This document shows positions 1-64,000 of a stretch of DNA of 64,000 bases, in pieces. Location: assembly GCA_022241605.1 (NCBI GenBank), contig JAKOMQ010000014.1, forward strand, positions 39,728 to 103,727, given 5' to 3'. A model generated the notes under the pieces. The model worked only from the letters and a program-made list of their open reading frames with translations, was not told where the DNA came from and did not search any database. A program made the position numbers and the translations under genes. Positions within the stretch are counted from its first letter, which is position 1. Every line of letters starts with the position of its first letter. Origin of the DNA: Aquimonas sp. (lineage in GTDB: Bacteria; Pseudomonadota; Gammaproteobacteria; Xanthomonadales; Xanthomonadaceae).

Positions 1-2
1 GG

Positions 3-338
3 CAGGGCGGCTACGGCCGCACCGTGATCATCGACCACGGTCAGGGCATCACCACCCTGTATGCCCACCTGTCTCGCTTCGGCCCGCACAAGACCGGCGC
101 CCGCGTCACCCAGGGCAGCACCATCGGCTTTGTCGGCGCTTCCGGGCTGGCCACCGGGCCCCACCTGCACTACGAATTCCGCGTGCACGGCGTGCACCGT
201 GACCCGCTGACGGTGACCCTGCCCAAGCCCGAGCCGCTGCCGCGCTCCGAGCTGGCCCGCTTCCGCCAGCAGACCCAGCCGATGCTGGCGCGTCTGGAGG
301 TGCTCGCCGCCGGCGGCCAGGCGCGTGCCAGCCTCTGA
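3..338 (+). CDS. M23 family metallopeptidase (LytM/murein endopeptidase), C-terminal part; 5' end outside window
   Basis: Frame open from base 3; GQGITTLYAHLS...GATGPHLHYEFR-like M23 signature (VGASGLATGPHLHYEFRV). Confidence 0.85.
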   Translation, partial: QGGYGRTVIIDHGQGITTLYAHLSRFGPHKTGARVTQGSTIGFVGASGLATGPHLHYEFRVHGVHRDPLTVTLPKPEPLPRSELARFRQQTQPMLARLEVLAAGGQARASL

Positions 339-1452
339 GTCGCTGGACGGGCTTTATCTCGGCCTGATCTCCGGCACCAGCGCAGACGGCATTGATGCCT
401 GCGCCGTCGAACTGCGCGGCGCGCAGGTCCGACTGCTCGGCGGACGCACCTATCCCTGGGACGAGGCGCTTCGCGCGCGCATCCTGCGCGTGTCCCAGCA
501 TGAGCCGCTGGTTTCGCTGGATGAATTTGGTGAGCTCGACACCGCGGTCGCCGAAGCCTTCGCCGCCGCCGCGCTGCACCTGATGCACGACTTTGGCCTG
601 GACGCGAATGCAATCCGGGCGATCGGCTCGCACGGCCAGACCCTGCGGCATCGACCCGCCGGCCCCCTGCCCTTCACCCTGCAGATCGGCGACCCGTCGC
701 GAATCGCCGAGCGCACGGAGCAGTGCGTGGTAGCCGACTTCCGCCGCCGCGACGTCGCCGCCGGCGGCCAGGGCGCGCCGCTGGTGCCAGCCTTCCATCG
801 CGCGGTGTTCGCCGATCCCACGCAAGCGCGCGCCGTGCTCAACATCGGCGGCATCGCCAACCTGAGTCTGCTGGGTGCGGGTCCAGTGCTGGGCTTCGAC
901 TGCGGGCCCGGCAACGGCCTGATGGACGCCTGGTGCCTGCGCCATCGCGGGCAGGGTTACGACGCCGATGGCGCCTTCGCGGCGGAAGGCCAGCCCGATG
1001 CCGAACTGCTGGCGCGGCTGCTGGCCGATGACTACCTCGCGCTTGAGCCGCCCAAGAGCAGCGGCCGCGACCGCTACCATCTGGCCTGGCTGGAGACCCA
1101 GCTCGACGGCCGCACGCTGGCACCCGCCGACGTGCAGGCCAGCCTGCTGGAGTTCACCGCCGTCAGCATCGCCCAAGCCTTGGAGCGCTGGCAGCCCGAG
1201 GGCCGGCGCGTGCTGATCTGCGGCGGCGGCGTGCACAACTCGCGATTGATGGCCCGTTTGGCCGCGCTGCTGCCTGCGAGGATCGTGGAGTCCACCGCCG
1301 CCCACGGCGTCGACCCGGACTTCGTCGAGGCCATGACCTTCGCCTGGCTGGCGCGCGAAACCCTGTCCGGCCGCCCCGGCAACCTCTGCGAGGCCACCGG
1401 CGCGCGCGGGCCGCGGGTGCTGGGGGCGGTGTGGGCGGGAGGCGTCTTGTAG
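325..1452 (+). CDS. anmK: Anhydro-N-acetylmuramic acid kinase
   Basis: GLISGTSADGIDA N-terminus, IGSHGQTLRH, NIGGIANLS, GFDCGPGNGLMD motifs; GTG start overlapping the upstream stop. Confidence 0.95.
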   Translation: MPASESLDGLYLGLISGTSADGIDACAVELRGAQVRLLGGRTYPWDEALRARILRVSQHEPLVSLDEFGELDTAVAEAFAAAALHLMHDFGLDANAIRAIGSHGQTLRHRPAGPLPFTLQIGDPSRIAERTEQCVVADFRRRDVAAGGQGAPLVPAFHRAVFADPTQARAVLNIGGIANLSLLGAGPVLGFDCGPGNGLMDAWCLRHRGQGYDADGAFAAEGQPDAELLARLLADDYLALEPPKSSGRDRYHLAWLETQLDGRTLAPADVQASLLEFTAVSIAQALERWQPEGRRVLICGGGVHNSRLMARLAALLPARIVESTAAHGVDPDFVEAMTFAWLARETLSGRPGNLCEATGARGPRVLGAVWAGGVL

Positions 1453-1483
1453 CGACGTACGCTCAAGCGTACGCTCCTCGACC

Positions 1484-1726
1484 ATGATCCGGATCACTGC
1501 CAGCGAAGCCCGCGCCAATCTCTACCGCCTCATCGACCAGGCGGCCGATTCGCATGCGCCCATCCACATCTCCGGCAAGCGCGCCGACGCCGTGCTGGTG
1601 TCGGCTGAAGACTGGAGCGCCATCCAGGAAACCCTGCACCTGCTTTCGGTGCCGGGCATGCGCGAATCGGTGAAGGAAGGCTTGGCGGAGCCGCTGGAAA
1701 GCTGCAGCGAGGCGCTGGATTGGTGA
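1484..1726 (+). CDS. Type II antitoxin, Phd/YefM family
   Basis: MIRITASEARANLYRLIDQAADSHAPIHISGKRADAVLVSAEDWSAIQETLHLLS is a typical YefM sequence; overlaps downstream toxin. Confidence 0.9.
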   Translation: MIRITASEARANLYRLIDQAADSHAPIHISGKRADAVLVSAEDWSAIQETLHLLSVPGMRESVKEGLAEPLESCSEALDW

Positions 1727-1986
1727 GCTGGCGGCTGCTGTTCACCCGACACGCCCAGAAAGACGCCAAGCACCTCGCTGCCGCCGGGCTGAAGCCCAAG
1801 GCCGAGGCGCTGCTGGCCGTGCTTGCGCAGAACCCCTACCAGTCGCCGCCGCCCTTCGAGACACTCGTGGGCGATCTGGCGGGCACCTACTCGCGGCGGA
1901 TCAACATCCAGCATCGCCTTGTCTATCAGGTGCTGGACGCCGAGCGCACGGTCAAGGTGCTGCGCCTATGGACGCACTACGAATAG
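1720..1986 (+). CDS. Type II toxin, Txe/YoeB family mRNA interferase
   Basis: WRLLFTRHAQKDAKHL...YSRRINIQHRLVYQVL...VLRLWTHYE, YoeB signature. Confidence 0.9.
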   Translation: MVSWRLLFTRHAQKDAKHLAAAGLKPKAEALLAVLAQNPYQSPPPFETLVGDLAGTYSRRINIQHRLVYQVLDAERTVKVLRLWTHYE

Positions 1987-2002
1987 GCCTGCGCGCGCGA
2001 CT

Positions 2003-3529
2003 TCAAAACAACTCCCCCTGCGGCGAAGCCGGCGCCGCGCGCTGCTCCACGCGCCGGCGTCGACTGCCGTGGCGCTCCAGCACCTCACGGTTCAGCCGCG
2101 ACAGCTCGGGCTGGCTGCGCCGCCACTCCGCCAGGCGCGCGCGCGCCTCGCGCGCGGCCTGGGCATGGTCGAGCAGGGGCAGCGGGTAGTCGCGGCCCAG
2201 CTTCAGCCCGTAGCGCTGCTGCTGGGCGCTGCCCATCTTCCAGGGCTCGTGGATCCAGGGCGCCGGCACGGCCGCCAGCTCGGGCACCCAGCGGCGGATG
2301 AAGACGCCGTCCGGGTCCTGATCCAGCGACTGCTTCACCGGGCTGTACATGCGCGGGATGTTGATGCCGGTGACCCCGGACTGCATCTGCACCTGGCTGT
2401 AGTGGATGCCGGGCTCGTAATCGTTGAAGCAGCGCGCGAGGTGCAGGCCCGGCTGGCGCCAGTGCAGCCACAGCTGCCAGGCCGCGATCGCGACCAGCAT
2501 GGCGCGCATGCGGAAGTTGAGCCAGCCGGTGTGGACCAGGGCGCGCATGCAGGCATCCACGAACGGCCAGCCGGTGTGCCCGCTTGCCCAGGCCTCGAAA
2601 CGCATCGCATCGAAGTCGGACTCGCGCAGGCCGTCGTAGCCGCGGTTGACGTTGTGGAACTCGATCGCCGGCTCGGTCTCCAGCTTCTGGATGAAGTGGC
2701 AGTGCCAGTGCAGGCGCGACTCGAAGCTGGCCAGCGCCCGCGGCCACTGGCCGCGCTGGTCCTTCGGCAGCGCCTTCAGTTCGGCTGCACGACCGCGGGC
2801 GGCGTGCACGGCCTCGCGCAGCGAAAGGCAGCCCCAGGCCAGATGCGTGGACAGCCGCGAACAGGCGCGCGCCGCCGACAGCGGGCTCGACATCTCGCGG
2901 CTGTAGTGCTCGCCGCGGCGGTGCAGGAAGCCGTCGAGGCAACGCAGGGCCGAAGCGCGCCCGGCAGCCTGCAGGACCGGCACCGGCGTGGGCGCATTCA
3001 GCCCCGGCGGCCACTCCGGCAATGCGCCAGGCTCCAGGCCCAACGGCGTAAGCGCGCTCGGCGCGGGAATCTGCGCTTCGGCCATCAGCCCCTCCCACTG
3101 CCGCACCCAGTGCTGGCGCCGCTTCAGCCCACGCACCACGCCGAACTGCCGCCACTGCCGGAACGCGATGCCGCGCGCCCGGCACCAGGCCGCCACTGCA
3201 CGGTCACGGGCGAAGGTCCAGCCGTTGCCGGTCTCCTCGTGGGCGTGGACGGCATCGAACGGCTGCTGCGCATGCAGGGCCTCAAGCACCGCACAGGCCT
3301 CACCCGCGCGCAGCAGCAGGGGCTGACCCAACCCGCCGAGCGCACCGCGCAGCTCGAGCAGTGCCGGCCGCAGCACCTGCCAATGGCGCGCGGACACATC
3401 CGGCTGCGCCCAATAGCCCGGCTCCAGCAGGAATACAGGCAGCACCGCGCCGCGCGCAGCGGCCGCGGCCAGCGGGGCGTGGTCGTGCACGCGCAGGTCG
3501 CGTTTGAACCAGACGAGGGTGGTGGGCAT
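2003..3529 (-). CDS. Cryptochrome/deoxyribodipyrimidine photolyase family protein
   Basis: MPTTLVWFKRDLRVHDHAPL N-term; FESRLHWHCHFIQKLE, GWPFVDACMRAL, NFRMRAMLVAIAAW FAD-domain motifs; start trimmed to ATG at 3529. Confidence 0.9.
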   Translation of the reverse strand: MPTTLVWFKRDLRVHDHAPLAAAAARGAVLPVFLLEPGYWAQPDVSARHWQVLRPALLELRGALGGLGQPLLLRAGEACAVLEALHAQQPFDAVHAHEETGNGWTFARDRAVAAWCRARGIAFRQWRQFGVVRGLKRRQHWVRQWEGLMAEAQIPAPSALTPLGLEPGALPEWPPGLNAPTPVPVLQAAGRASALRCLDGFLHRRGEHYSREMSSPLSAARACSRLSTHLAWGCLSLREAVHAARGRAAELKALPKDQRGQWPRALASFESRLHWHCHFIQKLETEPAIEFHNVNRGYDGLRESDFDAMRFEAWASGHTGWPFVDACMRALVHTGWLNFRMRAMLVAIAAWQLWLHWRQPGLHLARCFNDYEPGIHYSQVQMQSGVTGINIPRMYSPVKQSLDQDPDGVFIRRWVPELAAVPAPWIHEPWKMGSAQQQRYGLKLGRDYPLPLLDHAQAAREARARLAEWRRSQPELSRLNREVLERHGSRRRRVEQRAAPASPQGELF

Positions 3530-3678
3530 GGCGCCAGTGTCGGCAGGCGCGCTTGCAGTCGGTGTGAACCGCCATCGCCTGCGGTCCGTCATGGGGCGAT
3601 TGGCTGGAACTCGGCGAGCCAAAGGGGGACGTACACTGCGCGCCGACGCTCTCCGCTACGAAAAGACAACCCGCGACG

Positions 3679-4611
3679 ATGAATGATAGCTCGACCCGGT
3701 TCATGCCCCTTTTGAGGAGACGAGTCCGTTCCGCCCTGGAGCTGTTCCTGCTTCCTGGGCTGATCGCGGTCCTGCCATGGCCGCTTGGGCTGCGGGTAGC
3801 CCATCGAGTCGCGCGCTGGGCCTTCCTGTATCGAAGTGAGGTGGAGCTGGCGACGGCCGAGGCCAGTCGCCTTGGATTCGCCGCCGAGCCCGCCGCCTTC
3901 GCTAAGCGGGTGCGCCTGCGCCTGCTGGTGGATGTGATCGATGGCTACCAGACGGTGCTGCGCGGCGATCGCTACGTGCGCCGCTGGGTGGAGGTCCGCG
4001 GCGACCCCCTGCCCGAATCCGGCCCCCTGTTGTTCGCAGGGCTGCACCATGGCTGCGGATTCTGGTTCCTGCCAGCCATGCGCCTGCGCAAGCTCGGACC
4101 CTCGATTATTGCGCCACGGGTGGACCATCTAACCTCCAACAGCGGTCGCCTCGAGGCGACCTTCCTGCGCCTGCGGCTGCGGCTGATTTCAAGGGCCGCC
4201 GGCAAGCCCCTCGTGCACCGCGGCGGCGCGGCTGACGGGCTGGGCGCGATCCTCTCCGCGGGCGGCGTAGGCTTCGGACTGCCCGATATTCCCACCTCCA
4301 GGCCCGATGCTGTCACGGTTGAGATCGCCGGACTGCGTTGTCGACTCGCGCAGGGGCTCTACGAAATCGCGCTGAAGCAATCCGCGCCGATCTACTTCTT
4401 CACCACCGACACCGACCTCGACAGCGGGCAGCGCTGGGTACTGATCCAGCGCTGCGGAGCCACGGATGCGATCTCGGCGACTCGCGAGTACGCGCGATTC
4501 CTTAGCGACGCCATCGAACGCGACCCTACCGGATGGCGCTTCTGGACAATCGTTCGGCAGCTTTTGGTAGCGACCGAGGTCGTCGGCCAGGCTAGCTCCG
4601 AGCCGGGCTGA
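3679..4611 (+). CDS. Putative LpxL/HtrB-like acyltransferase
   Basis: Size and organisation like lipid A acyltransferases (AGLHHGCGFWFLPA, PDIPTS, AIERDPTGWRFW); divergent catalytic region. Confidence 0.55.
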   Translation: MNDSSTRFMPLLRRRVRSALELFLLPGLIAVLPWPLGLRVAHRVARWAFLYRSEVELATAEASRLGFAAEPAAFAKRVRLRLLVDVIDGYQTVLRGDRYVRRWVEVRGDPLPESGPLLFAGLHHGCGFWFLPAMRLRKLGPSIIAPRVDHLTSNSGRLEATFLRLRLRLISRAAGKPLVHRGGAADGLGAILSAGGVGFGLPDIPTSRPDAVTVEIAGLRCRLAQGLYEIALKQSAPIYFFTTDTDLDSGQRWVLIQRCGATDAISATREYARFLSDAIERDPTGWRFWTIVRQLLVATEVVGQASSEPG

Positions 4612-4754
4612 AGCAACCGCGGCACGATCCGAGCGTTGCCTGCACCGGGTCGGCACCACGACGTCGAAGCGGCGTCGCCTAGGCCGCGTGAGCGGTTGAA
4701 CCAACACAGAGACGACGCGCTATAACGGTGGCTCCGGGACCGCACTCAATCAAT

Positions 4755-5603
4755 TCAAGGCTCGCGATGAGGCGATTCCGGGGGCTCCCGCGAAGACTCC
4801 AGGCGCCGCGGCGGAAATCGCAGCAGCACGCCGCGGCCCGTCTCGTCCTGCGGCTGTCCCGCGCGCAGGCTGCCGGGGCCGCTCCACAGCGGCTTGACCT
4901 CAAGCGGGGCCTGCAGCTCCCAGGTCGAGGCCTCGGCCGCACGCTGTTCGGCCTCCAGCTCCTCCTCGATCTCCCAGCTGTAGCGCTTGCGCGGCGGCAG
5001 CGGGTCCAGCCGGCGCCAGAGCAGGCCGGCGGCGAAGCCGAACAGGCCGCCGGCGAGGTGGTACTCCCAGCTGACGCCGGGCTCGCGCGGCAGCACGGTC
5101 AGCAGCATGCCGCCGTAGAGGAAGAAGGCGATGAAGCCGGTGGCCACGGCCACGCGGTCGCGGCGGGTGATGCCGAGTGCGAGGATCAGGAACATCAGGC
5201 CGTGGGTGAGCCCGCTGGCGCCGATGTGGTGGGAAGGCCGACCGAACAGCCACACCGCCAGGCCCGCCGCCACCCAGATCAGCGGCAGCGCCCGCCAGCC
5301 GGCGCGCGGAAACGAGGCGAATACCAGGGTGCCCAGCACCAGCAGTGCGAAGCTGTTGCCCAGCAGATGGGCGAAGGAGCCGTGGATCAGCGGCGCAGTG
5401 AGTACGCCGATCAGGCCCGAGAGCTCGCCCGGATACGTGCCCAGACCACTGAAGGAGGTGTCGAGGAACATCTCCAGTGCCTTGATCCACCACAGCCCGA
5501 TGACGAACCCCGCACTGAGCAGCAGGCCGCTGCGGAAGCGTCGACGGTCGAGCTCGGCCTGCTGGCGCGGGTCCGGGTGGGTTTCGTGCAGGGGCAGGTC
5601 CAT
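4755..5603 (-). CDS. Rhomboid family intramembrane serine protease
   Basis: Multiple TM segments, GASGLTHGLMF active-site motif, HLLGNSFALLVLG. Confidence 0.85.
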   Translation of the reverse strand: MDLPLHETHPDPRQQAELDRRRFRSGLLLSAGFVIGLWWIKALEMFLDTSFSGLGTYPGELSGLIGVLTAPLIHGSFAHLLGNSFALLVLGTLVFASFPRAGWRALPLIWVAAGLAVWLFGRPSHHIGASGLTHGLMFLILALGITRRDRVAVATGFIAFFLYGGMLLTVLPREPGVSWEYHLAGGLFGFAAGLLWRRLDPLPPRKRYSWEIEEELEAEQRAAEASTWELQAPLEVKPLWSGPGSLRAGQPQDETGRGVLLRFPPRRLESSREPPESPHREP

Positions 5604-5896
5604 GGTGGAAAAGGTTGGGGGCGCGTTCAGGGCATGGCAAGGGCGAGGCTGCTGGCTTCGCTGTGAAACCCGCGCTTTCAGCCGGGCTTCATCCGGACGG
5701 ACACTCCCGCAGGTGACCCAAGCCATTGACGCAGTGCGTCTTTCCGATCATTCAATCGGACCGGATGCGCGCCGAGGCAGGCGACACCGCGGGCCGGGCT
5801 CACGTGCTTTTGGCTTTGCCGCACTGCGGCAGGGCTAAGATGCGCGCCTTCATCAATGTTCACACGCGCCTGCCCGAGGGCAGGCCTGAGTACCGC

Positions 5897-6697
5897 ATGC
5901 CTGACGCCGATACCGCCATCGAGTTCGACCGGGTCACCCTGGCTCGCGGCCCACGCACGATTCTGCGCGAGGCCTCGGTGTGCGTGCCCGCCGGCAAGGT
6001 GACCGCGGTGATCGGTCCCTCGGGCGCCGGCAAGTCGACCCTGCTGCACGCGGTGACCGGCGAGCTGGAGCCCAGCGCCGGGCACGTACGCGTGCTCGAC
6101 CACATGCATCCGACGCGCAGCCGGGCCGAGCTGTTCCGCCTGCGACGGCGCATGGGGGTGCTGCTGCAGGGCAACGGCCTGCTGACGGACCTGTCCACCT
6201 TCGAGAACGTGGCGCTGCCGCTGCGCGAGCACACCCGCTTGCCGGAGCCGCTGCTGCGCGAACTGGTGGAGATCAAGCTCAACGCGGTTGGCTTGGCAGA
6301 GGCAGGCGCGCTGACGCCGCAGGAGCTCTCCGGCGGTATGGCGCGACGGGTGGCGCTGGCGCGTGCGCTGGTGCTGGACCCGCCCCTGATGCTGTACGAC
6401 GAGCCGCTGACCGGGCTGGACCCGATTGCCTGCGGGGTGATCCTGGCGCTGATCCGCCGGCTCAACGACAGCCTGGGCTTGACCAGCCTCGTGATCACCC
6501 ACCACGTGGCCGAAAGCCTGGAAATGGCCGACCACGTGATTGTGGTGGCGAATGCCGGGATCGCCTTTTCCGGCAGCACCGCCGAGCTCACCCGCAGCGA
6601 AGACCCGCTGCTGCGTCAGTTCCTGGACGGCAGCCCGGACGGGCCGATCGGCTTCGACTACCGGCGCGGCGCCGGCACGGAAGCCACCCATGCGTGA
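5897..6697 (+). CDS. mlaF: Phospholipid ABC transporter ATP-binding protein MlaF
   Basis: Walker A GPSGAGKST, signature LSGGMARRVALARAL, Walker B LMLYDEP; first gene of mla cluster. Confidence 0.92.
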   Translation: MPDADTAIEFDRVTLARGPRTILREASVCVPAGKVTAVIGPSGAGKSTLLHAVTGELEPSAGHVRVLDHMHPTRSRAELFRLRRRMGVLLQGNGLLTDLSTFENVALPLREHTRLPEPLLRELVEIKLNAVGLAEAGALTPQELSGGMARRVALARALVLDPPLMLYDEPLTGLDPIACGVILALIRRLNDSLGLTSLVITHHVAESLEMADHVIVVANAGIAFSGSTAELTRSEDPLLRQFLDGSPDGPIGFDYRRGAGTEATHA

Positions 6698-7430
6698 GCA
6701 ACTGCGCGCGCTTGGCCGGATGGGCCTGTTCCTGCTGCGCATTCTCGGCTCGATCCGCCCGGGTCACGGCCTGTTTCGCGACACGGCGGTGCAGGTGTAT
6801 TCGATCGGTGCCCGCTCAGTCTCGATCGTCGCAGTGGGCGGCGCTTTCGTGGGCCTGGTGCTGGCCCTGCAGGGCTACCGGACGCTCACCACGTTTGGCG
6901 CCGGCAGCTCGCTGGGCACCCTGCTCGGTCTGACCCTGTTCCGCGAACTGGGCCCGGTGCTGGCGGCAATCCTGTTCTGCGGGCGCGCGGGCTCGGCGAT
7001 GGCCGCCGAGCTGGGCCTGATGCGCGCCACTGATCAAATCACCGCACTTTCGATGATGGCCATCGACCCGGTGCGCAAGGTGGTGGCGCCGCGTTTTCTG
7101 GCGGGCGTGATCAGCCTGCCGCTGCTGACCATGGTGTTCTGCGCCTTCGCGATTCTCGGGGGCTGGATCCAGGCCGTGCTCGTGTTGGGCCTGGACAGCG
7201 GCTTCTACTGGGGCTCGCTGCAGCAGAGCATCGACCTGGTCGACGACTTCGGCCAGGCGGTGGTGAAGTCGCTGTTCTTCGGCGTCGCCACCACCCTCAT
7301 TGCCACCCACGCCGGCTACCACGCGCCGCCGACCATCGAGGGCACCTCGGTGGCGACTACCCAGTCGGTGGTGATGGGTTCGCTGATGGTGCTGTTCCTC
7401 ACCTTCATCCTCACTGCCACCCTCTACTGA
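6690..7430 (+). CDS. mlaE: Phospholipid ABC transporter permease MlaE
   Basis: MlaE family: FRELGPVLAAILFCGRAGSAMAAELG. Confidence 0.93.
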   Translation: MREQLRALGRMGLFLLRILGSIRPGHGLFRDTAVQVYSIGARSVSIVAVGGAFVGLVLALQGYRTLTTFGAGSSLGTLLGLTLFRELGPVLAAILFCGRAGSAMAAELGLMRATDQITALSMMAIDPVRKVVAPRFLAGVISLPLLTMVFCAFAILGGWIQAVLVLGLDSGFYWGSLQQSIDLVDDFGQAVVKSLFFGVATTLIATHAGYHAPPTIEGTSVATTQSVVMGSLMVLFLTFILTATLY

Positions 7431-7439
7431 GAGCCTGCC

Positions 7440-7928
7440 ATGGCCACATCGTCCAAGATCGAATGGAGCGTCGGGCTGTTCATCCTGATGGGATTCGCAT
7501 GCGCGTTCGCGCTGGCGTTCGCCTCCACCAATGCCGGTGGCGGGCTGCGCGGCGAGACCTACACGGTGATCGCGCGCTTCACCAATGCCGGTGACCTCAA
7601 GCCGCGCTCGCCGGTGCGCATCGCCGGGGTCAAGATCGGCGAGGTGACTTCGATCACCCTCGACCCGGACAGCTTCGACGCCATCGCCACCCTGCGCCTG
7701 AGCCGTTCCGCCGGCGAGATCCCCGCCGATACGGCGGCGGCGATCTACACCAGCGGCCTGCTCGGCGACCGCTACATCGGGCTCGCCCCAGGCGGCGACC
7801 CTGTCGCCCTGCTGCAGGGCGACGAGATTCTGCTGACCCAGTCTGCCGTGGTGCTTGAGCAGCTGATTGGACAATTCGTTTTCGGCAACACTGCCGCCAC
7901 AGACGGCGGCGGCGGCGACAGCCGATGA
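7440..7928 (+). CDS. mlaD: Outer membrane lipid asymmetry protein MlaD (MCE domain)
   Basis: YTVIARFTNAGDLKPRSPVRIAGVKIGEV MCE motif. Confidence 0.93.
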   Translation: MATSSKIEWSVGLFILMGFACAFALAFASTNAGGGLRGETYTVIARFTNAGDLKPRSPVRIAGVKIGEVTSITLDPDSFDAIATLRLSRSAGEIPADTAAAIYTSGLLGDRYIGLAPGGDPVALLQGDEILLTQSAVVLEQLIGQFVFGNTAATDGGGGDSR

Positions 7929-7956
7929 TGCCCCCAAGGACCCGGGAGACCCCACC

Positions 7957-8571
7957 ATGAAGTTCCAGACTGTTGCTTTCGCGAATCTGATCCTCGCTGC
8001 CCTGCTGAGCCTGCCGACGCTGGCCACCGCACGCCCCGGCGCCATCATCGAGGAGCGTACGCGCAGCGTGCTCTCCACCCTGGTCGCCGAGCGCGATGCC
8101 TTCGATGCCGACCGCGCTCGGCTCGAAGCCTTCGTCGAAAGCGAACTCGACGCTCTGTTCGATCGCGAGTATTCGGCCCGCCTGGTGCTTGGTCGACACG
8201 GCCGCGGCGTGGCCCCCGAGAAAATCTCGGCCTTTGCCGACGCCCTGATCAAGAGCCTGCTCAAGCGCTACGGCGAAGCCCTGCTGGAGGCCGATCCTTC
8301 GGTCGAGGTGCGCGTCACCGGCGAGACCGACCTGCGCGGCGGCCAGATCGTGCGCGTGGCCAGCGAGATCCTGCGCCGCGGCGGCGCACCGGTGAAGGTG
8401 GACTACCTGTTCCGCCCGGTCGGCGACGACTGGCTGGTGTTCGACGTCATCGTCGAAGGCGTGTCCTACGTGCAGACCTTCCGCACCCAGTTCGATGAGC
8501 GCATGCGCCGGCAGAGTATCGACGAAGTGATCGAGGGCCTGAACCGCGGCGAGATCGATGTCGAGGGTTGA
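7957..8571 (+). CDS. mlaC: MlaC family phospholipid-binding protein
   Basis: Signal peptide; DWLVFDVIVEGVSYVQTFRTQF, typical MlaC. Confidence 0.9.
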   Translation: MKFQTVAFANLILAALLSLPTLATARPGAIIEERTRSVLSTLVAERDAFDADRARLEAFVESELDALFDREYSARLVLGRHGRGVAPEKISAFADALIKSLLKRYGEALLEADPSVEVRVTGETDLRGGQIVRVASEILRRGGAPVKVDYLFRPVGDDWLVFDVIVEGVSYVQTFRTQFDERMRRQSIDEVIEGLNRGEIDVEG

Positions 8572-8869
8572 GCGCGAGGCACTGTCGATCGAGCGTGACG
8601 GCAGCGCCCTGCGCCTGTCGGGTCGCCTTGACATCGACTCGGCGCCGGCGCTGCTCGAGCAGGCCCTGCCGATGCTCAAGCGCCTGGAGCGCGTCGAGCT
8701 TGGCGGCTTGAGCGATATCGACAGCGCGGGAGTCGCCAGCCTGCGCCTGCTGCAGCGCTGGGCGACGGACGCCGGCAGCACGCTGTCGCTGCAGCAGCCA
8801 CCGCCACGCTTCGCAGCGATCTGCGCTGCGCATCGGCTTGACCCAGGCGAATGGGCCGGGCGCAACTGA
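8558..8869 (+). CDS. mlaB: STAS-domain protein MlaB
   Basis: LRLSGRLDIDSAPALLEQA...ELGGLSDIDSAGVASLRLLQ; overlaps mlaC. Confidence 0.85.
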   Translation: MSRVEREALSIERDGSALRLSGRLDIDSAPALLEQALPMLKRLERVELGGLSDIDSAGVASLRLLQRWATDAGSTLSLQQPPPRFAAICAAHRLDPGEWAGRN

Positions 8870-8936
8870 TATGCCGCGCGCCCGCTTTCAGATCGCTCAA
8901 CCGAGGCCTGCAGTAAGGCCACGCAAGGAGGCACCC

Positions 8937-9737
8937 ATGCGCCACAATCCACTCTTCACCGCGGCGCTGCTGCTTGCCACCCTGGCCGCCGCGCCTGCAG
9001 CCCTTGCCCAACAGGAAACACCGCTGGAAGAGCCGCTGACTACGCCGGCCAACGACTCCATGAGCGACCTCGACCCTTGGCAGGGTTTCAACCGTCGCAT
9101 GCACACCTTGAACATGGGCGTCGACCGCATCGTGTTCAGGCCCGCAGCCGTCGGATACCAGAAGGTGACGCCGCCGGTGGTCCGCGCCGGAGTCAGCAAC
9201 TTCTTCCGTAATCTCGGCCAGCCCGTGGTGGCGCTGAACCTGCTGCTGCAGGGCCGACCGGGACAGGCCGGCACCGCATTGGGGCGCTTCGGATTCAACG
9301 CCGCGCTGGGCTTCGGCGGCTTTCTCGATCCAGCCAGCAGCGCAAACATCCCTTTTCGGGACGCGGACATCGGCCAGACCCTGGGTCGTTACGGATGGAA
9401 ACGCTCGCGCTATCTGGTGATGCCCCTGTTCGGCCCCGGCACCGTCCGGGATGTCGGCGGCCGCCTTACCACCACTCGGATCAGCCCGATCAGTCGACTG
9501 GCCAGCGAAGTCGGGCCGGGTGTCACCTTCGTGTATGGCCTTGATGCACGCGCCTCCGTGCTCCAGTTCGAGTCCCTGCTGGCCGAGGCCGAAGACGACT
9601 ATCTGCTGATCCGCGACGCCTATCTGCAGCGCCGACGCTGCTACATCGACGACTGCAGCGGCGATCTGCCCGACTACCTGCTGCCCGACTACGAATACGA
9701 ACTGCCGGATATCGACTTCCGCATCCTGGGACGCTGA
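8937..9737 (+). CDS. mlaA: MlaA/VacJ family outer membrane lipoprotein
   Basis: DPWQGFNRRMHTLNMGVDRIVFRP..., GRFGFNAALGFGGFLDPAS, QTLGRYGW. Confidence 0.92.
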   Translation: MRHNPLFTAALLLATLAAAPAALAQQETPLEEPLTTPANDSMSDLDPWQGFNRRMHTLNMGVDRIVFRPAAVGYQKVTPPVVRAGVSNFFRNLGQPVVALNLLLQGRPGQAGTALGRFGFNAALGFGGFLDPASSANIPFRDADIGQTLGRYGWKRSRYLVMPLFGPGTVRDVGGRLTTTRISPISRLASEVGPGVTFVYGLDARASVLQFESLLAEAEDDYLLIRDAYLQRRRCYIDDCSGDLPDYLLPDYEYELPDIDFRILGR

Positions 9738-9742
9738 GCGCA

Positions 9743-10342
9743 ATGGCCAATCTGCCTGCCCCCGACCAACTGGAGAGCGTGCTCGACCAGGCCTGGCAGC
9801 AGCTGGCGCTGGGCGCGAGCCGACGTCATTCGCCCTTCCACCAGGGCGTGCTGGCGAGCATCGGCGAGGCCGGCGTCGACGCCCGTTACGTGGTCCTGCG
9901 CGGCGCCGAGCGCAGCAGCCACACCTTGGCATTCCATACGGACCGCCGCTCGCCCAAGTGCGAACAGCTGCTCAGGCATCCCCAGGTGGCCTGGTGCTTC
10001 TTCGGCGACGGCGTGCAGCTGCGCTGCAGCGGTCTGGCCGCACTGCTGGAGGCCGGAGATCCACTCGAAAGCGCATGGGACCGCACCACCAGCTTCGGCC
10101 GCCGCTGCTACCGGGTTGAACAGGCGCCCGGCAGCCGGCTGGACGGTCCGGACAGCGGGCTGCCGGCTTCGGCGCTGGACCCGAACGAGCCCGCCGAGGC
10201 TGCCGACTCCGGCCGCCCCAACTTCGCCCGCGTCGAGGTGACCCTTCAGCAGATCGACTGGCTGCACCTCGGCCATGCCGGCCATCGCCGCGCGCTGTTC
10301 GAGGCGGGCGATGGCTGGCAGGGGCGCTGGATCCAGCCCTAG
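9743..10342 (+). CDS. Pyridoxamine 5'-phosphate oxidase-like FMN-binding protein
   Basis: GVDARYVVLRGAERSSHTLAFHTDRRSPKCEQLLRHPQVAWCFFGD, PNPOx-like. Confidence 0.8.
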   Translation: MANLPAPDQLESVLDQAWQQLALGASRRHSPFHQGVLASIGEAGVDARYVVLRGAERSSHTLAFHTDRRSPKCEQLLRHPQVAWCFFGDGVQLRCSGLAALLEAGDPLESAWDRTTSFGRRCYRVEQAPGSRLDGPDSGLPASALDPNEPAEAADSGRPNFARVEVTLQQIDWLHLGHAGHRRALFEAGDGWQGRWIQP

Positions 10343-10489
10343 GGAAGGTCTGATCAGCTCCATACGGTCGCGGATCAGACGTCTCGAGTCCGGCGCGGCT
10401 CCGTACTCGCTCTCTCCGATGCAAGCACTTGCGCGCTCGCTTCGCGGGCGCGCCATTCATGGCGCTCGGGAACCCCCGATGAGTCAGAG

Positions 10490-10635
10490 CTTGCGTGGCG
10501 TGCTGCGCGCGACAAAGCGTCCGCTGGCTGCCGGTGGGGTCGGGTGCGGACCAAGGCGCGAGGAGGAGCCACGGTGCCGCCGCGGTGACGACGAACAACG
10601 CCGAGCCGCGCTCAAGGACGCGCTCAGGCCCTGAT
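10490..10635. repeat. Dispersed intergenic repeat family 1, copy A
   Basis: Core cggtggggtcgggtgcggaccaaggcgcgaggaggag...cggtgacgacgaacaacgccgagccgcgctcaaggacgc matches copy B (21600-21720); similarity is visible in several translated frames, so it is nucleotide-level. Confidence 0.65.
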
Positions 10636-10759
10636 TGGCTTTTGCGCGCGGCGCACCCGCCACGCGTCTCCCGGCGCAGACCCACCCAGCACTTCCGGGG
10701 GATGGCGGTGGCGGCATTGGCGCCGCAGCATCTTGGCTTGGTCCGGACGGAGCCTCGCT

Positions 10760-12340
10760 ATGCGTCGATCGATCCCGCTTTGGGTGCTTGCCCTTGTCCT
10801 CGGCGCCAGCAGCGCGCCGCTTGCGGCCTTTGAGGTAGAGGAAGCAAGCCTGGCCGAGCTCGCCGCCGCCCAGGTAGAGGGCCGCGCCAGTGCGCAGGAT
10901 CTGGTGCGGGCGTATCTGGACCGCATCGAGCGGATCGACCGCCAGGGCCCGGCGCTGAACGCGGTGATCGAGCTGAACCCCGACGCGCTGGAGATCGCTG
11001 CCGCGCTGGACGCCGAGCGCGCTGAAGGCCGCGTGCGCGGGCCGCTGCACGGCATCCCGGTGCTGCTGAAGGACAACATCGACACCGCCGATCGCATGCA
11101 GACCTCGGCCGGCTCGCTGGCCCTGGTCGGCACGCCGGCGCTCACCGACAGCACGGTGGCAGCGCGCCTGCGCGAAGCGGGCGCGGTGATCCTCGGCAAG
11201 ACCAACCTGAGCGAGTGGGCCAATTTCCGCGGCCGCCGCAGCAGCAGCGGCTGGAGCAGCCGCGGCGGCCAGACCCACAACCCCTACGCGCTGGAACGCA
11301 CGCCCTGCGGCTCGTCCTCCGGCAGCGGCGTGGCCGCCGCCGCCAGCCTGGCCGCCGCCACGGTCGGCACCGAGACCGACGGCAGCATCGTCTGCCCGTC
11401 CGCAGTCAACGGCGTGGTCGGCATCAAGCCCAGCATCGGCCTGATCAGCCGCGCCGGCATCGTGCCGATCAGCGAGAGCCAGGACACCGCAGGGCCGATG
11501 GCGCGCACGGTGGCCGACGCCGCCCTGCTGCTGCAGGCCCTGGTGGGCGCCGATCCGCGTGACCCCGCCACCGCCGAGGCCGCCGAGCGCGTGCAGGATT
11601 ACGTGGCCGCGCTCGACCCCGGCGCGCTGCGCGGGGCGCGGATTGGCGTGGTGCGCCAGCTCAGCGGCTACCACGCCGGCGTCGATGCGGTGTTCGAGCA
11701 GGCGCTGGCGGCCCTGCGCGAGGCCGGCGCCGAGCTGGTTGATCCGGTGCCGCTGCCGACCCGCGGCGAAGCCGCGCAGGCCGAGTTCACCGTGCTGGTG
11801 CACGAGTTCAAGGATGGGCTCGATGCCTACCTGGCCACCCGCCAGGGCGTTCCGGTGGGCTCGCTGGCCGAGCTCATCGCCTACAACCGCCTCAACGCAG
11901 CGCAGGTCCTGCCCTGGTTCGGTCAGCAGCTGCTGGAGCAGGCCGAGAACAGCGGCGGCACGGCGGCCGAGGCCTACCTCGAAGCGCGCGAGAAGGCGCG
12001 TCGGCTGGCGGGCGCCGAAGGCATCGACGCCGCCCTCGCCGAACACGGCCTCGATGCGCTCGTCGCCCCGACCACTGCGCCGGCGTGGCCGGTGGACTGG
12101 GTCAACGGCGACCACTACCTCGGCGGCAGCGCCGGCATGGCGGCGATCGCCGGCTACCCCAACATCACCGTGCCCATGGGCCAGGTCCACGGCCTGCCGG
12201 TGGGCCTGTCGATCTTCGGTGCGAAGTTCAGCGAGGCGCGGCTGATCGGCCTGGCCTACGCCTTCGAGCAGGCCACCCGTGCGCGCCGGCCGCCGGGCTA
12301 TGCACGCGGCCTGCCGGCCGGCGTGCCGGCAGCACCCTGA
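10760..12340 (+). CDS. Amidase (amidase signature family), secreted
   Basis: GIPVLLKDNIDTAD..., GGQTHNPYALERTPCGSSSGSGVAAAASLAAATVGTETDGSIVCPS amidase signature; N-terminal signal peptide. Confidence 0.93.
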   Translation: MRRSIPLWVLALVLGASSAPLAAFEVEEASLAELAAAQVEGRASAQDLVRAYLDRIERIDRQGPALNAVIELNPDALEIAAALDAERAEGRVRGPLHGIPVLLKDNIDTADRMQTSAGSLALVGTPALTDSTVAARLREAGAVILGKTNLSEWANFRGRRSSSGWSSRGGQTHNPYALERTPCGSSSGSGVAAAASLAAATVGTETDGSIVCPSAVNGVVGIKPSIGLISRAGIVPISESQDTAGPMARTVADAALLLQALVGADPRDPATAEAAERVQDYVAALDPGALRGARIGVVRQLSGYHAGVDAVFEQALAALREAGAELVDPVPLPTRGEAAQAEFTVLVHEFKDGLDAYLATRQGVPVGSLAELIAYNRLNAAQVLPWFGQQLLEQAENSGGTAAEAYLEAREKARRLAGAEGIDAALAEHGLDALVAPTTAPAWPVDWVNGDHYLGGSAGMAAIAGYPNITVPMGQVHGLPVGLSIFGAKFSEARLIGLAYAFEQATRARRPPGYARGLPAGVPAAP

Positions 12341-12355
12341 CCCCCGTCAGTAAGC

Positions 12356-12385
12356 AGCGAGGGCGCGCGCAAGGCCGCCCTCGCT
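12356..12385 (+). terminator. Hairpin between amidase and acyltransferase genes
   Basis: AGCGAGGGCG - loop - CGCCCTCGCT perfect 10-bp inverted repeat. Confidence 0.45.
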
Positions 12386-12396
12386 ACACTGTCGCA

Positions 12397-13308
12397 ATGC
12401 CCGAACCGCAACCGATCTCACGCGCGCTGTTGATGCCGCGCCACTGGCCCGCCTGGGCGGGCGTGCTGAGCCTGCGCGCAATGGCGCAGCTGCCCTGGCG
12501 CTGGCAGCTGCGGCTGGGCCCGCTGCTCGGTCGGCTGCTGATGGGGGTGGCGCGCGGGCGCCGCCGGGTGGCTCGGCGCAACCTGGAACTGTGCTTTCCG
12601 GGGCTGGATGGCGAAGCCCGCGACGCGCTGCTGCGCCGGCATTTCGAGGCGCTGGGCTGCGGCGCCTTCGAGTTCGCCCGCGCCTGGTTCGGCGCCGAGG
12701 CGCCCTGGCGGCAGGGGCTTGAAATCGAAGGCCTGGAGCACCTGCGTGCGCTGCAGGCGGAGGGCCGCGGGGTGTTGCTGGTGTCTGGCCACTTCACCAC
12801 GCTGGAGGCCTGCGGGCGCCTGCTGACCAATCAGATCGCCTTGGCCGGCATGTACCGCGAGCACGACTCGCCGGTGCTGGAACGTGCAGTGCTGGCCGGC
12901 CGCCTGCGCTACGCCAGCAGGATGTTCACCCGTGACGAGCTGCGCGCGGCGATCCGCCATCTCAAGAGCGGCGGCGCGCTGTGGTACGCGCCGGACCAGG
13001 ACATGCTGGGCAAGGACACCGTGTTCGCGCCGTTTTTCGGGCTGCCGGCGGCGACGATCACCGCCACCCACCAGCTGGCGCGCCTTTCCGGCGCTGCGGT
13101 GGTGCCGTTCTTCCATCGCCGCGAGGGAGCGCACTACCGAATGCGGATCGGCCCGCCACTGGCCGACTTCCCCAGCGCCGACGTCGAAGCGGACACCGCC
13201 CGGGTCAACGCCGCCATCGAGACGATGGTGCGCGAGGCGCCGGAGCAGTACCTGTGGTTGCACAAGCGCTTCAAGCGGCGCCCGCCCGAGCTGCCTCCGC
13301 TCTACTGA
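12397..13308 (+). CDS. LpxL/HtrB family lipid A lauroyltransferase
   Basis: SGHFTTLEACGRLL (HX4D/E-type), GALWYAPDQDMLGKDTVFAPFFG, EQYLWLHKRFKRRP. Confidence 0.9.
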   Translation: MPEPQPISRALLMPRHWPAWAGVLSLRAMAQLPWRWQLRLGPLLGRLLMGVARGRRRVARRNLELCFPGLDGEARDALLRRHFEALGCGAFEFARAWFGAEAPWRQGLEIEGLEHLRALQAEGRGVLLVSGHFTTLEACGRLLTNQIALAGMYREHDSPVLERAVLAGRLRYASRMFTRDELRAAIRHLKSGGALWYAPDQDMLGKDTVFAPFFGLPAATITATHQLARLSGAAVVPFFHRREGAHYRMRIGPPLADFPSADVEADTARVNAAIETMVREAPEQYLWLHKRFKRRPPELPPLY

Positions 13309-13354
13309 GGGCGCATCTGGCCGCTGGTGCCAGGCCTGTCCGAGGCCGGCTGGT

Positions 13355-13508
13355 GTAGTGATTCGTACTTGGCCGACAGTCGCTGCGAGCGGATTTGTGT
13401 GTCTGGCACGGCGCGACGACGAGTCATGGCAGCGCTATGCCGAGGAGGAAGAACGCTGTCAGCCTTGCCGAGGACGCCGCGGATACGTTCGCTCAAGTGC
13501 GAATCACT
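13355..13508. repeat. MITE-like repeat family 2, copy 1
   Basis: gtgattcgtacttggccgacag ... cgttcgctcaagtgcgaatcac imperfect terminal inverted repeats; homologous in inverted orientation to 52050-52165. Confidence 0.65.
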
Positions 13509-13543
13509 TCACTCGGGCACCGGCGGCCGCCAGAAAGAACGAA

Positions 13544-13570
13544 GCCCGCTTCGCACATGTCGAAGCGGGC
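13544..13570 (-). terminator. Probable terminator downstream of GGDEF sensor gene
   Basis: GCCCGCTTCG-cacatgt-CGAAGCGGGC perfect stem; TTCGTTCTTTC follows on the minus strand. Confidence 0.6.
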
Positions 13571-13689
13571 CTCTCCCTCCCCAGGGTTCGCGGCGGACGT
13601 CCGCATGGCGCCGCCACCGCTTCGCGACTTTAGACAGACTCTTAACGCCGTTGCACGCTGCAGTGCACGATAGCGAGGCGCCCCTGCGG

Positions 13690-16600
13690 TCAGCTGCCGC
13701 GTCGCAGTCGTGGCGCAAGCCAGCGCAGCCGGTCATCAGCCAACAGGCGTTCGAAGTCATCCGCCCGAAGTGGGTCAGGCATGCGATCCCCCGGCCTGAG
13801 CTCCAGGCGCAGGGCAAGCGCCCGATTGCGGCCCAGGGTCTTGGCCCGGTACAGGGCGCGATCCGCCAGCTCCAGCGACAGCTGCCAGTCGCTCGCGGCC
13901 TGCTGCAGGGCCGGATGCAGACTCACCCCGATCGAGCAGCTCAGCCGCAAATGCTGGCCGCCCAAGGTGTCGACCTCGAGCGCGGCCACCGCGGCGCGCA
14001 GCTGCTCGGCCTCGTCGAGTGCCGCCGCCAGGTCGAAGCCCGGCAACAGCAGCAGGAACTCCTCGCCGCCCCAGCGCGCGAAACGCGCACCGATCGGCAG
14101 GCGCTCGCGGAACAGGGCGGCAACCCGCACCAGCACCTGGTCGCCGGCAGCGTGGCCGTAGCGATCGTTGAGCGCCTTGAAATGGTCAAGGTCGACCAGC
14201 AGCAGGGCGTAGCTGGGCCATGCCGAAAGCAGCTGCAGGGCGGCGCGCCGATTCGGCGCCGAGGTCAGGGCGTCGGTGCGGCTTTCTTCCAGCAGGGCGG
14301 CATTGGCCCCGCGCAAGCGATCGTTGGCGCGCGCGAGCGCGTCGGTGCGCTCGCGCACCGCCACCTCCAGTGCGGCGCGACGGTGCGCGGCCCTGCGCAG
14401 GCTGGTGCGCCACACCAGCGCGACCAGCGCCAGCGCAACCGCCAGCAGCAGCAGGCGCAGATCGGTGCGCTCGGCCAGCCGTGGGCTGACCTCGATCGGG
14501 AACAGCGGCGCGGAATGCCAGTCGCGCCCCGGGAACCGCCCCTGCAGCTCGAAGGCATAGCGTCCGGGCGGCAGCCCGGTAAACACCGCGGTTTGATCGA
14601 CCGGCGCGGTCCAGCCCTGCGCATAGCCACGCAGGCGGTAGCGGTACTCCACCTCGGCGGCATGCCGGAGGCTGACCCCGGCCAGCGCCAGGCGCAGGTC
14701 GCGACTGGCGCCGTCGAGCCGCAGCGAAGCCGGGAAATCGATTGCCGCGTCAGCGGTTTCGGCGCGCTCTATGTAGAGGCCCGGGGCGGCGGGCGCCTCG
14801 CGCACGCGACGGGTGTCGAGCTCGATCAAGCCATTGGTGGTGGGGTAATGCAGGTGCAAGCCGAGACGGGCGCTGCGAGCGTCGCCGCCGCCGTTGCAGC
14901 AGCCCATGCGCTGCTCGCCGCGCGCGCGGTTGACCGCACGGATCACTACTTCCGCTTCCAGCCCCCGCGCCGCATCAGGCTCCAGCAGCCGCGCCAGCGG
15001 CAGGCGATAGGCTCCGTCATTGGTGCTGACGTAGACGTAGCGACCGACCAGGTCGAAGGTCCAGGCGTTGTCCGAGGGCAGGCCATCGCTGCGGTCGAAC
15101 TGGGTCAACACACCGCCGCGGTAGAGGGCCAGACCCTGATCGAGCGTGGTGAGCAGCAGGCCGTCCCCGCCCAGCACGCCGAGCCCGCTGATGAACGCAC
15201 GATCGAGCGGACGCGCCCACTCCGGCTGCAGCCAGCGTCCCAGCTCGAGGCTGCGCACGCCGCCTTCGGTTGCGACCAGAAGGCTGCCGTCGGCGCGAGC
15301 CAGCAGGCGGCGGATTCGTGATTCCGGCGTGCCCGGAAGCCCGTCGACCCGCTCCACCTCACCCTGCTGCAGGCGCCACAGGCCCTCCAGCGTGCCGATC
15401 CAGAGGATCCCGCCGGCATCGGCAAGGCTGGTGACCTGCAGGCCGGCCAGCGCTGACAGGGCGGGGTCGTTGACGATCCGCGCGCCGATTTCCGGCTGCG
15501 TGGGGTCCGGCCCCGGCTGCAGTCCGGCCAGGCCGCCACGCGTGCCCAGCCATAGGTTGCCGCCGGTATCCCGGTACAGGCTGTAGACCGAAGGATCGGG
15601 AAGGACGTCGGCACCGGCGACAAAGCGGAAGCCGTGCTCGGGGCGCCAGTGCTCGAGCCCGCCGTTGCTGCCTACCCAAAGTCCACCCGCGCCGTCCTCC
15701 AGCAATGCCCACAGCAGCGGATCGCGCAGTCCCTGCCGACGGCTGGCCACGCGCAGGGCCGAGTCGCTGATCCTGATCAGGCTTTCGCGCTGGCTGCCAA
15801 GCCAGAGGTCACCCTTGCGGTCTTCGAAGATGACGTGCAGCCAGGGCCGCTCCATGAGGTCGATCGGTTCAACCTGCTCCACGCTGCCGTCCGGCCGCAG
15901 CCGCTGCAGCCCGTCGATGCTGGCCGCCCACAGGTTGCCGTTGCGGTCGGCGGTGAGGGTGGCAACGGTCTCCTCGGCCAGACCCGGCAGGATCCGCTCG
16001 AAATCTCCGGACGCGGGATCCAGCAGCCAGACACCCCGCCGGGTGCCGACCGCGATCTGGCCCTGCCAGGTGGCCAGCGCCAGTGCGCGCAGTTCGGGCT
16101 CGGGCAGATCGAATCGGCTGACGGTGTCGCCGTCCAGCCGCCACAGGGCCGATTCGCCGCCTGCCCACAGCGCGGCGTCGGAGTCCACCGCCAAGGCGTG
16201 CAGTGATTCACCGGCGAGGTGTGTCGGCTGCAGCTGGCCGGGCGCACGCAGGCCATCCACCGTGGCGGCCCGGATCAGGCCCCGCCAGCCTGCCAGCGCA
16301 CGCACCGAGAGGGGGCCAGCGGCAATCGGAACCTCCTCGAAGCGGCCTTGGTGCTGGCGCAGCAGGCCGCGCGCAGTCGCAAACCAGACGGCTCCCCCGG
16401 TCTCGGCGAGGCTGTCCACCGGCATGCTGAGGTCGAGGCCGGTATTGGCGCGCTTGAACACGTGGAAGCGTCGGCCGTCGAATCGGGCGATGCCGTTCTG
16501 GGTGCCCACCCAGAGATAGCCAGCCTCGTCCTGGCTCAGGGTGAGTACGGTGATCTGAGGCAGCCCGTCCTCGGCGGTCCAACGCTCCAGCAGATAGTCA

Positions 16601-16725
16601 CCAAAGCGCACGGCCGGATCCAAGGCCTGCGCCGGCAGCGCCAGCACAGCCAGCATCAGCAGCAGCCAGACCTGTGGCAGGCCCCTGATGGGTGATCTCG
16701 ACGGCGGTGGCGGTAACCGGCTCAT
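13690..16725 (-). CDS. Diguanylate cyclase with periplasmic two-component-regulator-type beta-propeller sensor
   Basis: Many propeller repeats (LWVGTQNGIARFDG, LWLGTRGGLAGLQ), Y_Y_Y domain, TM segment, GGDEF variant FARWGGEEFLLLLPG. Confidence 0.9.
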   Translation of the reverse strand: MSRLPPPPSRSPIRGLPQVWLLLMLAVLALPAQALDPAVRFGDYLLERWTAEDGLPQITVLTLSQDEAGYLWVGTQNGIARFDGRRFHVFKRANTGLDLSMPVDSLAETGGAVWFATARGLLRQHQGRFEEVPIAAGPLSVRALAGWRGLIRAATVDGLRAPGQLQPTHLAGESLHALAVDSDAALWAGGESALWRLDGDTVSRFDLPEPELRALALATWQGQIAVGTRRGVWLLDPASGDFERILPGLAEETVATLTADRNGNLWAASIDGLQRLRPDGSVEQVEPIDLMERPWLHVIFEDRKGDLWLGSQRESLIRISDSALRVASRRQGLRDPLLWALLEDGAGGLWVGSNGGLEHWRPEHGFRFVAGADVLPDPSVYSLYRDTGGNLWLGTRGGLAGLQPGPDPTQPEIGARIVNDPALSALAGLQVTSLADAGGILWIGTLEGLWRLQQGEVERVDGLPGTPESRIRRLLARADGSLLVATEGGVRSLELGRWLQPEWARPLDRAFISGLGVLGGDGLLLTTLDQGLALYRGGVLTQFDRSDGLPSDNAWTFDLVGRYVYVSTNDGAYRLPLARLLEPDAARGLEAEVVIRAVNRARGEQRMGCCNGGGDARSARLGLHLHYPTTNGLIELDTRRVREAPAAPGLYIERAETADAAIDFPASLRLDGASRDLRLALAGVSLRHAAEVEYRYRLRGYAQGWTAPVDQTAVFTGLPPGRYAFELQGRFPGRDWHSAPLFPIEVSPRLAERTDLRLLLLAVALALVALVWRTSLRRAAHRRAALEVAVRERTDALARANDRLRGANAALLEESRTDALTSAPNRRAALQLLSAWPSYALLLVDLDHFKALNDRYGHAAGDQVLVRVAALFRERLPIGARFARWGGEEFLLLLPGFDLAAALDEAEQLRAAVAALEVDTLGGQHLRLSCSIGVSLHPALQQAASDWQLSLELADRALYRAKTLGRNRALALRLELRPGDRMPDPLRADDFERLLADDRLRWLAPRLRRGS

Positions 16726-16819
16726 GGCCTTGCGCTGCGATGCAATCGACGTGCCCTGCGCAAATGCGAAGCCCCGCGGCGGTCAGCGGTTACCATGTGC
16801 GCCCTTTCCGGCTGGCGGG

Positions 16820-17716
16820 ATGCGCCGCGTGAACTTCCCCGACTACCCCTTCGAGCCGCGCCGTTTCGACCGCGGCGACGGCATCGAGCAGAGCTACCTG
16901 GACGAGGGCCAGGGCCCGCCCGTGGTGATGGTCCACGGCAATCCGACCTGGTCCTACTACTTCCGACACCTGGTGCTTGCCCTGCGCGGCGAGCACCGCT
17001 GCATCGTGCCTGATCACGTCGGCATGGGCCTGTCCGACAAGCCCGATGACAGCCGCTACCGCTACACCCTGGACAGCCGCATTGACGATCTGGATCGGCT
17101 GCTGGCCGCGGTCGAGCCGGAGCGCCCGCTGACCCTGGTGCTGCATGACTGGGGCGGCCTGATCGGGCTGGGATGGGCGCTGCGACACCCGCAGCGGGTG
17201 GCGCGGCTGGTCCTGCTCAACACCGCCGGCTTCACCATGCCCGCCGACAAGCGCCTGCCGGGCCTGCTCAAGCTGGGCCGCGACTCCAGCCTCGGCAGCC
17301 TGCTGATCCGCGGCTTCAACGCCTTCTCGGCTGGCGCCACTCGACTGGCGGTGAAGCTGCCCATGCCGGCGGCGGAGCGCCGCGCGTTCACTGCCCCCTA
17401 CGACAGCTGGGCCCACCGCATCGCCACACTGCGCTTCGTCCAGGACATCCCGCTGGGGCCCAAGGACCCCGCCTGGGCCACGGTGTCGGAGATCGGCAGC
17501 CGACTGCCGGCGTTCGCGGACCGGCCGGCCCTGCTGCTTTGGGGAATGCAGGATTTCGTGTTCGATCACACCTGTCTGCGCGAATTCCGCCGCGCCTGGC
17601 CGCAGGCCGAAGTGCATGAATACGCCGAAGCTGGCCATTACGTGCTGGAAGACGCGCGGACTGCGGTGGTGTCTGCCATCAGGAGCTTCCTGTCAGCGCA
17701 CCCGGTCGCGGGCTGA
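16820..17716 (+). CDS. Alpha/beta fold hydrolase (haloalkane dehalogenase-like)
   Basis: VVMVHGNPTWSYYFRHLV, PDHVGMGLSDKP, LVLHDWGGLIGLGWA. Confidence 0.88.
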   Translation: MRRVNFPDYPFEPRRFDRGDGIEQSYLDEGQGPPVVMVHGNPTWSYYFRHLVLALRGEHRCIVPDHVGMGLSDKPDDSRYRYTLDSRIDDLDRLLAAVEPERPLTLVLHDWGGLIGLGWALRHPQRVARLVLLNTAGFTMPADKRLPGLLKLGRDSSLGSLLIRGFNAFSAGATRLAVKLPMPAAERRAFTAPYDSWAHRIATLRFVQDIPLGPKDPAWATVSEIGSRLPAFADRPALLLWGMQDFVFDHTCLREFRRAWPQAEVHEYAEAGHYVLEDARTAVVSAIRSFLSAHPVAG

Positions 17717-17728
17717 ACGCACGAGGTT

Positions 17729-19864
17729 TCAGGCGCCGAACAGCACCAGCTGACGTCCACCCAGGCCCTTGGCCTGGTACATGGCGAGATCGGCGCGGCG
17801 CAACACCTCTTCGGACCCGGGCGTATCGGCATCCAGCAGCACCACGCCGATGCTGACCCCAGCCTCGACGGGCTGTCCGAGCAGCATGTAGGGCGGCGTG
17901 ATCGCCTCCAGCAGGCGCTGGGCGACCTGCAGGGCCGCCTCGGCGTTGGGCACATCGCCCAGCAACACAACGAACTCGTCGCCACCAAAGCGAGCGACCA
18001 CGTTGACACCCCCTTCGTCGCCCACGTCGACCGCACGCAGCGCTGAACGCATGCGCAGCGCCACGCCGCGCAGCAGCTCGTCGCCGGCCTCGTGGCCCAG
18101 GCTGTCGTTGATGTCCTTGAAGCGGTCGAAGTCGAGGAACAGGACCGCGGCGGCCGTGCGTGAGCCGGCGCGCAGTTCGGCCAGCGCGCGCTCCAGCCGC
18201 TGGATCAACAGGGTGCGGTTGGGCAGACCGGTCAGCTCGTCGGTGAGCGCCGCCCGCCGCAGGTGCTGCTCCAGCCTGCGGCGCTCGGACAGATCCACGA
18301 TCACCGACCAGATCTGCTCCGAGCCGTCGGGTTGGCTGACCCGCATTCCAGACAGCAGCACCGGGCAGCGCTGCCCGTCACCAAGCTGGTATTCCTTCTC
18401 GTAGGGACCGTAGTAGCCGGTGTCCATCAGGCTGCGCAGCTGTTCGGCCTCCTGGTCGAAATACTCGGGCGGGGTGATGTCCCAGTAGCTCAGCGCAAGC
18501 AGGCTTCCCCGCGGACGCCCGACCAGACGCAGGAAGGCGGCATTGCCGTCCACGAAGCGGCCGTCCACGAGGTCGTTCAGCACCACCGCCACCGGCGAGC
18601 GCTCGAACATGCCCTTCAGCAGATGCTGGGCCTGGGCGGTGGCCGAGCGGATCGCCTCGTAGCCGGTGATCTCGGCATGGGTGCCGAACATCCGCAAAGG
18701 CCGACCGTCAGCTGCGCGCAGCACAACCCGGCCGCGAGCCAGCAGCCAGGCATAGTCACCGTCGGCCCGGCGCATCCGGGCTTCGGCCTCGTAGAAGGGG
18801 CTGTCGCCCTGCAGGTGGCGCTCCAGCAGGATGCGCAGACGCGGCTGGTCGTGCGGATGCATGCGCTCGAAGGCCGCATCGGAACTCAGCTGCTGCAGCG
18901 TCGCCGGCTCGCCCAACAGCTCGGCCCAGCGCGCATCGACGCGCATGCCGCCATCCTCGATATCCCATTCCCAGAGCCCGGCGCGGGTGCCTTCAAGGCT
19001 GGTCAGCAGACGCTCGCGCTCGGCCTGCAGGCGCGCCTCGACGGCTTTCTGCGCGCTCAGGTTGATGAAACTGTTGACGACCGCGCGCTGACCGCTGCCG
19101 GTTTCGTGCATCAGCTGGCTGTTGACTTCGATCCAGCGACGCTCACCGTTGGGCAGGCGGATACCCATCACATCGCCGCGCACCGGGCGGCCATCCTGCA
19201 GCACCCGCATACCCGGATGCTCCGTGCCGGGATAGGGGCTGCCGTCTTCATGGATGGCGTCCCAATCGCCCTGCACCGAGCCGGTGTTCAACAGCTGGGC
19301 GCGCGAGCGGCCAAGCAGGCGCTCGGCTTCGGGATTGCAGTCAACGATGCGTCCGCTTTCGTCCTGCAGCACGATACCGGCGATCGTGCAGTCGATCAGG
19401 CTGCGCAGGCGCTGGCGCTCGCGCACGCGGGCACTGACGTCGTTCAGGACCAGGGCGAAACCGGCCAGCGCCTGCCCGGGCTGGCGCAGCGGCTGCAGGT
19501 CGGCCTCCATCCAAAGCTGGCGGCCATCGGCCGCGCGCACGCTCAGGGTGGTGTGGGTGGCAGCGTGCTGGCGAACCGCTTGGCGGAGCATGATGAGGCC
19601 GTCGCTATCGCCGACGCTGGCCGGGCGCTCGCCGCCAAGAAGATCCAGAAGCGATTGCCCCAGCAGCGCGTCCGTCGACCACTGGCCGACAAGCTCGAAC
19701 GCGGGATTTGCCCACAGCACGCCGCCGGACGGATCCAGCAGGACCAGCGGGATGCGGGTGGAGTGCGCAAACAATCGCACCATGCCGATCCCGAGCGCCT
19801 CGGAATCAAACCCCTCGGGCAGCGCAAGCCGCCTCCCTGACCTCAGTGCGCTTGTGCCCTCCAT
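17729..19864 (-). CDS. PAS-domain diguanylate cyclase
   Basis: Repeated PAS/PAC blocks; ALTDELTGLPNRTLL...VARFGGDEFVVLLGD GGDEF domain; no EAL domain seen. Confidence 0.9.
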   Translation of the reverse strand: MEGTSALRSGRRLALPEGFDSEALGIGMVRLFAHSTRIPLVLLDPSGGVLWANPAFELVGQWSTDALLGQSLLDLLGGERPASVGDSDGLIMLRQAVRQHAATHTTLSVRAADGRQLWMEADLQPLRQPGQALAGFALVLNDVSARVRERQRLRSLIDCTIAGIVLQDESGRIVDCNPEAERLLGRSRAQLLNTGSVQGDWDAIHEDGSPYPGTEHPGMRVLQDGRPVRGDVMGIRLPNGERRWIEVNSQLMHETGSGQRAVVNSFINLSAQKAVEARLQAERERLLTSLEGTRAGLWEWDIEDGGMRVDARWAELLGEPATLQQLSSDAAFERMHPHDQPRLRILLERHLQGDSPFYEAEARMRRADGDYAWLLARGRVVLRAADGRPLRMFGTHAEITGYEAIRSATAQAQHLLKGMFERSPVAVVLNDLVDGRFVDGNAAFLRLVGRPRGSLLALSYWDITPPEYFDQEAEQLRSLMDTGYYGPYEKEYQLGDGQRCPVLLSGMRVSQPDGSEQIWSVIVDLSERRRLEQHLRRAALTDELTGLPNRTLLIQRLERALAELRAGSRTAAAVLFLDFDRFKDINDSLGHEAGDELLRGVALRMRSALRAVDVGDEGGVNVVARFGGDEFVVLLGDVPNAEAALQVAQRLLEAITPPYMLLGQPVEAGVSIGVVLLDADTPGSEEVLRRADLAMYQAKGLGGRQLVLFGA

Positions 19865-20009
19865 CGCCCCTTGATTCTCCGATTGCGTGCCGCCCCAGCC
19901 CCGGGAGGGCAACCCTACCGCGGTTTGCAAATCACGTGCCACGCGTTTCCACAGCGCATCCCGGGGGCATAGACGCCGGCCCCCGGAATATCCCTCGCCC
20001 ACCGATGGC

Positions 20010-21197
20010 ATGCTGTTCTTCCCCAGCCAGCCGCCCGACGCCGTGCTCAGCCTGCCCCCTCTCGCGCTCTACGTCCATATTCCCTGGTGCGTGCGCAAAT
20101 GCCCCTACTGCGATTTCAACTCACACCGCGCGCCCGATGCGCTGCCGGTGGCCGAGTACGTGCGCGCACTGATCGCCGATCTTGAGCAGGAGCTGCCGCA
20201 GGTCTGGGGCCGCAGCGTGTCCAGCATTTTCTTCGGGGGCGGCACGCCCAGCCTGTTCCCGGGTGCTGCGATCGGCGAAATCCTGGCGGCGGTAGCCGCA
20301 CGCCTGCGGCTGGCGCCCGGGCTGGAGGTGACGCTGGAAACCAACCCCGGCACGGTCGAGTTCGATCGCTTCGAGGCCTATCGCGCAGCCGGGGTGAACC
20401 GCATCAGCTTTGGGGTGCAGAGTTTCGACGATGCCCGTCTGGCCGTGCTGGGCCGCATCCACGACAGCGGCGAGGCCCGGCGCGCCTTCGAGCTCGCCCG
20501 TAGCGCCGGCTTCGACAACATCAATCTCGACCTGATGTACGCCCTGCCCGGCCAGGATCTCAGCGGCGCGCTGTCCGATCTGGAGCAGGCGATCGCGCTC
20601 GGCCCCGAGCACCTGAGCCACTACCACCTGACCCTGGAGCCCAACACCCTGTTCGCGGCCAAGCCACCGCCCGGCCTGCCGGACGAGGACAGCGCCTGGG
20701 ACATGCAGGCCGCCTGCCAGGCACGGCTGGCGGAGGCTGGCTACGCCCAGTACGAGATCTCCGCCTATGCGCGCGCCGGCCGGCGCAGCCAGCACAACCT
20801 CAACTACTGGCAGTTTGGCGACTACCTCGGCATCGGCGCCGGCGCCCACGGCAAGATCACCCTGCCCGCGGAAGGCGCCGTGCTGCGGCGCTGGAAACAC
20901 AAACACCCGCAGGCCTACCTCGACCGCGCCCATGGCCCTGAACGCATCGGCTGCGAGCAGCGCCTCGCTGCGGCCGATCTGCCCTTCGAGTTCATGCTGA
21001 ACGCCCTGCGCCTGCTCGAGGGCAGCGAACTCAGCACCTTCGAGGCCCGCACCGGTCTACCGCGCAGCACGCTGGATGCGCCCTTCGCCGAAGCCCGCCG
21101 CCGTGGCTGGCTGCAGTGCGAGGGCGAGCGCTTCCACGCCAGCGAGCTGGGGCAGCGTTTCCAGAACGATCTGATCGGCTTGTTCCTGGCGACGTAG
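20010..21197 (+). CDS. hemW: Radical SAM family heme chaperone HemW
   Basis: LYVHIPWCVRKCPYCDFNSH (CxxxCxxC), FFGGGTPSLF, NRISFGVQSFDD. Confidence 0.93.
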   Translation: MLFFPSQPPDAVLSLPPLALYVHIPWCVRKCPYCDFNSHRAPDALPVAEYVRALIADLEQELPQVWGRSVSSIFFGGGTPSLFPGAAIGEILAAVAARLRLAPGLEVTLETNPGTVEFDRFEAYRAAGVNRISFGVQSFDDARLAVLGRIHDSGEARRAFELARSAGFDNINLDLMYALPGQDLSGALSDLEQAIALGPEHLSHYHLTLEPNTLFAAKPPPGLPDEDSAWDMQAACQARLAEAGYAQYEISAYARAGRRSQHNLNYWQFGDYLGIGAGAHGKITLPAEGAVLRRWKHKHPQAYLDRAHGPERIGCEQRLAAADLPFEFMLNALRLLEGSELSTFEARTGLPRSTLDAPFAEARRRGWLQCEGERFHASELGQRFQNDLIGLFLAT

Positions 21198-21316
21198 CGC
21201 GCGGGTTTCCGGGATAGCCGCGGCAGGGCCCGCGGTTCGCCAGCGCGGTCCGCACTCATCCCGCCGCAACGGGGTGACTGCTTCAATTCGGCGCTCCATT
21301 CCAGAGGTCATCCGCA

Positions 21317-21499
21317 ATGCTCAGCGAACACAGCATCCAGTGCCCCTGGTGCGGCGAGCGTTTCGAGGCACTTGTCGATCTCAGCTATGGCGATGCCGAC
21401 TACACCGAGGACTGTCAGGTGTGCTGTCGGCCGATCCAGCTGGGGCTGCGGGTGGACGACGACGGTGAATTTGATGGCCTGCAAGTGGAGCGTGAGTAG
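21317..21499 (+). CDS. CPXCG motif-containing cysteine-rich protein
   Basis: IQCPWCGERFEALVDLS...YTEDCQVCCRPI. Confidence 0.9.
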   Translation: MLSEHSIQCPWCGERFEALVDLSYGDADYTEDCQVCCRPIQLGLRVDDDGEFDGLQVERE

Positions 21500-21589
21500 C
21501 CGGCGGCTTGACGCTGCTGGCGCAGCCCCCTGAGCCCGGCCAACCGGGGCGATGTGGAACCCGTGAACCGGCGGGGCGCGGGCCAATGT

Positions 21590-21735
21590 CCCGCCGATGA
21601 CCATGCGGCAATGGGCCGGCGGTGGATTCGGACGCGGATCAAGGCGCGAGCAGCAGACGCGGCGGGGGTGTGGCGACGACGAGCAAGCCCAAGCCGCCCC
21701 TGAAGACGCCGTCGGAGACTCGCGATTCGCTGCGC
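21590..21735. repeat. Dispersed intergenic repeat family 1, copy B
   Basis: cggtggattcggacgcggatcaaggcgcgagcagcagacgcggcgggggtgtggcgacgacgagcaagcccaagccgcccctgaagacgc aligns with copy A. Confidence 0.65.
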
Positions 21736-21769
21736 GCGGCACACCGGGGAAACGCAGCGCGGCGTCAGC

Positions 21770-22444
21770 TCATGCAGCCGACTGCGCGACCTCTGCCCGC
21801 ATTCGCGCGATCACATCCGCATAGTCAGCCGCATTGAAGATCGCCGACCCCGCCACGAAGGTGTCCGCGCCGGCTGCTGCGATTTCACCGATGTTGTCCA
21901 CCTTCACCCCGCCATCCACCTGCAGGCGGATGTCACGACCGCTGGCCTCGATCCGGCGGCGCGCCTCGCGGATCTTCGGCAGCACCGAGGGCAGGAAGCT
22001 CTGGCCGCCGAAACCCGGGTTGACCGACATGATCAGGACCAGATCGATGCGGTCCATCACGTAGTCGAGGTAGTGCAGCGGGGTGGCCGGATTGAACACC
22101 AGGCCAGCCTTGCAGCCGGAGTCGCGGATCAGCTGCAGGCTGCGGTCGACGTGCTCGCTGGCCTCGGGATGGAAGCTGATCAGGCTGGCGCCGGCCTTGG
22201 CGAAGTCGGGGATGATGCGGTCCACCGGCTTGACCATCAGGTGCACGTCGATGGGCGCGCTGATGCCGTGGCGGCGCAGGGCCTCGCAGACCAGCGGCCC
22301 GATCGTGAGGTTGGGCACGTAGTGGTTGTCCATCACATCGAAGTGCACCCAGTCGGCGCCGGCGGCGAGCACGTTGCGCACCTCCTCGCCAAGGCGGGCA
22401 AAGTCGGCGGAGAGGATGGAGGGAGCGATCAGGCAGCGGGACAT
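21770..22444 (-). CDS. rpe: Ribulose-phosphate 3-epimerase
   Basis: [49 protein letters not shown]. Confidence 0.95.
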
Positions 22445-22470
22445 GGCGGGACTCGTGGGCAGGGTCGGGA

Positions 22471-22809
22471 TCAGCCGCCGCGCTCGGCGCGGATGCGGTC
22501 GTAGGCGGCATTGATGGCGCGCGCGCGAGCCTCGGCCTGGCGGCGCACGCCCTCGGGCTGGCTGGCGACGCGGTCGGGATGATGGCGCGACATCGCGCGG
22601 CGATAGGCCTGGTCGACCTCGGCCATGCTGGCCTCGGGCTCGACGCCCAGCACCTCGTAGGGATCCTCGCCGCGACCGCGGCGACTGCGCAGGGCCAGCC
22701 AGCCGCCGTCGAAGCCCCAGCCGACCAGAAACCCGAGGACGGCGCCAGCCGGATGCCGCAGCAGAATCCAGCCGAACACGAACCCCAGCAGGCGGCCGAC
22801 GTAGGGCAT
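22471..22809 (-). CDS. Small J-domain (DnaJ-like) membrane protein
   Basis: [33 protein letters not shown]; hydrophobic N-terminus. Confidence 0.85.
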
Positions 22810-22811
22810 GC

Positions 22812-23186
22812 TCAGCCCTCCGCGTCGGTTGAGGGCTCGGGCGCCGCGCGCAGGCCGTTGCGCGGCATCGAGGCGTACCAACGCGCCAGCTCGTCGAGCT
22901 CGGCCTCGCTGAGCGCACCCACCACGGCCTGCATCGGCGGATGCCTGCGTTCGCCGCTCTTGTACTTGCGCAGGGTCAAGCGCAGATAGGCCTCGTCTTG
23001 ACCGGCCAGGTGCGGGTTGCCCGGAGAGAGCGCGATGCCGTCGATGCCATGGCAGCTCGCGCACATGCCCAGAGTGCGGGGGCGCTCAGGGGCGCCGGAA
23101 TCGGGCTGGGCGCCGCTGCCGCAGGCGGCGAGCAGCAGGGCCAGCGCCGGCACCACGCGCAGGAATGGGGAACGGGAGGAGTGCAT
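22812..23186 (-). CDS. Class I c-type cytochrome
   Basis: MCASCHG haem-binding motif; lipobox-like LLLAAC. Confidence 0.88.
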
Positions 23187-23341
23187 CCCCGAATTGTAGC
23201 CGGCCGCCGCCGGGAGGCCGCGTGCAGGGCGTCGGCCAGCGCGGTGCTCGACTTTTCCGCGCGCCCGGAGCGCCGCGCTGGGCCGCCGCGGACTCCACCG
23301 CTACACTTGCGCGCTTTCCAAGCGCCCGAGGGCTCCGCGCC

Positions 23342-24238
23342 GTGAGCACCACCCTGCACCAGTCCGACCTGCCCGGCCTGCCCCTGCTGCACCGGGGCAA
23401 GGTGCGCGATGTCTACGGCGTGGGCGACGACGCCCTGCTGATCGTTGCCAGCGACCGGCTCTCCGCCTTTGACGTGGTGCTGCCAGACCCCATCCCCGGC
23501 AAGGGCGAGATCCTCTGCCAGATGTCCAACTTCTGGTTCGAGCGCACCGCCGCGCTGCAGCCCAACCACCTGCTGGACACGCCGCTGGCGCAGGTACTGC
23601 CGGCCGGCACGCCGATCGAGCTGTACGCCCGCCGCAGCGTGGTCGCGAAGAAGCTGCGCGCCCTGCCGGTGGAGGCGATCGCGCGCGGCTACCTGATCGG
23701 CTCCGGCTGGAAGGACTACCGGCAGAGCGGCGCGGTCTGCGGCATCGCCCTGCCGTCCGGCCTGCGCCAGGCGGAAATCCTGCCCGAGCCGATCTTCACC
23801 CCTTCGACCAAGGCCGCGCTGGGCGACCATGACGAGAACATCGGCTTCGACCGCGTGGTCGAGCTGATCGGCGGCGAGCTGGCCGAAGCCGTGCGCGCGG
23901 CCACGCTCAAGATCTACCGCTTCGCCGCGGCCTATGCCGCCGAGCGCGGCATCCTGATCGCCGACACCAAGCTGGAGTTCGGCCTCGACGAGGACGGCCG
24001 CCTGATCGTGATGGACGAGATGCTCACCCCCGACTCCTCGCGCTTCTGGCCGGCCGACGAGTACCGCGTAGGCATCAGCCCGCCCAGCTACGACAAGCAG
24101 TTCGTGCGCGACCACCTGGAAACGCTGGACTGGAACAAGACCGCCCCCGGCCCACACCTGCCGGCCGAGGTGATCGAAGCCACGCGCGCGAAGTACGCCG
24201 AGGCCCTGCTGCGGCTGACTGGGATGCGGGTGGAGTAA
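23342..24238 (+). CDS. purC: Phosphoribosylaminoimidazolesuccinocarboxamide synthase
   Basis: [56 protein letters not shown] start. Confidence 0.94.
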
Positions 24239-24418
24239 GGGCGCGCGTTGGCGGCAAGCGGGGCGTCTGTCCCACCGTCGACGCGACTGATATCGGTTGC
24301 GATCGACGCTTTCGGCAGCGCTCACACCGAGGACATGGCTGAGTCGAGACGGTCGCCGCCGAGTCGCTCAGCCCGGAGCCAAATCCACCGCCGCGACGAC
24401 GCGGACGGAGGCCATGCC

Positions 24419-24832
24419 ATGAGTGCGTTCAACGCACTTGCGCGTGCCGCCTGTCTGTCGCTGATTGGCAGCGTTACCGCGGCGGGTCCAGCGAGCCCGC
24501 ACGCGCTTGAGAGGGCGCTCGACCCCGGCACCGACGCGATCAGCTCCCAGCCCGGCAACAGCGATCACTGCATGACCTGGCGCGAGTCGCTGGAGGCCAA
24601 CTACACCGACGGCGTGGTAATCCTGCTCGGGGGACGAGTCGTCCATGAGCACTACGCGGGCTGCCTCCGCCAAGACCGCCAGCATGCAGCGATGTCGGTG
24701 ACCAATTCGCTCACCGGCCTGCTCGCCGAAACCCCGGTGGCCGAAGACGGACTCGACCTGGCCGCACGTATCGGAGGGGTCAGGCGGGTGATGGTGTCGG
24801 AACGGCGGTCGATGGCAGATATGGCTCCCTGA
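24419..24832 (+). pseudogene. Truncated serine hydrolase/beta-lactamase-fold protein
   Basis: DGVVILLGGRVVHEHYAGCL...QHAAMSVTNSLTGLLAE resembles beta-lactamase-like serine hydrolases, but the SxxK motif reads SVTN and the ORF stops after ~137 aa. Confidence 0.6.
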
Positions 24833-25168
24833 ATGCGGACCGCCGAAGCCTCCACCGTGCGCGCCTTGAGGCCCAGTGTCTTTGGGGTCATCCCTGGAGA
24901 GGCTGCCTGTACAGAGCGTCCGCCGGCAGGCCCGCGACCGCGCATGCGACTTGGCTGATGGGCGAAACCGGCGCCGCGGAGGCCTCGCTCCAGATCGAGG
25001 ACTCAGGACTTTGCAGATCCCGCGACTCCGATTTCCAGATACCCGGACCAACGCACTCGGCTCAACGCCATGTTTTAAATGGTATTTAACTATGTTCGGT
25101 CAAGATGCAGGATTGCGCCCCTGCAGATATCGAGAGAAACTCGCGCAGATCCTGCCGGGGCTGTTCCG

Positions 25169-26329
25169 ATGCCAGACTTCCATCATCACGAACTTTGCCT
25201 CCTGAACCCTGCGTTCGACTCTCCGCTCGTCGATGTGATCACCGAGCTCGAACATCTGCGCAGGTTGAAGCTGGAAGGGACCACCCCGGAACCCGTGTTC
25301 CAGCAACTCAAGACCATCTTCCACATGCTGGAAAGCTTGGGTTCTGCGCGCATCGAAGGGAACCATACGACGCTTGCGGACTACGTCGAGACGCGGCTCG
25401 ACGCATCTCCGGCCACGCTGAGCGACCAACTGCAGGAAATGGCCAACATCGAGGAGGCCATGCGCTACATCGAAGCGCACTTCTCACCGGGGCAGCCGCT
25501 CAGCGAGCATTTCATCCGGGAACTGCACGCGCTTGCGGTCGCCGGCCTCAAGCGCGAGGGAGACCAGACACCAGGCGCCTATCGGCGCACTCCGGTTCGA
25601 ATCGGGCTGTCGGAGCACGCGCCACCCGACCCGGTGCTGGTGCCCCAATACATGACGGAGCTCGTGGAGTTCGTCAATCGATCGGACGCATCGAAGTACG
25701 ACCTCATCAAGACCGCCCTCGCGCATCATCGCTTCGCCTGGGTGCACCCCTTCAGCAACGGCAATGGTCGCGTGGTGCGGCTGTTGACCTACGCCCTGCT
25801 TATCAAATACGGCTTCAAGGTCAAAGCGCAGGGGCGCCTGCTGAATCCCACGGCGGTGTTCTGCAACGACCGCGACCGCTACTACGCCATGCTCGCCGAG
25901 GCCGACACGGGCACCGCGCAGGGCCGCGAGAAATGGTGCGCCTACGTCCTGTCGGGCATCCTCGAAGAGCTACGCAAGGTGGACCGCCTGATCGACTCGG
26001 ACTACCTCATCGATCGCATCCTCAGCCCCGCAGTGCGCTACGCGCGCCAGCGGGAGCTGCTGACTGACACCGAAGAGCGGGTGCTGCTTTCCGTAGCGAA
26101 ACTGGGCATCGCAAAAGCGGGTGATCTAACGGACGCGATGCCGGGATGGAATACGAATCAGCGCACCTATCAAGTCGGCAAGCTGGTCGCAGCAAGGATG
26201 CTGGTTCCGCTGCGCGAAGGCGCTCGGCAGTACACCGTTGGCTTCGCCAACAACGCGTTGCTCCGAGGCGTCATTCGCTCACTGTCCGAGGAAGGCTTCG
26301 TACCCGAGAGCCTGGGTCGATCGCGGTAG
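25169..26329 (+). CDS. Fic family protein (putative AMPylator, with N-terminal inhibitory motif)
   Basis: HPFSNGNGR Fic core; SARIEGN inhibitory-helix motif; Fic_N-like N-terminus. Confidence 0.92.
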
Positions 26330-26397
26330 CCAAGCGCTCGCGCCACAAGGCCGCCCGAAGGCGGCCCTGCTCGCATCAAGCCCTGGAGCTCCCGCCC

Positions 26398-29300
26398 TCA
26401 CTCATCCAAGGTCAACAGCGAGGCATTGCCCCCCGCCGCCGTGGTGTTGATGGTGAGCGTGCGTTCGCTTGCAAAACGCAGCAGGTAGTGGGGGCCGCCG
26501 GCCTTCGGACCGGTGCCGGAGAGGCCTTCGCCGCCGAAGGGCTGGACGCCGACCACCGCGCCGATCTGGTTGCGATTGACGTAGCAGTTGCCCACGCGCA
26601 CGCGCTTGCTGATCTTCTCGACCGTCTCGTCGATGCGCGAGTGGATGCCCAGGGTGAGGCCGTAGCCGGTGGCGTTGATGGCGTCGATGACCTTGTCCAG
26701 CTCGCTGGCCTGCCAGCGGATGACGTGCAGCACCGGGCCGAAGACTTCGCGCTTGAGCGTGGCGAGGCTGGGGATCTCGTAGGCGCGCGGGGCGAAGTAG
26801 GTGCCCTGGGCGCACTCGTCGGGCAGCGGGGCGCTGGCGATGCGCTTGGCTTCCGCATCCATGCGCGCGGCGTGGGCCTCCAGGATGCCCTTGGCCTCCT
26901 CGTCGATCACCGGGCCGATGTCGGTGCTGAGCAGGCCGGGATCGCCGATCTTGAGCTCGGCCATGGCGCCGGCAAGCATATGGATCACCTTGTCGGCGAT
27001 GTCGGCCTGCACCAGCAGCACGCGCGCGGCCGAGCAGCGCTGACCGGCGGAGCCGAAGGCACCACTGATGGCGTCCTTGACCAGCTGCTCGGGCAGCGAG
27101 GACGAATCGGCGATCAGCGCGTTCTGGCCGCCGGTCTCGGCGATCAGCACGCCGATCGGCCCATCGCGTTCGGCCAGGGTGCGGTTGATCAGGCGCGCGA
27201 CTTCCGTCGAGCCGGTAAACGCCACGCCGGCGATGCGCGGATCACGCGTCAGCGGCGCGCCGACCGTGGGGCCGTCGCCCGGCACCAGCTGCAGCACATC
27301 CTCAGGCACGCCGGCCTCGTGCAGCAGCTTGACCGCGGCGTGCGCGATCAGAGTGGTCTGTTCGGCAGGCTTCGCAATCACCGCATTGCCAGCAACCAGC
27401 CCAGCCACGACCTGGCCGATGAAGATCGCCAGCGGAAAGTTCCAGGGGCTGATGCAGACGAACACGCCGCGGCCGTGCAGACGCAGGGTATTGCTCTCGC
27501 CGGTCGGGCCGGGCAGCACCTCGGGCTGGTTGAACAGGCGACGGCCCTGCACCGCGTAGTAGCGGCAGAAGTCGACCGCCTCGCGGACCTCGGCGATGCC
27601 GTCGGCCAGCGTCTTGCCGGCCTCGCGGGTGGCCAGCGCCATGAACTCCGGCATGCGCTGCTCCATCAGGCCGGCGGCATGCTCGATGATCTTGGCGCGC
27701 GAGGCGGCCGGCAGCGCATCCCAGCCATGCTGGGCTTTCTCGGCGTTGGTGATCGCGCGCTCCACCGTTGCGCCATCAGCGGCCTGCCAGCGGCCCAGCA
27801 GCTGGCTGCGGTCGGACGGCGAACGCACCTCCACCCAGTCGCCACCCGAGCTCGCGCCCGGCACCAGCGGCTTGGCCTCGATCGGGAACTTCAGCGCGTT
27901 CATGCGTACGGCCAGCGCGCGCAGCGCGTTGTCGTCGGCGAGGTTGATGCCCAGCGAGTTGGCTCGTTCGGTTCCGTACAGATGCACAGGCAGGGGGATG
28001 CGCGGATGCGCGGCATTGGCGTAGCCGCGCACGGTCTCGGTGGGGTCGGCCACCAGCTCGATCGGGCTGATTGCAGGGTCGGTGATGCGGTTGACGAAGC
28101 TGGAATTGGCGCCGTTCTCCAGCAGGCGACGCACGAGATACGGCAGCAGATCCTCGTGGCTGCCGACCGGCGCGTACACGCGGCAGGGCACGTTCAACCG
28201 GTCCGGGCCAATCACTTCGGCGTAGAGGTCATCGCCCATGCCGTGCAGCTTCTGGAACTCGAAGCGCGGCGGCGCCGTGGGCTCGACCGGCCCCAGCATC
28301 TCCAGCGCCATGTGGTGAATCGCGGCGATGGTGTGGGCGTTGTGCGAGGCAAACATGGGGTACAGCGCGTCGATGTGGCCGAGCATGCGGCGCGCGCAGC
28401 CGAGGTAGCTGAGGTCGGTGTTGGCCTTGCGCGTGAACACCGGGTAGCCGGCCTGGCCTTCCACCTGCGCGCGCTTGACCTCGGCGTCCCAGTAGGCGCC
28501 CTTGACCAGGCGCATGGGGATGCGGCGGCCGGCACGACGGGCGGCATCGGCGACCAGGTCGATCACCTGCGGCGCGCGCTTCTGGTAAGCCTGCACGGCC
28601 AGGCCATAGCCCTGCCAGCCCTCCAGCGCGGGGTCGGCAAAGACCTGCAGGATCAGGTCGAGGCTGAGCTCCAGCCGGTCGGTTTCCTCAGCATCGATGG
28701 TGAAACCGATGCCCTGTGCGCGCGCCAGCTTGGCCAGCTCCAGCACGCGCGGCGCCAGCTCGGCCAGCACGCGGGCGCGCTTGGCGTGCTCGTAGCGCGG
28801 ATGCAGGGCCGACAGCTTGACCGAGATGCTGGGCGCGTCGAAGACGTCGGCAAACGGCCCGGTGCTGCCGATCGCAACAATCGCCTTGCGGTAGGCCTCG
28901 AGATATCGGTCGCCGTCGGGCTGGGTCAGCGCACCTTCGCCGAGCATGTCGTAGCTGTAGCGGTAGCGCGCGTTTTCGCCTTTCTTGCTGCGCTTGAGCG
29001 CCTCCTCGATGGTACGGCCCATCACAAACTGGTGGCCCATGATCTTCATGGCCTGGCGCACCGCCAGCCGCACCACCGGCTCACCGGCGCGGCCGACCAG
29101 GCGCTTGAGCGCGCCGGTGAAGTTGCTGCGGGTTTCTTCGGCCAGGCCGACCATGCGCCCGGTCAGCATCAGGCCCCAGGTGCTGGCGTTGACGAACACG
29201 GAATCACTCTGGCCGACGTGCTTGCCCCAGTCGGCCTCGCCCAGCTTGTCGCGGATCAGACGGTCGGCGGTCTCACTGTCGGGGATGCGCAGCAGGGCCT

Positions 29301-29577
29301 CGGCCACGCACATCAGCAGCACGCCTTCCTCGCTGGAGAGGTCGTACTCGCGCATGAAGGCTTCGATCGCGCCCTGGTCCTGGGCACGCTTGCGCACGCG
29401 CTCGACCAGATCCACGGCGGTGGCCTGGATGCGCGCACGCGCATCGGCGTCGAGCTGCAGCTCGCCCAGCAGGGTGCGTACGGCCTCGTCTTCGTCGAGC
29501 AGCCAGGCAGCGGTGAGGGCAGCGCGCAGCGGATCGCTGGCGGCCGGCAGTTCCGGGGTCAGGATGGGGGTATTCAC
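26398..29577 (-). CDS. putA: Bifunctional proline dehydrogenase / L-glutamate gamma-semialdehyde dehydrogenase
   Basis: PRODH domain (KLSALHPRYEHAKR, RLVKGAYWDAEVKRAQVEG) plus ALDH domain (SPWNFPLAIFIGQV, AETGGQNALI, GSAGQRCSAARVL); no RHH DNA-binding domain apparent. Confidence 0.95.
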   Translation of the reverse strand: MNTPILTPELPAASDPLRAALTAAWLLDEDEAVRTLLGELQLDADARARIQATAVDLVERVRKRAQDQGAIEAFMREYDLSSEEGVLLMCVAEALLRIPDSETADRLIRDKLGEADWGKHVGQSDSVFVNASTWGLMLTGRMVGLAEETRSNFTGALKRLVGRAGEPVVRLAVRQAMKIMGHQFVMGRTIEEALKRSKKGENARYRYSYDMLGEGALTQPDGDRYLEAYRKAIVAIGSTGPFADVFDAPSISVKLSALHPRYEHAKRARVLAELAPRVLELAKLARAQGIGFTIDAEETDRLELSLDLILQVFADPALEGWQGYGLAVQAYQKRAPQVIDLVADAARRAGRRIPMRLVKGAYWDAEVKRAQVEGQAGYPVFTRKANTDLSYLGCARRMLGHIDALYPMFASHNAHTIAAIHHMALEMLGPVEPTAPPRFEFQKLHGMGDDLYAEVIGPDRLNVPCRVYAPVGSHEDLLPYLVRRLLENGANSSFVNRITDPAISPIELVADPTETVRGYANAAHPRIPLPVHLYGTERANSLGINLADDNALRALAVRMNALKFPIEAKPLVPGASSGGDWVEVRSPSDRSQLLGRWQAADGATVERAITNAEKAQHGWDALPAASRAKIIEHAAGLMEQRMPEFMALATREAGKTLADGIAEVREAVDFCRYYAVQGRRLFNQPEVLPGPTGESNTLRLHGRGVFVCISPWNFPLAIFIGQVVAGLVAGNAVIAKPAEQTTLIAHAAVKLLHEAGVPEDVLQLVPGDGPTVGAPLTRDPRIAGVAFTGSTEVARLINRTLAERDGPIGVLIAETGGQNALIADSSSLPEQLVKDAISGAFGSAGQRCSAARVLLVQADIADKVIHMLAGAMAELKIGDPGLLSTDIGPVIDEEAKGILEAHAARMDAEAKRIASAPLPDECAQGTYFAPRAYEIPSLATLKREVFGPVLHVIRWQASELDKVIDAINATGYGLTLGIHSRIDETVEKISKRVRVGNCYVNRNQIGAVVGVQPFGGEGLSGTGPKAGGPHYLLRFASERTLTINTTAAGGNASLLTLDE

Positions 29578-29684
29578 GGGGGCAACCTTGCAGGTTCAAA
29601 GGCCGCCGCGCCGAATCGGCTCAGCAGGGCCGCCGCCTAGTCTAGGGCGGCGCTTGCGCCTGCGGAAGCGTTTGGTTGGAGCGC

Positions 29685-29838
29685 CGGGAATCGGGAATCG
29701 GCTGGAAGCCGGCAGCCCGGCCATCGCGTTCTGCCTGACGGCCGTGGATGTCCAGGATTCTTTGCGGCCTGATCCTGGAAAGCGCTCAGATGGCCTCCGC
29801 CTCGCTTCGATTCCCGATTCCCCATTCCCCATTCCCGG
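29685..29838. repeat. Small element bounded by inverted GGGAATC iterons
   Basis: Left cgggaatcgggaatcgg, right cgattcccgattccccattccccattcccgg; ~105-bp centre. Confidence 0.6.
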
Positions 29839-29841
29839 CAG

Positions 29842-31920
29842 TCAACCCTCAAAGCCGTCCTTGAACAGCCCCGGAAAGGCGCAGTCGTCATAAGCAGCGG
29901 CATCGACGAAGACGAAGAACTCCGCACCCGCGGGCATCGAGGCATCGCCCTGAATACCCCAGACGCTGCGTCCGTCGACCTGTCGCCATTCCAGGTCGAA
30001 AGTGGTGTTGTTGGTGAGCCCCGGCACCACGCGCGGGGTAGCCAGGGCGCGTGCGCAGCGGCCGGGGTCGTCGCCAAGCAGGGGGTGGCTGCTCAGAGGG
30101 CTGAAGCGGCCGACGGTGGTGACCCGGTGCACGAAGGCGGTGGGACTGGGGTCCTGCGCATAGACGTGAAAAGCGAAGCCGGTGGGCATGCTGGCGCCCA
30201 GGGCCTGGTTGCCGATGAACCAGCAGTTGGCGCCGGTCGTTCCAGCGGGGCAGTTGTAGCCCACCGCGATGTTCTGGGAGTTCTGCGCACCCCCCAGCCA
30301 GACCGGCGTCGCGAGCACGATGGCGTCCTCTCGGCTCTTGCCGTTGAGATAGCTGTTGCTGAGCGTGGTGGATTCGAAGCTGGTGTTGGCGCTGGCGGTC
30401 TCATGCCGGTAGGTGGCGCCGAAGCTGCCGTTGGCGCCCGGCGCGAAGCGGTGCAGGTAGGCATTGGCCGGCAAGGGGCTGCCGATCGCGTAGCCGAACC
30501 ACTCGCCCAGATGGAAAACCCCGATCGGGTTCGGATTGCTTGCACCTGGCGCGCCCGCCACCGGGTTGAAACTCTTGCTGATATGCACGTTGACGGCTTC
30601 GCTGGCCACACCCAGCGCGACCGAGCTGCTGCCCGCGCTGCCGTTGCGTGCCAGCCCAACCTGATCGCCAAACTCGTAGGCACCGATATCGACGGCGGTG
30701 GTGCCGGTGCCGATGGTGCGCCTGCGCCCGTCTGCATCCACCTGCGGCGCACCGGCGGCGCCGTACAGCAGCTGCGCGGACACCGCATTGCCGGCGTTGA
30801 TCGCCGCCGATCCCTCGGTCAGTCGGGGGAAGCGCCGGGAACGCAGGCGCGGATCGCCGGTGACGGTGAGGGTGGCGCTGGCCGGCATTGTGTTGAAGGT
30901 GTTGCCGAAGCTCAGGTTGCGCTCGATCGTGAAATTGTCGACGACATTGCCGGACACCACGAGGCTCTGGGTGTTGTGGGCGATCAGGTTGTTGAAGATG
31001 CTGCCCGTAAAGCTCGGGCCGATGATCGGGTAGTCGATCCAGATCGGGGTGTCACAGCCCACGGCGGTGTTGTTGAACAGGCGCAGCTCGTTGTCACCGA
31101 CACCGGCGAACGAAGCCGCATACAGCCCCACGGGAAAACTCCCGCTCACACGCGTACAGATCAGCGCATTGCTGAAAGCGCGCAGCACCGGTGTCGAGCT
31201 GCCGGCGCTGCCGAAATTGGGGGCGGCCCCGATCACCATGCGCAGCGCACCGGGGCCGAAGTTGCCCTCCACACGGTTGCCGTAGACGTTCATCGCATGC
31301 AGATCGCCCGGGCTCAGGTTCAGCATCAGGCCGGCGCCGGTGCCTGCGCTGCCGCCGCTGCGCTGCACCTGATTGAAGGCCACCCGGCCGCTGGTGCGTG
31401 CATTCAGGCTGAGGCTGAGTGCAGGCTGGTTGGAGCTGCCCGCATCCACCCGGTTGTTCTGCACGTCAACGCTGGCGCTGCCGTTGGCATTGGATTTTTC
31501 CACCCGCAGCAGCACCCCCGCGCCGCCGCTGCTGTCCAGCCGGTTGTTTACGAAACGCACCGTCAGCGAAGCGGCGGCGGTGTGGCGAAAATCAATGCGC
31601 CCATCGCGCAGGCGCAGACCCTCGATGTCCCAGTTGACCGAACCATTGCTGGCGACGCCGGTGACGCTGCGGCCGGCGGCGAAGCGCGCCGTCCGGTTGG
31701 GCGCAGCGCGCAGAGCGAACGACTTGTTGATGCCGATGTCCTCGTCGATCTCTCCCGCGAAGGCAATCAGCACGGTGTCGCCGGCGGCCGAACCGTCGAT
31801 GCAGGCCTGCAGGGTGGCGCCACAGGGCGCGCTGCCCGGCCAGGTGCGGGTGACCTGCGCACTGGCGGCCAGGCTGGACAGCAGCAGCAGGAAAAAGACT
31901 GGAACGCGCGGAAAGACCAT
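29842..31920 (-). CDS. Secreted right-handed beta-helix/choice-of-anchor-type protein with C-terminal LFKDGFEG tail
   Basis: Signal peptide; Asn-rich beta-helix repeats; C-terminus FPGLFKDGFEG. Confidence 0.75.
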   Translation of the reverse strand: MVFPRVPVFFLLLLSSLAASAQVTRTWPGSAPCGATLQACIDGSAAGDTVLIAFAGEIDEDIGINKSFALRAAPNRTARFAAGRSVTGVASNGSVNWDIEGLRLRDGRIDFRHTAAASLTVRFVNNRLDSSGGAGVLLRVEKSNANGSASVDVQNNRVDAGSSNQPALSLSLNARTSGRVAFNQVQRSGGSAGTGAGLMLNLSPGDLHAMNVYGNRVEGNFGPGALRMVIGAAPNFGSAGSSTPVLRAFSNALICTRVSGSFPVGLYAASFAGVGDNELRLFNNTAVGCDTPIWIDYPIIGPSFTGSIFNNLIAHNTQSLVVSGNVVDNFTIERNLSFGNTFNTMPASATLTVTGDPRLRSRRFPRLTEGSAAINAGNAVSAQLLYGAAGAPQVDADGRRRTIGTGTTAVDIGAYEFGDQVGLARNGSAGSSSVALGVASEAVNVHISKSFNPVAGAPGASNPNPIGVFHLGEWFGYAIGSPLPANAYLHRFAPGANGSFGATYRHETASANTSFESTTLSNSYLNGKSREDAIVLATPVWLGGAQNSQNIAVGYNCPAGTTGANCWFIGNQALGASMPTGFAFHVYAQDPSPTAFVHRVTTVGRFSPLSSHPLLGDDPGRCARALATPRVVPGLTNNTTFDLEWRQVDGRSVWGIQGDASMPAGAEFFVFVDAAAYDDCAFPGLFKDGFEG

Positions 31921-32034
31921 GTTGGCGAGGCTCCTCGCGGCCAAACGCGGCCGCTTACCCTGTCCATTGCGCAAACCGGTGCCGGCAGAGGACAGAGGTA
32001 TCGATAGCGGTCGGTGGGAAACCCTAACGCGGCC

Positions 32035-34737
32035 TCAGCCACCCTGGTCCGGCACCAGCACCTGCAGACGCGCACGCAGCGGGTGGCTCGGCAGGGCTTC
32101 GATCCGCTGCAGCCGCTGCAGGCACTCCTCTGCGACAGCGCCGGCCTCGGCGCTGCGGCCCGCCGCCTTCAAGGCTTCTGCCAGCAGCAGCTCGCGGCGC
32201 AGCAGGGCGATATCGGGGTCTTCTGCGCTGCTGGCGGGGCGCGGGTACAGGCCATCCAACAGCTCCAGCGCGGCGTCGATCCGCCCGCCTGCGAAGGCAC
32301 AGCGCGCCTCGGGCTCGATCCCGCCGGCAGGGGTCGCGTGCACCCGCATCTCTGCCAACGCGGCTTCGATGACAGCGGGCGCGGCCCCCTTTTCACACAG
32401 CAGGCGCGCGCGCAGGGCCTGCATCTCGCCGATCCGCACCGGGGCGGCATCGCCGCGCGCCTGCATGCGCTCGATCGCGCGCTGCGCCGCCGCCAGGGCT
32501 TCGTCGGCGCGACCCGCATCGGCCCACAGCAGGGCACTGTTGAAGTGGATGAAGGAATCCTGCTGCGCTGACGCCAGCCCCTGCGCGCGCGCCCATTCAT
32601 CGGCACTGCGCTGCAGCCAGGCCTCGGCCTCCACGAAATCGCCGCGCCAGTGCGCCATCCGCGACAGCGCCTGCAGGGCCGCGCCGCGGACCTGGATGGG
32701 CTGCTCGATGCCTGCAAGCAGGGCGAGGGTTTCGTCGAGGCGGGCAGCCGCCTCGGTAACTTCACCCACCGCCAGCGCAGCGTAGCCGAGGTTGAACACC
32801 GTCACCGCGATCGAAACGGTCGAGGTGTCCGGGTTCGCGCGCTTGATGCGCAGGATCTCCCGGTGCTGCAGCGCGGCATCGCGCACCCGGCCCTGCTGGG
32901 CCAGCACGTTGGCGCGATCCGTGGCCAGTCGCAGCGGCAGATCGCCGACATCGCTGCGCCCTTCGATCCGACGGTGCAGCGCGTCCAGCCGGCGCTCGGC
33001 GGCCGGCAGATCGTCGAGGCGGCTTTCCAGTACCCCGCGTTCGCGCAATAGCTCGAACAGCGAAGGCCCCTCGGGCAGACGCTGCTCGACATAGCCGATC
33101 GCCTCGTCGAGCGCTTCGCGCAGCTCCAGGTAGCGGCGCTGCGCGCGCAGCAGGTCGGCGCGCAGGTGAAGCACGCGCGCCCAGGCTGAGGGCTCGTCGG
33201 TGTCAGCGCCGCCAACCAGGCTGGCGGCTTCGGTTGCCAGCGATTGGGCCTCGTCGAACTGGCGCCGCGCCAGCAGGATCTCGCCGAGGCTGACCATCAG
33301 ATCGGCGCGCAGCGTGGCGCGGCCGCTGGCCGAATCACGGACCTGGGCGAGGCCGCGATCCAGCAGCTCGCGGGTGCTGGGCAGCTCATCCGGCGGACGC
33401 CCCGGCAGCTGGGCGCGGAACAGGTCCACCAGGAAGCGGCTGGTGGCGCCGGCGCGCTCGGCTTCGGCCTCGGCGCGGGCCTGCGCCGCCGACGCATCCG
33501 CACGTGCCTGCTCAGCGCGCTGGGCCTGCTGCAGGGCAAGCGCGCTGCCAAGCAGCAGCGCCACTGCAATCGAAAGCCCGGCCCCCAGCGGCAGCCAGTT
33601 GCGCTGCAGGAAGCGCTGCAGCCGGTAGCGGCGATGGCCCTGGCGCGCATGCAGCGGCCGCCGCTGCTGCCACCGCCGCAGGTCTTCCGCCAGCTCGCCG
33701 GCGCTGCCGTAGCGGCGGGCGGGGTCGATGCGCAGGCAGCGCTGCACGATCAGGTCGAGGTCGCCGCGCAGCTCGCGGCGCAGACGCGCAGCGCTGCGTC
33801 GGCGCGCCGCCGCCAGCGCGTCGGCGCGGGCGCTGCGACGCAGGGCGGTAGAGGGCGCCGCGCGCTCACGCTCAGCGGCGCTGCCCGCCGCGCGCTCGCC
33901 ACACAACAGCTCGTGCAGCACCAGGCCCAGCGAGTACAGATCCGAACGCACGCCAATCGGCTCACCGGCCAGCTGTTCGGGCGAGGCGTATTCCGGGGTC
34001 AGCGGCTTCAGCACGGTGGTGGCCGCATGTTCGCGGCCCGGCTCCAGCAGGCGCGCGATGCCGAAGTCCAGCAGGCGTGGCTCGCCGCGCGGATCGACCA
34101 GGATGTTGGCCGGCTTGAGATCGCGGTGCACCACCAGCTCACCGTGCGCGTGCGCCACTGCCGCCACCACCTTCAGGAAGACGGCGACGCGCTCCGGGGT
34201 ATCCAACCGGCGCGCATCGGCATCGGCCACCAGCGAGCTGCCCTCGACCCGCTCCATCGCAATCCAGGGCGTGCCTTCCGGGTCGACGCCGGCGTCGTAC
34301 AGTCGCGCGATGTGTGGATGCTCCAGCCTCGCCAGGATCGCCTGCTCCTCGATGAAGCGCTGGCGCAGCTCGGGCGAGAGCAGGCCACGGCGCAGGCACT
34401 TGAGCGCGACCTCGCGGCGCTGCCCGCCGACCTCGCGACTGGCGCGCCAGACCACCGCCATGCCGCCCTCGCCAAGCAATGACTCCAGCCGGTAGCCGCC
34501 GATTTCCCGACCCGCATGGCTGGCCTCATCGGCCTCCGGCAGCAGCCGGGCGGCCAGCGATTCCAGCGGGCCGGCCTCCGCCTCGGCGTGCGCGATCAGA
34601 GCGCGCAGACGCGCTTGCTCGGTGGGCTCTGGGCAGGCTGCGGCCAGCCAGGCTTCGCGCTCGGCGGCGGGCTGCTCCAAAGCGGCATCCAGCAGGGCCT
34701 CCAGACGCTTCCAGGTCTCCAACTCTGTGGCTTGCAC
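32035..34737 (-). CDS. Serine/threonine protein kinase with C-terminal TPR-like region
   Basis: LLGEGGMAVVWRA, VHRDLKPANILVDPRGEPRLLDFGIARLL, PEYASPEQL; TM helix; helical repeats. Confidence 0.92.
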   Translation of the reverse strand: MQATELETWKRLEALLDAALEQPAAEREAWLAAACPEPTEQARLRALIAHAEAEAGPLESLAARLLPEADEASHAGREIGGYRLESLLGEGGMAVVWRASREVGGQRREVALKCLRRGLLSPELRQRFIEEQAILARLEHPHIARLYDAGVDPEGTPWIAMERVEGSSLVADADARRLDTPERVAVFLKVVAAVAHAHGELVVHRDLKPANILVDPRGEPRLLDFGIARLLEPGREHAATTVLKPLTPEYASPEQLAGEPIGVRSDLYSLGLVLHELLCGERAAGSAAERERAAPSTALRRSARADALAAARRRSAARLRRELRGDLDLIVQRCLRIDPARRYGSAGELAEDLRRWQQRRPLHARQGHRRYRLQRFLQRNWLPLGAGLSIAVALLLGSALALQQAQRAEQARADASAAQARAEAEAERAGATSRFLVDLFRAQLPGRPPDELPSTRELLDRGLAQVRDSASGRATLRADLMVSLGEILLARRQFDEAQSLATEAASLVGGADTDEPSAWARVLHLRADLLRAQRRYLELREALDEAIGYVEQRLPEGPSLFELLRERGVLESRLDDLPAAERRLDALHRRIEGRSDVGDLPLRLATDRANVLAQQGRVRDAALQHREILRIKRANPDTSTVSIAVTVFNLGYAALAVGEVTEAAARLDETLALLAGIEQPIQVRGAALQALSRMAHWRGDFVEAEAWLQRSADEWARAQGLASAQQDSFIHFNSALLWADAGRADEALAAAQRAIERMQARGDAAPVRIGEMQALRARLLCEKGAAPAVIEAALAEMRVHATPAGGIEPEARCAFAGGRIDAALELLDGLYPRPASSAEDPDIALLRRELLLAEALKAAGRSAEAGAVAEECLQRLQRIEALPSHPLRARLQVLVPDQGG

Positions 34738-34740
34738 GGC

Positions 34741-35316
34741 TCAGGCCCCCAGCGGGTCGGATTCGAGCATCTGCGCCAGCAGCGCGCGCGCCTTGGCCCA
34801 GTCGCGCACCACGCTACGTGCATTGATACCGAGCACCTCGGCCACCTGCTCCACCTCCAGCCCGGCGAAGAAGCGCAGCTCCACCACCTGGGCCAGTCGG
34901 GGATTGACCTCGGCCAGCTGCAGCAGGGCCTGGTCCAGCGCCAGCAGCTCGCCGCAGGCCTGCTCGGCGATCGGCGGGGCCGAGTCCAGCTCGACATGTT
35001 CGGCGCCGCCGCCCCGCTTCTGCGCCTGCCGGCTGCGCGCGGCGTCAATCAGGATGTGCCGCATGGCCTTGGCGGCGTAGCGGTAGAAGTGCGCCTCACA
35101 CTGCCAATCAGAACGCTCCGGCCCCAGCAGGCGCAGCCAGGCTTCGTTGACCAGGGCGGTGGTGGAGAGCGTGTGCGCGCGCTGCTCACCCGCGCGCTGG
35201 CTCCGCGCGATCTTGCGCAGCGATTCGTACACCAGCGGAACAAGCCGATCGAGCGCGGCGCGATCGCCTTCGCCAGCCGCCTGCAGCAGTCGGGTGATGT
35301 CCTGTGGCAAGACCAT
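34741..35316 (-). CDS. ECF-type RNA polymerase sigma factor
   Basis: LVPLVYESLRKIARSQRAGE...TALVNEAWLRLL...RHILIDAARSRQAQKRGG...VVELRFFAGLEVEQVAEVLGI; 3 nt upstream of kinase start. Confidence 0.9.
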   Translation of the reverse strand: MVLPQDITRLLQAAGEGDRAALDRLVPLVYESLRKIARSQRAGEQRAHTLSTTALVNEAWLRLLGPERSDWQCEAHFYRYAAKAMRHILIDAARSRQAQKRGGGAEHVELDSAPPIAEQACGELLALDQALLQLAEVNPRLAQVVELRFFAGLEVEQVAEVLGINARSVVRDWAKARALLAQMLESDPLGA

Positions 35317-35368
35317 TTCACTTGCGTCAGGCCAGGCTGGCCCGGGAAGGCAGTCTAGCTTGCGTGCC

Positions 35369-35389
35369 GGGATTCGGGATTCGGGATAC
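35369..35389. repeat. Solitary GGGATTC iteron tract
   Basis: gggattcgggattcgggat between prmA stop and sigma-factor start. Confidence 0.7.
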
Positions 35390-35413
35390 GCGCGCGTCCG
35401 CGTCAGGCAGGCC

Positions 35414-36313
35414 CTATCCCTTGCGACGCCCCGAGATCCGCACCCAGTCCTCGCGGCGGTCAACGCGCAGGTCAGAAAAGTCGGGGGCGTAGCGCAGCAG
35501 CAGTTCGTCCTCCTGGCCGTCGAGGATGCCGGACATCGCGATCAGGCCGCCGGGGGCGGTGCGCGCGGCCAGCAGCGGCGCAAGCTCGTCCAGCGCGGTG
35601 GCGAGGATGTTGGCAACCACGATCGGGTATTGCGCGGCAGGTTCGTCCTCGGGCGCGTACACCTTCAATCGGTCGCCCACGCCATTGCGCTCGGCGTTGT
35701 CAGCGGTGGCCATGAGCGCCTGCGGATCGTTGTCGACGCCCACGGCTGATTCCGCCCCCAGCACCAGCGCGGCCAGCGCCAGCACGCCCGAGCCGCAGCC
35801 GAAATCGAGCACGGCCTTGCCCTGCAGATCGAGGCCGTCCAGCCACTCCAGGCACAGCGCCGTGGTCGGATGCGTGCCCGAACCAAAGGCCAGACCGGGA
35901 TCGAGGCGGATCACCGCCAGCGCCGGATCCGCCGGTGGCTCGATATTCCATGGAAAGACCCAGGTGCGACGCCCGAACTGCATGGGCTTGAACTGGTCCA
36001 TCCAGGCCCGCTCCCAGTCCTGATCCGGCACCTCCTCGGTGCTGGCGCTGGCGGCGACCTCGGCCGGCACGCGCGCGGCCAGTTCGGCCTGCAGCGCCTC
36101 GGTATCGACGTCGTGCTCGAACAGCGCCTCCAGCACGATCTCACCCCACAGCGGCATCTCGCCGACGCCGGGCTCGAAGATCGCCTGCTCGTCTGGAGCA
36201 TCGGCATGCGCATCGGCCAGGGTCACGGCGAGCGCGCCAAGCGCCTCCAGCGCTTCTTCGACGGCGGGCTGCTGCGGCAAGGTGCAGATGAGGCGGAGTT
36301 TGAGGTGGGGCAT
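35414..36313 (-). CDS. prmA: Ribosomal protein L11 methyltransferase
   Basis: [55 protein letters not shown]. Confidence 0.95.
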
Positions 36314-36379
36314 GTCAGTCCTGCGATTACAGAAAATGCCGAGCGGCGGGGAGGTTTGCGACTCTCCCGCAGCTGCCGG

Positions 36380-36643
36380 CTATAGATTCCAAACGCCCCG
36401 CTCCAGCGAGGGGTGCGGAGCACCGTGCCTGCGACGGTGAAGCACGTTCACAACAGTGCGAAGACCGAAGAAAAGACTGGCTCCGACAACGGTGCCGGTA
36501 GCCAGCCAGGCAAGCTCCAGGCTGCGGGCTTCGGCAGCCATTGGGGCACGGACATCCAAGACCAGGAGGAGCAGCCCCAAGCCGGCAGAACAGCCGACCC
36601 ATCCGCAGAGCGCGCGGGCAATTCGGAGTATTGCGAACACCAT
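36380..36643 (-). CDS. Hypothetical small membrane protein
   Basis: Two predicted hydrophobic stretches; no overlapping better ORF. Confidence 0.4.
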   Translation of the reverse strand: MVFAILRIARALCGWVGCSAGLGLLLLVLDVRAPMAAEARSLELAWLATGTVVGASLFFGLRTVVNVLHRRRHGAPHPSLERGVWNL

Positions 36644-36709
36644 GCGCCTCCCGTCTGTGCCAGTGTGGCTTCAAGACCCTGAGGCTCTTGCCCGGGCCCG
36701 AAGCTCCAC

Positions 36710-38077
36710 TCACCCCAGCCCAATCCCCTTCTCCCGCGCCTCGGCCAGTTTCTTTTCCAGGTAATGGATATTGGCGCCGCCGGCCTGGAAGCCGGAGTCG
36801 GACATGATCCGCTGCTGCAGGGGCACGTTGGTCTTGATGCCGTCGACGACCATTTCGGACAGGGCCACGCGCATGCGGGCGATGGCCTGGGCGCGGTCGG
36901 CGCCGTGCACGATCAGCTTGCCGATCATCGAGTCGTAGTTCGGCGGCACGCGATAGCCCTCGTAGATGTGGGTATCGACGCGCACGCCGGGGCCGCCGGG
37001 GGCGTGGAAGTGCTTGATCAGGCCCGGCGAGGGCATGAAGGTCTCGGGGTCTTCGGCATTGATGCGGCACTCGATGGCGTGGCCGCGCAGCACCACGTCT
37101 TCCTGCTTGATTGAGAGCTTGTGGCCGGCGGCGATCAGCAGCTGCTCGCGCACGAGATCGATGCCGGTCACCAGCTCGGTCACCGGGTGCTCGACCTGGA
37201 TGCGGGTGTTCATCTCGATGAAGTAGAAGTGCCCGTTCTCGTACAGGAACTCGAAAGTGCCGGCGCCGCGGTAGCCAATTCGGATGCAGGCCTCGACGCA
37301 GACGCGGCCGATCTGCTCGCGCTGCTCGGGCGTGATGCCGGGCGCGGGGGCTTCTTCGACCACCTTCTGGTGGCGGCGCTGCATGGAGCAGTCGCGCTCG
37401 CCCAGATGGATCGCGCCGCCCTGGCCGTCGGCCAGTACCTGGATCTCCACGTGGCGCGGGTTCTCCAGGAATTTCTCCATGTAGACCATGTCGTTGCCGA
37501 AGGCCGCCTTGGCCTCGGCGCGGGTGGTCTGGATGGCGTTGTTGAGCGCGGCCTCGGAATTCACCACACGCATGCCGCGGCCACCACCGCCGCCAGCAGC
37601 CTTGATGATCACCGGGAAGCCGATCTCGCGCGCGATGCGGATGTTCTCCACGCCCTCATCGCCCAGCGGCCCGCCGGAACCGGGCACGCAGGGCACGCCC
37701 GCGGCCTTCATGGCCTTGATCGCTTCGACCTTGTCGCCCATCAGGCGGATGGTCTCGGCCTTCGGCCCGATGAAGATGAAGCCGGACTGCTCGACGCGTT
37801 CCGCGAAGTCAGCGTTCTCGGACAGGAAACCGTAGCCCGGGTGGATGGCCTGGGCGTCGGTGACTTCCGCCGCGGCAATCAGCGCCGGCACGTTGAGATA
37901 GCTCTCGGACGCCGGCGCCGGCCCGATGCAGACCGACTCATCGGCCATGGCGACATGCTTCAGATTGCGATCGACCGTGGAATGCACGGCGACCGTTTTG
38001 ATGCCGAGCGCATGACAGGCGCGCAGGATGCGCAGCGCGATTTCACCTCGGTTGGCGATGACGACTTTATCTAACAT
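36710..38077 (-). CDS. accC: Acetyl-CoA carboxylase biotin carboxylase subunit
   Basis: [53 protein letters not shown]; open frame continues upstream to 38542 without a stop. Confidence 0.95.
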
Positions 38078-38507
38078 GGGATTCGGGATTCGGGATTCGT
38101 AAGAGCCGGCGTCCTCACCTACTGAGGGCTTGTCCAGCGAGCGGATGAAGGCATTGAGCTTGGCGAAGGTTCGGTCGATCAGTTCTTCGAGTGCACCATC
38201 GCGCGGGGCCATGCGCAGGCGCACGGCGATCTGGATCTGGGTATCGAGCTCTGCCAGCGAGCCTCGCGCCATCGAAAGGAAACGCAGGAACTCGCTGGTG
38301 GAGCGTCGTGCGGCACCCTCGGCGATGTTGGAGGGCACGCTGACCGCGCTGCGTCGCACCTGCGAGGTCAGCCCAAAGCGCTCGCGGTCGGGAAAGCCCG
38401 CGGAGTAGGCGTAGACCGCCTCCACCAGCTGCATCGCGTCGCGCCAGACCTCAAGCCTCGCGTGCGGCCGCTCTTGCGAATCCCGAATCACGAATCCCCA
38501 ATCCCCT
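38078..38507 (-). mobile_element. Iteron-flanked element carrying a 23S rRNA IVS-type four-helix-bundle ORF, inserted between accB and accC
   Basis: [81 protein letters not shown] is the IVS/four-helix-bundle signature; left gggattcgggattcgggattcg, right cgaatcccgaatcacgaatccccaatcccc. Confidence 0.75.
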
Positions 38508-38513
38508 CGGCGC

Positions 38514-38996
38514 TCAGCCGATGACAAACATCGGCTCGTCAAACTCCAGCGGCTTGCCGTTGCCGACCAGGATGGCGACGACGGTGCCTTCGACCTCGGA
38601 CTCGATGGGGTTGAACATCTTCATGGCCTCGATGATGCCGAGCGTGTCGCCGACCTTGACGGTCTGGCCGAGCTTGACGAACGCGGGGGCGTCGGGGTTG
38701 GGCGAGGCGTAGTAGGTGCCGACCATGGGGGAGCGCACCACGTGGCCGTCGGGCAGGGCCTGGCTGGCGGTGGACTTGACGCTGCCGGTGGCCGCCTCGG
38801 TGGGCGAGACCATGCCGGTGGCAACCGGCGCCGGGGCGATGACCAGCGGCGCCTGCACCGGCGCGGGCGCGGGCGCGGCAGGGGCGACCGCCGCACGGGA
38901 GAGCCGCACCGACTCCTCGCCCTCGCGGATCTCGATCTCGGTGAGGTTGGATTCTTCCAGCAGGTCGATCAGCTTCTTGATCTTGCGCAGATCCAT
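38514..38996 (-). CDS. accB: Acetyl-CoA carboxylase biotin carboxyl carrier protein
   Basis: Pro/Ala-rich linker, [23 protein letters not shown] biotinylation motif. Confidence 0.95.
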
Positions 38997-39041
38997 GCAA
39001 TCCTCGTTTGCTTGATGCCCGCATCAGCGGGCGAAGAAAGG

Positions 39042-39485
39042 TCAGCTGACGCCCAGTCGCGACAGCGCGGCCGAGAGCGCCAGCCGATAACTGTCGGCGC
39101 CGAAGCCGCAGATCACGCCTACTGCGATATCGGACAGATAGGAGTGGTGGCGGAAGGGCTCGCGGGCATGCACGTTGGAGAGGTGCAGCTCGATGAAGGG
39201 GATCGCCACCCCGGCAAGGGCGTCACGCAGGGCGATGCTGGTGTGGGTGAAGGCACCCGGGTTGATCAGGATGAAGGAGGTGCCATCGCCACGGGCGGCA
39301 TGGATGCGCTCGATCAGGGCATGCTCGGCATTCGACTGGAAGCAGTCCAGGGCGTAGCCTGCGGCGTTGGCGCGCGCTGTCAGATCCGCCTCGATGTCGG
39401 CGAGCGTAGTGCGGCCATAGAGATCCGGCTCGCGGCTGCCAAGCAGATTCAGGTTGGGACCATTGAGCAAAAGCAGTGCCGGCAC
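39042..39485 (-). CDS. aroQ: Type II 3-dehydroquinate dehydratase
   Basis: [52 protein letters not shown] start. Confidence 0.95.
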
Positions 39486-39610
39486 GGCGTCCCCCGAGTC
39501 TCCACGCACCCTGCGTGGGCCGCGTAGTCTGCGCGTGAAGCCGCGCATTGTCCAGCAGATGCCCGAGTGTTTACCGAAGATCGCTGCTGTTTGAATTTCG
39601 GCAGCCGGTT

Positions 39611-40471
39611 TCAGGCTACCGCAGGCACGATCAGCAGATCGCAGCTCAGCTGAGCCGCCGCCTGTCGGCTGAAGCTGCCCAGCAGGCCGCGCTCCAGCGC
39701 CGAGCGGCCGCTGACGCCCAGCACGACCAGATCCACCGCCGCCTCGGCCACGAAGTCCTCCAGCACCTGCGCCGCGTGGCCCTCGCGGATGGCTGGCACC
39801 GCGTCCGGCGCGTCCAGCGCGGCGGCAAATGCCTGCATCGAATGAAGCGCCTCGTCGCGGGCCATCTTCCGGTAATGCTCCATCCCGTCGGGGCCTACCC
39901 CGGCATAGCTGAGCGTGCTGTTCCAGTGAAGTTCCAGCGCGTGCAGCATTACCGTCTCGGCATCCAAACCCAGGCCGAGCGCGAAGCGGGCGCCCTGCAG
40001 GGCGGGTTCGGAGAAATCGGTGCAAACACAGATCCCGCGATAGGGCTGATCCGCGGGTTGGCGCGCCAGCAGCACCGGCAGCCGATGCTGCTGCAGCACG
40101 CGCTCGGCGGTGGAGCCCAGCAGCAGTCGACGCAGCCCGACCGGCTCAGCGCCGCCAAGCACCAGCAGCAGGGGCTGACCCAGCGCATCGAGGGCAAGGT
40201 CCAGCGGCTGCTCAAGCAGCATCGTGTCGACCTCGAACGGCGCGAGACGTGCCGCCTCGGCGGCAAGCGCGGCGACGGCCGCGGCACGCGGCTCGGGCAG
40301 CACAGACGGCGGCGCCAGCTGCTGCAGCCAGCCTGCCCTCATTGGGGCATGCACCAGTCGGAGCGGCCGGGCCAGCACCTGTGCCAGGGCTGCGGCACGA
40401 TCAAGCGCTCGGCCTGCAGACGGAGAGAAATCGCTGGCGGCGACGATGGGCGCGTCGCGAGGCGTGCTCAT
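39611..40471 (-). CDS. Tandem-domain universal stress protein (UspA family)
   Basis: [15 protein letters not shown] and [19 protein letters not shown] motifs; 4-nt overlap with antiporter stop. Confidence 0.85.
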
Positions 40472-49563: not shown

Positions 49564-49595
49564 GCAGATCGCGTGCCAGATCCGTCATGAGCCCG
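49345..49595. repeat. 251-bp direct repeat, copy 2
   Basis: See 46209-46459. Confidence 0.95.
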
Positions 49596-50999
49596 CCCCC
49601 AGCCAGCGTTCCGTCCCCCGCAGTCAGCGCCATGGAATCCGGCCGCGCGGCGTGGCTGGTCGCGCTGGCGGCCGGCCTCGACGCGGCGGGGCTTCAAGCG
49701 CTTCAGCTGCGTCGCCTGCAGGCCCTGCTGCGCGAGGTGCGCGAACGCTCGGCCCTGCACCGGACACGGCTGCCGCCGCCGCTGCCGGCCGGCTGTCGCC
49801 TGGACGCGCAGCTGGCCGCGCTGCCGGTCTGCGGCCGCGCCGATCTGATGGCCGACTTCGAAGCCTGGCTGTGTCCGCCGGCGCCGGGCCGGGCCGAGGT
49901 CGCCGCCCTGCTGGCCGACCCGGATGGCCTCGGCAGCGGCCTGAGCGGCGGCGCTGCGGCCTGGGAGAGTTCGGGCACCCAGGGCCGGCCGGGCTGGTTC
50001 CTCGCGCCGCCGCAGGCGCTGGCGGTCTACGACGCGCTGGAGGCCCAACGCGGCGGCGGCCGGCTTGCCAGTCAGGTGCTGCTGCAGGGCGGCCGGCTGG
50101 CGCTGGCGGTGGCCACCGGCGGCCACTTCGCCAGCCGCGTCGCCTTCGCCCGCCAGCGGCAGTCCCTGCCCTGGCTGGGCGCGCAGCTGACCGAGATCAG
50201 CCTGATCCAGCCGCTGCCCGCGCTGCTGGCCGAACTGCAGTCCCTGCAGCCGCGACTGCTGGCGACCTATCCCAGCGCCGCCCTTGTGCTGGCGACGGAG
50301 CAGGCGGCCGGACGCCTGCAGCTGCGTCTGGAGGCCCTGCTGACCGGCGGCGAAACCCTGACCGAGGCGGAACGCAGCCATCTGCAGTGGGCGTTCGGCT
50401 GCCCGGTGCGCAACAGCTACGGCGCCTCCGAGTTCCTGTGCATCGCCAGCGACTGCAGTCACGGCCGGCTGCACCTGAACGCCGACTGGGTGCTGCTGGA
50501 ACCGGTGGATACGCGCCTGCGGCCGATGCCGCACGGCCGCTGGTCGGCGGCCTGCCTGCTCACGAATCTGGCCAATCCGCTGCAGCCGCTGCTGCGCTAT
50601 CGACTGGATGACCGCATCCGCTACACCGGCGAGGCCTGCCCCTGCGGCTCGGCCCTGCCGGTGATCGAGGTGCAGGGCCGCCGCGATGCGGTGCTGCAGC
50701 TGCAGGGCGCAGACGGCGAGCGGCAGGCGGTTCTGCCGCTGGCGCTGTCGACCGTGCTGGAGGAAGAGGCCGGCGTGTTCGACTTCGAGCTGGTGCAGCG
50801 CGGCCCGCGTCGCCTGCAGCTGCGGGTGTCCGCGCGCGGCGCGCAGGCTGAACAGGAACTCGCCCGCGGCCGTGCGGCGCTGCAGGCCTGGCTGAAGTCG
50901 CAGGGGCTGAGCGGCCTGCGCATCGAGGGCGCCAGCGGCTGCCGGCTGGGCCTGGGGCGCAGCGGCAAGCTGCGGCGGGTGCGGGTGGAGCGGAGCTGA
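49587..50999 (+). CDS. Phenylacetate-CoA ligase/AMP-dependent synthetase-like protein
   Basis: WESSGTQGRPGWFLAP, LLTGGETLTEAERSHLQWAFGCPVRNSYGASEFLCIA, LRYRLDDRIRYTGEACPCGSALPVIEVQGR. Confidence 0.85.
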   Translation: MSPPPASVPSPAVSAMESGRAAWLVALAAGLDAAGLQALQLRRLQALLREVRERSALHRTRLPPPLPAGCRLDAQLAALPVCGRADLMADFEAWLCPPAPGRAEVAALLADPDGLGSGLSGGAAAWESSGTQGRPGWFLAPPQALAVYDALEAQRGGGRLASQVLLQGGRLALAVATGGHFASRVAFARQRQSLPWLGAQLTEISLIQPLPALLAELQSLQPRLLATYPSAALVLATEQAAGRLQLRLEALLTGGETLTEAERSHLQWAFGCPVRNSYGASEFLCIASDCSHGRLHLNADWVLLEPVDTRLRPMPHGRWSAACLLTNLANPLQPLLRYRLDDRIRYTGEACPCGSALPVIEVQGRRDAVLQLQGADGERQAVLPLALSTVLEEEAGVFDFELVQRGPRRLQLRVSARGAQAEQELARGRAALQAWLKSQGLSGLRIEGASGCRLGLGRSGKLRRVRVERS

Positions 51000-51114
51000 A
51001 GCGGTCCGCCTCCGCAGCTGCCCGCAATCCGCCCGAACTGCCGCCCGAGCTTGCCCCATCGTCAGAGGAAGCTTGTCCTCGGCGCATCCCCGCGCCCAGC
51101 CCAAGAGCCTCCCC

Positions 51115-51432
51115 ATGAAGCGTTCGATCATTCTGACCTGCCTGTTCACCCTGGCCCTGGCCAGCACCCACGGCGATGCCCATGCCGCCCGCAAGGACTG
51201 CGACGCACTGCGCGCGGAGATCGCCACCCGCATCGAGTCCAACGGCGTGCGCTACTACCAGCTGCAGGTGGTGGAGCCGGACGCAGTCGACGTCGGCCGT
51301 ATCGTCGGCAGCTGCAACGGCGGCAGCCGGCGCATCGCCTACCAGCGCCTGCCGGGGCCGATGGAGGCCGAGCTGCCGACCTTCGCCGCCGCGCCGACGC
51401 CGCTGGAGACGCGGGCGCAGGACGAGATCTGA
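51115..51432 (+). CDS. DUF1161-like periplasmic protein
   Basis: Signal peptide; KDCDALRAEIATRIESNGVRYYQLQVVE...GRIVGSCNGGSRRIAYQR. Confidence 0.85.
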   Translation: MKRSIILTCLFTLALASTHGDAHAARKDCDALRAEIATRIESNGVRYYQLQVVEPDAVDVGRIVGSCNGGSRRIAYQRLPGPMEAELPTFAAAPTPLETRAQDEI

Positions 51433-51482
51433 AGCACCTGATCGAGGCCGCAGGCGCGCCTGCGCGATGCGAAAATGCCGGA

Positions 51483-52049
51483 ATGAACCCACCTGCCCCT
51501 CCCGCATCGGCCCGCTACGCGCTGCCCACCCCGCTCGGCAAGCTCTGGCTGTGCCTGCGCGAAGGTCAGCCGGTGGCGATCGACTGGGCCGACAACCGCG
51601 AGCGCCTGCAGCGCAATGCCGGCCCCGCTGGTCCAGCTGGCGCGGTCGAGGACGCCGCCGCCAGCGCCCTGCTGGAGCGCCTGCGCCGCTACTTCGAGGG
51701 CGCGCTGGACGCGCTTCAAGGCCTGCCTCTGCCGCCCGGCGGCAGCGCATTCCAGCGCGCGGTGTGGACAGCGACCGCGGCGATACCGGCAGGCGAGGTG
51801 CGCAGCTACGCCGGCTTGGCCGAGAGCTTGGGTCGCCCCGGCAGCGCCCGCGCGGTGGCCACCGCACTGGCCGCCAACCCCTGCCTGCTGTGGGTGCCCT
51901 GCCACCGCGTGGTCGGCAGCGACGGCCGACTGGCCGGCTACGCCGCCGGCGTGGAGCGCAAGCGCTGGCTGCTGGAGCACGAGGGACATCTGGCGCGGCT
52001 GGGCAGCGGGGCCTCGGCGCTCGGCAGCCGGGTGCAAGCGCCAGGCTAG
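51483..52049 (+). CDS. Methylated-DNA--protein-cysteine S-methyltransferase (Ogt type)
   Basis: FQRAVWTATAAIPAGEVRSYAGLAESLGRPGSARAVATALAANPCLLWVPCHRVVGSDGRLAGYAAG. Confidence 0.93.
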   Translation: MNPPAPPASARYALPTPLGKLWLCLREGQPVAIDWADNRERLQRNAGPAGPAGAVEDAAASALLERLRRYFEGALDALQGLPLPPGGSAFQRAVWTATAAIPAGEVRSYAGLAESLGRPGSARAVATALAANPCLLWVPCHRVVGSDGRLAGYAAGVERKRWLLEHEGHLARLGSGASALGSRVQAPG

Positions 52050-52165
52050 GGTAGTGATTCGCACTTGAGCGAACGCATCTGCGGCGACCTCGGCAAGGCT
52101 GTCAGCCTTGCTCCGCCACACAAATCCGCTGGCAGCGACTGTCCGCCAAGCACCAGTCACTGCAC
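52050..52165. repeat. MITE-like repeat family 2, copy 2 (inverted relative to copy 1)
   Basis: gtgattcgcacttgagcgaacgcatctgcggcgacctcggcaaggctgtcag...cacacaaatccgctggcagcgactgtccgccaagcaccagtcac. Confidence 0.65.
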
Positions 52166-52178
52166 TGGCGGCGACTGC

Positions 52179-53660
52179 TCACCCCACCAAACCACTCGCC
52201 AGCAGGCCCCACAGCAGGCCGCCCGCCAGCGCCAGATACAACAGGCACACCGGCAGGGTGCGGCGAATGATCTCGGCCTCGCGGCCGGCCAGGCCGACCG
52301 TGGCAGCGCCCGCCACCACGTTGTGCGGGCAGATGATGTTGCCGACCGCAGCCCCCAGGGTCTGCCCCGCCAGCAGCCAGGCCGGCGGCAGGCCAAGGCC
52401 TTGGGCGGTGCCGGCCTGCAGGCTGGAAAACAGCACGTTGGAAGCCGTCGCCGAGCCGGTGACGAAGCTGCCCAGCGCGCCCAGCGCCGGCGCCAGCAGC
52501 GGCCAGGCCGCCCCCAGTCCGAGCACCGCGGCCTGCTGCAGCGCCGCCACCATGCCGGCGTCCAGCATCAGCCGCGACAGCAGCAGCATCACCAGCAAAG
52601 CCAGCGCGACCGGCCGCAGCAGGCGCGCCGATTCCAGCAGCGCCACGCGCAAGGGTGCACCGGCGCGCCGCTGCAGCAGGGCGGTGCCGAGCAGGGCCAG
52701 CATCATCAGGGTGCCGGGGTGCTGCAGCAGCGCGATACGGCCTCGGTAGCGCCCGGCCCATTCCCAGGCCAGCACGCCGGCCTCGCCCAGCGGCAGCAGG
52801 CGGCTGGTCGCCACCAGCAGGATCAGCAGCAGGTAGGGCAGCAGGGCCGGCAGCAGTCGACCCGGCAGGCCAGCCACCGCCGGTAGTGGCGGCCCCAAGC
52901 GCACGGCCGCCAGCAGCAGGCCGATCGCCATCAGCGCGGCGCCGAAGCTGCCCAGGGCCGGGCCGGCCAGCCACACCAGCAGCAGGCTGGACAGCAGGAA
53001 CCCATAGCCCGCCAGCAGCAGCCAGCCCAGCGGCAGCCGCACGCCCTCGACGGCCAGCAGGCGCCGGAATCCGAACAGCAGCACCGCGCCCAGCGCCAGC
53101 TGCAGGCTGGCCGCGGGCACCGCGATGTGCGCGGCCGGCAGCCCGGTCAGCGCAGCCTGCGCCAGCACCGGCGTGCCGAGTGCGCCGAAGGCGACCGCAC
53201 CGGCGTGGCCGACCAGGGCCAGCGCCACCGCCGGCACCGGCCGCACGCCCAGCCCAACCAGCAGGGGTGCGGCCAGCGCCACCGGCGTGCCGAAGCCAGC
53301 CGCGCCCTCCAGGAACAGGGCCAGCAGCAGGCCCACCAGCAGCAGCGGCAGCGCGCCGCCGCCAACCAGCGCCGGCAGATCGGTGCGCAGGCGCTCGAAG
53401 GCGCCGCTGGCCAGCTGATAGCGATACAGCGCCAGCGCCGGCCACAGGATCCAAAGAATCCCCAGCGCGAGGAACCCGGCCTCGGCGCCGATGCCGACTG
53501 CAGCCACCGGCAGGCCCAGTTCAGCGCCTGGCGCGAATGCGCCTATCGCCAGCAGCACGCACAGCCCCAGCCCGGCGCCGCCGGCGCGCAGCGCGGACCA
53601 GCCCAGGCCCAGCATCAGCCCGAGCACGGCGAGAATGGGCAGGGCCGCAAGCAGGGCCAT
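52179..53660 (-). CDS. L-lactate permease family transporter
   Basis: LEGAAGFGTPVALAAPLLVGLG, GSFVTGSATASNVLFSSLQAGTAQGLGLPPAWLLAGQTLGAAVGNIICPHNVV. Confidence 0.93.
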   Translation of the reverse strand: MALLAALPILAVLGLMLGLGWSALRAGGAGLGLCVLLAIGAFAPGAELGLPVAAVGIGAEAGFLALGILWILWPALALYRYQLASGAFERLRTDLPALVGGGALPLLLVGLLLALFLEGAAGFGTPVALAAPLLVGLGVRPVPAVALALVGHAGAVAFGALGTPVLAQAALTGLPAAHIAVPAASLQLALGAVLLFGFRRLLAVEGVRLPLGWLLLAGYGFLLSSLLLVWLAGPALGSFGAALMAIGLLLAAVRLGPPLPAVAGLPGRLLPALLPYLLLILLVATSRLLPLGEAGVLAWEWAGRYRGRIALLQHPGTLMMLALLGTALLQRRAGAPLRVALLESARLLRPVALALLVMLLLSRLMLDAGMVAALQQAAVLGLGAAWPLLAPALGALGSFVTGSATASNVLFSSLQAGTAQGLGLPPAWLLAGQTLGAAVGNIICPHNVVAGAATVGLAGREAEIIRRTLPVCLLYLALAGGLLWGLLASGLVG

Positions 53661-53722
53661 GTTCGGCCGCGCCTAGGCCGGCACCGCGGCGCTCACCCAC
53701 CCCTGCCCGCTGCAGCCCGCCA

Positions 53723-54727
53723 TCAGGCCAACCGCTCCACCGATACCGCATGCCGCGGCGCACCGTCGGCGGCAAAAGCCAGCACGTTGTCGACCGTGGT
53801 TTCGGCGATGGCGCGCAGGGCATCTTCGGTGAAAAAGGCTTGGTGGCCGGTCACCAGCACGTTGGGGAAGGTCAGCAGGCGCGCGAACACGTCGTCCTGG
53901 ATCACCTCGTCAGAGAGGTCGCGGAAGAACAGGTCGCCCTCCTCCTCGTAGACGTCGATGGCCAGGCTGCCCAAGTGCCCGCTTTTCAGCGCCGCGATCA
54001 CCGCGCGCGTATCCACCACGGCGCCGCGGCTGGTGTTGACCAGCATCGCGCCCGGCTTCATCCGCGCCAGCGCCTCGGCGTCGATCAGGTGGCGGGTGGC
54101 CGGGGTCAGCGGGCAGTGCAGGCTGATCACGTCGCTCTCAGCCAGCAGCTGCGGCAGGGCGACGTACTGCACGCCCAGCGCGAGGCAGCGCGGGTTGGGC
54201 TGCGGATCCAGCGCCAGCACACGGCTGCCGAAGCCGTGCAGGATGCGGCAGAAGCACTCGCCGATGCGGCCGGTGCCGACCACGCCGACCGTGCGACCGT
54301 GCAGGTCGAAGCCCATCAAACCCTCCAGCGCGAAGTTGCCCTCGCGGACGCGGGCATGCGCTCGGTGGATGCGGCGGTTGAGGGTCAGCAGCAGCGCCAC
54401 GGCGTGCTCGGCCACCGCATGCGGGGAGTATTCCGGCACCCGGCCAACAGCGATGCCGAGCTCCGCCGCGGCCTCCAGATCGACATTGTTGAAGCCGGCG
54501 CAGCGCAGCACCACCAGGCGCACGCCCAGTGCCTTGAGCTGGGCCAGGATGGCGGCATCGACGCGGTCGTTGACGAACACGCAAACCGCGTCGGCGCCGG
54601 CTGCGGCCGGGGCGGTGGCGGCGTCCAGTGCCGCCTCGGTGAAGCTCAGCCGCAGCGCGTGGCCGCTGGCAGCGCGCTCCAGGCTGCGACGGTCATACGG
54701 GCGGGTGCTGAAGACGAGGACGTGCAT
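53723..54727 (-). CDS. ldhA: D-lactate dehydrogenase (2-hydroxyacid dehydrogenase)
   Basis: [59 protein letters not shown]. Confidence 0.92.
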
Positions 54728-54780
54728 GGCATTCCTTCGGGTCGCAGTCGCCGTGGCCGGCCACCGCGCGGAGCGGGTTC

Positions 54781-55485
54781 TCAGCTGCGGCCGGCGACGG
54801 CGGCATCCGAGACATGGGGGTTGCTCTGGCGCTCGCGGCCCAGGGTGGAGATCGGCCCGTGCCCGGGCACGAACTGCACGGCGTCGCCGAGCACGAACAA
54901 GCGCTCGCGGATCGAGCGGATCAGGTCGGCGTGGTTGCCGCGCGGAAAGTCGGTACGGCCGATGCTACCGGCAAAGAGCACGTCGCCGACGAAGGCGAGC
55001 CCCACCTCGCGCAGGAAGAACACGACGTGGCCGGGCGTGTGGCCGGGGCAGTGCAGCACCTCCAGCTCCAGCGCGCCCACCTGCACGCGCTCACCGTGCG
55101 CCAGCCAGCGCGAGGGCGTGAACACCTGCGCCGGCGGAAAGCCGTACTCGGCCGCACGCGTCGGCAGCTGCTGGATCCAGAAATCATCGTCCGGGTGCGG
55201 ACCCTCCACCGGCACTCCCAGGCGCTGCTGCAGCTCGGCGACCCCCTAGCAGTGGTCCAGATGACCGTGCGTCACCAAAACCTTTTCCAGCGTCGCACCG
55301 TGGCGGGCGACGGCCGCCAGCAGCCTGTCCACCTCGCCGCCCGGATCGACCAGGGCGGCCTTCTTGGTGCGCTGGCAGACGATCAGCGAGCAGTTCTGCT
55401 GGAAGGGCGTGACCGGCAGGATCTCGACCGCAACGGGTGGCGCGCTCATGTCGGAACCTGGAGGACGGCAACGGCAGTGACGCAT
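54781..55485 (-). pseudogene. MBL-fold hydrolase (glyoxalase II-like) interrupted by an in-frame TAG
   Basis: N-half ...VLVTHGHLDHC* (55246-55485) and C-half GVAELQQRLGVPVEGP...CPGHTPGHVVFFL...[14 protein letters not shown] (54781-55215) are in the same frame. Confidence 0.8.
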
Positions 55486-55760
55486 CCATCAGTCACTTCG
55501 GCGCGGCTCGCAGGGGGGCAGGGTTTGTCATGCATGCAAGCATGATCCCGTCCCCTCGCCGCGCCGGGCAAGCCCGGTGCGGCGTTTGCCAAGCTCGGCG
55601 TGGCTGAATGCGGGCGCGGCTGTACGCGCAGGGGCTGCTCAGGGAGGGGTTTGCGTGGGGAGCTGACAGCGAGCGCGGCGAGCGGGGCGGCTCAAAAGAC
55701 CTATGAACTCCTGCATCAGGTGCTACCAAGCGAGGCCGAAGCCCGAGCTTTGCCCCCTCA

Positions 55761-56132
55761 TCACCCGGGCGCAGATTCCGCAATCAGCACTTCGGCCGGG
55801 ATGCCAAGCCCATGGTGCAGTCTGCGAATCATCGCCAGCGTCAGCGGACGCTTGCGGTTCAACACTTCGTAAACCCGATTGCTCTTGCCGATGAGCGGTT
55901 CCAGATCCTTGACGGACAGGCCGCTCTGCTCCATGCGGAACTTGATGGCTTCCACCGGATCCGGTGGGGCGATGGGGCAGTGTCGGGCTTCCCAGGCCTG
56001 CACCAGCGTGGCGAGGATGTCGAGGCGATCGCCTTCCGGGGTTCCCAGGTCGGGGTCGGACTCCATCAAGGCAGAGATGTCCTTGAGGGCGGCCTTGTAG
56101 TCTGCTTCGGTGCGGATGGGGTGGATGTCCAT
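55761..56132 (-). CDS. HigA-type antitoxin (XRE HTH)
   Basis: DPVEAIKFRMEQSGLSVKDLEPLIGKSNRVYEVLNRKRPLTLAMIRRLHHGLGIPAEVLI. Confidence 0.9.
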   Translation of the reverse strand: MDIHPIRTEADYKAALKDISALMESDPDLGTPEGDRLDILATLVQAWEARHCPIAPPDPVEAIKFRMEQSGLSVKDLEPLIGKSNRVYEVLNRKRPLTLAMIRRLHHGLGIPAEVLIAESAPG

Positions 56133-56148
56133 GCTGTGCTCCGGCCGC

Positions 56149-56451
56149 TCAGGCCATTTCTACGGTTGTCGCATCGATCGCGTCGTAGGCCTTGTGCGTG
56201 CCGACGAACTTCACGTAGACGATCTGCAATCTGTAGGCAATCGCGACGATCAATCGATAGTCATTGCCCTTGATGTTGAAGACCACGCGGCGGTTCTTCA
56301 GCACACTGGCGCTGCAGTAGTGCGCCTTGATATCGGCGGGCTGGGTCCAGGATGCATGCGTGGCTTCCTCGTACCAGGCCTTCAGTGGCTGCTCGGCATC
56401 CGGGTGCTGTTCCCAGAAGGTTCGCAGCGTGGAGACGGCAATGACGCGCAT
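56149..56451 (-). CDS. HigB-type mRNA interferase toxin
   Basis: MRVIAVSTLRTFWEQHPDAEQPLKAWYEEA...NRRVVFNIKGNDYRLIVAIAYRLQIVYVKFVGTHKAYDAID. Confidence 0.92.
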   Translation of the reverse strand: MRVIAVSTLRTFWEQHPDAEQPLKAWYEEATHASWTQPADIKAHYCSASVLKNRRVVFNIKGNDYRLIVAIAYRLQIVYVKFVGTHKAYDAIDATTVEMA

Positions 56452-56499
56452 GGGCCGAAGTATGGTCCCGTACTGGGACTCTCGCAATAGAGCCCCGGA

Positions 56500-56757
56500 T
56501 CAGAGTGCGTTTGCATTCGCCTGATGCGCTGACTTCCGAGGCCGGCCGATCTTTGCAGGCACCGCTCGGTGCTGCAGTTGCTCCTCGATCCTCTGTCGGA
56601 AGCGCTCCGTCCCAAAGGCGAGTTGGCACTGCAGGCGTCGCCTCGTCTTGTCGACTTCCTCCGGTGTGATGGCCGATTGGACCCAGTCGCGGTAGAGGCG
56701 TTGGCGCGCCATGTCTTCGGCATGCAGCGCCACGAAGAATGGGGTGAGGTTCATCAA
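56500..56757 (-). pseudogene. Possible C-terminal remnant of a REP-associated (TnpA_REP) transposase
   Basis: ARQRLYRDWVQSAI...AFGTERFRQRIEEQLQHRAVPAKIGRPRK resembles RAYT C-terminal tails; catalytic domain absent. Confidence 0.45.
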
Positions 56758-57224
56758 CTGCGGGGGAGAAAATCAACCTGGCCCATTCTCCCGTGGGGAT
56801 CCCCCTGCTCGATCGCCCGCTCGTGCTCGATGACATCGCTGCCGAAGCTCAAGCGCTTGGCGATCGGGCTGCCCGGATCGATGACCCGCCAGAACGGTGG
56901 CACTGCGTCCCGCGGCGCTCCGGAGCACAGGTCTTCCCACGCCGATTCGGCGATCACCCGCAGGTAGATCGCCGTGGTCACGGGGCAGGTCGCGTCGGCG
57001 CGATGCCGCCGAGCCAGCTCATTACGCAAGCGAACGAGGTTTCGCGTCTCCCCGACGGGAATCGCCATCAGGTACCGCGCCAGGATCTCCGGGCTGGCGA
57101 TGAGCAGGCGACTGCCGGCGCGAATGCCGGCGAAGTCCGCTTCGGTGCTCACCACGTGGGCCGGCTTCGCCTTGGCGATGCGGGCTTTCCACGACACGGG
57201 TTTGCTCTTCCTGCGCTCAGCCAT
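56754..57224 (-). CDS. Conserved hypothetical protein; C-terminal half resembles an alkyltransferase-like (MGMT/ATL) wHTH with PFWRV in place of PCHRV
   Basis: IPVGETRNLVRLRNELARRHRADATCPVTTAIYLRVIAESAWEDL...PPFWRVIDPGSPIAKRL. Confidence 0.5.
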   Translation of the reverse strand: MAERRKSKPVSWKARIAKAKPAHVVSTEADFAGIRAGSRLLIASPEILARYLMAIPVGETRNLVRLRNELARRHRADATCPVTTAIYLRVIAESAWEDLCSGAPRDAVPPFWRVIDPGSPIAKRLSFGSDVIEHERAIEQGDPHGRMGQVDFLPRS

Positions 57225-57723
57225 TGGTCATCACTCTGCGGGACAGCTCAGCCTCGAGGTCATCAAACCACTCGGTGAGGAAAGCGTCAGGGTCGAAGAA
57301 CACACGGGCCATCAGCCGGGACCAAGGATGCCGGAGCGTGATTGACTCTTCCACGCGCAGGCGCAGGCCCTCGGGCGTCGAAGCCCATGTCGCCGTCCAC
57401 GTGCCGCGCAGGCCGCGGTCATCCTCAAAGACCAGCCGATAACCAGCGCTGGCCCGTTCTGTCCAGTGGAAGCGAAGCACCCGACCCTGTGCACCGATCT
57501 CGGCCCATCCGTCGCCGGACCTCTCGACGCGGGCCACGCCCCGACGCCAATGCGGCTGGTCCTCGACAGCGTCCAACACGTCGCGCAGCCTGGCCACATC
57601 GGTTGCCAGCAAGCGTTCTGCGGCATGGCGGGTCGTCTCTGGAAGGGCGCGCGCCATGAACCACAGCATGACGGGCACGAGGACGAGCAGGAGCAGCAGT
57701 GAGGAGGTGAGCATCAGTCGCAT
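57217..57723 (-). CDS. Hypothetical membrane-anchored SRPBCC-like protein
   Basis: N-terminal TM; pattern GWAEIGAQGRVLRFHW...FEDDRGLRGTWTATW; 8-nt overlap with neighbour. Confidence 0.55.
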   Translation of the reverse strand: MRLMLTSSLLLLLVLVPVMLWFMARALPETTRHAAERLLATDVARLRDVLDAVEDQPHWRRGVARVERSGDGWAEIGAQGRVLRFHWTERASAGYRLVFEDDRGLRGTWTATWASTPEGLRLRVEESITLRHPWSRLMARVFFDPDAFLTEWFDDLEAELSRRVMTNG

Positions 57724-58073
57724 CGGAACGGCAAGCGAAGGGAGGCGCTACACGCTGCCACGACGGCGGCCCCAGGCCCAATAATCGGAGGAATTCCCAA
57801 AGAGAATCATGGGCATGACGCGATTGCGCCCTCGCGTCGCAGACGGACCCGATGCACTCTGCGATGCGCGCGCCCTCACCTCCGCATCGCCCGCCAAACC
57901 AAACCTAAAGCGGGTTCAGAGTGCACTTCCCGCGGGCGCGTGGCTTGAGCAGGCGTCGTCGGTGGGGTATCAGACCCTGTGGGGGCGGACCCCTGTTCCG
58001 TTGAACCCGGTTGGCCCGCCTGCTCAGCGGCGTCGCCGCTTTCACATGGAAACCCCAGTAAAGGACTGCGAAA

Positions 58074-58793
58074 GTGGAAATCGGTGTACTGCTCGGCTTG
58101 GCCGGCCTGGCGCTGGTCGACAGCACCAGCCTTGGCACCCTGGTCATACCCGTTCTGGTGCTCGCGCATCCGCAGGTGCGCGCGGGCCGAGTGCTGCTGT
58201 ATCTGGCCACGATCTCGATCTTCTACTTCGGCTTGGGTGTGGCGCTGTTGTTGGGTGCCGGCGCGTTGGCAGGCGCGTGGGAAGGCTTGGACTCCAACCG
58301 ATCAGTGGATTGGATCAGGCTGCTTGTCGGTGCCGGCCTGCTGGCGGGGAGTTTCTGGCCGGAGACGCGCTGGGCCAAAGCTGCGCAGGCGCGGCGTGCC
58401 GCCGCGGGTGCCCCGAACCGATCCGGCCGGTGGGTTGGCGCACTGGTCGCCGAAGGCTCCCGAGCTGCAACGGTCGTCGGCGTGGCGCTGGCTGCGGGCT
58501 TGATCGAGGCGGCAAGCATGCTGCCCTATCTGGGCGCACTTGCCCTGATTGGCACCAGCGGGCTTGCGCTGCCTGGGCAGCTTGGCCTACTCGCAGCCTA
58601 CGTTCTCGTCATGGCCCTGCCGGGCCTGGTGCTGCTGGCCCTGCGGGTCATCGCCTACCAATGGCTTGCGCCGCGCCTTGAGCGCCTGTCCGTTTGGCTC
58701 GAACGCACCGCAGGCGAAGCCATCTGGTGGCTGATCGGCCTGCTGGGCCTCTGGCTGCTGGTGGACGCCATCGGTCGCCTGGGGGTGTTCTGA
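58074..58793 (+). CDS. GAP family (Sap) integral membrane protein
   Basis: GLAGLALVDSTSLGTLVIPVLVLAHP; six hydrophobic segments. Confidence 0.8.
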   Translation: MEIGVLLGLAGLALVDSTSLGTLVIPVLVLAHPQVRAGRVLLYLATISIFYFGLGVALLLGAGALAGAWEGLDSNRSVDWIRLLVGAGLLAGSFWPETRWAKAAQARRAAAGAPNRSGRWVGALVAEGSRAATVVGVALAAGLIEAASMLPYLGALALIGTSGLALPGQLGLLAAYVLVMALPGLVLLALRVIAYQWLAPRLERLSVWLERTAGEAIWWLIGLLGLWLLVDAIGRLGVF

Positions 58794-58874
58794 TCGGCAG
58801 GGACGAGCTCCGGCGCACTAAGGGGTCACTGGAATCACAGGGACAGCGCAGGGAGTACAGGATCAGCTCCAGCC

Positions 58875-59108
58875 TTGAAGCACCTGACGCCAGAATCCAA
58901 GGCGACCACGGAGATCGCGCGGCGCATCCGGGCCAGCGCGCTCAAGCTGGAGTCATTTCGCTACATCGGTCGTCCCGGTGACAATCTGAAGACACGGGAA
59001 TGGCGCGTGCAGCGAACGCCCTATCCGGTGGTGCACCGCCTGAGCGACGAGCTGATCGAGATCGTTCGGGTCTGGCACGACAAGCGCTACCCGCAGCTCA
59101 TGCGGTAG
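58875..59108 (+). pseudogene. 5'-truncated ParE/RelE-family toxin
   Basis: TTEIARRIRASALKLESFRYIGRPGDNLKTREWRVQRTPYPVVHRLSDELIEIVRVWHDKRYPQLMR parallels the intact copy at 62752-63036 but lacks its N-terminal helix. Confidence 0.85.
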
Positions 59109-59362
59109 CGGGTGAAGCGCCCGCGAGGGTCATGCTGCGGCGGCAGTCGTGCTCCCAGCGCCGTACGACCTTGGCCCTCGCTGGTGAGAGTCTGGCTCCG
59201 CTCGAACGCCCTTGGCTCCTGCTTAGCAAATGCCTGTATCCGCTTTCGCGGGGGGCGAAGACTGGGTACAGGGTCATCAACTATGGGGAGAAAGTGCACC
59301 TGACCCCGTTCCCGAGCTGTCGGCGCGCCCCAGCTTGACGCCCGATGCACACACGCGTAGAA

Positions 59363-64000: not shown

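Follow-up and report, generated by a model that had tools for sequence, protein, structure and literature searches.

The heptameric GGGNATC repeats of Xanthomonas and Nostoc have been treated as simple sequence repeats, generally unassociated with mobile elements (Rehm et al. 2015, PMC4692102), and the text of that paper mentions neither accB, nor a four-helix protein, nor a partner gene. The 23S rRNA intervening sequence (IVS) of Coxiella burnetii contains an S23p/IVP ORF that is reportedly unlikely to be expressed (Warrier et al. 2016, PMC4990558). In the REPIN/RAYT systems (Bertels and Rainey 2011, PMC3116915) gene gaps harbour scattered inverted doublets able to form hairpins, the same repeats bound a cognate gene that encodes a tyrosine transposase (RAYT), and each of several classes of repeat has a gene of its own. 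In the open-access literature we found no paper linking a four-helix protein to repeats, and a search with the repeat sequence gave no result. The accB-accC insert of Aquimonas sp. described here is one member of a large and apparently undescribed class.

The window (the whole stretch of Aquimonas DNA analysed, 64,000 nucleotides) contains a minus-strand operon in which accB (38514..38996; biotin carboxyl carrier protein, TIGR00531, E 8e-50) is separated from the downstream accC (36710..38077; biotin carboxylase, TIGR00514, E 3e-230) by an insert that direct reading places at 38078-38513 (436 bp). The accB stop codon lies at 38514-38516 and the accC ATG, at 38077, follows immediately after the insert; the site is the accB-accC junction and not the inside of a 23S rRNA gene. 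Near the upstream end there is an array of four heptamers, GGGATTG GGGATTC GTGATTC GGGATTC (38478..38505, minus strand), recognized in the sequence, by the period-7 detector and in pattern matches, and directly after it an inner motif GCAAGAGC (38470..38477, minus strand; consensus GNAANAGC). The downstream array has three GGGATTC units inverted relative to those upstream (38078..38098, plus strand; (GAATCCC)x3 on the coding strand, 38098-38078) and abuts the accC ATG. It is adjoined by an inverted copy of the inner motif, GTAAGAGC (38099..38106, plus strand), recognized from the sequence and the consensus; given as GCTCTTAC, this inverted motif precedes the three inverted units that touch the ATG. 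Inverted arrays and inner motifs together make up terminal inverted repeats. The initial annotation had proposed an iteron-bounded element at this position, and the inverted arrays are present at both ends as it described, but an 8 bp iteron is ruled out, the period being 7 bp (GGGATTC). Its observation that the left array abuts the accC ATG and leaves no visible Shine-Dalgarno sequence is borne out. The two arrays are predicted to pair in RNA as a long stem (z -2.9), and there are no Rfam matches between 35200 and 39600 of the window.

The insert encodes a four-helix-bundle (4HB) protein of 138 codons counted up to the accC ATG (38078..38491, minus strand), and the ORF reaches accC without a stop in the Aquimonas genome. 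Orthologue start positions point to a GTG within the third unit of the upstream array (GTGATTC; 38489..38491, minus strand) as the likely start; in 35 of 37 orthologues at accB-accC the first in-frame start is inside this array, mostly at the GTG of a GTGATTC-type unit or at the ATG of a GGGAATG unit. Matches to Pfam PF05635, 23S_rRNA_IVP (E 4e-32; 110.9 bits against a cut-off of 33.8) and to TIGR02436 (110.3 bits against 24) confirm the earlier assignment to the IVS/four-helix-bundle proteins. PF05635 is the sole Pfam match and there is no match to RAYT, the gene-bearing element encoding the 4HB protein and no transposase. The structure of one homologue, Xanthomonas campestris Xcc0516 (PDB 2GSC; E 3e-40), has been solved; five four-helix bundles are described as forming a ring (Lin 2006, as cited in PMC4990558). 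Among the 37 orthologues the median dN/dS is 0.23 and identities at the three codon positions are 0.73/0.81/0.45; by these measures the ORF is a real gene under purifying selection.

The gene occupies accB-accC in 37 of 150 family genomes, spread over 19 genera, and in one genome of another family; with named records of Rhodanobacter, Luteimonas and Xanthomonas counted, there are 42 accB-accC loci with the acc-type gene. A second 4HB class is found at carA (14 loci), where the carA-carB gap was read in genomes G140, G134 and G086. Empty accB-accC junctions, which the initial annotation had suggested looking for in relatives, do occur and are mostly 6-10 bp long, whereas filled junctions measure 433-487 bp. 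The same annotation had named an ancestral ORF at this junction across the family as evidence against it; the ORF is indeed old there, as the 37 genomes and 19 genera indicate. The 4HB gene persists over the long term in the stop-to-start gaps of conserved operons (accB-accC and carA-carB), and it is probably co-translated with its neighbours.

Arrays of the same kind are dispersed through the genomes. Counted by pattern searches, the motif GATTCGGGATTCG occurs 109 times in the Aquimonas genome and its reversed control not at all; a search of this genome for further array-bounded IVS ORFs, as had been proposed, recovered the abundant array motif, but only one PF05635 ORF in the 75%-complete assembly. 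Within the window, two convergent GGGAATC-type arrays without an ORF between them form a pair (151 bp; 29686..29836) of the same element class as the insert, and at this site genome G068 has a different spacer and mixed unit content. A solo array of about three GGGATTC units lies just downstream of the prmA ORF (35369..35389, plus strand). Arrays are located in gene gaps at several sites, convergent pairs are seen, and 61 of 133 arrays have four units. At seven or more of its eight positions the inner motif consensus follows 32% of 137 arrays, against a background of 1.2%. Because the inner motif and end structure are common to both, the ORF-less elements and the 4HB element can be regarded as one family.

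The abundance of dispersed arrays follows the presence of the gene. Counting double units in the 150 family genomes, we find at least 20 G[GT]GAWTS matches in 36 of the 37 genomes with the acc-class gene and in 16 of the 113 without it (p 5.5e-21), while GGGACYS arrays are present in 10 of 12 genomes with the carA-carB gene and in 6 of 138 lacking it (p 4e-10). With one genome taken per genus, which corrects for phylogeny only in part, the median p values are 8e-7 and 0.004 respectively. The crossed combinations of unit and gene are non-significant (Fisher test, p 0.06 and 0.07), and reversed-pattern controls are near zero, except for G034 in one pattern search. Most within-genus contrasts agree (for example g1, g17 and g21): genomes of g1 have 250, 674 and 752 matches with the gene and 1 without, and in g19 the sole genome with the car gene has 192 GGGACYS matches against 0-1 in the four without. 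The tree of acc-class 4HB proteins also splits the AAT-unit from the ATT-unit alleles, a congruence that is weak evidence alone because the adjoining arrays are physically linked to the gene, but the unit type follows the acc allele genome-wide as well (median ATT fraction 0.25 versus 0.72, p 0.003), with exceptions. Loss or replacement of the gene explains only part of the 16 array-rich genomes without an acc-class gene, and in several array-rich genomes, such as G041, G106 and G116, no 4HB was found. Among cyanobacterial plasmids, dispersal of the same unit is clear in N. edaphicum and Pseudanabaena and absent from the plasmid windows of Nostoc C052, 7120-alpha and N. punctiforme.

The arrays are likewise a general feature of 4HB loci. 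Using a mechanical period detector, with control windows drawn from the same loci, period-7 arrays are detected in 89 of 158 windows flanking 79 family 4HB loci and in none of 155 control windows, and by this detector they lie on both sides at only 38 of the 79; periods of 5, 6, 8, 9 and 10 are found in at most two windows. The association of arrays with IVS ORFs, whose absence had been named as evidence against the initial annotation, is therefore strong at these loci, and the dispersed arrays track the gene as well. In a set of 96 loci that spans many phyla and includes cyanobacterial plasmids, the corresponding numbers are 69 of 192 flank and 11 of 179 control windows, and period-8 (13) and period-9 (6) arrays are also present. 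The ORFs L153, L175, L225, L204 and others, all from other phyla, have flanking arrays with a period of 8 or 9, not 7. Wherever both upstream and downstream copies are clear, the arrays are mutually inverted, and their units vary, including GGGATTC, GGGAATC, GTGATTC, GTGAATC, GGGACTC, GGGACCC, GGGACCG, AAACCTG and others. Genome G035 has five 4HB ORFs (L110, L116, L130, L131 and L136), three of them with different flanking heptamers, of the AAACCTG, GGGAAAT and TCTGAAA types.

Comparison of close relatives reveals exchange of elements in place. Genomes G006 and G059 are 97.8% and 98.7% identical in the 1 kb flanks of the acc insert, but the inserts themselves are only 66% identical, as are the 4HB proteins, and the units are ATT and AAT respectively; in G017 and G092 the flanks are 98.1% and 98.6% identical and the inserts 66%, with 4HB proteins at 69% and different units. 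Between G119 and G065 (flanks 96-100% identical) each of the seven paired elements within 200 kb has been replaced, with a different unit and mostly a different spacer, whereas six of eight solo arrays are unchanged. The elements of G065 are of AAT type, yet the one 4HB detected in this genome, its sole PF05635 match, is of ATT type and almost the same as the 4HB of G119; across these loci (L366-L385) the paired elements switch from the GGGATTC to the GGGAATC type with the same 4HB allele. Copying of the new G065 spacers from its own genome or from a donor was considered and is unsupported (three candidates scored per genome), with the exception of one argF-argG spacer that is 79% like that of G059/G086. 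At argF-argG, lpxB-rnhB and fadB-fadA (names read from the flanks; the lpxB-rnhB comparison excludes G093) there are GGGACCC arrays in G140 and GGGATTC- or GGGAATC-type arrays in its congeners, and the argF-argG gap of G018 is occupied by unrelated sequence. In genus g19, array units are apparently translated at the N-termini of the argG and rnhB products, the unit differing by species (L279, L305, L315, L316, L333 and L337).

The accB-accC gap is itself occupied by different elements. In G140 and G086 it holds an ORF-less GGGACCC element, which is the unit of their car-type gene, and in G034 an ORF-less element with a GGGCTCA unit like that beside its own 4HB gene. The acc element of G098 has a 4HB ORF that is internally deleted, showing that ORF-less copies can arise by internal deletion. 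The suggestion that IVS-type ORFs travel as array-bounded units outside 23S rRNA is upheld by the flanking arrays, the empty junctions and the swapping in place. No clean target-site duplication was found, the species pairs compared differing by more than presence or absence of the element. Copies on two plasmids of Nostoc PCC 7120 were tried as a means of defining the element ends, without success, as the shared segments extend beyond the gene.

Gene and arrays are associated, each gene class with its own unit; the elements share their ends and are replaced in place, and the 4HB ORF is under purifying selection. We infer from this a causal role of the 4HB protein in the spread of the elements, and propose a two-part system like REPIN/RAYT: the insert would belong to a family of mobile elements bounded by arrays, as the member that carries the gene, and the 4HB protein, which is not a transposase, would recognize the arrays. 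In a complete element, short arrays of period 7, commonly of four units, would form an inverted pair, together with the inner motif and a spacer; in most copies the spacer would be short and without a gene, and one or a few per genome would carry the 4HB gene. The protein, pentameric if it forms a ring as in Xcc0516, may bind the arrays as DNA or as hairpin RNA or single-stranded DNA and, with host or borrowed enzymes, could promote the insertion and replacement, at gene gaps, of elements bearing its unit. We know of no catalytic activity in PF05635 proteins, and another enzyme must therefore cut and join the DNA. We consider the proposal fairly probable and hold the causal claim at that level because of the unit switch in G065, the array-rich genomes without a 4HB gene, the lack of a clean duplication and the mixed picture of dispersal in cyanobacteria.

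The alternative that survives best is that the arrays owe their spread to something else (another enzyme, either a RAYT or IS200-type transposase or a reverse transcriptase, or else recombination of one array with another), and that the 4HB gene is a passenger for which array-bounded sites are a safe landing place. PF05635 has no catalytic domain that we know of, array-rich genomes without the acc-class gene exist, the unit switch in G065 is unmatched by its 4HB, and the swapping could be recombination for which the arrays provide the homology. However, each of the two 4HB classes tracks a unit of its own and the gene is maintained by selection (dN/dS 0.23), neither of which is expected of a mere passenger, and we regard this explanation as unlikely. 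We give still less credence to the idea that the 4HB protein is a domesticated host protein and the arrays are selected regulatory or RNA-processing sites, forming G-quadruplexes or hairpins at gene ends, with no transposition. Arrays do occupy gaps between genes, with pairing predicted in the mRNA (z -2.9), they are mostly transcribed and form G-quadruplexes in vitro (PMC4692102), and the 4HB ORF is conserved and overlaps accC. But regulatory sites would not be swapped wholesale, and entire elements, spacer and unit included, have given way to different ones between flanks that are 96-100% identical; the accB-accC gap, moreover, holds different elements in different genera.

The relationship of the 4HB ORF to accC was also a subject of the initial annotation, which described a single frame of 610 codons running through both. 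There is indeed no stop before accC, but a start giving 610 residues would be a TTG inside accB, and from the likely GTG (38491) the open frame is 138+455 codons. Aquimonas is the only case among the 37 orthologues in which 4HB and accC are in frame. In 24 of the 37 the 4HB stop overlaps the first accC codons, as a TAA ending at base 11 of accC in 19 of these 24, and in 12 of the 37 the 4HB ORF ends before the accC ATG. In the close relative G068 the downstream array has four units and the 4HB stop overlaps accC, compared to the three units in Aquimonas, a count that derives from an assembly 75% complete and in 75 contigs; the fusion frame thus arises because Aquimonas has one 7 bp unit fewer, and because 7 is not divisible by 3, a single unit makes the difference between overlap and fusion. 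A fusion to AccC is not supported as a general feature, and with a single orthologue in frame we reject a functional one; translational coupling of 4HB to accC, judged from the overlap of stop and start, is likely the usual arrangement. That the insert is simply a stranded 23S-IVS-type gene in the acc operon, with the fusion as its functional point, accords with the open frame in Aquimonas but is largely refuted by the one in-frame case in 37, by the nearest relative differing by one 7 bp unit and by the presence of arrays genome-wide, and we think it extremely improbable.

Returning to the two-part proposal, a broader version of it, which we put forward tentatively as a serious possibility somewhat short of probable, is a transposase-free class of bacterial mobile elements that occurs across many phyla and depends on a pentameric four-helix-bundle protein with the IVP/Avd fold, which recognizes inverted, lineage-specific arrays of heptamers (sometimes of 8 or 9 bp units) and drives insertion and in-place cassette replacement. 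Its products would include the 23S rRNA intervening sequences, the Xanthomonas and Nostoc heptamer repeats and possibly the cyanobacterial STRR sequences. If this is correct, it would provide a role for the very widespread 23S_rRNA_IVP/four-helix-bundle family with its solved pentameric structure, account for the origin of the abundant heptameric repeats of xanthomonads and cyanobacteria, bear on the long-standing problem of the nature of 23S rRNA intervening sequences, and explain the PF05635 genes in cas and other operons as elements residing in gene gaps. Because the pairing is specific to the unit, the hypothesis can be tested directly. On cyanobacterial plasmids there are 4HB genes with period-7 arrays between cas6 and cas4 (L152, L157, L400 and L401), and these array-flanked genes may explain the published reports of PF05635 in cas loci (PMC3936711).

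Avd of the diversity-generating retroelements (4DWL) is reported to be structurally homologous to Xcc0516 (2GSC) (PMC10053308), although the partners of Avd, a reverse transcriptase and TR/VR repeats, are not present in this insert, and a PDB profile search did not reach Avd; kinship with the retroelements is a lead only. Plasmid pANA02 of Anabaena sp. 90 (L400:2944-4440) has a 4HB gene and, approximately 34 kb away, a retroelement with avd and reverse transcriptase. The Rehm repeats (PMC4692102) correspond to the dispersed part of the present system, with the same 7 bp G-rich unit (here GGGANTN), preference for four units, location in gene gaps and convergent pairs. The Coxiella 23S IVS (PMC4990558) resembles the insert in its protein family, its size of about 430 bp, its inverted ends forming a stem and the tandem GACAGAT heptamers upstream of its ORF, but the element described here resides in an operon of protein-coding genes, has an ORF under purifying selection and is accompanied in the genome by dispersed ORF-less relatives. 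As tandem heptamers precede an ORF of this kind in Coxiella too, the comparison suggests that 23S IVS elements may belong to the same array-bounded class. MITEs and their parent transposons are similar in having terminal inverted repeats, but the gene-bearing element here lacks a transposase. The closest parallel in organization is with REPIN/RAYT, which shares the inverted pairs with hairpin potential dispersed in gene gaps, the cognate gene bounded by the same repeats and the pairing of each of several repeat classes with a separate gene; it differs in that its gene product is a tyrosine transposase rather than a small 4HB protein without a transposase domain, and the repeat unit of the elements described here is a tandem heptamer array and not a palindrome.
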